DNA of 64,000 nt from Gammaproteobacteria bacterium (GTDB lineage Bacteria; Pseudomonadota; Gammaproteobacteria; Steroidobacterales; XN24), in assembly GCA_024640085.1 (NCBI GenBank), contig JAHEFR010000001.1:186001-250000 (forward strand). Reading direction: 5' to 3'. Made by a program: the position numbers and the translations under genes. A model generated the notes under the pieces. The model did not search any database. It was given only the letters and a program-made list of their open reading frames with translations, and was not told where the DNA came from. Positions 1 through 64,000 of this stretch are shown here, one piece after another (position 1 is the first letter of the stretch; each line of letters starts with the position of its first letter).

Positions 1-340
1 AGTTCCTGCGGGCGGGCGTGTCGGCTACGGTGGCATTTGGACGGCTTCCCGGGATACGCGCATCGGCGTGGCCGCCATCGGCTACGGGGATGGCTATACG
101 AGGCACCTCGGTAGCGGGACCCGTGTGATGGTGAGGGATCACCCTGCCAGCCTTGTGGGCCGGGTCTCCATGGACCTGATCACTATCGACCTGGATCAAG
201 TGCCCGAGGCACGGGTAGGCGACGAAGTGCTGCTTTGGGGCGGAGCCCTTCCGGTCGAGCGGCTGGCCAGAGCGGCCGGGACGATTCCCTATGAACTGCT
301 ATGTGGTGTTACCCAACGGGTGGCCATGCGCGTCGTATAG
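1..340 (+). CDS. alr: Alanine racemase, C-terminal part (5' end outside window)
   Basis: This is the last ~112 residues of a PLP-dependent alanine racemase, which makes D-alanine for peptidoglycan. The reading frame is open from base 2. It begins with VPAGRVGYGG, whose VGYG tyrosine is the family's second catalytic base, followed by AAIGYGDGY and GRVSMDL, both typical of the C-terminal beta domain. The PLP-lysine half lies upstream of the window. The gene ends 22 bases before a convergent FHA gene. In many gammaproteobacteria alr lies beside dnaB and radA; here radA lies 2.6 kb further on. Confidence 0.95.
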   Translation, partial: VPAGGRVGYGGIWTASRDTRIGVAAIGYGDGYTRHLGSGTRVMVRDHPASLVGRVSMDLITIDLDQVPEARVGDEVLLWGGALPVERLARAAGTIPYELLCGVTQRVAMRVV

Positions 341-362
341 GACTCGGCCGGAAGCGCGTCGG

Positions 363-1061
363 TCAGTCCGTAAAGAACCCCATCTTCACGCCCGCAAGTT
401 CGATGACGTCACTGTCTTCAAGTCGCCGGGCATTGCCGCCCAGGATATCGCCGTTGACGGTGGGGGATGTGTCTGTACCTTGCCCTGACACCTGCACGAT
501 GTAGTAGCCATCGGATCGACGGGTTATCGCCACGACCTGGCCGCCCGCGCGACCGAGTGTGGTGAGGGCCTTGACGAGTTCGAGTTCGCGTCCCGCGAAT
601 TGCCCGGTAAGGACCTGCAACCTGGCGACCCGCATTGGCACTCCGGTTGACCCGCTTTTCCCGCCCGCCGCTTCCTCGACGGCTGCCCGGGCATGGGACA
701 GGGCAACCTCGTTCTGGGTGCGGGGGTTGATCACCATTGTCTTTTCGAATTCTTCGTTGGCGGCGTCGTCGGCGTTTTCGTCGGCGAACTTGATCTGATG
801 CTGGCCGATGGTGATGACGTCCCCGTGCTGCAGGGCGTGCTTCTTGATAAGCCTGCCGTTGACGTAGGTGCCGTTGGTACTGTTGAGATCCTCCAGGAAC
901 GAGTCGTTGAGGATATTGATGATCAGGGAATGGTGGCCACTGACGGCGGGATTGTCGATTCGCACGTCGTTATCGGGGAGCCGGCCCACCGTGTACCGCT
1001 CCTTGGTCATGTTGTACTCGGCGAGTACCTGGCCATCCAGACTGAGAATGAGTCGCGACAT
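363..1061 (-). CDS. FHA-domain protein, probably two FHA modules
   Basis: A 232-residue cytoplasmic protein with no signal or membrane segment. Residues ~24-90 form a canonical phosphothreonine-binding FHA domain: GRLPDNDVRI, then S-x-x-H (SGHH) and LNSTNGTYVNG. Residues ~145-230 look like a second, diverged FHA fold (LGRAGGQ, PTVNGD, LEDSDVIELAG) that lacks the S-x-x-H pair. It is the last gene of a three-gene run after a Ser/Thr kinase and a PP2C phosphatase, 11 bases downstream of the latter. It is probably a reader or substrate of that phosphorylation pair; the target is unknown. Confidence 0.9.
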   Translation of the reverse strand: MSRLILSLDGQVLAEYNMTKERYTVGRLPDNDVRIDNPAVSGHHSLIINILNDSFLEDLNSTNGTYVNGRLIKKHALQHGDVITIGQHQIKFADENADDAANEEFEKTMVINPRTQNEVALSHARAAVEEAAGGKSGSTGVPMRVARLQVLTGQFAGRELELVKALTTLGRAGGQVVAITRRSDGYYIVQVSGQGTDTSPTVNGDILGGNARRLEDSDVIELAGVKMGFFTD

Positions 1062-1072
1062 CTTCGTCCCGC

Positions 1073-1921
1073 TTATCGGATAAGGCTCTTGATGCGGTCT
1101 ACGAGCCCTGGTTTCTCCGCAAACGAACTCTTGACCTCGGCCAGCGATACAGTGACGTTGTCACGACCGCCATTCTCGTTCGCAAGCTCGATCAGTTGTT
1201 CAGCTACGGTCTGAAGATTAGCACTAAAAGTACTGATAGTTAAATGAATATCTTCATCTTCCACCATGTCTGTCAGGCCGTCCGAGCAGAGCAGGAAGAT
1301 GTCCCCCGGCAGAACGGTCCCTTCCTGGACCTCGACCTCCACAGTGGACTCCACGCCCAGGGCGCGGGTGACGTAATTGCGATTAGTCGAGCGTTGAGCT
1401 TCCTCCGGCGAGTAGAAACCCCGATCTACCAGTTCCTGAAGTAGCGAGTGATCGAGGGTGAGCTGCTCCAGTCGATCGTCTCGATGGCGATAGGCACGGG
1501 CATCGCCGACATGAGCGATGGAGACCTTATCGTCATAAAACAGACAGGCCGCGAAGGTCGTCCCCATGCCCTTGCATTGCGGCTGGCTCTGGGCCGTCTG
1601 CCAGATGATCTTGTTGGCGCGGCTGACAGCATTCCGCAGAGTGATGCTCTGCCTGAGCAGACCGGATTCCGAATCGACCTCGCCGCGTGCTTCCCGGGCC
1701 ACGCCATCGCGCACCAGATTCATGACGGTCTTTATGGCAAGTTCCGATGCAACTTCGCCGGCGTTGTAACCCCCCATTCCGTCCGCCACGGCGACCAGCC
1801 CGATATCCATGTCGGCGGCCGAGGCGTCCTCGTTGTGGTCCCTGATCCGGCCGGTGTCCGTATGATGGACGACGTTGATCTTGCCCCTCAGGCTTTGGCT
1901 GCCGCCGGGTTTCCCATTCAT
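1073..1921 (-). CDS. PP2C-type Ser/Thr protein phosphatase (Stp/PrpC-like)
   Basis: A metal-dependent PP2C phosphatase of 282 residues. Visible metal and phosphate-site motifs are RDHNEDA, ADGMGGY, GDARAYR, DGLTDMV and GGRDNVT, in the usual order. The start at 1921 is chosen because its ATG overlaps the kinase stop (ATGA at 1918-1921), which implies translational coupling; an upstream in-frame start at 1942 would add seven residues. It should reverse phosphorylation by the adjacent kinase. There is no membrane segment, so the phosphatase is cytosolic. Confidence 0.93.
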   Translation of the reverse strand: MNGKPGGSQSLRGKINVVHHTDTGRIRDHNEDASAADMDIGLVAVADGMGGYNAGEVASELAIKTVMNLVRDGVAREARGEVDSESGLLRQSITLRNAVSRANKIIWQTAQSQPQCKGMGTTFAACLFYDDKVSIAHVGDARAYRHRDDRLEQLTLDHSLLQELVDRGFYSPEEAQRSTNRNYVTRALGVESTVEVEVQEGTVLPGDIFLLCSDGLTDMVEDEDIHLTISTFSANLQTVAEQLIELANENGGRDNVTVSLAEVKSSFAEKPGLVDRIKSLIR

Positions 1922-2739
1922 GCGGTCATCGTCCTGGCACACCCCCTCAGCACGGCTGCCATCTGGGCGCCGTCGGTGAACCGGTCCTCCGGTCGCTTCT
2001 GCAAGGCCTTGTCGATGATTTCGCCGAGCACCGGGTCAAGGTCACCGCGCACCTCCGACAGGGGCGTGTGAGGCAGTGCGATTATGCTTTGCATCAAACC
2101 CACCATCGACTCCGACCGGAAAGGCAGTCTACCCGCCAACAACTGGTATAGGGTAACACCAAGGGAAAAGAGGTCAGAAGTGGATTTTACCGATATACCG
2201 GCCAGCTGTTCGGGTGATTTGAAAGAGGGCGTGCCGAGCACGAGGCCCGTCCGGGTGCGTCCTGAATCGGTGATGTGGGCAAACCCGAAGTCGGTGATCT
2301 TGAGGCGGTCGGTCACCGGGTCATAGATGATGTTGGCCGGCTTTATGTCTCTGTGGATGACATTCTCTCCGTGGGCGTAATGTAGGGCGTCGGCCGCCCT
2401 GGCGGTCAGATCCAGCACATCCGATGCCGGTAGACGCTCGAGTTCCGATGCGTATCGGCTGAGCGGATGACCGTCCACCTTCTCCATGGCGACCCAGGCG
2501 ACCCCGTTGTCCTCGCCGGTCTCCAATACCCGTCGTATGCATGGGTGCTGCAGCCGCGCCGCGGCCTCGGCCTCCCGGAAAAAGCGTTTCCGAACCTCGT
2601 CTCGATCCCGCGGTTCGAACTCGGTGGTCAGCGCGAGGGTCTTGATCACGACAGTTTCGCTCTCGGGCTTGCACGCGAGGTACAGCGCGCCCAGCGGCGC
2701 CTTGCCAATCTCCCGCTTCAGTTCGTATTGGCCAAACAT
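1918..2739 (-). CDS. Hanks-type Ser/Thr protein kinase, cytosolic
   Basis: A 273-residue kinase made almost entirely of the catalytic domain. Catalytic residues are present: VIK lysine K33, HRDIKPAN with D131 and N136, DFG with D150, then GTPSFKSPEQ in the activation segment. The glycine loop is IGKAPLG, with Ala in place of the middle glycine of GxGxxG. There is no transmembrane helix, PASTA or other sensor domain, unlike PknB/Stk1 kinases. It is the first gene of the kinase-phosphatase-FHA operon and diverges from radA. It is probably active; its signal and substrates cannot be read from sequence. Confidence 0.93.
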   Translation of the reverse strand: MFGQYELKREIGKAPLGALYLACKPESETVVIKTLALTTEFEPRDRDEVRKRFFREAEAAARLQHPCIRRVLETGEDNGVAWVAMEKVDGHPLSRYASELERLPASDVLDLTARAADALHYAHGENVIHRDIKPANIIYDPVTDRLKITDFGFAHITDSGRTRTGLVLGTPSFKSPEQLAGISVKSTSDLFSLGVTLYQLLAGRLPFRSESMVGLMQSIIALPHTPLSEVRGDLDPVLGEIIDKALQKRPEDRFTDGAQMAAVLRGCARTMTA

Positions 2740-2910
2740 ACGCTAGAGCCTGCCAAGCTTTACCTTCGAAGTCCGGCCTTTCTAGCATCGGGCCGCCGCC
2801 AGAGCAACGACTCAATTAACACTCCGGGGTATTCGATTTCGGCAAGACAGGTTGCGTATCGCGAGGTACAGTCGACCTTTCGATACATTACGAGTGAGCT
2901 CGTGTCCCCT

Positions 2911-4260
2911 ATGGCGAAACAGCGTCGCGAATTCGTATGCGGAGAGTGTGGCGCGAGTGCGCCCCGGTGGCAGGGCCAGTGCCCGGGCTGCGGGCAATGG
3001 AACACCTTGCAGGAGTCGGTACAGGCCCCGCGCGCTGACCGGAGGGCCGGCGGCTACGCCGGCGAGGCGCCCGCTGCGCTGGAGGCGATCGGCGAGGACG
3101 CGGACATCCGGACGCGGGTGGGCATCGGTGAGTTGGACCGGGTGCTGGGTGGCGGCCTGGTACCGGGGTCCGTCACGCTGCTGGGCGGCGATCCGGGGAT
3201 CGGCAAATCGACGCTATTGCTGCAAGCGGGCGCGCGGCTGGCCGGACAGATCCCGGTGCTGTACGTCACCGGAGAGGAGTCGTCGCGGCAGGTAGCCCTG
3301 AGGGCTCGCCGGCTCGGTGTTTCCGCGGCGTCGCTGCAGGTCCTCTGCGAGACCTGTCTGGAGGCCATGCTCGCAACTGCGGGCTCGTCCCGGCCAGGCG
3401 CCATGATCATCGACTCCATCCAGACCGTCTACACGGAAACTTTGGACAGTGCGCCCGGGGCAGTAGGCCAACTCCGCGAGTGCACCGCCAGGCTGGTCCG
3501 GTTTGCCAAACAACGGGACGTGTCAATCTTCCTTGTGGGCCACGTCACCAAGGAGGGCGCCATCGCAGGCCCCAGGGTCCTCGAGCACATGGTGGACACA
3601 GTGTTGTACTTCGAGTCGGACCCCGGGAGCCGGCTGCGCATCGTCAGGGCGGTCAAGAACCGCTTCGGCGCGGCCAACGAGATCGGGGTTTTCGCCATGA
3701 CCGAGGACGGCCTGCGCGAGGTCCGGAATCCGTCGGCGATCTTCTTGTCGGGCCACTCGGATCCTGTCCCCGGCAGCGTCGTGATGGTGGCGCGGGAGGG
3801 CAGCCGGCCGCTGCTTCTGGAAGTCCAGGCTCTGGTGGACGGGAGCTATGGCAGCAACCCGCGGCGGGTCGCCGTGGGGCTGGACGCCGGCCGGCTGGCA
3901 CTGCTGTTGGCGGTTCTGCATCGCCACGCCGGTGTGGCGATGTACGATCAGGATGTCTTCGTCAACGTGGTGGGTGGCGTGCGCGTAGGGGAGACCGCGG
4001 CCGACCTGCCGGTCGTACTGGCGGCCCTGGCGAGTCTGCGGGACCGGGTCGTGCCGAGGGATACGGTCGCCTTTGGCGAAATCGGCCTGGCCGGGGAAAT
4101 CCGTCCCGTACCGTTCGGCGAGGAGCGTCTGCAGGAGGCGTCAAAGCACGGTTTCACCAGGGCCGTGGTGCCGGCGTCCAACGTGCCCCGGACTCCCGTC
4201 AAGGGACTGGAACTGGTACCGGTCAGGCGGTTATCCGAGGCAATCGAAGCGATTTTCTGA
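2911..4260 (+). CDS. radA: DNA repair protein RadA (Sms)
   Basis: RadA is a RecA-like ATPase that helps branch migration and recombination intermediate processing. The 449-residue product fits the family. Residues 10-27 form the zinc finger (CGEC and CPGC pairs). Walker A GGDPGIGKST is at ~92-101, the RadA-specific KNRFG motif follows in the middle, and the C-terminal third is the Lon-protease-like domain. The frame stays open far upstream, but the start at 2911 gives the conserved N-terminus MAKQRREFVCGECG. It diverges from the kinase cassette and converges on the corB-like gene. Confidence 0.97.
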   Translation: MAKQRREFVCGECGASAPRWQGQCPGCGQWNTLQESVQAPRADRRAGGYAGEAPAALEAIGEDADIRTRVGIGELDRVLGGGLVPGSVTLLGGDPGIGKSTLLLQAGARLAGQIPVLYVTGEESSRQVALRARRLGVSAASLQVLCETCLEAMLATAGSSRPGAMIIDSIQTVYTETLDSAPGAVGQLRECTARLVRFAKQRDVSIFLVGHVTKEGAIAGPRVLEHMVDTVLYFESDPGSRLRIVRAVKNRFGAANEIGVFAMTEDGLREVRNPSAIFLSGHSDPVPGSVVMVAREGSRPLLLEVQALVDGSYGSNPRRVAVGLDAGRLALLLAVLHRHAGVAMYDQDVFVNVVGGVRVGETAADLPVVLAALASLRDRVVPRDTVAFGEIGLAGEIRPVPFGEERLQEASKHGFTRAVVPASNVPRTPVKGLELVPVRRLSEAIEAIF

Positions 4261-4275
4261 GCCGCATCGCCGGAT

Positions 4276-5541
4276 TCACTCCTTCGCTTCCGGTGGTCGC
4301 ACCCTGACGGACTTGATTGCATTGCCGGCAGCCTGCATGACCTGCATGACGTATCCGTCGATGGTGAGCCTGACGCCTGCGTCCGGGATGGTCTCCATTC
4401 GCTCCAGGATCAGCCCGTTGAGAGTCTTGGGGCCTTCGACGGGCAGACGCCAACGCATGGTCCGGTTCAGTTCGCGGACGTTCGCGCTGCCCTGGACCAC
4501 AAAGCTTCCGTCATCCTCGGGCTGAACCTCGCGGTAGACGTCCGAGGGGTCGGTGGTGAACTCGCCAACGATCTCCTCGAGGATATCGTCCAGGGTGACC
4601 AGGCCCTGGATATCCCCATATTCGTCGACCACCAGGGCGACCCTGCGCTTGATCCGCTGGAAGTTGACCAGTTGATGCTGTAACGGGGTCCCCTCGGGCA
4701 CGTAGTAGGCGTCGCGGACGCGTTCTTCCAGGATAGCGGGAGACAGGTCGCCGTCGGCCACGTCCTTGAGAATGGTACGCAGATGGAGCACGCCGATCGT
4801 CTGATCCAGTTCTCCGCGATAGACCACCAGGCGAGTGTGCTGGCTGTCCTCCAGTTGCTCCACGATATCGTCCCAGTCGTCGTCCAGGTCGATGCCGACG
4901 ATCTCGTTTCGGGGCACCATGATGTCGTCCACCGTGACCTTGCCCAGATCCAGGATGCTGACGAGCATCTGACGGTGACGTCCCGGGATCAGGGCGCCGG
5001 CTTCCGCCACTACTGTCCTCAGCTCTTCCTTGCTGAGCGTTTGTGCGGTGCCCTGGTCGGTCTTTACTCCGATGATCCTCAGCAGGCCGTTGGCCAACAG
5101 GTTGACGACCCAGACCACGGGGTAGGTGATGCGAAGCAGCGGTACATAGACGAAGGCGGCCGGAAACGCCAGCCGTTCGGGCCGGAGAGCAGCCAGGGTC
5201 TTTGGCGTCACCTCGGCGAAGATCAGGATCACCAGAGTCAGGATGCCGGCGCCGACCGCCACCGCCGCCTCGCCGCCGGTCCTGAGCGCGATGATCGTGA
5301 CCAGCGACGAAGCCAGGATATTGACGAAATTGTTTCCCAGCAGGATCAGGCCGATGAGCCGGTCGGGTCGTCGCAGCAGGATCTCGACAAGCTGCGCGCC
5401 CTTATGCCCCTCCTTGGCGCGGTGACGCAACCGGTAGCGATTGATACTCATCAGCGCCGTCTCGGTGCCCGAGAAAAACGCGGACAGCAGAATCAGGACC
5501 GCGAGAACCCCAAACAGGGTTTCCAGCGTCACGTCGTCCAA
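4276..5541 (-). CDS. CNNM/CorB-family membrane protein with CBS pair (YfjD-like)
   Basis: A 421-residue inner-membrane protein of the HlyC/CorC (CNNM) family, linked in other bacteria to magnesium or cobalt export and resistance. Residues ~1-190 are the DUF21 membrane domain with three or four hydrophobic helices and the signature SGTETALMSIN. Residues ~205-325 carry two CBS modules (MVPRNEIVGID, VVDEYGDIQGLV). Residues ~340-415 are the CorC/HlyC C-terminal domain. It lies downstream of a ypjD-like gene on the same strand, the arrangement seen beside ffh in many gammaproteobacteria. The transported ion is inferred from family only. Confidence 0.93.
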   Translation of the reverse strand: MDDVTLETLFGVLAVLILLSAFFSGTETALMSINRYRLRHRAKEGHKGAQLVEILLRRPDRLIGLILLGNNFVNILASSLVTIIALRTGGEAAVAVGAGILTLVILIFAEVTPKTLAALRPERLAFPAAFVYVPLLRITYPVVWVVNLLANGLLRIIGVKTDQGTAQTLSKEELRTVVAEAGALIPGRHRQMLVSILDLGKVTVDDIMVPRNEIVGIDLDDDWDDIVEQLEDSQHTRLVVYRGELDQTIGVLHLRTILKDVADGDLSPAILEERVRDAYYVPEGTPLQHQLVNFQRIKRRVALVVDEYGDIQGLVTLDDILEEIVGEFTTDPSDVYREVQPEDDGSFVVQGSANVRELNRTMRWRLPVEGPKTLNGLILERMETIPDAGVRLTIDGYVMQVMQAAGNAIKSVRVRPPEAKE

Positions 5542-5619
5542 GCTGCGGGACTCCTCCGGGAGGACAGTGGGGTTTTAGTGTGGTGCAGCCTTTCGCGGCC
5601 TGTCAAATGGCCGCTCCGG

Positions 5620-6426
5620 TCAGCCCCACTGGCGCTGCAAGATGACCTCGAGTACCAGACGGCTGCCGAAATAGGCCAGCACGAGGAGACCGTAGCCGGC
5701 CAGGGTCCAGTGGATGGCCTTGCGCCCGCGCCATCCCAGCCGCCAGCGCCCGACCAGCAGGATTCCGAAAACCAGGAGGGCGATGATCGAGAGGGCCGTC
5801 TTGTGGACCAGGTGCTGGGCGAACACGTTGTCAACGAATATCAGGCCGCTGAACACGGAAAGGGTCAGCAGAACGACCCCGGCGTGGATGGTGGTGAACA
5901 GCACCTGCTCCATGGTCACCAGGGGTGGGAGCACGCTGAGCCAGCCACCTGCGCTGCGCCGTCGCAGCGCCCGGTCCTGGACATAGACCAGCACTGCGAT
6001 CAGGGCACCGACGGACAGCAGCGTATAGGCGATCACTGAGATAGCGATATGGGCCTTCATCTCCCAGCCCAGGCCCTCGAGGATATGGTCGAAATCCCCA
6101 ACGCCGCTGGCCAGCGCGCCGAGAGCGCCGACCGGCAGCAACACAGCCCCGAGCCCGCGCAGCCGCGGGATGGAGGCTGCCAGCACGCCAGCGAGGGCCA
6201 GACCGAAGCCGATCATCGAGAATACGTTGGCGATGCTCAATTCTGCGCCCTCGGCCGTCCGCACGGAACCGGCCAGGAGGACGCCATGGAGCACCACGCC
6301 GAGGCAGCCAATCGCCACCGCGGGCAGGGCCCTGCTCGTAGCGACCGGGTCCTCGCGCCCATAGCGCAGCGCCGCCAGCATCCAGGCGGCGGCGAGGTAG
6401 CAGATCAGGATGGCGATACGAAGCAC
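5620..6426 (-). CDS. ypjD: Cytochrome c assembly-like inner membrane protein (YpjD/CorE)
   Basis: A polytopic membrane protein of 268 residues with about eight hydrophobic helices, related to the CcsA/CcmC cytochrome c assembly fold. The start is GTG at 6426. Conserved pieces include a helix followed by GWEMKAHIAISVIAYTLL and the FTTIHAGVVLLTLSVFSG region. Homologues beside ffh are called YpjD or CorE and have been implicated in cobalt/magnesium homeostasis with CorB; a direct haem role is unproven. It precedes the corB-like gene by 78 bases and diverges from ffh. Confidence 0.9.
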   Translation of the reverse strand: MLRIAILICYLAAAWMLAALRYGREDPVATSRALPAVAIGCLGVVLHGVLLAGSVRTAEGAELSIANVFSMIGFGLALAGVLAASIPRLRGLGAVLLPVGALGALASGVGDFDHILEGLGWEMKAHIAISVIAYTLLSVGALIAVLVYVQDRALRRRSAGGWLSVLPPLVTMEQVLFTTIHAGVVLLTLSVFSGLIFVDNVFAQHLVHKTALSIIALLVFGILLVGRWRLGWRGRKAIHWTLAGYGLLVLAYFGSRLVLEVILQRQWG

Positions 6427-6507
6427 GGATCAGTCTGTTGGCAGGCGGAGTCGGAGCGAGTCTGATGATGTCACAAGGACGACCCCATTAGAAGGGACCG
6501 TGGACGT

Positions 6508-6513
6508 TATAAT
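6508..6513 (+). promoter_or_regulatory. Candidate ffh -10 box
   Basis: A perfect TATAAT stands 53 bases before the ffh start in the ypjD/ffh divergent spacer. No good TTGACA match lies 16-18 bases upstream (CCATTA at the right distance), so the -35 is weak or absent. Confidence 0.45.
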
Positions 6514-6565
6514 CCCTGCCTGGACGCGTCCCCGTTCAACTTCCGCGCCGAGGTCCAGGGTCCCC

Positions 6566-7918
6566 ATGTTCGAGAGTCTTAGCGACAGGTTGTCCAGCGC
6601 CACCGCCGCCCTGACCGGCCGCGGACGGATCACTGAGGACAACATACGGGACACCCTCCGCCAGGTCCGCATGGCACTGCTGGAGGCGGACGTCGCCCTG
6701 GAAGTGGTCAAGGCTTTCATCGACAGAATCCGGGATCGAGCCGTGGGGACCGAGGTCACCAGGAGCCTGACGCCCGGTCAGGCCCTGATCAAGATCATCC
6801 ACGACGAACTCGTCAGGACCCTGGGCGAGGAGAATGCCCGCCTGAATCTGGCGGCCCAGCCGCCGGCGGTCCTCCTGCTGGCAGGCCTGCAGGGCGCCGG
6901 CAAGACCACCACCGCGGCCAAGCTGGCCCGTTTCCTGACCGAGCGGGAGACGAAAAAGGTGCTCCTTGTCAGCGTCGACGTGTATCGCCCAGCGGCCGTC
7001 CTTCAGCTGGAGCGACTGGCGACCCAGGTCGGCGCCGGCTTCGAGCCCTGTGATCCAGGGGAGGCGCCGGTGGATGTGGTCCGGAGAGCCCTGGACACGG
7101 GCCGACGCAAGGCCTATGACGCGGTCATCATCGATTCTGCGGGGCGCCTGCACGTAAACGAGGAGATGATGGCCGAGATCCGGCAGATCCATCATGCGGC
7201 GCAGCCGGTGGAGACGCTGTTCGTGGTCGACAGCATGGCTGGCCAGGACGCCGTCAAGGCGGCCCGAGCGTTCGGCGAGGCGCTCCCGCTGACCGGCGTG
7301 ATCGTCACGAAGACCGATGGCGACGCGCGCGGCGGGGTGGCGCTGTCGGTACGCCACGTCACCGGTCGGCCGATCAAGTTCCTCGGCGCCGGCGAGAAGA
7401 TCGAAGCGTTGGAGCCATTCCACCCGGACCGGGTGGCGTCCCGGATATTGGGCATGGGGGACGTGGTCAGCCTGGTCGAGGAGGTGGAGCGAAAGGTAGA
7501 CCGGCGCCAGGCGGATCGCCTGGCCAGGAAGCTCAAGACGGGCAAGGGTTTCGATCTCTCGGACCTGAGGGAACAACTCCTCCAGATGCAACAGATGGGA
7601 GGGCTCGGCGCCCTGATGGACAAACTTCCGGTCAACGTGCCTAAGGGCGTCGATACTACCGCTGGGGAGAAACAGCTGCGCCGCCAGGTGGCCGTAATCG
7701 ACTCGATGACGGTGCGGGAGCGCAGGTTCCCACGTATCATCGACGGCTCCCGCAAGCGGCGGATCGCCGCGGGCGCCGGCGTCCAGGTCCAGGACGTCAA
7801 CCGGCTCCTGAAGCAGCACAACCAGATGCAGAAGATGATGAAGAAGCTCGGCAAGGGAGGCATGGGCCGGATGATGCGGTCGATGCAGGGGCGGCTGCCG
7901 CCTGGATTTCGGCCCTGA
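6566..7918 (+). CDS. ffh: Signal recognition particle protein Ffh (SRP54)
   Basis: Ffh is the SRP GTPase that binds signal sequences of nascent membrane proteins and works with 4.5S RNA (found at 55.7 kb in this window) and FtsY. The 450-residue product has the N domain (1-~90), the G domain with [11 protein letters not shown], the DxxGR motif and [10 protein letters not shown], and a methionine-rich M domain from ~330 with runs such as QMQKMMKK and GRMMRSMQG. The G3 motif reads DSAGRLH rather than the usual DTAGRLH. The start at 6566 gives the standard [10 protein letters not shown]-terminus; the frame is open further upstream without support. Confidence 0.98.
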
Positions 7919-7924
7919 AGCCGC

Positions 7925-7952
7925 TTCCAATTCGCAGAAAATGCAGTAAAAT
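7925..7952 (+). promoter_or_regulatory. Candidate promoter for rpsP operon
   Basis: In the ffh-rpsP spacer a TAAAAT -10 (7947-7952) is preceded at 16 bases by TTCCAA (7925-7930), a poor -35. The local AT content is higher than in the flanking genes. Confidence 0.35.
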
Positions 7953-8016
7953 TACTCGTTTGACCCCTACGATGGCGCGTTGTGTGGCGCCACTGGGCTT
8001 TCGAGGATTATCCAAG

Positions 8017-8268
8017 ATGGTGACGATACGTCTTTCCCGGGGCGGCGCGAAGAAGCGGCCCTTCTATCACATCGTGGTGACGGACAGCCGTAACCGCCGC
8101 GACGGCCGCTACATCGAGCGCATCGGTTTCTTCAACCCGATCGCCACTGGAAAGGAGGAGAAGCTCAAGCTCGACCTTGACCGGGCCGATTACTGGATGG
8201 AGCAGGGGGCACGTCCTTCCGAGCGGGTCGCGGGATTGATCAAGTCGGTCCGCAAGCAGGCCGCCTGA
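8017..8268 (+). CDS. rpsP: 30S ribosomal protein S16
   Basis: An 83-residue ribosomal protein of the small subunit, starting [18 protein letters not shown], with the family motif [19 protein letters not shown] and the expected length. The start at 8017 is the conserved one; an open frame upstream to 7960 is not supported by family length. It leads the classical operon rpsP-rimM-trmD-rplS, all four genes being present and in order. The spacing to rimM is 12 bases. Confidence 0.98.
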
Positions 8269-8280
8269 GGCGGTCTCCGG

Positions 8281-8805
8281 GTGGACCGCGCCGCGCCCAC
8301 ACGGGCGTACCGGCGGATCGTGATCGGCCGCGTGTCCGGAGTGTACGGGGTCCGGGGGTGGGTGAAGCTGTTCTCCTACACCGAGCCGATGGCCAATCTG
8401 CTCGATTTCAGGGAACTGCAACTCGGTAGCGGCGAAAAGTGGCGCCCCGTCGCGCTGGCGGAGGGCCGGACTCAGGGCAAGACTCTGGTCGGTCGATTCG
8501 AGGGTGTCACGGACCGGGACCAGGCCGTCGGACTGCTCGGCTTGGAGATCGCCATCCGCCGTGACCAGCTGCCCGGGACGGCGCCGGATGAAGTGTACTG
8601 GACGGATCTCATCGGCCTCGAAGTGGTCAATATCCACGGAGAGCCCCTTGGGACAGTCGATCGCCTTCTGGCGACCGGAGCCAACGACGTGCTCGTGCTC
8701 CGGGGCGAGACGGAACGGTTGATACCGTTCGTGCGGGGGACGGTGGTGAAGGAAATAGACCAGGAAGCCGGACGGATCGTGGCGGACTGGGATAAGGACT
8801 TCTGA
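8281..8805 (+). CDS. rimM: 16S rRNA processing protein RimM
   Basis: RimM is the assembly factor for the 30S head that binds S19. The 174-residue product starts with GTG. The N-terminal RimM beta-barrel (IGRVSGVYGVRGWVKLFSY, residues ~15-95) is followed by a PRC-barrel domain (DEVYWTDLIGLEV to the end, with LIPFVRGTVVKEID). Its stop shares one base with the trmD start (TGATG at 8803-8807), so the two are translationally coupled. Confidence 0.97.
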   Translation: MDRAAPTRAYRRIVIGRVSGVYGVRGWVKLFSYTEPMANLLDFRELQLGSGEKWRPVALAEGRTQGKTLVGRFEGVTDRDQAVGLLGLEIAIRRDQLPGTAPDEVYWTDLIGLEVVNIHGEPLGTVDRLLATGANDVLVLRGETERLIPFVRGTVVKEIDQEAGRIVADWDKDF

Positions 8806-9575
8806 TGACCGGGCAACCGGCCATGCAGATCCGGTTCGTGACACTGTTCCCGGAGCAGGTCGCGGCACTGGCGGAATTCGGCGTCATCGGCCGGGCGGCT
8901 CGCCGGGGCCTGCTGGAGTTCGGAGCGGTCGATCCGCGGGACTTCACCGCGGACGCCCACCGGACCGTAGATGATCGCCCGTACGGCGGCGGTCCGGGTA
9001 TGGTGATGAAGATCGAGCCCCTGCGGGGGGCGATCGTCGAGGCCCGCGGCCAACTTCCGGCTGGCAGCCCCTGCGTGATAATGAGCGCTCAGGGACGCGT
9101 GCTGGACCAGGCGCTGGTGAACGAGTTGGCGGGTTGTAGGGGGCTGGTGATCGTGGCCGCCCGCTACGAGGGGCCGGACGAGAGACTTATCGAAATCGAG
9201 GCTCAGTACGAAGTGTCCGTGGGAGACTACGTAGTGAGCGGAGGTGAACTGCCGGCACTGGCGCTGGCAGACGCGATCGCGAGGCTGGTGCCGGGGGTAC
9301 TTGGCGATGCGGAATCCGCGGCGCAGGACTCCTTTGCGGAGGGGCTGCTGGATTGCCCCCATTACACCCGCCCGGAGGTGTACGAGGGACATGCCGTGCC
9401 GTCGGTGCTGATGTCCGGGGATCACGGCGCGATCCGGCGCTGGCGTCTGAAGCAGGCGCTGGGTCGGACCTGGCAGCGGCGTCCCGACATCTTGGAGAGG
9501 ATGTCGCTGGACGAAGAACGGAAACGATTGCTGGAGGAGTTTATCGCCGAAAATGGCGAGGGCGAGACCGGCTGA
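8805..9575 (+). CDS. trmD: tRNA (guanine37-N1)-methyltransferase TrmD
   Basis: TrmD is a SPOUT-fold enzyme that methylates G37 next to the anticodon to prevent +1 frameshifting. The product of 256 residues has the family motifs IRFVTLFPE, PYGGGPGMV, the AdoMet-knot segment SVGDYVVSGGELPAL, and HYTRPEVYEG. The start at 8805 is preferred over a Met at 8823 because AAGGA (8794-8798) lies six bases before it. It overlaps the rimM stop by one base. Length fits the family. Confidence 0.97.
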   Translation: MTGQPAMQIRFVTLFPEQVAALAEFGVIGRAARRGLLEFGAVDPRDFTADAHRTVDDRPYGGGPGMVMKIEPLRGAIVEARGQLPAGSPCVIMSAQGRVLDQALVNELAGCRGLVIVAARYEGPDERLIEIEAQYEVSVGDYVVSGGELPALALADAIARLVPGVLGDAESAAQDSFAEGLLDCPHYTRPEVYEGHAVPSVLMSGDHGAIRRWRLKQALGRTWQRRPDILERMSLDEERKRLLEEFIAENGEGETG

Positions 9576-9605
9576 GAACTGGAGACCTGTCATCAGGTGA
9601 GTGTC

Positions 9606-9950
9606 ATGAGCAATATCATCGAAGAACTGGAACGGGAACAGATGACCCGCGAGATCCCTGACTTCGGACCCGGCGATACGGTCGTAGTGCAGGTCAAGGT
9701 TACCGAGGGCAACCGGGAAAGGCTGCAGGCCTTCGAAGGCGTCGTCATCGCCCGAAAGAACCGCGGCCTGAACTCTTCGTTCACCGTGCGGAAGATGTCC
9801 CATGGCGAGGGAGTGGAGCGCGTGTTCCAGACCTACAGCCCTGCCATCAGCGACATCAGCGTCAAGCGCAAGGGCGATGTGCGCCGGGCCAAGCTGTACT
9901 ACTTGCGGGAACTCACCGGCAAGGCCGCGAGGATCAAGGAAAAGGTCTGA
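9606..9950 (+). CDS. rplS: 50S ribosomal protein L19
   Basis: A 114-residue large-subunit protein at the inter-subunit bridge. It shows the family segments [27 protein letters not shown] and [17 protein letters not shown]. The ATG at 9606 is preceded by AGGTGAG and gives the conserved N-terminus; a GTG at 9597 is in frame but adds only three residues. It is the last gene of the ribosomal/tRNA-modification operon, with a TRAP-transporter lipoprotein gene following only 15 bases later. Confidence 0.98.
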
Positions 9951-9965
9951 CGCACGATCGGCCCG

Positions 9966-10841
9966 GTGCCCCGCGCAGCGTCAACCAGGGATACGATACG
10001 GACCGCGGCGGTCGCCGCGGTCCTGTTCCTGTCCGCCGGGTGCTCCATGTTGATCAACCGCGCCGTGGACAATGCGGCGGACAACCTGACCTCCGCCATC
10101 CTGAATCAGGACGATCCCGAGACCGTCAGGGACGGCGCCCCCGCCTACCTGCTGCTCATGGACAGCCTGGTGGAAGGATCTCCGGACAACAGTGACATCC
10201 TCCAGGCCGCGGCATCGCTGTACGCCGCCTACGCGGCGGTGTTCGTCATCGACGAGGAGCGCGCCGCGCGGCTGGCTGACCGGGCGTTCGGTTATGCCGA
10301 GCGGGGGCTGTGTGCCGCCAGGAAGGTCGGCTGCGGTCTGGCCGGTCTGTCCTTCGAGGAAATCACCGGTCGTCTGGGCGACTTCGGGAGAAGCGATGTG
10401 GCGCCCCTGTATACCTTCGCCGTGGCATGGCTGGTCTATATCCGCACCCATGCCGCGGACTGGACGGCCGTCGCTGATCTGCCCAAGGTCGAGGCCGTGC
10501 TGAATCGAATCCTGGTGCTGGACGAAAGCTTTGAGCGAGGGAGCGCCCACGCGTTCCTGGGCGTCCTCCAGACTCTTCGTCCGCCTGCACTGGGGGGGCA
10601 GCCCGAGGCGGCCAAGGAGAATTTCGAGCGGGCGATAGCGATCTCGAACGGCCGGGACCTGTCGGTGAAGGTAGAATACGCGCGCAGCTACGCCCGTTTG
10701 CTGTACGAGCGGGAGTTGCACGACCGCCTTCTGACCGAGGTTATCGAAGCCGATCCCCGTGAACCCGGTCTGACTCTGATGAACACCCTGGCGCAGCGCG
10801 ATGCCGCAGAACTCCTCGCGAGCGCCGACGACTATTTCTGA
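9966..10841 (+). CDS. TRAP transporter TatT-component lipoprotein
   Basis: A 291-residue predicted lipoprotein with a hydrophobic N-terminus and lipobox LSAG-C26. The body is alpha-helical and TPR-like (for example AAASLYAAYAAVF and AKENFERAIAISNG), matching the TatT (TRAP-associated T component) family. TatT homologues form periplasmic trimers thought to hand ligand to the DctP protein. The start is GTG at 9966, without a strong ribosome site. It lies directly upstream of dctP, dctQ and dctM, supporting the call, and 15 bases after rplS. Confidence 0.88.
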   Translation: MPRAASTRDTIRTAAVAAVLFLSAGCSMLINRAVDNAADNLTSAILNQDDPETVRDGAPAYLLLMDSLVEGSPDNSDILQAAASLYAAYAAVFVIDEERAARLADRAFGYAERGLCAARKVGCGLAGLSFEEITGRLGDFGRSDVAPLYTFAVAWLVYIRTHAADWTAVADLPKVEAVLNRILVLDESFERGSAHAFLGVLQTLRPPALGGQPEAAKENFERAIAISNGRDLSVKVEYARSYARLLYERELHDRLLTEVIEADPREPGLTLMNTLAQRDAAELLASADDYF

Positions 10842-10860
10842 TTGAACCGATGGAGTGATG

Positions 10861-11892
10861 ATGCCCGGACGACTGATATTCGCCGCCCTGGCCCTGGTTG
10901 CCGCCAATCTTGCGACGGCCGCGCCCCTGCAGATCAAGATCGCCACGCTGGCTCCGGAGAACTCGGTGTGGATGAAGCAGATGCGCGTCGGCGCCAAGGA
11001 GATCGAACAACGTACCGACGGACGGGTGACGCTGAAGTTCTACGGCGGCGGTGTGATGGGCAATGACAAGAAGGTTCTCCGCAAGATGCGTATCGGCCAG
11101 CTACACGGCGGCAGCTTCACGCCCAGCGGGCTGACGGAACTGTGCCCGGAGCTCAATCTCTACGGCATGCCGCTGGTGTTCGATTCCCTCGAAGAGGTCG
11201 CATACGTCAGGGAGCGATTCGACCAACGTCTGATGGGTTACCTGGAGGACGCCGGTCTGGTGGGGTTCGGCATTGCCGGAGGGGGGTTCGCCAGGATCAT
11301 GTCGAACCTGCCGATCACGACCAAGGATGACTTGCAGGGGCGGAAGGTGTGGGTGCCCGAGGGCGACGGCTGGACCCTGTCCGCCATGAAAGCTATGGAC
11401 CTGTCTCCCGTGGTGTTGCCCATCACCGACGTACTGACCGGTCTTCAGACGGGTCTCATAGAGGTCATCGGAACCCCGCCCGTGGCCGCGGTGGCCTTGC
11501 AGTGGTACACCAAGTTGAGCTATCTGACGGATTTTCCCGTGGTCTATACCTATGCCGTGCTGGTCATCGACAAGGCGGTGCTCGATAAGGCCCAGCCCGC
11601 GGACCAGGTGGTTGTGCGCGAGGTCATGGACCGGATCTACGCGGCCTTCGACGCCGACAGCAAGGCAGAGAACGACGGCGCGATGAAGGCATTGACGGCT
11701 AACGACATCCGTGTCGTCGAGCCGGAGTCCGGGGCAGTCCAGCAGTGGCGCGGGCGGGTCCTGGCAAATAATCTGAGCAATGCCGAGGCCGGTATGATTC
11801 CCCTGTCTCTCTACCAGGACATGCTTGCCACCCTCGACGAATACCGCTCCGGGGAGGGTGAGAAGACAGCGTCAGAGATACGCGTCGACTGA
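10861..11892 (+). CDS. dctP: TRAP transporter substrate-binding protein DctP
   Basis: The periplasmic solute-binding subunit of a TRAP carboxylate transporter. A short signal peptide (ending near ATAAP, residue ~21) precedes a DctP fold with IKIATLAPENSVW, KMRIGQLHGG, GRKVWVPEGD and GLQTGLIEVIG. Start codons cluster at 10855 (GTG), 10858 and 10861; 10861 has the best spacing to ATGGAG. It overlaps dctQ by one base (TGATG). The pairing with TatT resembles systems binding hydrophobic acids, but the ligand cannot be assigned; the usual ligand-anchoring arginine was not located with confidence. Confidence 0.93.
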   Translation: MPGRLIFAALALVAANLATAAPLQIKIATLAPENSVWMKQMRVGAKEIEQRTDGRVTLKFYGGGVMGNDKKVLRKMRIGQLHGGSFTPSGLTELCPELNLYGMPLVFDSLEEVAYVRERFDQRLMGYLEDAGLVGFGIAGGGFARIMSNLPITTKDDLQGRKVWVPEGDGWTLSAMKAMDLSPVVLPITDVLTGLQTGLIEVIGTPPVAAVALQWYTKLSYLTDFPVVYTYAVLVIDKAVLDKAQPADQVVVREVMDRIYAAFDADSKAENDGAMKALTANDIRVVEPESGAVQQWRGRVLANNLSNAEAGMIPLSLYQDMLATLDEYRSGEGEKTASEIRVD

Positions 11893-12407
11893 TGCGATTG
11901 CGCTTCCAGGGCTGGATGGCGACCGCTTCGAACCTGATGAAGCGGGTCGAAGACGCCATGCTGGCCCTGTTGCTGGCAGCCATGATGCTCATCGGCGGCT
12001 GGCAGATATTCATGCGCAACGTCCTGGGCGTCAGCCTGAGCTGGGCCGACGAGTCTCAGCGCCTGCTGCTCCTGTGGCTGGCATTGCTTGGCGCCATGGC
12101 GGCCTCCCGGGACCGCCGCCAGCTCCGAATCGACCTTGCCTCCCGTTACCTGGCCGGGGTCCCGAAGCGGGCCCTGGAGGCCTTTGCCGACCTTCTGACC
12201 GCCGTGGTGTCCGGGATCATCGGCTGGTATGCACTGAACTTCGTACGCGAAACCTACAGCTTTGGGGACGTACTGGTCGGTAACGTTCCGGCGTGGATCG
12301 TCCAGGCGATCCTGCCTGTCGCGTTTCTGATGATTGCCTTCAGGCATCTGCTAGACGGCCTGCTGTCGGTCGTCGGACGCGCCCGAGAGCCGGAGATCGG
12401 TTCGTGA
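11892..12407 (+). CDS. dctQ: TRAP transporter small permease DctQ
   Basis: A 171-residue membrane protein with four hydrophobic helices, the normal topology of DctQ. The family-typical region WQIFMRNVLGVSLSWADE lies after the first helix, and SRDRRQLRID follows the second. It overlaps dctP by one base and the dctM start by four (GTGA at 12404-12407). It forms the membrane complex with DctM and is driven by a sodium or proton gradient in characterised members. Confidence 0.94.
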   Translation: MRLRFQGWMATASNLMKRVEDAMLALLLAAMMLIGGWQIFMRNVLGVSLSWADESQRLLLLWLALLGAMAASRDRRQLRIDLASRYLAGVPKRALEAFADLLTAVVSGIIGWYALNFVRETYSFGDVLVGNVPAWIVQAILPVAFLMIAFRHLLDGLLSVVGRAREPEIGS

Positions 12408-13657
12408 CCCCAGTGTTCGTCCTGGGTCTGCTTGCCCTGGCGGGCGTGCCCCTGTTCGTGGTGATCGCTGGCGGCGCCCTGTGGGGATACCACCAGGCCG
12501 GCATCGACCTCCAGGCCATCGCCATCGAGGTGTTCGGCGTGGCGGAGATGCCGATACTCACCGCCATACCGCTGTTCACGTTCGCCGGTTACCTGTTGAG
12601 CGAGGGCGGGGCGCCGGCGCGGTTGGTCCGCGTCAGCCAGGCGCTGCTCGGCTGGCTCCCCGGGGGGCTGGCGATGATCTCCCTGGCCGCCTGCGCGGTG
12701 TTCACCGCGTTCACCGGGGCTTCCGGCGTGACCATCATCGCTCTCGGCGCGCTTCTGTACCCGGCGCTCAAGCAGGCCGGCTACCCAGAGAGATTCAACC
12801 TCGGGCTGATCACGACGTCCGGCAGTCTCGGTCTGCTGTTCGCGCCGTCCCTACCGCTAATCCTCTACGGCGTCGTGGCCAAGGTATCCATCGACGACCT
12901 GTTCGTGGCCGGGATCATCCCCGGCGTGCTTATGATCGTTCTGTTGGCTGGCTGGAGCTTCTGGGTCAATCGCCGCAGCGCGGTGCCCCTGGCGGATTTC
13001 TCGCGGCGTGAGGCCGCGTCCGCCCTGTGGGCCTCGCGCTGGGAGATCCCCCTGCCGCTCATCGTCCTCGGCGGCATCTACAGCGGCTACTTCGCCGTAT
13101 CTGAAGCCGCCGCGGTCACCGCCCTCTATGTCCTCGGCGTGGAGATGTTCGTGATGCGCGAGGTGCCGTGGAAGCGGCTGCCCCGGATCATGCGGGAATC
13201 GATGGTGCTGGTGGGCGGCATCCTGCTGATCCTCGGCGTCTCCCTGGCCTCGACCAATGTCATGATCGACGCCGGGGTCCCGGAGATGCTCTTCGAAGCC
13301 CTCAGTGGCCTGGTGACCGGCCCGACGAGCTTCCTGTGGCTGCTCCTGGCCTTCCTGCTGGTCCTGGGCGCGATCCTCGACATCTTCTCGGCCATCGTAC
13401 TCGTGGTGCCGTTATTGCTTCCGGTGGCAGCGGGTTACGGCATCGACCCGGTCCATCTTGGGATCGTCTTCCTGGCCGCCATGCAGCTCGGCTATCTCAC
13501 GCCACCGGTGGGCCTGAACCTGTTTATCGCCAGCTACCGCTTCAACAAGAGCATCACGGGGATTTACGCGGCGACGATGCCGTTCCTGTTAATCCTGTTG
13601 CTGGCCGTGATGATCATCACGTTTTTCCCCGCCTTGTCGCTCGGACTCGGCCGCTAG
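12404..13657 (+). CDS. dctM: TRAP transporter large permease DctM
   Basis: A 417-residue polytopic protein, the transport subunit of the TRAP system, with about eleven or twelve hydrophobic helices. Family segments include IPLFTFAGYLLSEGG, FTAFTGASGVTIIALG and the C-terminal QLGYLTPPVGLNLFIAS. The frame is open upstream, but GTG at 12404 overlaps the dctQ stop and has GGAGA seven bases ahead, so it is taken as the start. It completes a tatT-dctP-dctQ-dctM operon. Confidence 0.95.
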   Translation: MTPVFVLGLLALAGVPLFVVIAGGALWGYHQAGIDLQAIAIEVFGVAEMPILTAIPLFTFAGYLLSEGGAPARLVRVSQALLGWLPGGLAMISLAACAVFTAFTGASGVTIIALGALLYPALKQAGYPERFNLGLITTSGSLGLLFAPSLPLILYGVVAKVSIDDLFVAGIIPGVLMIVLLAGWSFWVNRRSAVPLADFSRREAASALWASRWEIPLPLIVLGGIYSGYFAVSEAAAVTALYVLGVEMFVMREVPWKRLPRIMRESMVLVGGILLILGVSLASTNVMIDAGVPEMLFEALSGLVTGPTSFLWLLLAFLLVLGAILDIFSAIVLVVPLLLPVAAGYGIDPVHLGIVFLAAMQLGYLTPPVGLNLFIASYRFNKSITGIYAATMPFLLILLLAVMIITFFPALSLGLGR

Positions 13658-13684
13658 GGCGGGGGCTCGCCTGGACGCCAGCCC

Positions 13685-14803
13685 ATGAGGACGATCCCGA
13701 CGCTGTTTGCCCTGACCTGCGCCCTCAGCAGCGCGACCGTTTCCGCGGACGGTGATCCGTTCCAGCAGCTCGCGGACATCCGCGTGCCTGACGGGTTCCA
13801 CATCGAATTGTTCGTCGCGGATGTGCCGAACGCTCGCTCCATGACCCTGGGCGAAACGACCTTGTTCGTCGGCAGCCGCACCGCGGGCAAAGTCTATGCC
13901 ATCCCGCTGGAGACCGACGAGAACGGGCGGCCCCGGGCGGGACGGCCGGTCACCCTGGCCAGCGGCCTCTACCTGCCCAACGGGGTGGCCTTCCGGGATG
14001 GCGACCTGTACGTGGCCGAGGTCAACCGCATACTGCGTTTCGACGACATAGAGACCCGTCTCGACCGGCCGGAATTCGACGTCGTGACTGACCGGCTGCC
14101 CTCGGACAAGCACCATGGCTGGCGGTACATTGCCTTCGGACCGGACGGCAAGCTGTACGTCCCCATCGGCGCGCCGTGCAATGTCTGCTCGCGGGCGGGT
14201 TACGCGGTGATCACACGCATGGACCCTGACGGCACCCACGGCGAGGTTTTCGCCGAGGGTGTGCGGAACACGGTAGGGTTCACCTGGCAGCCCGGGACCG
14301 GCGTGATGTGGTTCAGCGACAATGGCCGGGACCGGCTCGGGGACGATCTGCCGCCCGATGAACTCAACCGCGCCTCTGCGCCCGGGATGCATTTCGGCTT
14401 CCCCTGGTGCCATGGCGGATACGTCACAGATCCGGAATTCGCAGGGCGCGGTTGCGACGAGTTCACGCCTCCGGCGCTGCGACTCGGTCCCCACGTAGCG
14501 CCGCTGGGTCTGAAGTTCTATACCGGCGCGGCGTTCCCCGCGGAGTACCACGGCCGTATCTTTATCGCCGAGCACGGCTCGTGGAACAGGAGCGTGCCCA
14601 TCGGTTACCGGATCACCCTGGTGGACGTCGCGGGGGACCAGGCCGACAATTACAGGGTGTTCGCCGAAGGTTGGCTGCAGGAAGACGGCGAAGCCTGGGG
14701 CCGTCCGGTGGACCTTCTGGTCCTGGCGGATGGCTCGATGCTGGTGTCAGACGACAAGGCGGGCCATATCTACAGAATCTTTTACATCGACGGCGGTCGC
14801 TGA
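13685..14803 (+). CDS. Secreted PQQ-dependent sugar dehydrogenase (sorbosone dehydrogenase-like)
   Basis: A 372-residue periplasmic protein with a signal peptide (MRTIPTLFALTCALSSATVS) and a six-bladed beta-propeller of the glucose/sorbosone dehydrogenase family. Visible motifs are LYLPNGVAF, HHGWRYIAFGPDGKLYV, the cysteine pair in GAPCNVC, VRNTVGFTW, DNGRDRLGDD and EHGSWNR. These histidine/arginine sites match where PQQ and calcium bind in soluble glucose dehydrogenase. The substrate is not predictable. It sits between the TRAP operon and sppA, 27 bases after dctM, possibly in the same transcript. No PQQ biosynthesis gene is in the window. Confidence 0.88.
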   Translation: MRTIPTLFALTCALSSATVSADGDPFQQLADIRVPDGFHIELFVADVPNARSMTLGETTLFVGSRTAGKVYAIPLETDENGRPRAGRPVTLASGLYLPNGVAFRDGDLYVAEVNRILRFDDIETRLDRPEFDVVTDRLPSDKHHGWRYIAFGPDGKLYVPIGAPCNVCSRAGYAVITRMDPDGTHGEVFAEGVRNTVGFTWQPGTGVMWFSDNGRDRLGDDLPPDELNRASAPGMHFGFPWCHGGYVTDPEFAGRGCDEFTPPALRLGPHVAPLGLKFYTGAAFPAEYHGRIFIAEHGSWNRSVPIGYRITLVDVAGDQADNYRVFAEGWLQEDGEAWGRPVDLLVLADGSMLVSDDKAGHIYRIFYIDGGR

Positions 14804-14812
14804 GGGCTGATC

Positions 14813-16654
14813 ATGTTGGCATTGCTGCGGAAGGTTGTGGGCGTGATCTGGGGCTTCCTGGACGGGCTGCGCAAGACGATGCATCTGATCCTGATGCTGT
14901 TTGTCCTTGTCCTGATTCTCGCTCTGCTGTCCTCAGCGCCCATCATCGTCCCGGACCCGTCGGCGCTGGTGATCTCGCCGACGGGAGAACTGGTGGACGA
15001 GCTGACCGGCACGCCGCTGGACCGGGCACTGGAGGACTTGGGCGGCCAGGAACGCGAGACCCTGGTCCGCGATCTGGTCGAGGCCGTCGATCGGGCCGCC
15101 GGAGACGACCGCATCCAGGCGCTGGTCTTGCGACTGGACGGGATGGGCGGCGCCGGCCTGACCAAGCTGAACCGTGTCGGCGATGCGATCGCCCGCTTTC
15201 GACAGACCGGGAAACGCGTGGTGGCGACCGGTGGCGGATATTCCCAGGGCCAGTACCTGCTGGCCTCGGCGGCAGACGAGGTCTACCTGCATCCCCTCGG
15301 TTCGTTGTTCCTGCGGGGATTCGGCTACTACCGCCTGTTCATGGGGGAGGCCCTCGACAAGTTGTCGGTGGACTGGTACGTGTTCCGCACCGGTGACCAC
15401 AAGACGCTGTACGACAACCTGACGCGCACCGCCATGTCAGAGGCGGAGAAACAGGAGGCCCGGATCCTCATCGATCAACTCTGGCAGGCGTACCGGAAGC
15501 GGATCGCGGACGCCCGCTCCCTGAGTCCGGAGGCGGTGCAGGAGTTCTCCGACAGTTACCTCGACAGGTTACGCGGAGCGGATGGGGACATGGCGGAACT
15601 GGCCCGGCAAGAGGGTTTCGTCGATGAGCTGCTGGCCTACGATGAGGTCGAGCAGCGGCTGATCGAACTCGTCGGCGAGGATGCCGATTCAGGCAGCTTC
15701 CGTCAGATCGATTTCCGCGACTACCTCACCACCCTCCGCCTGACTGACAGGGCAGGTGTGGACGGCCGCGACGAGGTCGCCGTGATCGTTGCCAGCGGCA
15801 TGATACTGGACGGGGACCAGCCCCCCGGCACGGTAGGCAGCGACAGCATCGCCACCCTGATCCAGGAGGCGCGGGATGACGATGCCGTCAAGGCGGTGGT
15901 GCTGCGGGTCGATTCCGGAGGTGGCAGCCAGTTCGCCTCAGACGTGATACTCGGCGAGCTCGAGCAGTTGCGGAAGACAGGCAAGCCGCTGGTGGTGTCC
16001 ATGGGTGACACGGCCGCTTCGGGGGGCTACCTGATATCCCTGGCCGGTGACGAAATCTGGGCCAATCCGGACACGATCACCGGATCTATCGGCGTGATCG
16101 CGGCGGTGCCCGCCGTCGACAGGGCACTCGGACGGCTGGGCATGCGACTGGATGGGATCGGGACCACCCGTTACAGCGGGGATTTCAATCCTGCCTCCGG
16201 GCTCAGCCCGGAGGCGCAGGAGATCCTCCAGCTGTCAGTGGAATCCGGCTATCGTCGCTTCCTCGACCAGGTGTCGTCGGCCAGGTCGCTGCCGATCGAT
16301 ACGCTGGAAAATGTCGCCGGCGGGCGTGTCTGGACCGGTCGGGACGCCTTGAACCTGGGTTTGGTGGATGCCTTGGGTGACATGGAGGACGCCGTCGCGG
16401 CAGCCGCTGCAAGGGCGGAGCTCGCGCCCGGCTACAAAGTGCGCTATCTGCACAAGGCGCTGAGTTTCGGGGATGCCGTTGCCGTGCGGGCCTTCGGCCG
16501 CGTGGCCGCGGCGTTCCAGGCCATGGAACTGGCCCCCCGGGGCGACGGGCTGGTGGAAATGTGGCTGCGCCGCCTTGCCCCTGAGGCGCGGCGCGCCCTG
16601 GAGCTGCGGGATCCGCGCGGCCTGTATTACGACTGCCTGTGCGGGATCCGCTAG
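14813..16654 (+). CDS. sppA: Signal peptide peptidase SppA, 67-kDa type
   Basis: A membrane-anchored serine protease that clears cleaved signal peptides. One helix at ~22-45 anchors the protein, followed by two tandem ClpP/crotonase-like repeats. The Ser-Lys dyad is split between repeats as in E. coli: K197 in GDHKTLYD and S403 in TAASGGYLIS. The product of 613 residues matches the long gammaproteobacterial type rather than the short archaeal/Bacillus form. The start at 14813 has GAGG a few bases upstream. It converges on tdh with 35 bases between the stops. Confidence 0.96.
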   Translation: MLALLRKVVGVIWGFLDGLRKTMHLILMLFVLVLILALLSSAPIIVPDPSALVISPTGELVDELTGTPLDRALEDLGGQERETLVRDLVEAVDRAAGDDRIQALVLRLDGMGGAGLTKLNRVGDAIARFRQTGKRVVATGGGYSQGQYLLASAADEVYLHPLGSLFLRGFGYYRLFMGEALDKLSVDWYVFRTGDHKTLYDNLTRTAMSEAEKQEARILIDQLWQAYRKRIADARSLSPEAVQEFSDSYLDRLRGADGDMAELARQEGFVDELLAYDEVEQRLIELVGEDADSGSFRQIDFRDYLTTLRLTDRAGVDGRDEVAVIVASGMILDGDQPPGTVGSDSIATLIQEARDDDAVKAVVLRVDSGGGSQFASDVILGELEQLRKTGKPLVVSMGDTAASGGYLISLAGDEIWANPDTITGSIGVIAAVPAVDRALGRLGMRLDGIGTTRYSGDFNPASGLSPEAQEILQLSVESGYRRFLDQVSSARSLPIDTLENVAGGRVWTGRDALNLGLVDALGDMEDAVAAAAARAELAPGYKVRYLHKALSFGDAVAVRAFGRVAAAFQAMELAPRGDGLVEMWLRRLAPEARRALELRDPRGLYYDCLCGIR

Positions 16655-16689
16655 AGTGCGGCCGATAGAGTCAACAGGTCCCGGTCGGC

Positions 16690-17718
16690 TCAGACACTCC
16701 AGTCCAGGATGACCTTGCCCGACCGTCCGGAATTCATCACGTCGAATCCCTGCTGAAATTCCGCCAGGGGGAAGTGGTGAGTAATGATGGGCGTAACGTC
16801 CAGGCCGCTCTGTAGCATGCTGGCCATCTTGTACCAGGTCTCGAACATTTCGCGGCCGTAGATGCCCTTGATGACCAGGCCCTTGAATATGACCTGGTTC
16901 CAGTCGATCGACGTGTCACCGGGCGGGATGCCGAGCAGGGCGACCTTGCCGCCATGATGCATGGTGCGCAGCATGTCCCGGAACGCCTGCGGATTACCGG
17001 ACATCTCAAGACCCACGTCGAATCCCTCGGTCATGTGCAGCTCGCTCATGATCTCGTCGAGGGACTCCCGGGTGACGTTGACGGCGCGGCTCGCGCCCAT
17101 CCGGCCCGCCAGCTCCAGACGGTAGTCGTTGACGTCGGTGATAACGATATGGCGGGCGCCGGCATGCCGGCAGATGGCCGCCGCCATGATGCCGATGGGG
17201 CCAGCCCCGGTGATCAGCACATCCTCGCCCACCAGGTCGAACGACAGCGCGGTGTGGGTCGCATTGCCGAGCGGATCGAGGATCGAGGCGATATCGTCTG
17301 TGATCACGTCCGGCAGGACGAACACGTTGCTAGCCGGGATGACCAGGTACTCGGCGAAACAGCCCTGCCGGTTGACGCCCACCCCCACGGTGTTGCGGCA
17401 CAGATGCCGGCGTCCGGCCCGGCAGTTGCGGCAGTGTCCGCAGGTGATGTGCCCCTCGCCGGAGACCCGGTCGCCAGGCTTCAGCCCCCGGACTTCACCC
17501 CCGACTTCCTCGATGATGCCGGAGAACTCGTGGCCCACTGCCATCGGCACCGGGATGGTCTTCGCCGCCCACTCGTCCCAGTTGAAGATATGGATGTCCG
17601 TGCCGCAGATCGCGGTCCGGTTGATCCGGATCAGGACGTCGTTGTGACCTGGCGCAGGCTCGGGGATGTCTTCCAGCCAGATACCGGGCTCCGCTTTCTG
17701 CTTGACCAGCGCTTTCAT
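16690..17718 (-). CDS. tdh: L-threonine 3-dehydrogenase
   Basis: A zinc-dependent NAD enzyme oxidising L-threonine to 2-amino-3-ketobutyrate. The 342-residue product has the catalytic zinc site ([20 protein letters not shown]), four structural-zinc cysteines in [15 protein letters not shown], and the nucleotide-binding [10 protein letters not shown]. The C-terminal [20 protein letters not shown] is typical. It follows kbl by 17 bases on the same strand, so the two genes convert threonine to glycine and acetyl-CoA. The short spacer is AT-rich. Confidence 0.98.
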
Positions 17719-17735
17719 ATGTTAATTCTTTTATT

Positions 17736-18926
<1,191 letters not shown>

Positions 18927-18954
18927 GTCGATGCCTCCTAGGGAACAGCGTGAA

Positions 18955-18963
18955 ATTATAGCA
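18955..18963 (-). promoter_or_regulatory. Extended -10 promoter of kbl-tdh
   Basis: On the minus strand TGCTATAAT gives a perfect -10 with the TG extension, 28 bases before the kbl start. A recognisable -35 is lacking, which is usual for extended -10 promoters. Confidence 0.55.
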
Positions 18964-19035
18964 GCCGCCTTGGTCTACACTGTGTGCCGTGTGCCGCCCT
19001 GTTGCGGCGCTTGGGGAGGCGGGCGCGGGTTGCCG

Positions 19036-19428
19036 ATGAATCGAGACGTGCGATTGGACAAGTGGCTTTGGGCGGCGCGCTTCTTCAAGACCCGGGGGCT
19101 GGCCCAGGAAGCCATCGCCGGTGGCAAGGTCCACGTCGACGGACAGCGGGCAAAGCCGTCCCGGGCGGTGCGTATCGGGGACCGGATAGACATCACCCGT
19201 GGCGAGTACCGTTTCGAGGTCACAGTGGACACACTTAGCGAACGACGCGGACCGGCTGCGGTGGCCGCGGGGCTCTACACGGAGTCGGAGGAGAGCACCG
19301 CGCGCCGACGCACCATCGCCGCGGAAAAAGCGCTGCAGCGCAGGGCAGCGCCGCGGCCGCCGGCGGGTCGGCCCGACAAGCGGTCCCGCCGCCGCATCAT
19401 TCACTTCACCCGCAAGCGGGAGGGATGA
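19036..19428 (+). CDS. hslR: Heat-shock protein 15 / S4-domain RNA-binding protein
   Basis: Hsp15 binds free 50S subunits carrying nascent chains and helps rescue stalled translation. The 130-residue product has an N-terminal S4 domain (RLDKWLWAARFFKTRGLA, GGKVHVDGQRAKPSRAV) and a basic C-terminal tail rich in Arg and Lys. The frame is open upstream to 18775, but only the ATG at 19036 gives the family N-terminus. Its stop overlaps the next gene's ATG by four bases. Confidence 0.93.
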   Translation: MNRDVRLDKWLWAARFFKTRGLAQEAIAGGKVHVDGQRAKPSRAVRIGDRIDITRGEYRFEVTVDTLSERRGPAAVAAGLYTESEESTARRRTIAAEKALQRRAAPRPPAGRPDKRSRRRIIHFTRKREG

Positions 19429-19847
19429 GGATGGCGAGGCCAGAGACGCCGCTGGTGGCCGTGGACGTGATCGTGGAACTCGCCGACAGGGCCGACCGTC
19501 CGGTGGTGCTGATTGGGCGCCGCAATCCGCCCCTCGGCAACGCCCTGCCGGGCGGATTCGTGGACATCGGCGAGACTGTGGAGGCGGCGGCCGCACGGGA
19601 GACGTACGAGGAGACGGGTTTGCGGGTAGAGGACCTGCGCCTGCTGGGGGTCTACTCGGACCCGGCGAGGGATCCCCGCGGCCATACGGTCAGCGTCGTC
19701 TTTGCCGCCACCGCTGGCGGTATCCCCAGGCCCGGGGACGATGCCGCCGATGTGATCCTGGTCGATCCGCGGAACCCGCCGGACACTGTTTTCGATCATC
19801 ATCGCATTCTGGCCGACTACTGCCGGGAGATGCGTGGATCGGACTGA
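19425..19847 (+). CDS. Nudix hydrolase
   Basis: A 140-residue Nudix pyrophosphohydrolase. The 23-residue Nudix box runs from G44 to L66: G44, E50, R58-E59, E62-E63 and G65 all fit the consensus. The ATG overlaps the hslR stop (ATGA), so the two genes are coupled. The sequence resembles small ADP-ribose or NADH pyrophosphatase-like members, but the substrate cannot be fixed; the segment PLGNALPGGFVDIGE is common in this subgroup. Confidence 0.9.
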   Translation: MRMARPETPLVAVDVIVELADRADRPVVLIGRRNPPLGNALPGGFVDIGETVEAAAARETYEETGLRVEDLRLLGVYSDPARDPRGHTVSVVFAATAGGIPRPGDDAADVILVDPRNPPDTVFDHHRILADYCREMRGSD

Positions 19848-19880
19848 CGGGGACCGACTGCGTCAGCCGGGTGCATACCC

Positions 19881-19886
19881 TATAAT
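19881..19886 (+). promoter_or_regulatory. Candidate putA -10 box
   Basis: A perfect TATAAT lies 80 bases before the putA TTG start, in the nudix-putA spacer. The hexamer 17 bases upstream (CTGCGT) is a poor -35, so activation by a regulator is possible. Confidence 0.45.
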
Positions 19887-19965
19887 CCGCGGAAAAGAAG
19901 AGGCTCGGCGCACACCGTAAAACGGCCGGGCTGCCAACCCCAGACCAGCAAGGGAGGGTGCTGAT

Positions 19966-22900
19966 TTGCACGCCGCCACTCCGCCGACCACGCTGTCCGA
20001 CAACTTCGTTTTCGCCGCCGATGGCCGGGCCTCGTCCGGCGTGGGTGGGCAGATCAACCAGTTCTATCTCGCCGACGAGAACGAAGTCATGCGCGAGATG
20101 GTGGAGCTGGCGCGAGTCAGCGAAGTCCGGAAACAGAGGATCCGCGATACGGCGGTGGCGCTGGTTGACGCAGTCCGGAAGAACCGGGGGAGGAAGGGTG
20201 GTCTGGACGCTTTCATGAAACAATACGACCTGTCCTCTCAGGAGGGCGTGGTGCTGATGTGTCTTGCCGAGGCGCTTCTGAGAGTGCCGGACAGGGAGAC
20301 GGCGGACAAGCTCATCGCCGACAAGCTGCTCGCCGGTAACTGGCAGGAACACCTCGGCACCAGCGAGTCGGCCTTCGTCAACGCCTCGACCTGGGGATTG
20401 ATGCTGACCGGACGGATCATCCGTCTCGACCGTGACACGCTGGAGCATCCGGGTCGTTACATGCGTAAGCTTGTGGCTCGGGCGGGGGAGCCCATGATCC
20501 GCGGTGCCATGCGGCAGGCCATGAAGATCATGGGTCACCAGTTCGTGATGGGCCGGACCATTGCCGAGGCGATGAAGCGTTCCCAATCCGACGATAATCG
20601 CAAGTACCGTTACACCTTCGACATGCTCGGCGAAGCCGCCCTGACGGCGGAGGACTCGCGGCGGTATTTCGAGTCGTATTGCGACGGCATCGACGCCATC
20701 GGCCGGGCCGCCGCCGCCGCGCCTTCTATCGACGCGGCGCCGAGTATCTCGGTCAAGTTATCGGCCCTGCATCCCCGCTTCAGCTTCGCTCAGCGGAACC
20801 GAGTCCTGGACGAGCTGACTCCGATGGTGACCGAACTGGCTCTCCGGGCCAAAAAGGCGAACATCGGGTTCACTGTCGATTCGGAGGAAGCCGACCGCCT
20901 GGAGTTGTCGCTGGAGCTGTTTGAGGCGGTCTTCCGGGATCCCAGGCTGGACGGCTGGGAGGGCCTGGGCCTGGCCATCCAGACCTATCAGAAACGCGGC
21001 CTGGCAGTGTCCCGGTGGATCGTGGACCTGGCCGGACAGGTGGGCCGCCGGATCGGCATCCGGCTGGTAAAGGGCGCCTACTGGGACGCTGAGATCAAGC
21101 GCGCTCAGGTGGATGGCCTGGAAGGGTACCCGGTCTACACACGCAAGCCCAACAGCGACGTCTGCTACCTGGCCTGTGCCCGGGTGTTGCTGGATGCGCC
21201 AGACCGGGTGTACTGCCAGTTCGCCACCCACAATGCCCATACCCTGGCAAGCGTCCTCCACGTGGCCGGTGACAACAAGGGTTACGAGTTCCAGCGTCTG
21301 CACGGGATGGGAGACGAGCTCTACGACGAGGTGGTCGGCGAAGACAAGCTTGCCCTGCCGTGCAGGGTGTACGCGCCCGTCGGCAACCACGAGGACCTGT
21401 TGCCCTACCTCGTGCGGCGGCTGCTGGAGAACGGTTCCAACACCTCGTTCGTCAACCGTATCGTGGACGAGGACTCAGCCATCGATGGCATCGTCGAGCA
21501 TCCGGTGGACACGGTTGCCAGATTCGATTCCTTCGCCCACCCGCGTATCCCATTGCCCCGGGACATTTTCGCTCCGGAACGCAAGAATTCCAGAGGACTG
21601 AACCTCGCCGACGCCACCCGGCTACAGCCTCTGGCTGACGAGATGCAGCATGTCCTGCGCGGGCCGCGCAAGGCCACGCCCCTGGTTGGCGGTAGGGCGT
21701 TGACGGGGCGGGCGATGGATTCCATAGACCCGGCCGACACGAGGCGTGTGATCGGCCAGGTACTGTTCGCCGGGGAGGACGCTGCGCGGCAGGCCGTCGA
21801 TGCCGCGGCCGGCGCTTTCGAGGCCTGGGACCGTCGCCCGGCCGGCGAGCGGGCGGCCATGCTGGATCGTGCCGCCGACCTGTTCGAGGCCAACGAGGCG
21901 GAGCTGCTTGCCCTGTGCATCAGGGAGGCGGGCAAGTCCCTCCCGGACAGCGTGGCCGAGCTCCGGGAGGCAGTGGATTTCCTGCGCTATTACGCGGCCC
22001 GGGCCCGGGAGGAATTCGTCCCGCCCCAGGTGATGCCTGGCCCCACTGGCGAGCGCAACACCCTGGAGCTGAACGGCCGCGGCGTGTTCTTCTGCGTCAG
22101 TCCCTGGAACTTCCCGCTGGCGATATTCACAGGCCAGGTAGCCGCGGCCTTGGCAGCCGGAAACTCGGTCATCGCCAAGCCCGCCGAACAGACCTCGCTG
22201 GTGGCCTTCCGCGCCGTACTGCTCATGCACGAAGCCGGAGTGCCCGGCGCCGTGCTCAATTTCCTGCCCGGCGACGGGTCGGAAGTGGCCGGCCCGATCC
22301 TGCCCGATCCGCGCATTGCCGGAGTGGCTTTCACGGGTTCCACAGAGACGGCCCAGATCATCAATCGCCGGCTGGCGGGCCGGGACGGCCCGATTGCCGC
22401 CCTGATCGCCGAGACGGGCGGCCAGAACGCCATGCTGGTGGACAGCTCCGCGCTGCCGGAGCAGGTCGTGCTGGACGCGGTGCATTCGGCTTTCAACAGC
22501 GCTGGGCAGCGGTGCTCGGCCCTGCGGACCCTGTTCTTGCAGGAGGACATTGCCGAGGACACGATCCGGCTGCTCAAGGGATATATGCAGCAGCTGGTGA
22601 TAGGAGATCCTGCGTTGTTGCGCACGGATGTCGGTCCGGTGATCGACGCCGAGGCGCTCGCGATCCTGCGCGAGCATGACACGCGGATCACGGCCGAGGG
22701 TCGGCTGATCCATCGCTGCGCGCTCCCGGCCTGGTGCGAGCACGGCACCTTCTTCGGGCCGCTGGCGGTGGAGATCGACAGCCTCGAGCAACTGCCGAGG
22801 GAGGTATTCGGTCCGGTCATGCACGTTATCCGTTACCGTGCCCGGGACCTGGACAATGTGATCGAGCAGATCAACGGTACCGGTTACGGGCTGACCCTGG

Positions 22901-23154
22901 GGATTCACTCCAGGATCGACTCTCAGGCCCAGGAGATCGCGCGTCGCGTCCGGGTGGGTAATGTCTACGTCAACCGCAACCAGATCGGCGCAGTCGTCGG
23001 GGTGCAGCCCTTCGGTGGCCGTGGCCTGTCGGGGACCGGTCCGAAGGCAGGCGGACCCGGATACCTGCACCGATACGCTACTGAACGCACGGTGACCGTC
23101 AACACGGCCGCCGTAGGCGGCAACGCCAGCTTGCTGTCCCTGGACGCGGACTGA
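19966..23154 (+). CDS. putA: Bifunctional proline dehydrogenase / P5C dehydrogenase
   Basis: PutA oxidises proline to glutamate in two steps with substrate channelling. The 1062-residue protein is the short form: it lacks the N-terminal ribbon-helix-helix repressor domain. The FAD-dependent PRODH barrel covers ~120-490 (RLVKGAYWD, then VYCQFATHNAHT). The aldehyde dehydrogenase domain follows from ~560, with SPWNFPLAIFTGQ, catalytic Glu in AETGGQNAM and catalytic Cys in GQRCSALR. The start is TTG, supported by GGGAGGG seven bases upstream. It lies ten bases before sdaA, so proline and serine catabolism may be co-transcribed. Confidence 0.97.
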   Translation: MHAATPPTTLSDNFVFAADGRASSGVGGQINQFYLADENEVMREMVELARVSEVRKQRIRDTAVALVDAVRKNRGRKGGLDAFMKQYDLSSQEGVVLMCLAEALLRVPDRETADKLIADKLLAGNWQEHLGTSESAFVNASTWGLMLTGRIIRLDRDTLEHPGRYMRKLVARAGEPMIRGAMRQAMKIMGHQFVMGRTIAEAMKRSQSDDNRKYRYTFDMLGEAALTAEDSRRYFESYCDGIDAIGRAAAAAPSIDAAPSISVKLSALHPRFSFAQRNRVLDELTPMVTELALRAKKANIGFTVDSEEADRLELSLELFEAVFRDPRLDGWEGLGLAIQTYQKRGLAVSRWIVDLAGQVGRRIGIRLVKGAYWDAEIKRAQVDGLEGYPVYTRKPNSDVCYLACARVLLDAPDRVYCQFATHNAHTLASVLHVAGDNKGYEFQRLHGMGDELYDEVVGEDKLALPCRVYAPVGNHEDLLPYLVRRLLENGSNTSFVNRIVDEDSAIDGIVEHPVDTVARFDSFAHPRIPLPRDIFAPERKNSRGLNLADATRLQPLADEMQHVLRGPRKATPLVGGRALTGRAMDSIDPADTRRVIGQVLFAGEDAARQAVDAAAGAFEAWDRRPAGERAAMLDRAADLFEANEAELLALCIREAGKSLPDSVAELREAVDFLRYYAARAREEFVPPQVMPGPTGERNTLELNGRGVFFCVSPWNFPLAIFTGQVAAALAAGNSVIAKPAEQTSLVAFRAVLLMHEAGVPGAVLNFLPGDGSEVAGPILPDPRIAGVAFTGSTETAQIINRRLAGRDGPIAALIAETGGQNAMLVDSSALPEQVVLDAVHSAFNSAGQRCSALRTLFLQEDIAEDTIRLLKGYMQQLVIGDPALLRTDVGPVIDAEALAILREHDTRITAEGRLIHRCALPAWCEHGTFFGPLAVEIDSLEQLPREVFGPVMHVIRYRARDLDNVIEQINGTGYGLTLGIHSRIDSQAQEIARRVRVGNVYVNRNQIGAVVGVQPFGGRGLSGTGPKAGGPGYLHRYATERTVTVNTAAVGGNASLLSLDAD

Positions 23155-23163
23155 CGCGCACCA

Positions 23164-24522
<1,359 letters not shown>

Positions 24523-24572
24523 TGAGGCGGCGGCGCACGCAGCGTCACCGTACCGGCGAATAAACCGGGCGG

Positions 24573-25073
24573 TCAGCCGGCGAAGGGGCGCTTGGGATAG
24601 TCGAAGCGCAGGAAGCGACCCTGTCCCGGTGCCACCTCGCTCCAGTCGTCCACGTCGAATTCCACCTGGAAGGCCGCGGCCGTCGGCAGATTGTCGATCC
24701 TGACTTCTGACAGGCGGTTGGCGGCGTCGTTGAAGCCCGGATTGTGGCCCACCACCATGAGATGGCTGGCCAGGCTCTCCAGCGAGCTGACGATGGCCAG
24801 GATGCGTTCGGCACCGGCGTGATACAGGTCAGGCTCCTCGATGATCTGCCCTTCAGGGATGCCGATTTCCCTGGCTACCATCCGCGCTGTCGACAGGGCC
24901 CGGCGCGCCGGGCTGGAGATGATCAGGTCAGGGACGTCGCCGCGGGCGCGGAGCCTCCGCCCCATTTCCGGCGCATCCCGGCGGCCGCGCGGATTCAACG
25001 GTCGCTCAAAATCATCCAAGGCGGGATCGTCCCAGCTCGATTTGGCATGGCGCAGCAGGGTGAGTGTCTTCAT
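24573..25073 (-). CDS. sixA: SixA-like phosphohistidine phosphatase
   Basis: A 166-residue histidine phosphatase with the catalytic RHG-type motif LLRHAKSSWDDP, the second arginine in SSPARRALST and the C-terminal histidine in VVGHNPG. SixA enzymes remove phosphate from histidine phosphotransfer domains or PTS proteins. The start at 25073 has AGGGAA upstream and gives the family N-terminus MKTLTLLRHA; the open frame upstream overlaps the previous gene. It is the last gene of the long suf transcription unit, 16 bases after the EEP lipoprotein gene. Confidence 0.88.
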   Translation of the reverse strand: MKTLTLLRHAKSSWDDPALDDFERPLNPRGRRDAPEMGRRLRARGDVPDLIISSPARRALSTARMVAREIGIPEGQIIEEPDLYHAGAERILAIVSSLESLASHLMVVGHNPGFNDAANRLSEVRIDNLPTAAAFQVEFDVDDWSEVAPGQGRFLRFDYPKRPFAG

Positions 25074-25089
25074 GCCCGGGTTCCCTGCA

Positions 25090-26028
25090 TCAGCCCCCAC
25101 CAGCGGAGGCGCGGGCGGCTCGGGCGATCCGCTCAACCCGGTCGACGATGCGCAAGCCGATTTCCGCCACCACCGCCCGGTGGTCGGAGACGCCGTCCTC
25201 GAGGGCCCGGAACCCGACGAAGCGCAGAGGCTCGGAGATCAGGATCCAGTCGAGGCGTCGCCCCAGACGGGGATAGGTCACGATATCGTTGTCGGCGGGC
25301 TCGTAGGCGGTGAGACCGAGTTGGTCCGACAACAGCCGCAGCACCCCGTCTGCGGCGTCCCAGTCGGTGTTGAAATCCCCCATGAGCACCAGGGGCCGCT
25401 GGCGATCCGCCAGGGCCGCGACGATCTGTGCCGCCTGCTTCTTGCGGACCGAGCCGCGCAGGGGCTCCATGTGCACGGAGACCACGTCCAGGTCGACGCC
25501 GGCCTCCGGCCAGCGCACCGTGGCGACACTGAATCCCTTTGGCAGTGTCGCCGTTGCCGGAGCGAACGTGACCGCGCCATGGTCTTCCAGAGGCAGCCGC
25601 GACAGGACGGCGGTACCGTAGGCCAGACCGCTACCCCGGGCGTGGGTGGTGTGGACGCCCCAGCCGTACCCCATTGCGCGGGCCAGGTGGTCGACATGAT
25701 CGAATCGACCGCTCCAGGCCGATGGCGCGTCGGCCTCCTGAAGGGCCACGACATCGGGCGACTCCCTTCCGATCAGCTCCTCGACCGAGTCCAGGTTGCG
25801 GTGCGCGTCTCCGGCATCCTGCAGAACCTGATGCACACCCGTACCCCGGCCGTGGGCGAGATTGAGCGTGAGCAGCTTGATCTGCGGCCCACCCGCGGCC
25901 ACGTCCACGATCCGGTAATCGGAGTCCCGGGCGAAGACCGACGGCTGCGGGTCCAGCTGGTAGCTGACGCAACCGCTGGTGGCTGTCAGGACTATTGCGG
26001 CCAGGACCAGCCGACGGAAGAGTGTCAC
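25090..26028 (-). CDS. Endonuclease/exonuclease/phosphatase-family lipoprotein
   Basis: A 312-residue predicted lipoprotein (lipobox TATSG-C20) with an EEP (DNase I/sphingomyelinase-like) fold. Catalytic signatures are TLNLAHGRG, ALQEAD, SVHMEPLRG, GDFNTDWD and the terminal SDHRAV. The GTG start at 26028 overlaps the preceding stop (GTGA) and has GGAGG seven bases before it, so it is preferred to an open-frame ATG at 26082. It acts outside the cytoplasm. The substrate could be nucleic acid, a phospholipid or another phosphodiester; nothing here decides. Confidence 0.88.
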   Translation of the reverse strand: MTLFRRLVLAAIVLTATSGCVSYQLDPQPSVFARDSDYRIVDVAAGGPQIKLLTLNLAHGRGTGVHQVLQDAGDAHRNLDSVEELIGRESPDVVALQEADAPSAWSGRFDHVDHLARAMGYGWGVHTTHARGSGLAYGTAVLSRLPLEDHGAVTFAPATATLPKGFSVATVRWPEAGVDLDVVSVHMEPLRGSVRKKQAAQIVAALADRQRPLVLMGDFNTDWDAADGVLRLLSDQLGLTAYEPADNDIVTYPRLGRRLDWILISEPLRFVGFRALEDGVSDHRAVVAEIGLRIVDRVERIARAARASAGGG

Positions 26029-26429
26029 CGGGCGACCTCCGCCATGCTGCGACTCCGGGCCTCGATCTGGCCTCGCAGCCACTGAGCTGTCGGCAACACG
26101 GAGTCGTCGGGCAAGCGGACGGTGTACGCCCGGCCGGTCATCAAGCTCTTGGTGCCCGCGAGTTCGATGAAGTCCTCCACGGTAATGATGTCGCCCTTGC
26201 CGGCGAAATATTCGTACTTGCGGCGCATGTGCCTGGCCGCTTCGACACCATTATGCTCGCTACCATTGCGGACAAAAATGAAGCCGGAGTGTTCTACCCG
26301 GTCGAGAAGGTATTCGATCTGCTCCCGAACGGCTGGATCCGGGGCGTCGGCGGATCCGGCGTAGACCGGACCTGCGAGGACGGACAGCAGCGCCAGGCAG
26401 GCGACCCGGATTGCGATCGCGGTCGTCAT
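26025..26429 (-). CDS. DUF5329 / YfeK-like periplasmic protein
   Basis: A 134-residue exported protein with a signal peptide cleaved near PVYAGSA (residue ~25). The body contains FIFVRNGSEHNGVEAARHMRRK and TGRAYTV, which match by memory the E. coli YfeK / DUF5329 family of unknown function. It overlaps the upstream Rieske gene (ATGA) and the downstream EEP gene (GTGA) by four bases each, so the three are translationally linked. Confidence 0.8.
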   Translation of the reverse strand: MTTAIAIRVACLALLSVLAGPVYAGSADAPDPAVREQIEYLLDRVEHSGFIFVRNGSEHNGVEAARHMRRKYEYFAGKGDIITVEDFIELAGTKSLMTGRAYTVRLPDDSVLPTAQWLRGQIEARSRSMAEVAR

Positions 26430-26743
26430 GGGACTTCTACCTGGAGGCGCCCGCCATGTATGCGCACCGGGAAGGTCCGCACGTCCTCGTAGGCCGGTGG
26501 CGTCAGGGCCCGGCCGGTTCGGATGCAGAAGCGGGCACCGTGGCGGGGGCAGATAATCTGGTCGCCCTCGACCGGGCCGCCGGTCAGTTCCTCGCCGTCA
26601 TGGGTGCAGACGTCCTCGATGGCAAAGAACTCTCCGTCGACGTTGAATACGGCGATCACCTCGTCGTCGGTCTCGACGACCTCATGGCCGCCGGGAGGGA
26701 TCGCCTCCGCGGGCGCCACATCGAGCCAGTGTCGGTCGCTCAT
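26426..26743 (-). CDS. Rieske [2Fe-2S] ferredoxin-like protein
   Basis: A 105-residue Rieske protein with both ligand pairs: C46-T-H48 in CTHDGEEL and C65-P-R-H68 in CPRHGARF. This is the size of oxygenase-type Rieske ferredoxins (BphA3/NirD-like), with no membrane anchor. It lies 13 bases after sufT in the suf operon. Similar genes close many SUF operons, where they may act as electron donor or as a client/sensor; that role is inference. Confidence 0.92.
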   Translation of the reverse strand: MSDRHWLDVAPAEAIPPGGHEVVETDDEVIAVFNVDGEFFAIEDVCTHDGEELTGGPVEGDQIICPRHGARFCIRTGRALTPPAYEDVRTFPVRIHGGRLQVEVP

Positions 26744-26756
26744 CCCTCTGTCCTTC

Positions 26757-27311
26757 TCAGTAGTACATGCCGGTCTGGAGGCGCGCCGCTTCCGACATCA
26801 TGTCCTGCCGCCACGGCGGGTCGAATACCAGTTCGACGGCCGCGCGCTTGACCGTCGGGATGATCTCGAGCTTGCCCTTGACGTCATGGACGAGTATCTC
26901 GCCCATGCCGCACCCGGGTGCGGTAAGGGTCATATCCACCTCCACCCGCCACTGGGCATCGTCGAGCTTGACCAGATCGCAGCGATACACGAGCCCCAGG
27001 TCCACGATATTGATCGGAATCTCCGGGTCGTAGCAGGTCCTGAGCTGCTTTTGCACCAGTCTCTCCACGTCGTCTCGAGAAGCCCCGGGGGGCAGCTCGG
27101 GGGCCGGAATGACTTCCTTGCCGATGGCGTCCGCGTTCGTGCCGTCGATTCGGAACAGGCTGCCGTCCACATAGATCGTGAAGCTGCCACCCAGCGCCTG
27201 GGTGATAAATCCGTTGGTCCCCCGGCGCAGGATGACCTCGTCGCCGGACGGGATCAAAACCGCCGGGCAATCCCTGTAAAGCTGAACCGGTTCGCTGTTT
27301 CGGCCGTACAT
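26757..27311 (-). CDS. sufT: Fe-S cluster maturation protein SufT
   Basis: A 184-residue protein with a C-terminal MIP18/DUF59 domain (~85-175). The conserved DPEIPINIVDLGLVY and TLTAPGCGMGE, with its single reactive cysteine, are both present. An N-terminal extension (~1-80, GDEVILRRGTNGFITQALGG) is the SufT-specific part. SufT helps maturation of Fe-S proteins under high demand. It follows sufU by 15 bases. Confidence 0.93.
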   Translation of the reverse strand: MYGRNSEPVQLYRDCPAVLIPSGDEVILRRGTNGFITQALGGSFTIYVDGSLFRIDGTNADAIGKEVIPAPELPPGASRDDVERLVQKQLRTCYDPEIPINIVDLGLVYRCDLVKLDDAQWRVEVDMTLTAPGCGMGEILVHDVKGKLEIIPTVKRAAVELVFDPPWRQDMMSEAARLQTGMYY

Positions 27312-27326
27312 CGAGCGAACTCCCCG

Positions 27327-29019
<1,693 letters not shown>

Positions 29020-29023
<4 letters not shown>

Positions 29024-30381
29024 GCCTCGTCCTCCACGCCGTGGCCTATCATCCGCGCGTCCGGCAGGGCACCCGCGATACGTGCCTCGATCCGCCGGCG
29101 CACGGCCGCCAGGGGAATCCGGACCGCCACTGTCTCCGCGAAAGCGAAAGTGAGCATGTCTCGTGCCACCTTCCGGCTGATGCCGCGCGAGAGCAGATAA
29201 AAGAGCGCGTTGCGGTCGAGCTGGCCCACGGTGGCCCCGTGGCTGCACTTTACGTCGTCTGCGTAAATCTCGAGCTCCGGCTTGGTGTCTACTTCCGCCT
29301 CCCGTGACAGGAGCAGATTTCGATTGGACTGGTGCGCCTCGATCTTCTGGGCGTCCGGGTGCACCACGGCCTTGCCGTTGAACACGGCCCGTCCGCGGTC
29401 GTCCACGACACCCCGGTACAGCTCGTCGCTGCGCGTCTCCGGCGCCAAATGGTCGACACGAGTGTGGTTGTCCACGTGGCGCTTGCCATCCACCAGGTAG
29501 AGCCCGTTGAGGACGACCTCGGCGCCAGGTTCCGCCAGGCTCACTCCGACATCGAGACGGGCCAGAGCCGCGCCGAAATGCAGATTGTGGCTGATCAGCC
29601 GGGCGTCTCTTTCCAGCCACCCGTGCAGTCCGCCGATATGGAAGCCGGTCGCCGGTTCCTCCTGCAGGCGGTAGTGCTCCACTACGGCACCATGGCCGAG
29701 GCGCAATTCGGTGACGGCGTTGGTGAGATTGCGGATCTCGCCGCGGCCTGTGTAATGCTCGATGAGGACGAGTGCGCTTTCGGGGGCCGCGTCGACCACC
29801 ACCCGCGGATGGGCGGCAACGGGACTGCCGCCGTCCAGGGACAGGAACATGAGGTGCAGTGGCCGGCTCGGCGCCGCCCCCGGGGACACGCCGATGAAGA
29901 CACCATCGCCGACAAAGGCCTGGTTGAGCGCTGCCAGGGGATGGGTGTCCACGCAAGCGATCGATCCGGCGATCTCGAGCGCCCGGTGGCCCCGCTCGGC
30001 CAGGGCGTCGGACAGGGGGACAATTTGCAGGCCGTCATCGCCATCCAGGTCGGAAAGCTCCGGGACCAGCCGCCCGTTAATGAAGACCGCCCTCAAGCCG
30101 TCGAGACCCTCGATATCCAGTGCCGCCAGATCCTCTGGCCGCGGTGCCCTGACCGGCCCGGCGGGGCGGAATTCCCGGCGGGCGAGGGCGCGCAGCGAGG
30201 TGTACTTCCAGGCCTCGCGTCGCCCGGCGGGCAGGCCGGAAGCTTCGAAGGCGGCGAATCCACGCGCTCTCAACGCCGTGGCGCCATCATTGCCAGGACC
30301 CCGGTCGGCCCAGGTGGCTGCGAACGATGCCTCGGCCGGCGATAGCCGGCGTTGGTCCCGTGTTGCTGGTGCCGTCGTCAT
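29020..30381 (-). CDS. sufD: Fe-S cluster assembly protein SufD
   Basis: A 453-residue beta-helix protein, partner of SufB in the SufBC2D scaffold. It shows the SufD/SufB C-terminal signatures DDVKCSHGATVGQLD and SRGISRKVARDMLTFAFAE, plus KAVVHPDAQKIEAHQ. The conserved histidine after KCSH is present. It overlaps sufC by four bases at its start (ATGA) and sufS at its end. Confidence 0.96.
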
Positions 30382-31130
30382 ACGCTGGCTGCCTCTCGCA
30401 ACCAGTCGTAGCCGCGATCTTCCAGTTCCAGGGCCAGGGTACGATCGCCGGTCTTGACGATCCGGCCGCCGGATAGCACATGCACATAATCCGGTTCGAT
30501 GTAATCCAGCAGCCGCTGGTAATGGGTGACCATGACGATGGCCCGTTCTGGGTCCCTGAGACTGTTGACACCGGCAGCGACCACTTTGAGCGCGTCGATG
30601 TCCAGGCCGGAGTCGGTCTCGTCCAGTACAGCGAGCCTTGGTTCCAGGATCGCCATCTGCAGGATCTCATTGCGCTTCTTTTCACCGCCTGAGAAGCCTT
30701 CGTTAACGCCCCGGTTCAGGAACGATTCGTCCATGTGCATCAGCTCCATGCGTTCCTTCACCAGCGCCAGGAATTCGAAAGCGTCCAGCTCCGGCTCGCC
30801 GCGATGGGCGCGGATAGCATTCAGGGCGGCCTTCAGGAGATAGGCGTTATTCACCCCGGGGATCTCAACCGGGTACTGGAAGGCCAGGAAGACCCCCCGG
30901 CGGGCCCGCTCCTCCGGCGCCAGGGCTAGCAGGTCCTGGCCGTCGTATTCGACGGTCCCCTCGGTGACCTCGTAGCCGTCGCGGCCGGCCAATACGTTGG
31001 CCAGGGTGCTCTTGCCCGATCCATTAGGCCCCATGATGGCGTGGACCTCGCCGGCCCCGATCTCCAGGTCGAGGCCTGTGAGAATGGCCTTGTCGTCCAC
31101 ACGAGCGTGCAGGTTCGTGACTTTCAGCAT
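30378..31130 (-). CDS. sufC: Fe-S cluster assembly ATPase SufC
   Basis: A 250-residue ABC-type ATPase of the SUF scaffold. Walker A is GPNGSGKSTLA, the signature region is GFSGGEKKRNEILQ, Walker B is LAVLDETDSGLDID, followed by the switch histidine in VTHYQRLL. SufC drives the SufBD conformational change that exposes the assembly site. It lies 28 bases after sufB. Confidence 0.97.
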   Translation of the reverse strand: MLKVTNLHARVDDKAILTGLDLEIGAGEVHAIMGPNGSGKSTLANVLAGRDGYEVTEGTVEYDGQDLLALAPEERARRGVFLAFQYPVEIPGVNNAYLLKAALNAIRAHRGEPELDAFEFLALVKERMELMHMDESFLNRGVNEGFSGGEKKRNEILQMAILEPRLAVLDETDSGLDIDALKVVAAGVNSLRDPERAIVMVTHYQRLLDYIEPDYVHVLSGGRIVKTGDRTLALELEDRGYDWLREAASV

Positions 31131-31158
31131 GTTGAAACTCTCTGGTTCGACGCCACGG

Positions 31159-32607
31159 TCAGCCGATGGCGCCCTCGAGACTGACGGACAGAAGATTCTG
31201 GGCCTCCACGGCGAATTCCATGGGCAGCTCGCGAAATACTTCCTTGCAGAAGCCGTTGACGATCATATTGACGGCATCTTCCTCGGACAGCCCGCGCTGC
31301 AGGCAGTAAAAAAGCTGGTCCTCGCCAATCTTCGAGGTGGTGGCCTCGTGCTCTACCTGGGCTGTCGGCTCTTTAACTTCCACGTAGGGGAAGGTGTGGG
31401 CGCCGCACTTGTCACCCATCAACAGGGAATCGCACTGGGTATAGTTCCTCGCCGCCTCGGCCCCCGGCAAAACCTTGACCAGTCCACGGTAGGCGTTCTG
31501 GGCCCGTCCGGCCGAGATGCCCTTGGAGACTACGGTGCTGCGTGTGTTGCGGCCGATATGGATCATCTTGGTGCCCGTGTCGGCCTGCTGGCAGTTGTTC
31601 GCCACCGCCACCGAATAGAACTCGCCCACGGAGTTATGGCCGCGCAGGATACAGCTCGGATATTTCCAGGTGATGGCGGAGCCGGTCTCGACTTGTGTCC
31701 AGGAGATCTTTGAATTATCGCCGCGGCAGTCACCGCGCTTCGTAACGAAGTTGTAGATACCGCCGACGCCGTTCTCATCGCCCGGGTACCAGTTCTGCAC
31801 CGTCGAGTATTTGATCTGTGCGCCCTCCAGGGCGACCAGCTCCACGACGGCGGCGTGCAGCTGGTTCTCGTCCCGCATGGGCGCGGTGCAGCCTTCCAGG
31901 TAGCTGACATGGCTGCCCTCTTCGGCGACGATCAGGGTGCGTTCGAACTGGCCGGTGTTGGCTGCGTTGATGCGGAAATAGGTGGACAGCTCCATGGGGC
32001 AGCGGACACCCTTGGGGACGTAGACGAAGGAGCCGTCGGAGAAGACCGCCGAATTGAGGGTGGCGAAGAAGTTGTCGGAGTAAGGCACAACGCTGCCCAG
32101 GTATGCCTCCACCAGATCGGGGTGATTCTTTACCGCCTCGGAGAAGGAGCAGAAGATCACGCCGGCCTCCGAAAGTTTCTCCTTGAAGGTCGTGGCCACG
32201 GACACGCTGTCGAAGACCGCGTCCACCGCGACGCCGGCGAGGATCGCACGCTCGTGCAGGGGGATGCCCAGCTTCTCGTAGGTCTCAAGCAGCTTAGGAT
32301 CGACCTCGTCGAGACTCTTGGGTCCGTCATCCCTGGATTTCGGCGCGGAGTAGTAGGAGATCGACTGGTAGTCGATGGGCGCGTGGTGTACGTGGGCCCA
32401 TTGGGGTTCGGTCATGTTCAGCCAGTGCCGGTAGGCCTTGAGGCGCCATTCCAGCAGGAACGCGGGCTCGCACTTCTTGGCCGAGATAAGGCGCACGACA
32501 TCCTCGTTGAGCCCGGGTGGGACCGTATCGGCGTCGATATCGGTGACGAAACCGTGCTTGTACTTCTTCGCGATCAGGTCCTGGACGTCTGGGGATCGGG
32601 TTGACAT
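31159..32607 (-). CDS. sufB: Fe-S cluster assembly scaffold SufB
   Basis: A 482-residue scaffold subunit. Diagnostic segments are [49 protein letters not shown] and the C-terminal [18 protein letters not shown]. Cysteines that could serve as sulfur acceptor are present in RGDCRG and near [15 protein letters not shown]. It follows the Rrf2 regulator by 14 bases, so regulator and scaffold share one transcript. Confidence 0.97.
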
Positions 32608-32621
32608 GGGAGTCCTCTGTC

Positions 32622-33104
32622 TCAGCGGCTTGCGCCGCGGGCGGTCGGGCCGGTATCGGCGCCGGCGGCTTCAGCCAGGTCGAACCGGGGTCGCGGCGTC
32701 CCCGGGCTGCCGATCAGTTGGTCCAGGCTGACGTCTTTCAAGGCGAGCCTGATGGCGGTGTTGATGCGTTGCCACGCCGAACCGACGCGACACACAGATT
32801 CCAGCTCGCACTGGATGTCCGCGCTGCTGCAGGCCGTGATGGCCACTGGCCCCTCAAGGGCGTCGATGACGTCGGCTGCCGAGATCTGCTCGGCGGGTCG
32901 GGCCAGTTGGTAGCCGCCCTGGGCGCCCCGCACGGATGTAACCAGTCCAGCTTGGGCCAGGAGCTTCAGCAATTTGCTCACCGTGGGCACGCCCAGACCG
33001 GTGCGGGAGGCCACATCGGCAGCGGTGTGGAGTTCACCCCCCGCCCGCGCCAGATAGGCCAGGATGACCGTCGCATAATCGGTCAGCTTGCTCATTCGGA
33101 GCAT
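32622..33104 (-). CDS. Rrf2-family SUF regulator (IscR/SufR-like)
   Basis: A 160-residue winged-helix Rrf2 repressor. The DNA-binding part (~1-65) has LSKLTDYA-type N-terminus [13 protein letters not shown] and a recognition helix around [15 protein letters not shown]. Three cysteines C92, C99 and C105 (CX6CX5C) sit where IscR holds its cluster. It is the first gene of the suf operon and probably autoregulates it according to Fe-S status. The C-terminal ~40 residues after the cluster motif are longer and low-complexity (Ala/Gly/Pro/Arg). Confidence 0.93.
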
Positions 33105-33130
33105 GGCCGGATCTCCGGAAATTCAAAGAG

Positions 33131-33146
33131 TACCATTTTAGTGCTA
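33131..33146 (-). promoter_or_regulatory. Candidate Rrf2 operator / suf promoter
   Basis: Upstream of the regulator, the minus strand reads TAGCACTAAAATGGTA. Its core ACTAAAATGGT resembles the ACTAAAATAGT core of IscR type-1 sites, and the TAAAAT inside it could be the -10 (23-35 bases before the start). An operator overlapping a -10 would fit autorepression. The outer arms do not form a good palindrome, so the site is tentative. Confidence 0.35.
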
Positions 33147-33255
33147 TTTGACCCGCGAGGAAACCCCCGGCCGAGATAAAAGCCCATTCCGGTAGCCCGC
33201 CCGAGGTGTGCTAGCATCAATAGCTGCTGCAGGACAAGCGGCAAGAGGGATGGTC

Positions 33256-34107
33256 ATGGAAGCGAACACAAACGCCGCCGGGGCCCGGCAGGTGGGGACT
33301 GTCGTCGGCGACAATATTGTCGTCATCCGCGATCTGCATTATTCCCGTGGGCACCGGAAAATTTTCGACGGGCTCAATCTGGAGGTTCCCCGGGGCCGCG
33401 TCACGGCCATCATGGGGCCGAGCGGCACGGGCAAGACGACCCTGCTGCGTCTGATCACCGGCCAGATATTGCCGGATCAGGGCTCGATCCTGGTCGAGGG
33501 TCGAGACGTGGCCAAGATGCGCCGCAGGGAACTCTACCAGTACCGAAAGCGTATCGGCATGCTGTTCCAGAACGGCGCCCTGCTCACGGACATCAACGTC
33601 TACGAAAACGTCGCCTTCCCGCTCAGGGAACATACCGACCTGGCGGAGCGGCTGATCCGCCACATCGTGCTGACCAAGCTGCATGCGGTGGGTCTGCGCG
33701 GCGCATGGCAGATGATGCCTTCGGAACTGTCCGGCGGCATGGCGCGCCGCGTAGCGCTGGCCCGGGCCATCGCCATGGACCCGGACCTGATCCTGTACGA
33801 TGAGCCCTTCGTCGGCCTCGATCCTATCTCCATGGGGGTTATCGTCCGGCTGATTCGCAGGATGAACGACGCCCTTGGCCTCACCAGCATCGTGGTGTCC
33901 CATGACGTTGACGAAATCTCCTCCATCGCCGATCGGACGTATCTGATATCCGACGGCAAGGTGGTCGCCTCCGGATCGCCCGAGGATCTGCAGGAGAACT
34001 GCTCGGCAGTGGTGATGCAGTTCATGAACGGCATGGCTGACGGGCCGGTGCCGTTCCATTACCCGGCCCCGGATTACGACGCCCAGCTGCTCGGGCGGGA
34101 TGGCTGA
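33256..34107 (+). CDS. mlaF: Phospholipid transport ATP-binding protein MlaF
   Basis: The ABC ATPase of the Mla system, which keeps outer-membrane lipid asymmetry. The 283-residue product has Walker A GPSGTGKTTLL, Q-loop LFQNGALLTDINVYENVAFP, the signature LSGGMARRVALARA, Walker B LILYDEPFVGLDP and switch SHDVDE. The start at 33256 has GAGGG six bases upstream; 33250 and 33208 are other in-frame starts. It leads an mlaF-E-D-C-B-A run and diverges from the suf regulator. Confidence 0.96.
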   Translation: MEANTNAAGARQVGTVVGDNIVVIRDLHYSRGHRKIFDGLNLEVPRGRVTAIMGPSGTGKTTLLRLITGQILPDQGSILVEGRDVAKMRRRELYQYRKRIGMLFQNGALLTDINVYENVAFPLREHTDLAERLIRHIVLTKLHAVGLRGAWQMMPSELSGGMARRVALARAIAMDPDLILYDEPFVGLDPISMGVIVRLIRRMNDALGLTSIVVSHDVDEISSIADRTYLISDGKVVASGSPEDLQENCSAVVMQFMNGMADGPVPFHYPAPDYDAQLLGRDG

Positions 34108-34118
34108 CGGAGCCCCCC

Positions 34119-34901
34119 GTGACCAGGATTCTCCGGGATGTGTGGTACTCGTTGCAGGAGTGGCTGCAGACTTTTGGTGCCTGCCAGCTTTTCCTCATCA
34201 GGATCCTGGCGGGCTGCCCGGCGGCATTCCTGCGGCCCCGGCTCATCATCAAGCAGGTTCACGACAGTGGCGTGCTGTCGCTGGCCATCATCGGCATCTC
34301 CGGTTTCTTTGTTGGCATGGTGCTCTCCCTGCAGGCCTATAACTCCCTGACGCGATTCGGGGCCACAGAGTCCATCGGCGTGCTGGCGGCGCTGGCGCTC
34401 ACCCGCGAACTCGGGCCGGTGGTGACGGCCCTGCTGTTTGCCGGGCGCGCCGGCACGGCTCTGGCCTCCGAGATCGGTCTCATGCGTGCGACGGACCAGC
34501 TGTCCGGCATGGAGATGATGGCCGTCGACCCGGTCCGCCGCGTAGTGGTCCCCCGCTTCATCGGCGGCGTGATCGCCATGCCTCTGCTGGCGGCCATATT
34601 CAGCGCCATGGGCCTTTTCGGCGCGTGGCTTGAGGGCGTCGTGCTGCTCAATGTGGACGAGGGCGCTTTCTGGCAGCAGATGCAGGACCAGGTCGATGTG
34701 TTCGACGACGTCTTGGCCGGAATCCTGAAAAGTTTCGCCTTCGGTGTCGCGGCCAGCCTGCTGGCAGTGTTCGAGGGCTACAATTCGATACCCACCGCAG
34801 AGGGCGTGAGCCGGGCGACGACGCGGACGGTCGTGTTGACGGCCCTGTCCGTGCTGGTCCTCAATTTCATGCTGACCGCGGTGCTCATCGGGGAGGTGTA
34901 A
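34119..34901 (+). CDS. mlaE: Phospholipid transport permease MlaE
   Basis: A 260-residue inner-membrane permease with about five or six hydrophobic helices. Family signatures are RELGPVVTALLFAGRAGTAL, EIGLMRATDQLSGMEMM, VDPVRRVVVPRF and the C-terminal EGYNSIPTAEGV. The start is GTG at 34119, 11 bases after mlaF. It dimerises and binds the MlaD hexamer. Confidence 0.96.
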   Translation: MTRILRDVWYSLQEWLQTFGACQLFLIRILAGCPAAFLRPRLIIKQVHDSGVLSLAIIGISGFFVGMVLSLQAYNSLTRFGATESIGVLAALALTRELGPVVTALLFAGRAGTALASEIGLMRATDQLSGMEMMAVDPVRRVVVPRFIGGVIAMPLLAAIFSAMGLFGAWLEGVVLLNVDEGAFWQQMQDQVDVFDDVLAGILKSFAFGVAASLLAVFEGYNSIPTAEGVSRATTRTVVLTALSVLVLNFMLTAVLIGEV

Positions 34902-34904
34902 GAC

Positions 34905-35375
34905 ATGCAGCAGACTCGTGCAGTGGAATTCGGCACCGGGTTGTTCGTATTCCTCGGAATCGTCGCCCTGTTCTTCCTCACGACCCGGGTGACTAATTTC
35001 GACAGTTACGAAGGTGAAGAGGGCTACACGCTGACGGCACGATTCGACAATGTCGGATCGCTGAAGCTGCGGGCGCCGGTCGCCATGTCGGGTGTGAAGA
35101 TCGGCAGGGTGACGTCCGTAGTCTTCGACGACGAAATGCTCGAGGCGGTGGTGGAGATGCGCATCGACTCCAGTTACGACAAGATCCCCAACGATTCAGA
35201 CGCCAGCATCCTGACCCAGGGCATTCTGGGCGGCCAGTACATCGGGCTCGAACCGGGTGGATCGATGGATTTCTTCAAGGACCAGGACGAGATCCAGTTC
35301 ACCCAGTCGGCCCTGGTGCTGGAGAAACTGATCAGCAAGTACCTGTTCAGCCAGGCGGACAAGCCGGAGGAATGA
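34905..35375 (+). CDS. mlaD: Phospholipid transport MCE protein MlaD
   Basis: A 156-residue periplasmic MCE-domain protein anchored by one N-terminal helix (~12-32). The MCE domain (~40-120) has ARFDNVGSLKLRAPVAMSGV and the following IGRVTSVVFD, and the C-terminal part contains ILTQGILGGQYIGLEPGG. MlaD hexamers form the pore that passes lipid between MlaC and MlaE. It lies three bases after mlaE. Confidence 0.95.
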   Translation: MQQTRAVEFGTGLFVFLGIVALFFLTTRVTNFDSYEGEEGYTLTARFDNVGSLKLRAPVAMSGVKIGRVTSVVFDDEMLEAVVEMRIDSSYDKIPNDSDASILTQGILGGQYIGLEPGGSMDFFKDQDEIQFTQSALVLEKLISKYLFSQADKPEE

Positions 35376-35377
35376 TT

Positions 35378-36031
35378 ATGGCCAGGTTATCGACAACGCT
35401 GCTGGCGACAGTGCTCCTGGCGTCCGCATCCAACGCGGGTAGCCAGGTGACCGTCAATACCACTACGCCCGACGAAGTTATCCGTCAGGCATCCAGCGAG
35501 ATGCTCGACGCCCTGAATGCCAATCGCGAGTTGTACAAACAGGACGAGGGCGCCTTGTACGCGGCCGTCGACGACATCCTGTTGCCCCGGTTCGACCGGA
35601 TGTATACCGGCGGACTGGTGATGGGCAAATACTGGCGGCGGGCCACACCGGAACAGCGCGACCGGTTTATCGACGCCCTCTACCATTCACTGCTTAGGAC
35701 TTACGCTTCCGGCATCCTGGAATACCGCGGTGACGAACTGGATGTCCTCCCGGTGGAAGGGGATCTGGACGGCGGCAAGGCCGTGGTGGAGACACGGGTC
35801 GTGCTGGACACGGGTGTGGTGACGCCAGTGAACTACCGGATGCGTCTGGTCGACGGCCGCTGGAAAGCCTACGACGTCATCATCGAGGGCATCTCCTACG
35901 TGAGCAACTACCGCACCCAGTATGCAGAGGAGTTCCGGGCCAAGGGGATCGACGCGGTGATCGCCGAACTGGAGGCGAAGGCGCGCGGAGAGGCGGAGGA
36001 CAAGGGCGCGACGGACCAGGCGACAAAATGA
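35378..36031 (+). CDS. mlaC: Periplasmic phospholipid-binding protein MlaC
   Basis: A 217-residue exported carrier that shuttles phospholipid between MlaA in the outer membrane and MlaFEDB. A signal peptide ends near SNAGSQ (residue ~22). The Ttg2D-like fold is seen in LPRFDRMYTGGLVMGKYWRRAT and VNYRMRLVDGRWKAYDVIIEG. Two ATGs are close (35372 and 35378); 35378 has GGAGG seven bases ahead and is chosen. The C-terminal tail is charged and repetitive (Ala, Glu, Lys). Confidence 0.94.
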   Translation: MARLSTTLLATVLLASASNAGSQVTVNTTTPDEVIRQASSEMLDALNANRELYKQDEGALYAAVDDILLPRFDRMYTGGLVMGKYWRRATPEQRDRFIDALYHSLLRTYASGILEYRGDELDVLPVEGDLDGGKAVVETRVVLDTGVVTPVNYRMRLVDGRWKAYDVIIEGISYVSNYRTQYAEEFRAKGIDAVIAELEAKARGEAEDKGATDQATK

Positions 36032-36351
36032 CCCAGGCGGTCGAGTTTGAAAACCTGGGTGACGGCAAGTTCGCGCTCCACGGCGAACTCACCTTCGCCA
36101 CGGCCACCGGCGCGTTGGAGACGAGCAAGGAGTTGTTCGCCGACCACGCCAGGATCGAGCTGGATATGTCCGACATCGAGGATGGCGACAGTGCTGGGCT
36201 GGCGCTGCTGCTGGAGTGGGTCAACTGGGCGCGGAACTACGTGCGGGAAATCCGCTACATCAATATCCCGCGCGAGATCATCGCCATCGCCCAGATCAGT
36301 GAAGTGGACGACATGCTGACCAAGGGCGAGCGCTGGACCGGGATAATCTGA
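36028..36351 (+). CDS. mlaB: STAS-domain protein MlaB
   Basis: A 107-residue STAS-domain subunit that binds MlaF in the cytoplasm and stabilises the transporter. The sequence has KFALHGELTFATATGALE, a central LDMSDIEDGDSAGLALLLEW with the conserved DS pair, and YINIPREIIAIAQISEVDDM. It overlaps the mlaC stop by four bases (ATGA). Size and order match the canonical mla operon. Confidence 0.94.
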   Translation: MTQAVEFENLGDGKFALHGELTFATATGALETSKELFADHARIELDMSDIEDGDSAGLALLLEWVNWARNYVREIRYINIPREIIAIAQISEVDDMLTKGERWTGII

Positions 36352-36399
36352 GCCGCCCCACGGCTGAACACGGAACAGAGAATAACAAAGGGGGGAACG

Positions 36400-37194
36400 T
36401 TGGGCACCGATCGGGCCAGGTCATCCGCTGACACGCCTGTCCGGGCATTGCTCGCGCTACTCGTCCTGGGCTTGTCCGGCTGCGCGGCGTACCACGCCGG
36501 GCCGGATGGCGAGACCCTGGATCCCCTGGAGCCGGTCAATCGCCCCATCTTCACGTTCAACCGATTCCTGGATCGCTGGATCATGCGGCCGGTGGCCAAG
36601 GGCTACGACAAGGTGACACCGCGGCCAGTCAAGTTCGCCGTCAGCAATTTCTTTGTCAACTGGGAAGCCCCGATCTACGTCGTCAATCACGTGCTGCAGG
36701 GGCAGATCGGCGCGGCCGCCCGGCAGACCGGGCGGTTCGCCATCAATACCACCCTCGGCCTCGGCGGAATCATCGACGCGGCACGGGACGCCAAGCTGCC
36801 CGCCGAGCCCACCGGCTTCGGCACGACGCTGGGCAAGTGGGGGGTGCGTGACGGCCCGTACCTGATGCTGCCGCTGCTCGGGCCGTCCAACCCCCGGGAT
36901 GCGCTCGGCATGTGGGCCGACCTGCAGATCGATCCGATCTACAACTACAAGAACGCGAGCCGGCGGGACAAGCTGCTGATCCTAAGAATCATCGAAACGA
37001 GAAGGAAGCTGCTCAGCACCGACAAGGCAATCAACGAAGCACCCGACCCGTATATCTTCGTCCGGGAAGCCTACCTGCAGAATCGGCGATACAAGATCAA
37101 GGGTGAGGCAGCCGACGAAGGCCTGGACGACTTCGAGGCCGATTTCGAGAAGATGCTCGAAGAGGAGCAAAGCGGGTCCGATAGCAGTCAGTGA
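36400..37194 (+). CDS. mlaA: Outer-membrane lipoprotein MlaA (VacJ)
   Basis: A 264-residue lipoprotein that removes phospholipid from the outer leaflet and gives it to MlaC. The lipobox LGLSG-C28 follows a short hydrophobic stretch. The MlaA domain shows LDPLEPVNRPIFTFNRFLDR, NWEAPIYVVNHVLQG, NTTLGLGGIID and PYLMLPLLGPSNPRD. The start is TTG at 36400, with a G-rich ribosome site (GGGGGAA) just upstream. In E. coli mlaA is unlinked; here it closes the mla operon 48 bases after mlaB. An acidic C-terminal tail is present. Confidence 0.95.
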   Translation: MGTDRARSSADTPVRALLALLVLGLSGCAAYHAGPDGETLDPLEPVNRPIFTFNRFLDRWIMRPVAKGYDKVTPRPVKFAVSNFFVNWEAPIYVVNHVLQGQIGAAARQTGRFAINTTLGLGGIIDAARDAKLPAEPTGFGTTLGKWGVRDGPYLMLPLLGPSNPRDALGMWADLQIDPIYNYKNASRRDKLLILRIIETRRKLLSTDKAINEAPDPYIFVREAYLQNRRYKIKGEAADEGLDDFEADFEKMLEEEQSGSDSSQ

Positions 37195-37212
37195 CCGCTG
37201 TCGCGGCGACGA

Positions 37213-38706
37213 TCAGCCGTCCCTAGTGTCGTCTTTGGATTTTTCCGGATGGTCCTTCGGTAGATAGGGCAGAAGCTCCGCCCGGCGGGCCTCAAATCTT
37301 GCTTTCTGCACCGGTTGGAGGTCCGGCTGGGCAAGGGCCAGGTTGAGCTGTTCCACAGCCAGTACAACGTTGCCGTTTACCAGGAAGTACTCGGACATGT
37401 AGTAGTGGGCTTCCGCCTGCTGCCCGGCGCCGCCCGCCGCGTTGGCGATCAGACGGATCTGGGCGGCGGTCGGCGGCACGGTGTTGAAAAGGTCCAGCAG
37501 GATCGCATGGGCCCGGTCATACTCCTGGGCCCACATCAGAGCTTCGGCGTAGCGGACGGTGAGGGGCACGTTCCTGGGGAATAGCGTCAGCGCGTTCTCG
37601 AACACGATCACGCTCTCGTTTGGCTGCGCAGCGGCCATCAACGCCTGGCCCAGTCCGGAGTGGTAAGCGATGACGGAATCATCACTCTCCCGCAGCTCGT
37701 AGAAGATCTTGACCGCCTCCTGGGGGCGACCGACACGGATCAGGGACAGGGCATACCCGTAGCGCAGATAGGGATAATCCTCGGGGGCGTTCTTCAGTTT
37801 CTCCTTGTAGTACAGGACCATCTCCTCGGCGTTGTCCGCCGTGAGGACTCTGAGCCGCTCCCGCATCAGCATGTATTCACGGCTCTCGCTCACGTTCGTC
37901 GGCGGCAACTGCTCTGCCCGCGCCCGGGTCTCGGCGATACGTGTCGAGGACACCGGATGAGTCAGCAGAAATTCCGGGACGCGGTTGCCCAAGGAGCCGC
38001 TGAGCTTGCCCATGGTCTCGAAGAAATCGGGCATGCCGTTCGGATCGAACTCCGAATCGTGCAGGATCTGCAGTCCTACGCGGTCGGCCTCGTACTCGTT
38101 GAGCCGGGTGTAGTTGATCGATTCCTGGACCGCGTAGGCCTGGGCGCTCATGGCCGTGGCCTGCACCACGTTGGGGTCGGCTCCGCCGATACCCATCAGG
38201 ATTGCCGCCAGGATTGCGGCGCCTGCCAACATGCTGCTCCGACCCTGGGCGACTGCCCGGCGGGCGATGTGTTTCTGGGTGACGTGGGCGATTTCGTGGG
38301 CCATGACGCCGGCCAGTTCGCTCTCACGCCGGGTCTCCAGGATCAGGCCTGTGTTGACGCCGATGTAACCGCCGGGCAGGGCGAATGCGTTGATGACCTG
38401 GTCCCGGACGAGGAAGAAGGTGAACTCGTGGTTTCCTTCATGAGCATGCGCCGCCAGTCGGTGACCGATGGAGTCGATGAACTCGTCGAGTTCAGGGTCC
38501 TCGAGTATCTGGCCGTCCAGGCGCAGCCTCAGGAGGACGCTGCGCCCGATCTGCTCAGCCTGGGACTTGCTGAGGATAGAGTCGGCGGGGTTGCCCATGT
38601 CCGGGAGGTCGAAAGCCGTTGTGGCCAGCGCTGGTGGCGCCGGGGCGGCGAGAACCACCAGCGCCATCGCGACAGCCGTCAATAGAATCTTTCGGATCAT
38701 GGACAT
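37213..38706 (-). CDS. bepA: M48 periplasmic metalloprotease with TPRs (BepA-like)
   Basis: A 497-residue exported zinc protease. A signal peptide (~1-28) precedes the M48 domain (~45-270) with the zinc motif HEIAH in GVMAHEIAHVTQKHI and the third ligand in NEYEADRVG. The C-terminal half is TPR-like. BepA assists and quality-controls LptD and BAM substrates. In E. coli bepA lies in the same neighbourhood as bcp-gcvR-dapA-bamC, as here. Confidence 0.94.
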   Translation of the reverse strand: MSMIRKILLTAVAMALVVLAAPAPPALATTAFDLPDMGNPADSILSKSQAEQIGRSVLLRLRLDGQILEDPELDEFIDSIGHRLAAHAHEGNHEFTFFLVRDQVINAFALPGGYIGVNTGLILETRRESELAGVMAHEIAHVTQKHIARRAVAQGRSSMLAGAAILAAILMGIGGADPNVVQATAMSAQAYAVQESINYTRLNEYEADRVGLQILHDSEFDPNGMPDFFETMGKLSGSLGNRVPEFLLTHPVSSTRIAETRARAEQLPPTNVSESREYMLMRERLRVLTADNAEEMVLYYKEKLKNAPEDYPYLRYGYALSLIRVGRPQEAVKIFYELRESDDSVIAYHSGLGQALMAAAQPNESVIVFENALTLFPRNVPLTVRYAEALMWAQEYDRAHAILLDLFNTVPPTAAQIRLIANAAGGAGQQAEAHYYMSEYFLVNGNVVLAVEQLNLALAQPDLQPVQKARFEARRAELLPYLPKDHPEKSKDDTRDG

Positions 38707-38802
38707 AAGGAGCGCCCCAGACGGTAGACCAGACGCTCCGCAGGTGGTTCCGTAGGCTTTATGATGCCGGAATGTGTCCCAGGCTGATAGAGTCGGCAGG
38801 TC

Positions 38803-40212
38803 CTAGAGGGTCTCCGAAGCATAGTCGGCCAGCCGCGACCTTTCTCCCCTGAGCAGGGTCACGTGGCCGGAGTGATTCCACGCCCGGAACCGGTTGACCA
38901 CGTAGGTCAGGCCGGAGGTGGTTTCGGTCAGATACGGGGTATCGATCTGCTCGACGTTGCCGAGGCAAACCACCTTGGTGCCAGGACCCGCCCGCGTGAT
39001 CAGGGCCTTCATCTGCTTGGGTGTCAGATTCTGGGCCTCGTCGAGGATGATAAAGCGGCTGAGGAAAGTCCGGCCGCGCATGAAGTTCAGTGAGCGGATC
39101 TTGATCCGGTTCCTGAGCAGGTCGTTGGTTGCGGCCCGACCCCAGTCGCCGCCCTCCTCACTCTGGGTCAGCACCTCAAGATTGTCCATCAGGGCGCCCA
39201 TCCAAGGCTCCATCTTCTCTTCCTCAGTGCCCGGGAGGAATCCGATGTCCTCGCCCAGCGGCACCGTCACACGGGTCATGATGATCTCCCTGTAACGGTT
39301 CCGCTCCAGGGTCTGAGCCAGCCCAGCGGCCAGGGTCAGTAACGTCTTGCCGGTCCCCGCCGGCCCGAGGATACTGATGAAATCCACCGCTTCGTCCATC
39401 AGAAGATTGAGGGCGAAATTCTGCTCCCGGTTGCGAGCGGTGATCCCCCAGACGGAGTTTCGGTCGCCGCGGAACTGGTGAACAAGTTCGATGACCGCAG
39501 AGTCTCCATCTACGGAGCGCACGATGGCCTCGAACTGGCTTTCGTCGGCAGCGTAGACGAACTGGTTCGGCGTCCACCCGGTCGCTTGGGGGCCCTGGAC
39601 CCGATAGAAGGTCCGGCCCTGTTCCTGCCAGGAATCCATCTCCCGGCTGTGTGCGTCCCAGAAATCCGCCGGCAGCACTGAACTCCCGCTGAACAGGAGA
39701 TCCAGGTCGTCCAGGGTCTTGTCATTGAAATAATCCTCGGCATGGACGCCGATGATGGTTGCCTTGATCCGGAGATTGATGTCCTTCGAAACCAGGGTGA
39801 CCCCCGCCTCCGGATGCTGTTCCTGGAGCGACAGGCAGTATTCGAGGATGGTGTTGTCAGCGCGGTGACCGGGCAGAGTATCCGGGAGCAGTGGTTGGGA
39901 CAGACGGGTCTGGAAGAATAAACGGCCGGGTCGGGCGTTGGCATTGCCATTTAGGCGGTGCTCACCGGGTAGCTCGATGCCGCTATCTATTCTGTGTTTG
40001 TCGGCCCCCTGCACCAGCTCGTCGATAAAGCGGCTGACCTGGCGCACGTTGCGGGCGGATTCCGACATGCCTTTCTTGCCTGCGTCGAGTTCCTCGAGCA
40101 CCACCATTGGCAGGTAGATGTCGTGTTCGTCGAAGCGGAAAATGGCCGTGGGGTCGTGCATCAACACATTGGTGTCGAGCACGAAAATCCTTCGTCGTGG
40201 CTCGTCAGTCAC
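38803..40212 (-). CDS. PIN-PhoH fusion protein (PhoH2-like)
   Basis: A 469-residue protein with an N-terminal PIN nuclease domain (~1-150, FVLDTNVLMHDP) fused to a C-terminal PhoH ATPase (~230-450, Walker A GPAGTGKTLL, Walker B FIILDEAQNLT). PIN-PhoH proteins of this type (PhoH2) have reported RNA-unwinding and ribonuclease activity. The acidic PIN residues near DTN and the later KDINLRIKA region look intact. It lies between bepA and bcp on the same strand. Confidence 0.92.
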   Translation of the reverse strand: MTDEPRRRIFVLDTNVLMHDPTAIFRFDEHDIYLPMVVLEELDAGKKGMSESARNVRQVSRFIDELVQGADKHRIDSGIELPGEHRLNGNANARPGRLFFQTRLSQPLLPDTLPGHRADNTILEYCLSLQEQHPEAGVTLVSKDINLRIKATIIGVHAEDYFNDKTLDDLDLLFSGSSVLPADFWDAHSREMDSWQEQGRTFYRVQGPQATGWTPNQFVYAADESQFEAIVRSVDGDSAVIELVHQFRGDRNSVWGITARNREQNFALNLLMDEAVDFISILGPAGTGKTLLTLAAGLAQTLERNRYREIIMTRVTVPLGEDIGFLPGTEEEKMEPWMGALMDNLEVLTQSEEGGDWGRAATNDLLRNRIKIRSLNFMRGRTFLSRFIILDEAQNLTPKQMKALITRAGPGTKVVCLGNVEQIDTPYLTETTSGLTYVVNRFRAWNHSGHVTLLRGERSRLADYASETL

Positions 40213-40269
40213 GGTAACTGAATGTCCTCCGGAAGGAGATGGACGAATGAGCGGCGGGACCCGGCGGGT

Positions 40270-40737
40270 CTACAGGGCACGCACGGCCTCCAGAACTTCT
40301 TCGGCATGGCCGTTCACCCGAACCTTGCGCCATTCCCTGACCAGGACACCGTCCTTGCCGACGAGGAAGGTGCTCCTCTCGATGCCGAGGACCTTGCGGC
40401 CATACATGAACTTCTCCTTGATCACGTCGAACAGTTTGCAGGCCGTTTCGTCGGCATCTGACAACAGTTCGAAGGGTAAGCTGTACTTCGCCTTGAAGTT
40501 GTCGTGGGACTTGAGGCTGTCACGGGAGATCCCATAGATCTCAGCGCCAGCGCCGGCGAATTCCGGGTAGAGATCCCGGAAGTCCTGGCTCTCTCTGGTG
40601 CATCCAGGCGTGTTGTCCTTTGGATAGAAGTACAGCACTACAATCTTACCTTTCTTGTCCGCCATGCGGAATTCGGCGTCTGAGGTCCCAGGAAGTTTGA
40701 AATCCGGGATCGGCTTGCCTATTTTCACATTGGTCAT
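40270..40737 (-). CDS. bcp: Peroxiredoxin of the Bcp/PrxQ family
   Basis: A 155-residue thiol peroxidase. The peroxidatic C46 is in DNTPGCTRES. The residue five positions later, where many Bcp proteins have a resolving cysteine, is Gln51; a second cysteine is C100 in DETACKLF, which could resolve instead. The start at 40737 gives the family N-terminus; the open frame upstream overlaps gcvR. It reduces hydrogen peroxide and alkyl peroxides using thioredoxin. Order gcvR-bcp is as in E. coli. Confidence 0.94.
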   Translation of the reverse strand: MTNVKIGKPIPDFKLPGTSDAEFRMADKKGKIVVLYFYPKDNTPGCTRESQDFRDLYPEFAGAGAEIYGISRDSLKSHDNFKAKYSLPFELLSDADETACKLFDVIKEKFMYGRKVLGIERSTFLVGKDGVLVREWRKVRVNGHAEEVLEAVRAL

Positions 40738-40766
40738 CGCATGCTCCGACACATCGCTAATCGGGT

Positions 40767-41297
40767 TCAGCCTTTGACAGGCTCCATAATCGCGTCCAGG
40801 TTCAGTTGATCGCAAAAATCCATGAATTCATCCCGCAAGGCGGCGATCTGTATGTCCCCCGGCACATTGATAGTCATCTGCACTGAGAACATCGGTGCGC
40901 CGGTGTGGGCGGCGGCGTAGCTGCGGGTATTCATCTCGGCGATGTCGATCTCCCGGTTGGAGAAAAAGGTCGCCAGGTTGAAGACGATCCCGGGCTGGTC
41001 AAGACAGACTACGTCTACCGCGTAGGGCAGCATGTTCTCACGGCGCGTCCGCGTCTCGGTACGCTTCAGGGTCACCGTCAGGTCGGAGGTTTCGCCGACT
41101 TTCTTCAACTCGGAATCGAGCCGGGCCAGGGTGTGCCAGTTGCCGGAGACCAGCAGTAGCATAGCGAACTCGGACCCCAGCGCCGACATCCTGCTCTCCA
41201 CAATATTGCCGCCGCATTCGAGCACGGCGCGCGTCAGATCATGGACGACTCCGGCCCGGTCGGTACCGACGGCCGTGATCACGGTTAGCTGCTGCAT
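40767..41297 (-). CDS. gcvR: Glycine cleavage system repressor GcvR-like, double ACT
   Basis: A 176-residue protein of two ACT domains: ~1-80 (VITAVGTDRAGVVHDLTRAVLECGGNIVESRMS) and ~90-170 (VDVVCLDQPGIVFNLATFFSNREIDIAEM). In E. coli GcvR binds GcvA and represses glycine cleavage genes when glycine is low. The start at 41297 gives the conserved MQQLTVITAVG. It diverges from dapA and precedes bcp by 29 bases. A gcvA partner is not in the window. Confidence 0.88.
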   Translation of the reverse strand: MQQLTVITAVGTDRAGVVHDLTRAVLECGGNIVESRMSALGSEFAMLLLVSGNWHTLARLDSELKKVGETSDLTVTLKRTETRTRRENMLPYAVDVVCLDQPGIVFNLATFFSNREIDIAEMNTRSYAAAHTGAPMFSVQMTINVPGDIQIAALRDEFMDFCDQLNLDAIMEPVKG

Positions 41298-41389
41298 CTG
41301 TGAATTCTCGAGGGGCGGTCGCCCGACAGAGGGATTCTCATTCCGGGAGTGTACCCTGTCTACGGCGACGGGGAAAAGCCGGGTGTGTC

Positions 41390-41418
41390 TTGCCACCGTG
41401 CGCCCCCGAACGTACCAT
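41390..41418 (+). promoter_or_regulatory. Candidate dapA promoter
   Basis: TTGCCA (41390-41395, 5/6 to consensus) and TACCAT (41413-41418, 4/6) are separated by 17 bases in the gcvR/dapA divergent spacer, 32 bases before the dapA start. Confidence 0.5.
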
Positions 41419-41450
41419 GCCGGGCCATCCCACGGGGGGAATCGGCGCAG

Positions 41451-42347
41451 ATGTTCAGAGGCAGTTTGGTAGCCCTAGTGACGCCCATGACGGCGGACGG
41501 GGCGCTTGATTTTACAGCCCTGGACCGGTTGCTGGAGTTTCATATCGCCGCGGGCACGGACGCGGTGGTTATCGCTGGCACCACTGGCGAAGCCCCGACC
41601 CTGGAGGCTGATGAACTGGAGGCGCTCGTGGCCCGAGCCGTCGCGACCTGCGGCGATCGCATGCCAGTGATCGGTGGCAGCGGCAGCAACTGCACCCGCA
41701 AGACCGTGGACCTGACCCGCCGGGTGCGACGGGCCGGGGCCAAGGCTGCGCTGGTCGTGACTCCCTACTACAACAAGCCGCCCCAGCGGGGGCTGGAATC
41801 CCACTACCGGGCCGTGGCGGACCAGGGGGGACTCCCGGTCATCATGTATAACGTGCCCGGCCGCACGGGCTGCGACCTGCAGCCGGAGACGGCCGCGGCA
41901 TTGGCCAGCCACCCGGGGTTGGTAGGCCTCAAGGAAGCGACGCCGGATCTGGCGCGGCTGGCCCGGCTCCGGGAACTGTGCCCGGAAGACTTTTGCCTGC
42001 TGAGCGGTGACGACGCGACTTCCCTGGGATTCATCCTCGGCGGAGGGCAGGGGGTCATTTCGGTGACCGCCAATGCCGCGCCCCGGCTGATTAAGGGAAT
42101 GTGCCAGGCCGCCCTGGCGGGAGAGGAACGGAAGGCCCGGATGATCGACGAACGACTGAAAGACCTGCATGCTGCCTTGTTCTGCGAGCCTAATCCCATT
42201 CCCGTCAAGTGGGTGGTGAAGGCTCTGGGACTGATCAGCGCAGGGATCCGCTTGCCGTTGTCCTGGATGGCGACCGAGCATGAGGCGCGGGTCCGTGCCG
42301 CCATGGAGAAGGCTGGACTCGGCGAACCGGCCCCGGACAACCCTTGA
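41451..42347 (+). CDS. dapA: 4-hydroxy-tetrahydrodipicolinate synthase
   Basis: The first committed enzyme of lysine/diaminopimelate synthesis, condensing pyruvate with aspartate semialdehyde. The 298-residue barrel has the Schiff-base K161 (VGLKEAT), Y133 and R138 (MYNVPGRTG), and T44-T45 (AGTTGEAPT), the same numbering as in E. coli. The ATG at 41451 gives the standard MFRGSLVALVTP; an open frame upstream crosses the promoter. Its stop overlaps the next gene's TTG start. Confidence 0.98.
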   Translation: MFRGSLVALVTPMTADGALDFTALDRLLEFHIAAGTDAVVIAGTTGEAPTLEADELEALVARAVATCGDRMPVIGGSGSNCTRKTVDLTRRVRRAGAKAALVVTPYYNKPPQRGLESHYRAVADQGGLPVIMYNVPGRTGCDLQPETAAALASHPGLVGLKEATPDLARLARLRELCPEDFCLLSGDDATSLGFILGGGQGVISVTANAAPRLIKGMCQAALAGEERKARMIDERLKDLHAALFCEPNPIPVKWVVKALGLISAGIRLPLSWMATEHEARVRAAMEKAGLGEPAPDNP

Positions 42348-43078
42348 ATTCTCCGCTGAGATTTGTCGGCGCAATTGTCCTGGCCGCTCTGGCGGCGCCC
42401 GGGTGCAGCTTGTTCAAGGATTCCGACAAGCCCGATTGCGACGTCCACAGGGACTACCAGCACGCCAAGACAGAACAGCCCCTGCGTGTGCCCAGTGGAC
42501 TCGAGGAGCCCCCGGCGACCGGCAACATGCCGCTGCCGTCTGGCCCCAGGGAGGCGGTGTCGGTCGGTCCGGACGGAAAGTGCCTGCCGTTTCCGCCAAG
42601 CTACTATGCCAAAGCCGGCCAGACTAACGATCCCAACCTGCCAGTGGCCCAGGAGATTGGTGCCCCCGAGGGCGGTGGCGCGGCCGCAGGCGACCAGGCC
42701 CCCCTGATCAGCGGCGCCTCGGTGCTCACCAACGAGGTGGCGGGGTTTCTGCGTTTCTGGGCTGAGGTGTGGTCGTCAAGGAACGCCGAGGATTACTTCC
42801 GCTTCTACGCCTCCGACTTCGCTCCCCCCGGTTATGACGATAACGAAGAGTGGAGATTCACTCAGCGCGAACGATTCAAGGTCCCCGCGGTCACCGGGAT
42901 CGAGCTGAATTCAGTGGAGGCCACGGCCCAACCGGACGGTAGCGTCAAGGCAAAGTTCGTGCAGCACTTCGGCGTCTCGCCGGACATCCGGTCCGTTCTG
43001 AAGGAGATGGACCTGAAAAAGGGTGGCGAGATGGGAGGTTGGACGATCACCAGCGAGCGGATCCTCGATGTCCTGTGA
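42344..43078 (+). CDS. Lipoprotein in the bamC position with NTF2-like C-terminal domain
   Basis: A 244-residue lipoprotein: hydrophobic N-terminus with lipobox LAAPG-C21, then a ~100-residue Pro/Gly-rich region (PLRVPSGLEEPP, SYYAKAG), and at ~130-244 a compact domain (FLRFWAEVWSSRNAEDYFRFYASDF) like the NTF2/SnoaL-type domains found beside L,D-transpeptidases. The start is TTG, overlapping the dapA stop (TTGA). E. coli bamC follows dapA, and the N-terminal leader recalls BamC, but the helix-grip domains of BamC are not seen. I would not name it bamC. It is probably an envelope protein of unknown function. Confidence 0.8.
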   Translation: MNSPLRFVGAIVLAALAAPGCSLFKDSDKPDCDVHRDYQHAKTEQPLRVPSGLEEPPATGNMPLPSGPREAVSVGPDGKCLPFPPSYYAKAGQTNDPNLPVAQEIGAPEGGGAAAGDQAPLISGASVLTNEVAGFLRFWAEVWSSRNAEDYFRFYASDFAPPGYDDNEEWRFTQRERFKVPAVTGIELNSVEATAQPDGSVKAKFVQHFGVSPDIRSVLKEMDLKKGGEMGGWTITSERILDVL

Positions 43079-43092
43079 TCCGTTGCATCAAC

Positions 43093-43098
43093 TATAAG
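43093..43098 (+). promoter_or_regulatory. Candidate tRNA-Ser -10 box
   Basis: TATAAG followed by a GC-rich stretch (GCTCCGG) stands 30 bases before the tRNA. The GC-rich discriminator is typical of stable-RNA promoters, but no clear -35 is seen. Confidence 0.35.
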
Positions 43099-43128
43099 GC
43101 TCCGGTAAAGTCCATCGCCCCAAGCGTC

Positions 43129-43219
43129 GGAGAGGTGGCCGAGCGGTCGAAGGCGCTTGCTTGGAAAGCAAGTTTACGGTAACCCCGTAACGCGGGTTCG
43201 AATCCCGCCCTCTCCGCCA
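43129..43219 (+). tRNA. tRNA-Ser (anticodon GGA)
   Basis: A 91-base class II tRNA. The acceptor stem pairs GGAGAGG (43129-43135) with CCTCTCC (43209-43215), followed by G73 and an encoded CCA. The anticodon stem-loop is CTTGC-TTGGAAA-GCAAG with anticodon GGA, reading UCC/UCU. A long variable arm (ACGGTAACCCCGT region) and the T loop GGTTCGAATCC are as expected for serine. Confidence 0.97.
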
Positions 43220-43253
43220 AATTCTCACACTCACCTGAGAAGTTTGGCTTTTA
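43216..43253 (+). terminator. Intrinsic terminator of tRNA-Ser
   Basis: A strong hairpin begins in the tRNA 3' end: GCCAAATTCTCA (43216-43227) pairs with TGAGAA-g-TTTGGC (43236-43248) around an eight-base loop, and TTTTA follows. One base is bulged. Confidence 0.75.
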
Positions 43254-43604
43254 CCCCCCGCCACGCTGAAAATACCGCTCAAACCGCGCCATGAATTTCT
43301 GGCGCTCTTGCGTCCAGAGCCCCAAAAACGTGAACCGCGCCTCGAGGTAGGGCAGCCGCAGTGAGGCGATGGTGCGGTACCGCTGGGGGCCGAGGTCGAT
43401 GATCACGGTACGGTCACCGTCTCCGATCCGCACCGGCGAATGTTTTCTGACATACATCGGTCCGACGGGTATCAGCCACTCAGTCATCCGAGAGAGAATG
43501 CGGACGACAACGGGACCGTCTGGATCTCGACAGCGGTCGATTCTTCGCAGGAATCCAGTCAATGCGCTTAGGTAACGGTCTTTTCTTGGCAAAGGGGGGG
43601 TCAT
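43251..43604 (-). CDS. Hypothetical protein, antiparallel to tRNA-Ser
   Basis: A possible 117-residue protein that I do not recognise. It is basic and aromatic (VRKHSPVRIGDGDRTVII, YLEARFTFLGLWTQERQKF), without signal or membrane segments. Its ATG at 43604 overlaps the ATG of the GFA gene on the other strand (CATG at 43602-43605), which is unusual, and it has no visible ribosome site. The stop lies in the tRNA terminator. Third codon positions are GC-rich in its second half, which supports coding, but it could be spurious. Confidence 0.4.
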   Translation of the reverse strand: MTPPLPRKDRYLSALTGFLRRIDRCRDPDGPVVVRILSRMTEWLIPVGPMYVRKHSPVRIGDGDRTVIIDLGPQRYRTIASLRLPYLEARFTFLGLWTQERQKFMARFERYFQRGGG

Positions 43605-43998
43605 GACAATCACCGGCGGGTGCTTCTGCGGGCGAGTCCGATATGAGGTGGCTGCGCCCCTTTTCAATGCGAGAAGCTGTCACTGTTCGCGTTGCAGAAA
43701 GGCCTTCAGCGGAGCAGGATCGGCCTACGCGGAAGTCGTGCCGGGGTCCTTCTCATGGGCGGTCGGCGAGGAATCGTTGAGGCGTTACGAATCGGCGCCG
43801 GGATGGGGGCTGTGCTTCTGCGGTACTTGCGGCACCACCCTTTGCGGACTTCACCAGGGCGCCGTGCACGGCGTCACACTGGGTAGCATTGACGGCGATC
43901 CCGGCATCGAGATCGCGATGCATATCTTTGTTGGTTCGAAAGCCCCGTGGGACCACATCGGGGGTACGGCGCCGCAGTTTGATGAGATGCCGGAATGA
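43603..43998 (+). CDS. GFA-family (glutathione-dependent formaldehyde-activating-like) zinc protein
   Basis: A 131-residue GFA/Mss4-fold protein. The cysteine sets are all present: GGCFCGRVRY, CHCSRCRK and CFCGTCGTTL, which bind zinc. Members bind glutathione-formaldehyde adducts or act as carbon-sulfur lyases; most are uncharacterised. A G-rich ribosome site (AAAGGGGGGG) lies just before the ATG. It starts the plus-strand small-gene block downstream of tRNA-Ser. Confidence 0.9.
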   Translation: MTITGGCFCGRVRYEVAAPLFNARSCHCSRCRKAFSGAGSAYAEVVPGSFSWAVGEESLRRYESAPGWGLCFCGTCGTTLCGLHQGAVHGVTLGSIDGDPGIEIAMHIFVGSKAPWDHIGGTAPQFDEMPE

Positions 43999-44071
43999 GA
44001 CAGGAGGCAGTTTCCCGCCCGTTGCCGGCCTGCGCCACGCACAATGATCGAGCCAAGAGGGAGCTATAGCG

Positions 44072-44668
44072 ATGAATGGGAGAAGGGAGATGCCCAAGCG
44101 CGCCGACTTTACCAGTATCGAACAAGGCACGAAGCGCGATTGGGAGATCATAAGCGCCCGGTTTTCAGAACATGCGAAGGAACTTCCGGACCGCATACTG
44201 GCCCACCTGCGTTTGCTGGACGGTGACTTCGGGGGATTCCCCGTGGACCGTCTGCAGCACTCGCTGCAGACAGCGACCCTGGCCCATCGCGACGGCCGTG
44301 ACGAGGAATACGTGGTCTGCGCTCTCCTGCATGACATTGGCGATACCCTGGGGCCGTACAACCACGCCGATGTCGCGGCTGCCATCCTGAAGCCGTTCGT
44401 GTCCGAGGCGAACCACTGGATGGTTGAGCACCATGGGATCTTCCAGGGCTACTACTTCTTCCACCACATAGGCATGGATCGTGACATGCGGGAAGCGTTC
44501 CGCGGTGATCCCGGTTTCGGGCAGACGGAGGAGTTCTGTGCCCGCTACGACGGGCCCGCCTTCGACCCGGACGGAGAAACCCTTCCGCTGGAATTCTTCG
44601 AGCCCATGTTGCGTCGCGTCTTCGCCCAGCCGAGGGACTCGATCTACCGGTCCGCTCTGGATAAGTGA
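44072..44668 (+). CDS. HD-domain protein, possible mixed-valent diiron oxygenase (PhnZ/TmpB-like)
   Basis: A 198-residue all-helical HD-domain protein. Candidate metal ligands are H63 (QHSLQTATLA), H87-D88 (LLHDIGD), H98 (YNHAD), H120 or H121 (VEHHG) and D160 (ARYDG). The set of four His and two Asp recalls diiron HD oxygenases such as PhnZ and TmpB, which cleave C-P or C-N bonds, rather than phosphohydrolases; this is an inference. GAGGGAG lies eight bases before the start. No phosphonate genes are nearby. Confidence 0.82.
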   Translation: MNGRREMPKRADFTSIEQGTKRDWEIISARFSEHAKELPDRILAHLRLLDGDFGGFPVDRLQHSLQTATLAHRDGRDEEYVVCALLHDIGDTLGPYNHADVAAAILKPFVSEANHWMVEHHGIFQGYYFFHHIGMDRDMREAFRGDPGFGQTEEFCARYDGPAFDPDGETLPLEFFEPMLRRVFAQPRDSIYRSALDK

Positions 44669-44787
44669 ATGCTCAAAACCCGCGGAACTCTTGTCACGCT
44701 CTGGCGCGAGCGAACGCAAAAGCCGTATCCGCAGCCGGATCGCCCGGCCCTGATCATGTACGAGGATTCAATTGGAGGGGAGGCTGA

Positions 44788-45195
44788 ATGCTCCGGATAA
44801 GAGGCTTGGATCATGTCGTGATTAGAGCGAAAGACATGGAAGCGATGATCGGGTTCTACCGCGACGTTCTTGGATGTACGGTGGAGCGGGAGTCGTCGCC
44901 CGAATTCGGACTGGTGCAGTTGCGCGCCGGGGAATCATTGATCGATATCGTCTCGGTCGACGGAGAACTCGGGCGGAAGGGGGGTGCTGCGCCAGGCAGG
45001 GAAGGGCGGAATATGGATCACTTCTGCGTGAGCCTGGATGGCTTCGAGGAGGAGGAGATCCGCGCGCATCTGTCCCGATTCGGTGTTCGGGGCAGCGCTC
45101 TCGAGACCCGATATGGCGCCCAGGGCAATGGTCCGTCAATATACGTACGAGACCCCGAAGGAAACACCGTCGAGTTGAAGGGACCTCCCGACTGA
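44788..45195 (+). CDS. VOC-family (glyoxalase/dioxygenase-fold) protein
   Basis: A 135-residue single-module vicinal oxygen chelate protein: IRGLDHVVIRAKDMEAMIGFYRD at the N-terminus and YVRDPEGNTVELKG at the C-terminus, with candidate metal ligands H9, H98-area (NMDHFCV) and E132. It has a very good ribosome site (GGAGGGGAGG). The substrate is unknown. It stands 119 bases after the HD gene, so the two need not be one operon. Confidence 0.9.
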   Translation: MLRIRGLDHVVIRAKDMEAMIGFYRDVLGCTVERESSPEFGLVQLRAGESLIDIVSVDGELGRKGGAAPGREGRNMDHFCVSLDGFEEEEIRAHLSRFGVRGSALETRYGAQGNGPSIYVRDPEGNTVELKGPPD

Positions 45196-45347
45196 GATCG
45201 GCGCCGATGAAGGACATTCCCTATCGCTGACCGGCCCGGGCACCTGGGGGTTGACCTCCCACCGGGGATCGCTGCGAATGGCAAGCCCCATGCGCAGCGG
45301 ATCAGGCCAGACGTCGAGGCCCGGGAAACTGTGATGAGCCGCTGGAC

Positions 45348-45830
45348 ATGCCAATGAAAGACAACAATCTGATCACTAATTTGTCCGAGCCCCTCACCGA
45401 CGCTGGTGGTAACGGAAGGAAGTTCGAATTTCGCAGGCGCCGCCTCGGAGAATCGATCGGCCTGCAGAAACTGGGCTGCAGCGTCTACGTCGTCCCGCCC
45501 GGCAAGTGCGCGTTCCCATACCACGCTCATTCCCTGACCGAGGAGATGGTCATCGTCCTGGAAGGCTCGGGCACCTTGCGCCACGACGGCCGGGAATATC
45601 CCATCGAGGCGGGGGACGTGATTTCCGCCCCGGTCGGGGAGGCCCATCAGATTGTGAATATTTCCGGGGAGGACCTGCGTTATCTTTGCATCTCGACCGC
45701 CGAGACCGTCGATGTGGTGACCTACCCCGACTCCGGTAAGGTCGGAGCCTACTCGGAGGCCTACGGTGAGACGCTCTGGCACATGACCCGGCTCGGCGAT
45801 GCGACCGATTACTACGACGGCGAGGAATAA
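45348..45830 (+). CDS. Cupin-domain protein
   Basis: A 160-residue single-cupin protein. Cupin motif 1 is in PYHAHSLTEEMVIVLEGSG, with His-x-His and Glu ligands, and motif 2 in GDVISAPVGEAHQIVN. The C-terminal VVTYPDSGKVGAYSE resembles the cupins annotated as COG3837-like. Starts at 45348 and 45354 are both possible; no strong ribosome site is seen. It may be an isomerase, dioxygenase or sugar-binding sensor. It precedes a second, smaller cupin. Confidence 0.88.
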   Translation: MPMKDNNLITNLSEPLTDAGGNGRKFEFRRRRLGESIGLQKLGCSVYVVPPGKCAFPYHAHSLTEEMVIVLEGSGTLRHDGREYPIEAGDVISAPVGEAHQIVNISGEDLRYLCISTAETVDVVTYPDSGKVGAYSEAYGETLWHMTRLGDATDYYDGEE

Positions 45831-45911
45831 TCCGGACGCCGGAACCGAGGTGATATTCGATTCTATTTGACGCCGCGGACCACCCGTTAAACGAATGGCT
45901 TGCCCCGGTCT

Positions 45912-46238
45912 ATGTCCCGTACAGGAAGGCTTGAGGTGCAGACAGGGGACGAAACGATCATCAGAACCGCGGATGTAAGCGTCCGCATATTGACGCTCGA
46001 ACCGGGGGAAATGGGACCCTGGCATTTCCACACGGAGGTCGTGGATAACATGTTTTGCCTGTCCGGGACCATTGCTGTGCATCTGAGAGATCCGGGTGAG
46101 GAATGTGTGCTGGCAGCCGGACACCGCCTCGAGGTCCAGCCGGGACGGACGCACCGGGTTGCCAACACAGGTGTCGAGATGGCCAGCTACCTGCTGGTGC
46201 AGGGCGTCGGGAAGTATGACTTCAACGTCGTCGATTGA
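45912..46238 (+). CDS. Small cupin protein
   Basis: A 108-residue cupin: motif 1 PWHFHTEVVDNMFCLSG, with His-x-His but no Glu in the usual place (Val-Asp instead), and motif 2 LEVQPGRTHRVAN. A TTG at 45900 is also in frame. It follows the other cupin by 81 bases. The function is unknown; related proteins are often annotated as quercetin dioxygenase-like. Confidence 0.82.
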   Translation: MSRTGRLEVQTGDETIIRTADVSVRILTLEPGEMGPWHFHTEVVDNMFCLSGTIAVHLRDPGEECVLAAGHRLEVQPGRTHRVANTGVEMASYLLVQGVGKYDFNVVD

Positions 46239-46356
46239 GGAACGAAGCGCCCCGGAACCGCGTGGAGGGGGATCGGAGACTGACGACGGAGACCTCCCGC
46301 GATCCGGGCCGGGTACCACGGGCGGCAGCGGCAGGTGCTTGCGGCGCTGGCGGGCC

Positions 46357-46692
46357 ATGCGCCGTGCCCAGGTCAGGGTGCTGCTGACAGTCGCCGGATT
46401 CCCAGTGCGTGTGCTTGCTCAGGAATTGAATGCCACGATCATCTGGCTTTTCGTCGGGGCCCCGCTTATCGCGATCATGGCAACTGTGGTGGCGGGCCTC
46501 GTTGCGCAGAGCTGGAAGGTTCTGGCCACCGGTGTCGGTTCGATCGTATTCTGGATCGCCTGGTACTGGGTCGCCGCGCAGTACGCGGAGAGAGATGTCC
46601 TGTTCTGGATACCCATTGTAGCGATTCACGTTCAGGCCGCGGCCAGCGCGGGATGGCTGCTCTGGCGCCTTGTAAGGCGGACTGCTCAGTGA
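46357..46692 (+). CDS. Small hypothetical membrane protein
   Basis: A 111-residue protein with three hydrophobic helices: ~24-47 (IIWLFVGAPLIAIMATVVAGL), ~52-72 (VLATGVGSIVFWIAWYWVA) and ~80-103. I do not recognise the family. The frame is open upstream to 46096, but the hydrophobic pattern starts only here. Basic residues at both ends suggest an inner-membrane protein. Confidence 0.55.
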   Translation: MRRAQVRVLLTVAGFPVRVLAQELNATIIWLFVGAPLIAIMATVVAGLVAQSWKVLATGVGSIVFWIAWYWVAAQYAERDVLFWIPIVAIHVQAAASAGWLLWRLVRRTAQ

Positions 46693-46828
46693 CAGCAGAC
46701 GACCCGCGTCATCGGGTACCCGAGCGTGCGCAAGCACCCGCCAAGCGACGCGACCGGTTCTGCGGTCGCCTCGTCGCCCGTCAATGCCTGAAAAGTATCG
46801 TTGTTCCATGTGTCGAGACTCAAGACGA

Positions 46829-47557
46829 ATGAAATTCAACAGCCCCCTGAGCCCCGACAAGGCGGACCGCCTGATCCGTCTGCTGGACCTGGGGCGGGAC
46901 GGCCGCGTGCTCGATGCAGGCTGTGGTCAGGGAGAGTTCCTCATCCGCGTGATAGAACTCACGGGTGCCTCTGGTCTTGGTATGGACGTTGACTCCGGTT
47001 CGATTGTGGCGGCCCGGAAGAATGCCGAGGGCAGGGTTCAGGCGCAGCGGTGCGAGTTCCGGGTGTCCGACGCGCAGGATGAGGTACCGCAGGACGGCTC
47101 GTTGGACGTGGCCGTCTGCCTGGGTTCGACCCACGCCTTCGGGATGGGGGAAGCGGCCTATCCAAACACGATCAGGCGACTGTCCAGGGCTGTCCGGCCA
47201 GGCGGCCGGATTCTGGTGGGCGAGGGGTACTGGAAGACACCACCGGCGTCCGAGTACCTGGAACTGATCGGTGAGCCGGTCGGGATCTACCGGGATCATG
47301 CGGCCAATGTTTCATTTGCAGAGGGGCAGGGTCTGGTTCCCCTTTACGCTGCTGTTAGCAATGACGACGAGTGGGATCATTTCGAATGGACGCACCGGAT
47401 GAGGATCGAGCTTGAGTCGGTTCTCCATCCCGGCGACCCGGAGGTCAAGGCGAAGGTCCGGAGGAGCCGCGTCTGGCGGGACGGATACGTCCGTTGGGGC
47501 CGCTCGACCATGGGCTTCGGGTTCTACCTGTTCATGAATCCCCGTGTGGCAATATGA
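46829..47557 (+). CDS. SAM-dependent methyltransferase (class I)
   Basis: A 242-residue Rossmann-fold methyltransferase. The AdoMet motif is VLDAGCGQGEF (~27-37), followed by GLGMDVD, and the post-motifs SLDVAVCLGSTHAF and VRPGGRILVGEGYW. The start at 46829 gives MKFNSPLSPDKADRLI, which looks like a natural N-terminus; an in-frame ATG at 46784 adds 15 residues with a CSMC pair. Its substrate is unknown. Confidence 0.88.
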   Translation: MKFNSPLSPDKADRLIRLLDLGRDGRVLDAGCGQGEFLIRVIELTGASGLGMDVDSGSIVAARKNAEGRVQAQRCEFRVSDAQDEVPQDGSLDVAVCLGSTHAFGMGEAAYPNTIRRLSRAVRPGGRILVGEGYWKTPPASEYLELIGEPVGIYRDHAANVSFAEGQGLVPLYAAVSNDDEWDHFEWTHRMRIELESVLHPGDPEVKAKVRRSRVWRDGYVRWGRSTMGFGFYLFMNPRVAI

Positions 47558-47614
47558 CAGTAAGCGACCCATAACATGCGAGGCAGCATCCGGTAGGGCG
47601 CTGGGGAGGTGAAT

Positions 47615-47839
47615 ATGGGCTGGCTTCAGAGAATTCATGGACCGATAGCAGGTGGCTCGATGGCGTCGACAGCCTACAAAGGTCGGCGGCAGCGTCATCG
47701 CGCGGGGCCGCTGACGCCGAATATTCTCCTGGCCAGCCTCGGCTGGTCCTTCCTCATCGCCGCCGGGCCCCTCCCGGCGCGGCTCTTGCGAGTGGTTCGA
47801 TCGGCGATCCGTCGACCCATCCTCGTGGCGACAGGCTGA
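47615..47839 (+). CDS. Possible small hypothetical protein
   Basis: A 74-residue frame in the spacer before the DUF2269 gene. GGGGAGG lies five bases before the ATG, the main support. There is one hydrophobic stretch (NILLASLGWSFLIAAG) and many Arg residues. It matches nothing I know and may be spurious. Confidence 0.3.
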   Translation: MGWLQRIHGPIAGGSMASTAYKGRRQRHRAGPLTPNILLASLGWSFLIAAGPLPARLLRVVRSAIRRPILVATG

Positions 47840-47848
47840 ATTGCGCCC

Positions 47849-48319
47849 ATGTACCTGTGGCTCAAGCTGATCCACGTGCTGGCCGTCGTGGCTTTTCTCG
47901 GCAACATCACCACCGGGCTCATCTGGCACGCCCATGCCGCCCGCAGTGGCGATTCGCGACTGCTGGTACACACTATGGATGGCATCATCCGCAGCGACCG
48001 GCTGATCACCGTGCCTGGCGTCATTGTGATTATTCTCAGCGGCGTCGGCGCAGCCATCGTTGGCGGCTACCCGATCCTGGGCACACCATGGATATTGTGG
48101 TCCCTCATACTGTTCGGTGTCTCCGGCCTCGTTTTCTCCCTGCGTATCGCCCCTCTCCAGAGGCAGCTCCTTCATCTGGCCCGGACAAGCAGCCACTCCG
48201 GCCAGTTCGACCGGGAAAGCTACCAGCGCCTTGCCCGGGCCTGGGAACTGTGGGGCGCGGTGGGGCTGCTGACGCCGGCTGCGGCACTCGTGCTCATGGT
48301 GCTGAAGCCGGGCTTCTAG
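47849..48319 (+). CDS. DUF2269-family integral membrane protein
   Basis: A 156-residue inner-membrane protein with four hydrophobic helices. The first (LKLIHVLAVVAFLGNITTGL) carries a histidine that is conserved in the DUF2269/CopD-like group, and RSDRLITVPGVIVIILSG follows. Related proteins have been suggested to bind haem or copper; this is not established. It stands alone on the plus strand. Confidence 0.8.
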   Translation: MYLWLKLIHVLAVVAFLGNITTGLIWHAHAARSGDSRLLVHTMDGIIRSDRLITVPGVIVIILSGVGAAIVGGYPILGTPWILWSLILFGVSGLVFSLRIAPLQRQLLHLARTSSHSGQFDRESYQRLARAWELWGAVGLLTPAAALVLMVLKPGF

Positions 48320-48502
48320 GGTCCGGTGCATCACCGCAAGAAGGCGGGGGCCAGTCGCCCGCGGTGCATAGGCTCTTTCCCCCAGCTTCCATACCGCGCG
48401 GCGGCTTCCGATCTCCGGCAGGCGCCCGGCGGCGGGCAACGGCCCGACTAACCTCTCCGGCCGGCGTCGATTCGCTGGTAAGCTTCCCCGGCGGGAGATG
48501 GC

Positions 48503-48820
48503 ATGCGGATGGAAGGCTGGTTCTACAAGGATCTTGGCGACGCAATGCTGGCCGGCGAGGCGCTGGACCAAATCGATAGGCTGTTCCAGTCCAGCGGCAG
48601 TTCCGTCAGGCGCCCGGGGACGCTGGCGGTGTTCGTGAGACACTGTTCGGAGGGCCGCCTGCATTGCCGGGTGGAGGTGTTCTTCCCGCCGCCGGCGGCG
48701 GCTTTGGCGGAGGCGTTCGGCGCCCGGCCATGCGCCCGGCCTTCGGCGGACAACCTGAGCTTGCTGGTCGGACCGGAAGGCGCGTGGTCGGAGTTCTTCC
48801 CAGAGCGTCGTCCCCGCTAG
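48503..48820 (+). CDS. Hypothetical protein upstream of the channel gene
   Basis: A 105-residue protein without recognised domains. It starts MRMEGWFYKDLGDAMLAG and contains GTLAVFVRHCSEGRLHC, an alternating beta-like stretch. GGGAG lies a few bases before the ATG. It is 34 bases upstream of the channel gene and could be co-transcribed. There is no signal or membrane segment. Confidence 0.6.
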   Translation: MRMEGWFYKDLGDAMLAGEALDQIDRLFQSSGSSVRRPGTLAVFVRHCSEGRLHCRVEVFFPPPAAALAEAFGARPCARPSADNLSLLVGPEGAWSEFFPERRPR

Positions 48821-48854
48821 CCGGCTCCCGGACGGCTCGATACAAAGGATTCCC

Positions 48855-50786
48855 ATGGGCAATCGGATCAAGCAGATTCTGGAGAGGATCCGGTACCGGA
48901 TTGACCAGGCTTTCGCCCGGAAGTTCGTCGGGCAGTTCCTGCTGTTCCTGACCCTGGTCACCACTGTCACGCTCATCGGCGTCACGGCCATGTTTTTCGG
49001 CCTGTTCTCCGAAGAGAACAGGCATATCCATTCCATACCGCGGGAGATCGATTCGGGGTTCTGGGACTCGGTATGGTGGTCCCTGAATCAGGTAATGCGG
49101 TTGCAGGGATTCGAGCAGGCTTACGGCGCCACCGGGCCGGTCCTGGCGTACTCCCTGTTCCTGTCCGTGATGGGGCTGATCGTGTTCAGTGTCCTGATCT
49201 CCCTGATCAACAACACCATGCGCGCCCGTATCGAGGCACTGCGCAAGGGCGACACACAGGTGCTGGAGCGCGGCCACGTGCTGGTGCTGGGATGGAGCAA
49301 CAAGGTTTTCTCGGTCCTGCAACAGATCGCGCGTCTGCAGCCGGGGACCAAGGTCGTCATCCTTGCCCCCCGTGAGATAGACGCGATGCAGGAACAACTC
49401 CGGATCGCCGACATCCACCGGGAGCGCATCAAGGTCATCCTGCGCAGCGGGACGCCGAGCAATTACGGCGAGCTGGACCGGGTCGCTGTCAGGTGGGCAG
49501 CCAGCGTCATCGTGCTGGCGACAGACGCCGACGACAGTGAGGCAATCAAGACCATGGTGCTGCTGACGTCCCGCCGGGACTGGCCGGGAAGGCCACCGAC
49601 CCTGGTCTCGGAGATCGCTCTGGAGCAGAACTACGAACTGGCGAAGATAGCCGCCCGCGAGCAGCTGCACATCGTTTCCTCCAGTCTCGTAATCAGCAAG
49701 ATTATCGTGCAGACAGTCCGCAATCCTGGGCTGGCGGACATATACGCGGAGATATTCTCTACTACGGGAAACAGCCTTTACGTGCAGTCCATCCCCGACT
49801 GCACTGACCGCACGATGCGCGAAATCGCGTACGGGCTCACCGATTCCGTGCCGGTGGGCATCACCTGGGACGAGACCCGCGACGGCTCGGTCCGGCACGC
49901 CGCCGGCCTCAACCCGGAGCCCGACTATGATGTCGCCAAGGATGAACGGTTGGTGCTGTTGACCCGACACCTGCCGGCAGCCTATGTGCCTGCCGGCGAG
50001 CTTCCCGAGTCCAGGATCTACCGCGAAGGCGGCGTCGCGCCCCACGTCCCCGGGCGGGTGCTGGTGATCGGCTGGGCGGGCCTGATCTACGATATCCTGC
50101 TGGAGCTGGACGCCCATGCCAGAAGCGGCACCGAGGTCACGATCCTGTCGGGCGTCGATCCGGAAGAAGCACACGAAAGGATGACCAGTCACCACATGGG
50201 GTCATTCAGGAACCTGGCCCTGGTGTTCGTCAAAGGTGACGCGGTCCAGCGGGCGGCCTGGGAAGATATCGAGGTCGGCGGATTCCAGAGCATCGTCGTT
50301 CTGGCGGACGAATCCGTGGACCAGGGGGACAAGGACACCAGGACGCTGCGGATACTGCTGCGGCTGTCGGATCTCCGGAAAGACGCCCAGAGCCGCGCCC
50401 ACACGGTGGTCGAACTGCTGGATGAGAACAACCACGAATTGCTGTCCGATCTCGGCGTGGACGACGTCGTCGTCAGCCCGGAGATTGTCAGCGCCCAGCT
50501 GGCGCAGATCGCCCGCCAGCAAGTGCTCGCGCCGATCTACCGGGAATTGCTGAGCGCCGGCGGTGTCGAGATCAGCCTTCGTCCCGCTGGGGACTATGTC
50601 GAACTCGGGGCTGAGTGCCGCTTCGATGACCTGCTCTACGCCAGTCAGCAGAAGATGGAGATAGCCCTCGGGCTCCGCCTCGCCGAAGCCGGGGGCGTTG
50701 TTCAACTGAATCCTTCACGACAGGCCACGTGGCGGCTGGGGGAGCAGGACAAGGTGATCGTGCTGGCCCAGCAGGTTTACCGCTAG
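48855..50786 (+). CDS. CASTOR/POLLUX-like ion-channel protein with RCK/TrkA-N domains
   Basis: A 643-residue membrane protein. Helices lie at ~26-50 and ~92-116, and between them is a pore-like loop (WWSLNQVMRLQGFEQAYG) with no TVGYG potassium filter. The rest is two tandem RCK/NAD-binding units: LVLGWSNKVFSVLQQI (~143) and VLVIGWAGLIYDILLEL (~393). This layout matches the CASTOR/POLLUX and bacterial relatives, cation channels gated by ligands. Residues 130-630 are cytoplasmic. Confidence 0.88.
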   Translation: MGNRIKQILERIRYRIDQAFARKFVGQFLLFLTLVTTVTLIGVTAMFFGLFSEENRHIHSIPREIDSGFWDSVWWSLNQVMRLQGFEQAYGATGPVLAYSLFLSVMGLIVFSVLISLINNTMRARIEALRKGDTQVLERGHVLVLGWSNKVFSVLQQIARLQPGTKVVILAPREIDAMQEQLRIADIHRERIKVILRSGTPSNYGELDRVAVRWAASVIVLATDADDSEAIKTMVLLTSRRDWPGRPPTLVSEIALEQNYELAKIAAREQLHIVSSSLVISKIIVQTVRNPGLADIYAEIFSTTGNSLYVQSIPDCTDRTMREIAYGLTDSVPVGITWDETRDGSVRHAAGLNPEPDYDVAKDERLVLLTRHLPAAYVPAGELPESRIYREGGVAPHVPGRVLVIGWAGLIYDILLELDAHARSGTEVTILSGVDPEEAHERMTSHHMGSFRNLALVFVKGDAVQRAAWEDIEVGGFQSIVVLADESVDQGDKDTRTLRILLRLSDLRKDAQSRAHTVVELLDENNHELLSDLGVDDVVVSPEIVSAQLAQIARQQVLAPIYRELLSAGGVEISLRPAGDYVELGAECRFDDLLYASQQKMEIALGLRLAEAGGVVQLNPSRQATWRLGEQDKVIVLAQQVYR

Positions 50787-50812
50787 GACGGTTTACGATC
50801 CCGTCCCTGGAC

Positions 50813-50830
50813 GGTCCCGCAGGCGGGACC
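50813..50830. terminator. GC-rich hairpin between convergent genes
   Basis: GGTCCCG (50813-50819) pairs with CGGGACC (50824-50830) around a four-base loop, between the channel gene and the response regulator. No T-run follows on either strand, so it may only slow polymerase. Confidence 0.35.
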
Positions 50831-50861
50831 GCCTCGCGGCAGTCCCCGGTCCGGGTCCTGC

Positions 50862-51230
50862 TCAGGTGCCGCCGAGGAATTTCCCGATCTTCTCCAGCAG
50901 GCGGTTGAGATTGACCGGCTTGGTGTCATAGTCGTCGCAGCCAGCCTCGAGGGCCTTCTGCTCATCGCCAGACATGGCGTGGGCGGTCAGCGCGATCACA
51001 GGAATCTTCTGGGTGGCCGGGTCCGCCTTGATGCGGCGCGTAGCCTCCCAGCCATCGATCACCGGCAGGCTCAGATCCATGAGGATAAGATCCGGCGAGC
51101 TTGAGGACGCCATATCGACGCCTGCCTGCCCGTCGACCGCGATTTTTACGTCGAAACCCTTGCGGGTGAGTCGACGCGAAAGCATATCGCGATTCATCTC
51201 GTTGTCTTCTACCAGCAAAATCTTACTCAT
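50862..51230 (-). CDS. Single-domain response regulator (CheY-like)
   Basis: A 122-residue receiver without an output domain. The phosphoacceptor is D52 (ILMDLSLP), with acidic residues at D9 region (VEDNE) and K104 (DTKPV). It follows the hybrid kinase gene by 12 bases on the same strand, so it is probably its partner in a phosphorelay. It resembles DivK-type regulators. Confidence 0.93.
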   Translation of the reverse strand: MSKILLVEDNEMNRDMLSRRLTRKGFDVKIAVDGQAGVDMASSSSPDLILMDLSLPVIDGWEATRRIKADPATQKIPVIALTAHAMSGDEQKALEAGCDDYDTKPVNLNRLLEKIGKFLGGT

Positions 51231-51242
51231 GAGGCTTCTCGG

Positions 51243-54200
51243 TCACTCTATCGGGTGAATCTTCGCTAACGTCGGTTCGTGCTCGTCGTCGCCGGTATTG
51301 CACGACGCGACTGCATGGCGCACGCGCTCCAGCAAATCTTCCCGGGTGTAGGCCTTTTTCTCCAACACCTCTTCGACGCTGCCCGCCAGTCGGTTGCGGT
51401 CTTCCTCGGTCAAGTCCTTGGCGGTCACGACGATGACCGGAATGTCGTGGCAATCCGGTCGAGCACGCATAGCCGCGAGGAAGTCGAAGCCGTCCATGAC
51501 GGGCATCATCAGGTCCAGAAGGATCAGCCGGGGCTTGGTCGCGTCCAGGACTCCCAGCGCCTCCTGGCCGTCGCCGGCCTCCGATACGGACCAGCCACCC
51601 TTTTCCAGCGTGCGCGCCATGACCTCACGGGTCTCGAAATCGTCTTCGACGAGCAGTACGTTGCAGGATTCGCCGGTACGGTAATAGCGAGACAGCACTT
51701 TGTGCAACTGTTCTCGGTCCACCGGCTTGGTCAGGTAGTCCACGGCGCCGAGCGAATATCCCCGAGTGCGGTCCTCGATCATGCTGAGCATGATCACCGG
51801 GATGTTGCGTAGCCTCGGGTCCGCCTTCAAGGCGCGTAGCACCGCCCAGCCGTCCATCTCCGGCATCATCACATCGAGGGTGATGGCCGCCGGGTGAATC
51901 TCGTGAGCGATCTGCAGCCCTTTCTGCCCGCTGGTCGCCGTGACGACCCTGAATCCGTCCTTTACCAGGTAGCGCTGGATGATCTCGCAGGCCTCGGGGT
52001 CATCGTCGATAACCAGGATCGTGGAGTCGGGCCGGATCTTCCTCAGTTCCTCCAGACCGGCCCGGGAGACTGCCCGGTCCGTCTCTGCTGTCGAGGGCTT
52101 CGTCGCAGACCCCGGCAACTCGGCCGGGATTCGCATGGTGAAGGTGGATCCCTTGGCGAGTTCGCTCTCGAGAGTCAGGTCCCCTCCGAGCAGCTGGCAG
52201 AACCGCCGCGAAATAGTCAGCCCGAGGCCGGTGCCGCCGTAATCGCGTGTGGTCGATCCGTCGGCCTGGGTGAACTCCTCGAACACGGCGTCGATCTTCT
52301 CCGGCGCGATCCCTATGCCGGTGTCGCTGACCGCGAACTGCAGCCAGTCCTCGCGCGACTCCTGGCTGCGATCCACGCGCAGGGTCACCGTGCCCTCATG
52401 GGTGAACTTGGCGGCGTTGGAGAGGAGGTTGAACAGCGTCTGCCGCACCTTCGTCAAGTCCTGGTAGGCATGGCCGAGATCCTCGCCGCGCTCGATCAGC
52501 AGCCTGTTGGCGTTCTTCTCCATCAGCGGGTGAGCGGTGGCGGCGACGTCATCTATCATCGAGTCGATATCGATCTGCTCGGGGAATGCCTCTACCTTGC
52601 CGGACTCGATCTTCGACAGATCGAGGACGTCGTTGATGAGGGTGAGCAGGTGCGCGCCGGCCTGGTTGATCTTCTTCAGATCCGGGACGAAATCCTCCTG
52701 TCCAGTGTCCTCGGCATCCTCGATCAGCATCTCGCTGTAGCCGAGGATCGCGTTCATCGGGGTGCGCAGTTCGTGACTCATATTGGCCAGGAACGCGCTC
52801 TTGGCATGATTGGCGGCATCGGCGTCGTCTCGCGCCTGCCGCAATTCCGCTTCGGCGATTTTTCTGTCGGTAATGTCGCGGAACACGATCACCGCCCCGA
52901 TGAGCGTCCCGTCCTTGCGGAGCGGCGTGCTGGAATACTCCACGTCGAAAGATGAGCCGTCCTTGCGCCACAAGACCTCGTCGTCGATCTTCGAGGTCGT
53001 GCCGTCGGTGAAGGCTGCGTGCATCGGGCACTCTTCCACCGGATAGGGGCGGCCGTCGGCCCGGCTGTGATGGATGAGACCGTGGATGCCCTGGCCGAGC
53101 AGCTCTTCTTTCGCGTAACCGACCAGGACGGCAGCGGCGCGGTTGATGAACATTACCCGGCCCCTTGCGTCGACGCCGAAGATTCCATCGCTGGTGGACT
53201 CGAGCACCAGCCGGTTGCGTTCCTCGGCCTCGGCCATGGCCTCGGCTACTCTATGCCGCTCGGTGATGTCCCGTGCCACACCGAGAATGCCGCCGATGAT
53301 GCCCTCGGAGTCGCGGAACGGCACTTTGGTGGTCTCCAGCAAGTGCTCCGATCCGTCCGGATAGGAGACCCATTCCTCGCGGGTGCGGCGCTCGCCGCCC
53401 TCGGTCACGAGGCGATCCTGCTCGCGGAAGTCATCGCCGATCTCGTCGCCAAACAACTGATGGTCGGTGCGGCCGACGATCCGCTCACGCTCGCGGCCCA
53501 TGAACGCGGCGCATGAGGGGTTGCAGTGCAGGTATCGGCCTTCCAGGTCCTTGACGAAGATCAGGTCCGGGATGGTGTCCAGGATCGAGTCCAGCAGGAT
53601 GCGCTGTTCCGCGAGGACCTGCTCGGCCCGGCGTCTCTCGGTGATGTCGCGGACGACGCTGGATACCAGCATCCCTTCCGATGTCTCGAGGGGACTGAGG
53701 CCCACCTCGATAGGGAACTCGCTGCCGTCGGCCCTGAGGCCACACAGTTCCATGCCGCTGCCCATGTCCCGCCGGCGCGGCTGGCCGAAGAATTTGCGGA
53801 CCTGACCGGCGTGACCGTCGCGGAATCGTTCGGGCACCAGCATATCCACCGACTGGCCAGTCATGGCCTCGGCCGGATAGCCGAACGTCTTCGTGGCCTG
53901 GTCGTTCACCATGACGATCCGCGCGTCCTCGTCGACGATGATCATGGCGTCTGGCGCGGACTCCATCAGGCGGCGGAAACGGGCCTCTCCCGCCCGCGTC
54001 TCCGCCTGCGTCCGCGCGACCAGGCCGGCGACGAACCACATAGCGAGCGCGATCAGTGCCAGCGTGCCGAGCATGGTGCCAGCGAGCCACCAGGCCTGGC
54101 GGCGAGCGTCGGCCAGGACCTGGTCCTCGGGGAGGAAAATGGCGAACGACCAACCGGCGGACGGGAGCGGCGCGAAGTAGGCAAGCTGGGGCCCGTCCGC

Positions 54201-55016
54201 CGCGTCCTTGAGACGGGCCATCCCGCTACCGCCATCGATCATCTGTCTGGCCAGGGCAACGGCGCCGGGTCTGTCGGCCGCCTGCTCGAAAACCGTGGCA
54301 TTGCCCTCGGGGATGCCTTGAGTCCGATGGATGTAGCGGCCTTCGGGGGTCAGGATGGCTACGTTCAGGTCTGTGCCGATGAATTCCTGCAGGGGGGCGA
54401 GAGGGATGTCGATGGTGGTCACGCCCCGCAGGCGGCTATCCCTGAAAAACGGCACGCTGTAGGTGGACATCATGATGTTGCCGGCGCCCTCGTCGAAGTA
54501 CGGTTCACTCCAGACGGGACGGCCGGACGTCGCCGGGTCATGCCACCAGCGGATATCAGGGTCGTTCAGGTAATCGTAGGTGCTGGCAATATCGAGTCGC
54601 TGCAGCCCGGTTCCGCTGACGCCGTCGCGATATACATATGGGCAGAAAGCGCTGTGCTCGTCGAAACCACCGGCAACGAATCCCATGGCGGCGCCATAGA
54701 TGAGGGGATCCTGGCGCACGCCGTTCTCGAGCAATCCGTAGATTTCATCTTCTGTCAGGTTGTCCAGCAGGGACACGGCCTTCGCAGTTTGCTCGGCTAC
54801 CTGGGCGACCCGGTGCAGTTCACCGTCGAAACGTTGGGAGAGGGTAACTACCGTGTTGGCCATCTCCCGTTCGCTGTTGGCGATGGCGCGTTCGGAACTG
54901 GCAAAAAGGTTGATGCCCAGGATCACCAACAATATTGCCGTGATGGGCGCGAGGGTCACCGTCAAGAGCTTGCCGCGGGTCATGGCGCGACGAGGTCTGT
55001 CTGTCCCCGCGCTCAC
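51243..55016 (-). CDS. Hybrid sensor histidine kinase (dCACHE-PAS3-HK-REC2)
   Basis: A 1257-residue membrane sensor. Order: TM1 (~17-37), a periplasmic double-CACHE-like sensor (~40-305), TM2 (~310-335), three PAS domains (~345-460, ~470-595, ~605-725), HisKA with H748 in MSHELRTPMN, HATPase (NLLSNAAKF, DTGIGIAP, GGTGLGLTI), then two receiver domains (TLDVMMPEMDGW and LLDLMMPVMDGF). There is no C-terminal Hpt, so phosphate must leave by another protein. A small signal is likely sensed in the periplasm, and PAS domains may add a redox or ligand input. A stand-alone receiver follows. Confidence 0.95.
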   Translation of the reverse strand: MSAGTDRPRRAMTRGKLLTVTLAPITAILLVILGINLFASSERAIANSEREMANTVVTLSQRFDGELHRVAQVAEQTAKAVSLLDNLTEDEIYGLLENGVRQDPLIYGAAMGFVAGGFDEHSAFCPYVYRDGVSGTGLQRLDIASTYDYLNDPDIRWWHDPATSGRPVWSEPYFDEGAGNIMMSTYSVPFFRDSRLRGVTTIDIPLAPLQEFIGTDLNVAILTPEGRYIHRTQGIPEGNATVFEQAADRPGAVALARQMIDGGSGMARLKDAADGPQLAYFAPLPSAGWSFAIFLPEDQVLADARRQAWWLAGTMLGTLALIALAMWFVAGLVARTQAETRAGEARFRRLMESAPDAMIIVDEDARIVMVNDQATKTFGYPAEAMTGQSVDMLVPERFRDGHAGQVRKFFGQPRRRDMGSGMELCGLRADGSEFPIEVGLSPLETSEGMLVSSVVRDITERRRAEQVLAEQRILLDSILDTIPDLIFVKDLEGRYLHCNPSCAAFMGRERERIVGRTDHQLFGDEIGDDFREQDRLVTEGGERRTREEWVSYPDGSEHLLETTKVPFRDSEGIIGGILGVARDITERHRVAEAMAEAEERNRLVLESTSDGIFGVDARGRVMFINRAAAVLVGYAKEELLGQGIHGLIHHSRADGRPYPVEECPMHAAFTDGTTSKIDDEVLWRKDGSSFDVEYSSTPLRKDGTLIGAVIVFRDITDRKIAEAELRQARDDADAANHAKSAFLANMSHELRTPMNAILGYSEMLIEDAEDTGQEDFVPDLKKINQAGAHLLTLINDVLDLSKIESGKVEAFPEQIDIDSMIDDVAATAHPLMEKNANRLLIERGEDLGHAYQDLTKVRQTLFNLLSNAAKFTHEGTVTLRVDRSQESREDWLQFAVSDTGIGIAPEKIDAVFEEFTQADGSTTRDYGGTGLGLTISRRFCQLLGGDLTLESELAKGSTFTMRIPAELPGSATKPSTAETDRAVSRAGLEELRKIRPDSTILVIDDDPEACEIIQRYLVKDGFRVVTATSGQKGLQIAHEIHPAAITLDVMMPEMDGWAVLRALKADPRLRNIPVIMLSMIEDRTRGYSLGAVDYLTKPVDREQLHKVLSRYYRTGESCNVLLVEDDFETREVMARTLEKGGWSVSEAGDGQEALGVLDATKPRLILLDLMMPVMDGFDFLAAMRARPDCHDIPVIVVTAKDLTEEDRNRLAGSVEEVLEKKAYTREDLLERVRHAVASCNTGDDEHEPTLAKIHPIE

Positions 55017-55466
55017 GCCGGATCGGCCCTGCTGCAGAAACTCCGCGGGGGATGCCCCGGGCGTCGTGCCGAGCTGTCAGGCGGACGCCCGCAAATGATC
55101 AGTAGCCCGGTGAGTTTCATTGCTAGCCTGCCTGTCAGAGAGTGAGAGTCCGAGAGGTCGCGTGGCAGACAGGTCCGGTGAACCGCTGCCGCGTCCTGCG
55201 TGAGTCAATTATCCCCAATCCGTCCGCGTTTGTCCGCGCGGGTATCGGGGACAGGTACTCGAGGCGAAAGCACATCAGTTTTTGTCTCCGGGACTGCCCC
55301 GTTTGGCGTCCGTTCCGGCGGAGGGCTCGAGATCACCCGGTTGATGTGGCAGAAGCGCGATCTGACAAGAGACAGATCTTCAGCATATCGGGAGCCTTGC
55401 GGAACAGACGGTTGTCGCGCCGTCGGGCCTCCCTGGGTGCGATCGGCTGAATATAAAAGTATTCAA

Positions 55467-55512
55467 TCTATACAATTAGATATCGGTAATATTTAATCTA
55501 ATTTCTATACAA
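55467..55512. repeat. AT-rich symmetric element with direct and inverted repeats
   Basis: Two copies of TCTATACAA (55467-55475 and 55504-55512) flank a perfect 8-base inverted repeat, AATTAGAT (55474-55481) and ATCTAATT (55496-55503), separated by 14 bases. The sequence is far more AT-rich than its surroundings. It could be an operator or UP-type element upstream of ffs; there is no direct evidence. Confidence 0.6.
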
Positions 55513-55597
55513 AGGACTTTCCCGCCCGAGCTGAAAGTCGGGCAGGGGGTCCGACGGCGACGCTGGGGTAGCGGTCCACGGAATGCGCCAGGCTTTC

Positions 55598-55606
55598 TGA
55601 TAAAAT
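55598..55606 (+). promoter_or_regulatory. Candidate extended -10 promoter of ffs
   Basis: TGATAAAAT (TG-n-TAAAAT) lies 66 bases before the mature SRP RNA, which would give a short 5' precursor. No -35 match is seen. Confidence 0.4.
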
Positions 55607-55671
55607 CTCTCGGCCGCGCCGAGGGCGTCCGCCGAACTGTCGGACCCCTCGATGTGCACAGATCGATCGAT

Positions 55672-55783
55672 GGTGGTCCGTGCCGGTCCTCCCGCGACGG
55701 TTAACCGTGAACCCCGTCAGGCCCGGAAGGGAGCAGCGGTAGCGGGGACGCCGGGTGCCGGGATCAGGCTGGTACGGGCCGCC
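55672..55783 (+). ncRNA. ffs: 4.5S RNA, small signal recognition particle RNA
   Basis: A 112-base RNA with all SRP RNA hallmarks. The ends pair as GGTGGTCCGT (55672-55681) with ACGGGCCGCC (55774-55783). The apical region holds the conserved GTCAGGCCCGGAAGGGAGCA (GGAA tetraloop) and the asymmetric loop GCCGGGTGCCGGGAT, matching the Ffh-binding site of E. coli 4.5S. It lies 91 bases before dnaX. It works with the Ffh protein encoded at 6.6 kb. Confidence 0.95.
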
Positions 55784-55874
55784 CCCATCCATGCCTTGCG
55801 AGACCGGCAAGGGCCCGTTGGCCGGCCGCCTCGATTTGATACACTCCGGGGCTCGAATTACCGGTGGAGTTCAG

Positions 55875-57509
55875 ATGAGCTATCAGGCCCTGGCGCGTAC
55901 GTGGCGGCCCCGCACTTTTGCCGAACTGGTGGGGCAGGAGCACGTTGTCAAGGCCCTGGTCAACGCGTTGGACGACGAGCGTCTCCACCACGCTTACCTG
56001 TTCACCGGTACGCGCGGCGTTGGCAAGACCACCATCGCCAGGATCCTGGCCAAATGCCTGAACTGTGAGAAGGGTGTGACCTCGACGCCCTGCGGTGAGT
56101 GCAGTGCCTGCACCGAGATCGATTCGGGCCGCTTCGTGGATCTGCTTGAAGTGGACGCCGCCTCGCGAACCAAGGTGGACGACACAAGAGAGCTGCTGGA
56201 GAACGTGCAGTACACGCCGACCCGGGGACGCTACAAGGTGTACCTCATCGACGAAGTGCACATGCTCTCCAACCATTCCTTCAACGCCTTGCTGAAGACC
56301 CTCGAGGAGCCACCGCCCCACGTCAAGTTCCTCCTCGCTACCACGGATCCGCAGAAACTGCCGGTAACGGTCCTGTCACGATGCTTGCAGTTCAATCTCA
56401 AACGGCTGCCGCACTCCATGATCTGCGATCGCCTGGAGAAAGTGACGGGATCCGAGTCCATCGATGCCGACACGGGCGCCCTGGATCAGCTCGCCACCGC
56501 GGCGGACGGCAGCATGAGGGATGCCTTGAGCCTGCTCGACCAGGCCGCCGCGTACTGCCATGGCAGCCTGACTGAAAAAGACGTCCGGGCCATGCTGGGC
56601 ACCATCGACCAGGACGCAGCAGTCAGGATTCTCAGGGGCATCGCCGCGGCGGACGCGTCCGAGTTGCTTGCGACGGTGGCCGAGCTGGACGAGATGGTGC
56701 CCGACTACGGCGCCGCGATAGACGAGCTTGCATTACTGATCCAGCGGACGGCATTGGCCCAGGTGGCGGAATCCGTCCTGGAAGAGCTGGGGTCGGTGGC
56801 CGACGCGGTGAGTGAATTCGCTGCCGCCATGTCTCCCGAGGATCTGCAGCTGTATTACCAGATTGCCCTGATCGGCAAACGCGATCTTCATCTGGCGCCG
56901 TCGGCGCGGGCGGGTTTCGAGATGATCCTGCTGCGCATGCTGGCGTTCCGGCCGGCGGAGGCCGACGGCGGCGCCGTGACCGCGACGCCGGCAGTGGCGG
57001 CCCGTACGGCAGGCGAGAAACGGCGAATGGCGCCAGCGAGGACCGTATCGTCTGCCACGCCCCGGTCCGATGTCGCCGGGACCCGGGGATCTCAGGCCGG
57101 CAAGTCGGGCGCAGTCGGGATCGAGGGGCTGGAGTCCTGGGAACAGGCCATCGATGGCCTCAGATTGTCGGGCGCCGTACGGCAACTGGCCAGTCACTGC
57201 CAGGTCAAGAGCGTGGACGAAGGCGTCGTCACCCTCGTGCTGGATGAGGCGGCGTCTCATCTGCAGACGGGTACCCTGCAAGAGAAATTTCGCCAGGCTT
57301 TGTGCGACGGGCTGGGGCGGGACGTGCGAATCCGTATCGAGCTTGGCCAGCCGGGTGCCGAGACGCCGGCGCAGAAGCTGAACCGGCAGGAAGCAGAGCG
57401 CCAACAGGCGGCGGAGCAATCTATCGACCGCGATCCCAACGTGCTGGCGATACAGAAGGCATTCGATGCGACGGTGGATCCGTCGTCTATCAAACCCGCG
57501 AGTCATTGA
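55875..57509 (+). CDS. dnaX: DNA polymerase III subunit gamma/tau
   Basis: The clamp-loader ATPase. The 544-residue product has [11 protein letters not shown] (Walker A, ~residue 44), a zinc module (CLNC...CGECSAC), Walker [10 protein letters not shown], the sensor region [18 protein letters not shown], and a C-terminal domain ending near KPASH. It is shorter than E. coli tau (643 residues) and I see no A-rich slippery site, so a separate gamma form by frameshifting is not indicated. The start at 55875 gives [12 protein letters not shown]. Confidence 0.96.
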
Positions 57510-57534
57510 TTCGGAATTGATCTGGAGGGAAGCG

Positions 57535-57858
57535 ATGAAAGGTGGTCTGGGACAGCTGATGAGACAGGCCCAGCAAATGCAGGCCGATATGCAGAAGGCT
57601 CAGGCGGAACTGGGTAACCTCGAGGTCACCGGCAGCGCAGGTGGGGGCATGGTGTCTGTGACCATGAGTTGCAAACACGAAGTGCGCAAGGTCTCCATCG
57701 ACAGCGCCATGATCGGGGAGGATCGGGAGATGCTGGAGGACTTGATCGCCGCCGCCACCAACGATGCGTTGCGCAAAGTCGAGCAGACGGTCCAGGAGAA
57801 GTTTTCCGGGCTCAGCTCCGGCATTTCGTTGCCCCCCGGGATGAAGCTGCCCTTCTGA
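57535..57858 (+). CDS. ebfC: Nucleoid-associated protein YbaB/EbfC
   Basis: A 107-residue DNA-binding homodimer with the family pattern [18 protein letters not shown] (N-terminal helix), [16 protein letters not shown] and [18 protein letters not shown] good GGAGGG lies just before the ATG at 57535. It sits between dnaX and recR, the standard order dnaX-ebfC-recR. Confidence 0.96.
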
Positions 57859-57862
57859 TCTT

Positions 57863-58468
57863 ATGAACTATTCCCCCCTGGTCTCGCGCCTGATCGAGGC
57901 CCTGCGATGCCTGCCGGGCGTCGGTCCAAAATCGGCGCAACGCCTCGCGTTCCACATCCTCGAGCGGGATCGGGAAGGGGGCAGGGCGCTGGCCGCGGCC
58001 ATCGCCGAGGCGGCCGCGGCGGTCGGCCACTGCCGACGCTGCCGCATGCTCACCGAGGTCGAGCTCTGCCCGATCTGCCGCTCTACCGGCCGCGACGAGT
58101 CGTTGCTGTGCATCGTCGAGACCCCGGCCGATGTGGTGGCCGTGGAGAACTCGGCGGGCTACTCCGGGCGCTATTTCGTCTTGACCGGCCACTTGTCCCC
58201 CCTGGACGGCATCGGGCCGGAGGAGCTTGGGCTGGACCTGTTGGAAAAGATCCTGGACGAGGAGTCGGTAAAGGAAGTGATCGTCGCCACCAATCCGACT
58301 GTTGAGGGCGAGGCGACGGCTCACTATATTGCCGAAATCTGCGCCGCCCGTACCATCCGTGCGACGCGCATCGCCCACGGGGTGCCCCTGGGCGGCGAAC
58401 TCGAATATGTGGATGGAGGCACCCTCTCTCGCGCCCTTTCGGGTCGGCAGTTGATCGATCACGGCTAG
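57863..58468 (+). CDS. recR: Recombination protein RecR
   Basis: A 201-residue RecFOR-pathway protein. It has a helix-hairpin-helix at ~10-35 ([18 protein letters not shown]), a four-cysteine zinc finger ([17 protein letters not shown]) and a Toprim domain with [15 protein letters not shown] and [15 protein letters not shown]. It starts four bases after ebfC. It converges on rsgA with three bases between. Confidence 0.97.
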
Positions 58469-58471
58469 GAG

Positions 58472-59398
58472 CTAGATACCGGGCGCGAGGTTCTCCATCA
58501 GCCGTACCAATCGGCGATAACTCTCGTATCGCCGCGCCGGCACCGCTCCGGAAGTTACGGAGTCCTTGACAGCGCAGCCCGGCTCCTTCATGTGGAGGCA
58601 GTTGGAGAAGCGGCACTGTCCTGCCAGATCAGCGATCTCCCGGAAGCCCATGGCGACGTCCCTGACAGGCACCGGGGGCGGGGCGTAGTCGCGCACGCCG
58701 GGTGAGTCGATCAGTTCGCCGCCGGTCGGCAGCAGATGGAGGACCGATGCGGTGGTGGTGTGACGACCCTCGCCGGTAGCCTCTGAGAGTGTGGCCGTGC
58801 GAATCTCGGCATCTGGCAGCAGCGCATTGATTATCGATGACTTGCCTACGCCGGAGTGTCCCACCAGGATGCTGGTGTGACCGGCGAGTTGCCGACCGAG
58901 TGCCTCCAGCCCCGATGACTCGCGGGCGCTGACCCGCAGCACCGGATAGCCGATGGAGGAGAACTCGGACAGGTCGAGGGCGGCGCCGTCCGGGTCCAGA
59001 TCTGTCTTGTTGTAGGCCAGGCACGCCCGGGCGCCCATCAATTCCGCGGCGGCCAGGTAGCGGTCGATCAGGAAGGCGTCCGGCGGCGGCGTGGGAGCGG
59101 AGACGACGATCACCTGGGTCAGGTTAGCAGCGAGCACCTCCCGGTCGCCTTTCCGGCTGGGCCGGGCCAACTCCGTGGTCCGCGGATCGATATCCGTCAC
59201 CAGTCCGTCGCTGTCGTCCTGTGGGCGGCGCCAGATGACGTGGTCCCCGCAGACAGGCCGCAGGCGGCGGCCGGACAGGATGCAGGGGTGCCGTCGACCG
59301 TCCTCGTCCTCCACCAGGACGTGCCGGCCGAATGCAGCCACGACCCGGCCGGGCTCGGTGCTGGCATGGGATTCGCCGTCTCGGGACGAGACCGTCAC
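58472..59398 (-). CDS. rsgA: Ribosome small-subunit GTPase RsgA
   Basis: A circularly permuted GTPase that matures the 30S subunit. The 308-residue product has an N-terminal OB fold (~15-95), then G4 YNKTD before G1 [12 protein letters not shown] and G3 DSPGVRDY, the permuted order, and a C-terminal zinc knuckle [14 protein letters not shown]. The start is taken as GTG at 59398, which gives a normal N-terminal length; the open frame beyond is antisense to orn. It is divergent from orn, as in E. coli. Confidence 0.94.
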
Positions 59399-59460
59399 CC
59401 GGCAGATCCCGCGGACAGGTGTCCATCCTGCCGCACAAGACAACCTGTCGTCGAACGCTT

Positions 59461-59469
59461 TGCTAGAAT
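59461..59469 (+). promoter_or_regulatory. Candidate orn promoter, extended -10
   Basis: TGCTAGAAT is a TG-extended -10 that lies 32 bases before the orn start in the rsgA/orn divergent spacer. The -35 is not clear. Confidence 0.4.
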
Positions 59470-59500
59470 CTTGGCGCCCTCGTCGCGATGGAAGCCCAAC

Positions 59501-60049
59501 ATGCCAACAGACCCGGAAAACCTGATCTGGATCGATCTCGAGATGACCGGGCTGGACCCCGGATCGGACAGAATCATCGAGATTGCCACCGTGGTGACAG
59601 ACAAGCAACTGACGGTGCTGGGAGAGGGACCGGTCCTGGCGGTGCATCAGGACGACGAGACGCTGGAGGCGATGGACGACTGGAACACCCGCCAGCACAA
59701 CGGCTCCGGCCTGGTGGAGCGGGTGCGTCAGAGCCAGGTGGACGAGGCCGAGGCCCAGGCGCGTACGCTGGCCTTCCTGGCCGCTTTCCTCGATCCGGGT
59801 CAATCGCCCATGTGCGGCAACAGCATCTGTCAGGACAGACGATTCCTGGCCAGGTGGATGCCGGAACTCGAGCGGTTTTTCCATTACCGGAACCTGGACG
59901 TCAGCACCCTCAAGGAGCTGGCGAGCCGTTGGCATCCCGACGTGGCCAGGGGATTTTCCAAGGAGTCGTCCCATCTGGCGCTGAGCGACATCCACGACTC
60001 GATCGAGGAACTTCGCTACTATCGCCGCTCGCTCTTCCGGCTGCCATGA
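59501..60049 (+). CDS. orn: Oligoribonuclease
   Basis: A DEDDh exoribonuclease that degrades 2-5 base RNA fragments, essential in many gammaproteobacteria. The 182-residue product shows [10 protein letters not shown] (first acidic pair), the middle [13 protein letters not shown], and the C-terminal [18 protein letters not shown] with the catalytic His and Asp. The start at 59501 gives [17 protein letters not shown]. It overlaps the next gene's ATG by four bases. Confidence 0.97.
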
Positions 60050-61020
60050 GCCGCCAGGCGCTCCCGGAAGGCTGGCAGCCGCCGACCTTCGGAGATGTGC
60101 AGGCGGCCGCGAGGATGCTCTCCGGGCGAGTGCACAGGACACCGGTGCTGACGTGCGCTGCCCTGGATGAGATTCTCGGCGGCCAGATCTTCTTCAAGTG
60201 CGAAAACTTCCAGCGCATCGGTGCCTTCAAGGCACGCGGCGCCATGAACGCCGTCTGGTCGCTGGGGGAGGAGGCCGCCGCCCGGGGCGTGGCCACCCAT
60301 TCGTCCGGCAACCATGGCGCGGCGCTTGCCCTGGCGGCCCGCAGCCGAGGTGTCCCGTCCTGGGTTGTGATCCCCGAAGATGCCCCGCAGGTCAAGAAAG
60401 ACTCGGTGGCCAGGGAAGGAGCGACGGTGGTCTCTTGCCGGCCAGGCCTGGCGGCGCGGGAGGAGGGACTGGGCCGGATCGTGTCGGAGACCGGCGCGAC
60501 GCTGGTGCATCCCTACGACGATGACCGGATCATCGCCGGCCAGGGGACGGCAGCCCTGGAACTCATGGCTGACGTACCCGGCCTGGACCTTATCCTCGCC
60601 CCCATCGGTGGCGGAGGGCTGATTTCAGGCACGGCGATCGCCGCCAAGGGGCTGGATCCAGCCCTGCAAGTCGTGGCCTGCGAGCCGGCCGGCGCCGACG
60701 ATTCCCGCCGGTCCTTCGTCGCCGGGCGCCGGGTGCCGATCGAATCCCCACAGACCATTGCCGACGGGCTGCGCGCAACCATCGGCGTGCGCAATTTCGC
60801 TATCGTGACGGAGATGGTTGACGACGTGGTCACGGTCACGGAGGAGGGCATCGTCGAGGCCATGCGGTTCGTCTGGGAGCGTCTCAAGATCGTGATAGAG
60901 CCGTCCTCGGCGGTGCCGGTGGCCGCGATGCTGGAGGGGGCGTGCCGGCCGGACGGCCGGTCCGTCGGGGTCATTCTGACCGGCGGGAATCTGGACCTGG
61001 AGGCGCTGCCCTGGGGGTGA
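60046..61020 (+). CDS. PLP-dependent threonine/serine dehydratase-like enzyme
   Basis: A 324-residue fold-type II PLP enzyme like catabolic threonine dehydratase or serine racemase. The PLP lysine is in [11 protein letters not shown], the phosphate loop in [11 protein letters not shown], and the glycine loop in [10 protein letters not shown]. There is no C-terminal ACT domain, so it is not the biosynthetic IlvA. The substrate could be serine, threonine or hydroxyaspartate. It is coupled to orn by an ATGA overlap and converges head-to-tail on the RND adaptor gene. Confidence 0.92.
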
Positions 61021-62106
61021 TCAGTTGCCGGCGGAGATCGCCGATGCCGGGGTGGTCGACGACCCGCCGACCACAGCTACCTTCTGTCCCGATCGCAGGC
61101 GCTCTGCACCTCGGATCACCACTACGTCGCCCGCATCGACTCCACTGGTCAACTGGATCATGCCGCCGGCGCCCAGGCCGGTTGTGACGGTCACGCGTTC
61201 CGCGGTGCCGTCGTCGCCGACGCGGAACACCGACGTACCTTCTCGCCTCAGCACCAGGGCATCACGCGGGACCGCGACGACCTCGATGGGCTCCGCGCTG
61301 GGTACCGCCAGTCGCACGGATTCACCCACCCGCCAGGGGGAAGACGGCACGGTCGCGCGAATCTCGAACAGATGGGAGCGGCCGTCGCCGAATGGGACGA
61401 TGGTGCGGATCGTCGCCGCGCCTCGGGAGCGGTCTCCCTTTACCTCCAGTTCATCACCCTCGGTCACGTATCCCAGGCTGGCCAGCGGGGCCCTCGCGAC
61501 CACTTCCAGCGAGTCCGATTGAATCAGCCGCACTACCGCGTCGCCGGGGGTTGCGTGCTCGCCCGGGCTCAACATTCTTTCCGTGACGATGCCTGGGAAG
61601 GGAGCGACAATGTGAGTTTTGGCCAGCTGGACCTCGATCTGGTTGAGGCGCGCTTCGCCAACCACCAGTTCGCTGGTGGCGGCCGCCAAGTCCGATTCGG
61701 TCTGGTCGAGCAGGTTCTTGGCGGCGACATTCTCCTCTTCCAGGGTTCTGAGGCGGCGGACTTCCCGATCGAGGAAATCGCGCTTGCTTCTGTCCCGGGC
61801 GATCAGCCCTTCGAATTCCGCCTTTTGAAAGCGAAGGTAGCTGTCCTCGATCTTCGCGACGGTTTGGCCTTCCTTGACCAGAGTGCCGACCTCGGCGATC
61901 CAGCTCAGCCTCCCGGGGACCTCGGCGGCGAGACGGGCGTCATTCCGGCTGATAACGGTGCCGGGAAGCTCGAGCCGCGGCGAGAGCACCGTCAGCCGTG
62001 CCTCAGCCACCTCGACCGGCGCCGGCGGGGGGCCGTTCTGTGCATGAGCCAGGCCGGCGACAATGCAGGTCGCGAACGCGGTCAGGATACGACGCTTGAT
62101 CGACAT
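61021..62106 (-). CDS. RND efflux periplasmic adaptor (membrane fusion protein)
   Basis: A 361-residue adaptor with a signal peptide ending near AHAQNG (~23). It has a lipoyl/barrel-sandwich region (RLSWIAEVGTLVKEGQTVAKI), an alpha hairpin (~90-150, KAEFEGLIARDRSKRDFLDREV), and beta-barrel and membrane-proximal domains. It bridges an inner-membrane RND pump to an outer-membrane channel. The pump gene is upstream with 57 bases between. No outer-membrane TolC-like gene is in the window. Confidence 0.93.
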   Translation of the reverse strand: MSIKRRILTAFATCIVAGLAHAQNGPPPAPVEVAEARLTVLSPRLELPGTVISRNDARLAAEVPGRLSWIAEVGTLVKEGQTVAKIEDSYLRFQKAEFEGLIARDRSKRDFLDREVRRLRTLEEENVAAKNLLDQTESDLAAATSELVVGEARLNQIEVQLAKTHIVAPFPGIVTERMLSPGEHATPGDAVVRLIQSDSLEVVARAPLASLGYVTEGDELEVKGDRSRGAATIRTIVPFGDGRSHLFEIRATVPSSPWRVGESVRLAVPSAEPIEVVAVPRDALVLRREGTSVFRVGDDGTAERVTVTTGLGAGGMIQLTSGVDAGDVVVIRGAERLRSGQKVAVVGGSSTTPASAISAGN

Positions 62107-62163
62107 GAAGGTCCTCTTCGAAACAGTCGAGATGGATAGCCGGGCCGACAGAGTTTACAGCCC

Positions 62164-64000
62164 CTAGTCGGAAGGACGTCTCTGGGCGTATTGTCCCTGG
62201 GCCGCACCAGCCGCGACCGGCGACGATTCCATCGCCGTTTCGCCGAGCCTCAGCAGGCTGGGTAGGAGTATAAGCGTGAACAGCGTGCTGACGCTCATGC
62301 CTCCGACGATCACCGCCGCCAGTCCACGGTAGAGTTCGGTTCCGGCGCCAGGGATCAGCAGCAGCGGCAGCATACCGAACAGGCTGGTCATGGTGCTCAT
62401 CAGGATGGGGCGGAGACGGTATCGCACTGCCTGTTCCACGGCGTCTCTCCGCGGAGTGCCTTCGCGTTCCGCTTCTCGCGTCTGGTGGACGAGCAGGATA
62501 GCGTTGTTGACTACCAGCCCGGTCAGCGTGATGAAACCGATCATCGTGAGCAGGTCCATGGGCTGGAACGTGATGAGATTGGTAACCCTGAGAGACACGA
62601 CGCCACCCACGATCGCCAGCGGCAACGCCAGGATCACCAGGAGGCTATCCCGGAACGAGCGGAACAGGGCGCTCATCAGCAGGTACAGGATGGCGATCGC
62701 CAGGGCCAGACTCTCCGCCATGTTGCGGATGGCCGTGTCCTTGTCGTCCGCGGTCCCCTGATAGCTGATGTCACCGTCTTCGGGGAGATGATCCCGAATC
62801 ATTGGGTCCACCTGCTCCTTGATGAGATCGATGGAGGTGCCGAGCGGCATGTCCGACGGGGGCGTCACCTCCAGCGTGATGGTTCGTCGGCGGTCCACGC
62901 GACGGATCTGGTCGGGGCCGGCGGTCCGCTCGAGCTCCACCAGCTCTCCCAATGGCTGAACGCTGCCGTCCGGTGTCATCACGGGCGTGGCCATCAGTTG
63001 CTCCGGAGTGGACCAGTCGGTGCCCCGCAGGATCACATCCAGGCGCTCGTCGCCGTCAAAATAGTCCCCCACGTAGAGACCGTCGCCCAGCGCCCGGATG
63101 ACCCTGGCGATCGTCTGGCGATCCCAGCCGGACTCGACGATGCGCCGTTCCCTGGGCAGCAGGCGCAACTCGGGATCGACGAGTTCCACCCCCGGGATCG
63201 GCCTGACCCGGGCTCCGGGCATGGCCTCGGCGATTGCCCCCATACCGACAGTCGCGGCGCCCAGCATGGAGTCGATATTACGGCTCTGGATGTTGACGTC
63301 GATGGACCGGCCACCGCCCAGCCTGCCGAATAGCGACGCGCGGTTCACGAATGCAAGCGTATCGGGCAGTCCCCGGAGTACCTCGCCGTTGAATAGCCCA
63401 ACAAGTTCGTCCACGTCGTCCCGGTCCTCCGCCCTGGCCCCCATGAAGCCGAAGCGGCCGAAAATGCCGAGGAAGTAATTCTGGATCGCGGGCTGTCGTT
63501 CGCCGTTGAGGAACGGCGTCAATCGCTGGTTGATCACGCCAGCGATCTCCTCCTTGGCTGAATCCACACTGATGCCTGGCGGCGGCAGGATGATGCCGAA
63601 GAGGAAATTCTGCTTGCCCTCGGGGAGGTAATCGGTCTCCGGCATGAGCGCAGCGGTCGAGCCCACCGCGATCGAGATGAGACCGATGATCCATATGATC
63701 CGCCGGCGCGGCGTATCCGTAAGCCGCATGACGAGCTTTGTGCCGTTGCGCCACCAGGACTGGTGGGGATCCTTTAGCTCGACATTGCGCAGCCAGCTGG
63801 TGGCCGCTGTCGGGATGATGGTGACGGCGATAATGAGGGAGGCGACGACAGCGATGGCCATGGCCAGGGCCAGGTCAGCGAACAGCTGCCCGGCGATATC
63901 GCGCAGGAACACGATGGGCAGGAAGATGGCCACGGTAGTGGCCGTGGATGCAACCAGGGCGCCCCAGACCTGGGTGGTCCCCGAAAGCGCGGCCTCGTCG
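62164..64000 (-). CDS. RND efflux permease, 3' part (5' end outside window)
   Basis: The C-terminal ~611 residues of an AcrB/CzcA-type RND transporter; the frame continues off the right edge (ALSGTTQVWGALVASTATT before VAIFLPIVFL). It includes the second periplasmic loop and the C-terminal six-helix set, with the TM10 region LTGLVVNNAILLVHQ. In AcrB a lysine essential for proton relay sits here (AKNAIL); this protein has Asn. The TM4 aspartates lie outside the window. The substrate is unknown. Confidence 0.94.
   Translation of the reverse strand, partial: DEAALSGTTQVWGALVASTATTVAIFLPIVFLRDIAGQLFADLALAMAIAVVASLIIAVTIIPTAATSWLRNVELKDPHQSWWRNGTKLVMRLTDTPRRRIIWIIGLISIAVGSTAALMPETDYLPEGKQNFLFGIILPPPGISVDSAKEEIAGVINQRLTPFLNGERQPAIQNYFLGIFGRFGFMGARAEDRDDVDELVGLFNGEVLRGLPDTLAFVNRASLFGRLGGGRSIDVNIQSRNIDSMLGAATVGMGAIAEAMPGARVRPIPGVELVDPELRLLPRERRIVESGWDRQTIARVIRALGDGLYVGDYFDGDERLDVILRGTDWSTPEQLMATPVMTPDGSVQPLGELVELERTAGPDQIRRVDRRRTITLEVTPPSDMPLGTSIDLIKEQVDPMIRDHLPEDGDISYQGTADDKDTAIRNMAESLALAIAILYLLMSALFRSFRDSLLVILALPLAIVGGVVSLRVTNLITFQPMDLLTMIGFITLTGLVVNNAILLVHQTREAEREGTPRRDAVEQAVRYRLRPILMSTMTSLFGMLPLLLIPGAGTELYRGLAAVIVGGMSVSTLFTLILLPSLLRLGETAMESSPVAAGAAQGQYAQRRPSD

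Follow-up and report, generated by a model that had tools for sequence, protein, structure and literature searches.

What does an AT-rich island do upstream of ffs, the gene for 4.5S RNA (the bacterial small SRP RNA), in a GC-rich genome? We addressed this in a window of 64 kb, the whole stretch of DNA that was analysed, where the island occupies positions 55448-55515 (no strand assigned) and is proposed here as an upstream regulatory element of ffs. It holds the lowest-GC 60-mer of the entire window, with a GC of 0.167 compared with 0.64 for the window itself. This AT-richness is far from chance and is a strong signal.

The symmetry of the island is a weaker one. The repeats described in the first-pass annotation are present, and their coordinates were reproduced: two plus-strand copies of the direct repeat TCTATACAA at 55467-55475 and 55504-55512, 37 bp apart from start to start, and an inverted repeat AATTAGAT...ATCTAATT over 55474-55503 (no strand assigned), with arms at 55474-55481 and 55496-55503 and 14 bp between them. 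That the direct repeats enclose the inverted repeat holds for their order and is slightly loose in detail, because the first AATTAGAT arm shares two bases with the first TCTATACAA. We also read a second inverted repeat from the sequence, TGAATA/TATTCA at 55448-55465 (no strand assigned), which forms a hairpin in the predicted fold. When the 66-bp island was shuffled 20000 times with its dinucleotides preserved, 8-bp inverted repeats with a loop of at most 20 arose in 9.3% of cases and 9-bp direct repeats in 5.3%, with the two together in 0.84%; the symmetry, which was chosen after the fact, is therefore only mildly unusual for this composition. Two copies of TCTATACAA in the window compare with 0.05 expected, and genome-wide the word occurs in 7 places versus 5 for the reversed word, the remaining five copies being single and on five different other contigs. 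We therefore rejected TCTATACAA as a dispersed motif on this control. The candidate TGAATATAAAAGTATTCA was likewise rejected as an ARG-box, since its spacer is 8 and not the 4 of the consensus.

The ffs gene itself lies at 55681-55777 on the plus strand (RF00169, 70.8 bits, E 1.5e-14), and the Rfam search gave no other RNA family within 50000-60000. It begins 169 bp past the second TCTATACAA, in line with the distance of about 160 bases originally noted. Upstream of it we infer a probable -10 region, TTTCTGATAAAATC (55594-55607, plus strand), all 14 bases of which are identical in the other genome of the genus; a consensus promoter scan called no promoter at this position. Transcription of ffs would then start near 55613, and the island would span roughly -165 to -98. 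The upstream neighbour in the window is a divergent PAS histidine kinase gene (51243-55016, minus strand). For comparison, PMC7967276 describes a single strong promoter and an extended 5' stem-loop for ffs of Escherichia coli. In the window, a GC-rich hairpin seemingly lies between the probable -10 and mature 4.5S RNA (55608-55680), and a GC-rich hairpin, with a different sequence in each case, likewise seems to precede ffs in several family members (L022, L023, L028 and L032). A literature search found no paper on nucleoid-protein input to 4.5S RNA or on IHF at ffs.

We compared seven genomes of the family: this one (G000), one of the same genus (G001), and five from three other genera. G001 carries an AT island in the corresponding position before ffs (GC 0.15), and the upstream neighbour of ffs there is a different, co-directional gene, which we read from its sequence as a probable LmbE-type deacetylase. 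The two islands align with a score of 36, compared with a mean of 18.9 and a maximum of 34 in 500 shuffles. In this alignment ACAATTAGATA stands opposite ACAATAAGTTA, and the aligned stretch extends beyond the AT part into a TTTCCC common to both genomes, apart from which little is conserved between the island and the ffs -10. Neither TCTATACAA nor AATTAGAT is found in the G001 island or elsewhere in the G001 genome. In the five genomes from other genera of the family, the DNA before ffs lacks such an island (minimum GC 0.48-0.55). A BLAST search of 59 genomes with the 181-bp stretch returned, besides itself, only short matches (best E 0.007) and missed the G001 counterpart. Outside the genus, a few of the ffs loci, 57 having been scanned, had a minimum GC of at most 0.30 (among them L099 with 0.20, L103 with 0.28, and AT-rich genomes such as L050), and these low-GC stretches bore no likeness by eye. 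The AT-rich element before ffs is real and is common to both genomes of the genus.

This island has company. Islands with a 60-mer GC of at most 0.25 number 8 in 850 kb of both genomes, about one per 100 kb, and of eight islands compared between the genomes, seven have a counterpart. One, which lies before a PolB-type exonuclease gene beside pdxJ, is present in both (L180, L181). A protein search with 15 island-side genes gave a match in the other genome for eight; an epimerase gene was left out because it lies at a contig edge, and seven genes were traced through eight fetched regions. Five of these regions have an island (60-mer GC 0.18-0.25), and the genes concerned are a probable dnaN, named from its sequence, and genes for a DsbA-like (frnE-like) protein, a phasin, an HxlR regulator and a methyltransferase. 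The three regions with no island all concern a single island (C44 294357): two are oligopeptide-transporter regions (0.38 and 0.48), of which one comes from the same genome and may be a paralogue, and the third is a glycosyltransferase region that contains an assembly gap. For seven island pairs the local alignment score was reached by at most 1.6% of shuffles. The Pfam names of the island-neighbour genes suggested no obvious common function. For a comparison with rRNA genes, no 16S was found in G000 and a partial one in G001; the 6 kb around the latter, which include 100 N, contained no AT island at the cut-off applied. In G001 we also observed two AT islands about 215 kb apart (L170, 2941-3000; L172, 2953-3080) whose flanks resemble each other in opposite orientation, which hints at a repeated element; the copy in L172 adjoins an assembly gap.

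The islands share a motif. The word AACAATA occurs in 10 of 19 islands versus 1.0 expected (z 9.5), compared with a highest 7-mer z that, over 400 shuffled sets, had its 95% point at 7.5 and peaked at 10.1. De novo motif finding by EM in 24 islands returned AAAAACAATAANTTAT, with a log-likelihood of 105 versus 50-58 in six shuffled sets; its shape is an A-tract followed by W-CAA-N4-TTR. Seven of the 24 came from a listing of 16 islands, 12 from islands among those listed elsewhere, and five from the cross-genome regions; the nine islands of the 16 that stayed outside the set were mostly short, but included one of 90 bp in G001. L172, whose flank repeats that of L170, was left out. The set contains orthologous pairs, and its rows are therefore not independent. 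The W-CAA-N4-TTR core is present in 12 of the 24 islands versus 2.5 expected (z 6.5), in a spacing test run on the same islands that yielded the motif, and in none of ten islands outside the set. Core spacings of 1-3 and 5-8 occurred in 0 to 3 islands, about as often as chance predicts or less, and spacings of 0 (8 versus 3.0 expected) and 9 (5 versus 2.2 expected) were also raised. At consensus position 3 the islands favour A over the T of E. coli. The signal was weak when T was required, 11 of 24 islands matching at up to one mismatch (6.8 expected) and one exactly (0.5 expected), and strong when A or T was allowed, with nine exact matches versus 0.8 expected.

Across the order, AAAACAATAASTTATA at up to two mismatches outnumbered its reversed control by 226 to 60 in 51 of 59 genomes, being commoner in 38 of these, rarer in four and equal in nine; in the eight genomes with control counts of at least 10 it was not enriched (141 to 148). 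The 51 are the GC-richer genomes, and the words commoner in 38 of them include some upstream of psp-like and fis-like genes. Judging by the sequence of the neighbours, we take one such site (L264) to lie in the interval that separates a pspA-like from a pspF-like gene, immediately upstream of a sigma-54-like promoter, and another (L277) to lie upstream of a fis-like gene.

Part of the explanation that we favour is that AT islands of roughly 50-145 bp form a class in the genus, and that about half of the examined set carry an IHF-type motif. In the window, the best match to a model trained with the window left out is TATACAATTAGATA (55469-55482, plus strand), a degenerate IHF-type motif aligned with AAACAATAAGTTATA of G001. 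Its score of 9.4, from a training set that included the G001 ffs island, is modest, being reached by 2.55% of shuffles, and under a model that included it, it ranks sixth in 330 kb of its own contig. The strict IHF consensus WATCAANNNNTTR has no match in the window island, where the best candidate has two mismatches, as in nearly all shuffles, and the G001 island has an exact WAWCAANNNNTTR (W-A-W-CAA-N4-TTR) site. TATACAATTAGATA is probably a degenerate site, a prediction placed mainly through its alignment with G001. In both genomes there are genes for IHF alpha and IHF beta that score above the NCBIfam cut-offs (in G000, 161 bits for alpha with a cut-off of 120 and 147 bits for beta with a cut-off of 115; G001 likewise), together with HU-like proteins. 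We also found in both genomes a fourth, divergent HU/IHF-fold protein (L289, L290, 1501-1788; PF00216, 58 bits), which no NCBIfam model names at E <= 1e-5, and which is a candidate alternative reader of the islands.

IHF bends DNA sharply. Most likely the island is a place where a common chromosome-organising protein such as IHF docks and bends the DNA, and we put at about even the chance that it is an IHF-type architectural regulatory site upstream of the ffs promoter and one of the island class of the genus. IHF, or a like DNA-bending nucleoid protein, would dock on the island, perhaps at the degenerate copy, some 100-165 bp upstream of the presumed ffs start. The bend could carry upstream DNA to RNA polymerase and might set the geometry of the promoter, or might insulate it from the divergent kinase gene; either way it could tune the output of 4.5S RNA. 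The earlier suggestion of a specific protein-binding site fits in this respect, because the island keeps its position in G001 and shares a motif with other islands, although the repeats on which it was based are those missing from the G001 island.

Like IHF sites upstream of promoters, the island has AT-rich surroundings in an organism that encodes the IHF subunits, and the island motif has the CAA-N4-TTR core and spacing of the consensus WATCAAnnnnTTR (WATCAANNNNTTR), which PMC10380432 describes as dependent on surrounding A/T; it differs in the preference for A over T at position 3 and in a window copy that is degenerate and a predicted site only. In Table 2 of the review PMC6907758, the IHF consensus is printed in the H-NS row, and the H-NS and IHF motifs are apparently swapped. 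The island also resembles other AT-rich regulatory DNA. Upstream activating regions of the Fis/UP type are AT-rich and serve stable-RNA promoters, and the island is AT-rich DNA upstream of a stable-RNA gene, but at about 100-165 bp before the presumed start it would be too far for an UP element beside the -35. Silencer regions of the H-NS type are AT-rich too, as are these islands in a GC-rich genome; however, the islands stand before housekeeping genes, keep their position in both genomes and have a sequence motif in common.

How else could the island be read? It might be an upstream ffs site for another protein (Fis, HU, the divergent HU/IHF-fold protein or another regulator), with the IHF-like motif of the other islands irrelevant here. 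The place is conserved though the window has no strict IHF match, and HU-like proteins and one divergent PF00216 protein are at hand in both genomes, but the aligned island of G001 has the exact W-A-W-CAA-N4-TTR site, and we consider this explanation possible and rather doubtful. The island could also have no function, as AT drift or a remnant of an old insertion, and the repeats missing from G001, a symmetry near chance for the composition and the five family members lacking an island would all suit such an origin. This is improbable given that the two genomes of the genus share the position of the island before ffs although their upstream genes differ, that the island alignment exceeds composition, and that islands so deep are rare (8 in 850 kb, or about one per 100 kb).

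It is hardly probable that a separate small transcript starts from the island, or that ffs has a second promoter there, with a -10 TATACA at 55506-55511 and a GC-rich hairpin downstream at 55521-55546. TATACA and TATATT stand opposite each other in the two genomes, and a fold more stable than those of shuffles (z -2.91) is predicted for the longer stretch 55440-55680, of which the ffs leader is part. Nevertheless, a -35 in register is absent, no plus-strand promoter or terminator was called, conservation from the island to the ffs -10 is slight outside TTTCCC, there is no Rfam match, and the stretch 55515-55600 (z -0.31) and its G001 counterpart (z -0.19) fold like shuffles. The small transcribed hairpin that had been suggested fares no better: the AT palindrome is about as stable as its shuffles (z -1.15), and with RF00169 the sole family in 50000-60000 a small RNA is not supported, z -2.91 for the longer stretch being the one contrary value. 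Nor is a terminator supported, in agreement with the first reading, since no intrinsic one (a GC-rich hairpin followed by a T run) was called on the plus strand in 55000-55900 and the sole terminator-like site there is on the minus strand (55623-55609).

In conclusion, the IHF-type site that we favour is ordinary in kind, and its mild interest comes from the gene it would serve and from the class of islands to which it belongs. A wider network, which we regard as unlikely though conceivable, would consist of islands that hold their position in front of unrelated genes of this genus (4.5S RNA, dnaN, DsbA-like, exonuclease and phasin). It would be an architectural network, IHF-type or private, with a lineage-specific AACAA variant of the IHF core, and would tie SRP RNA output to the state of the chromosome. 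If it holds, the favoured reading also suggests that candidate IHF-type sites in GC-rich gammaproteobacterial genomes may be listed simply through their rare AT islands, whose position is kept better than their exact sequence. If the proposed role is true, 4.5S RNA, which is essential to protein targeting, would gain an input from a nucleoid protein.
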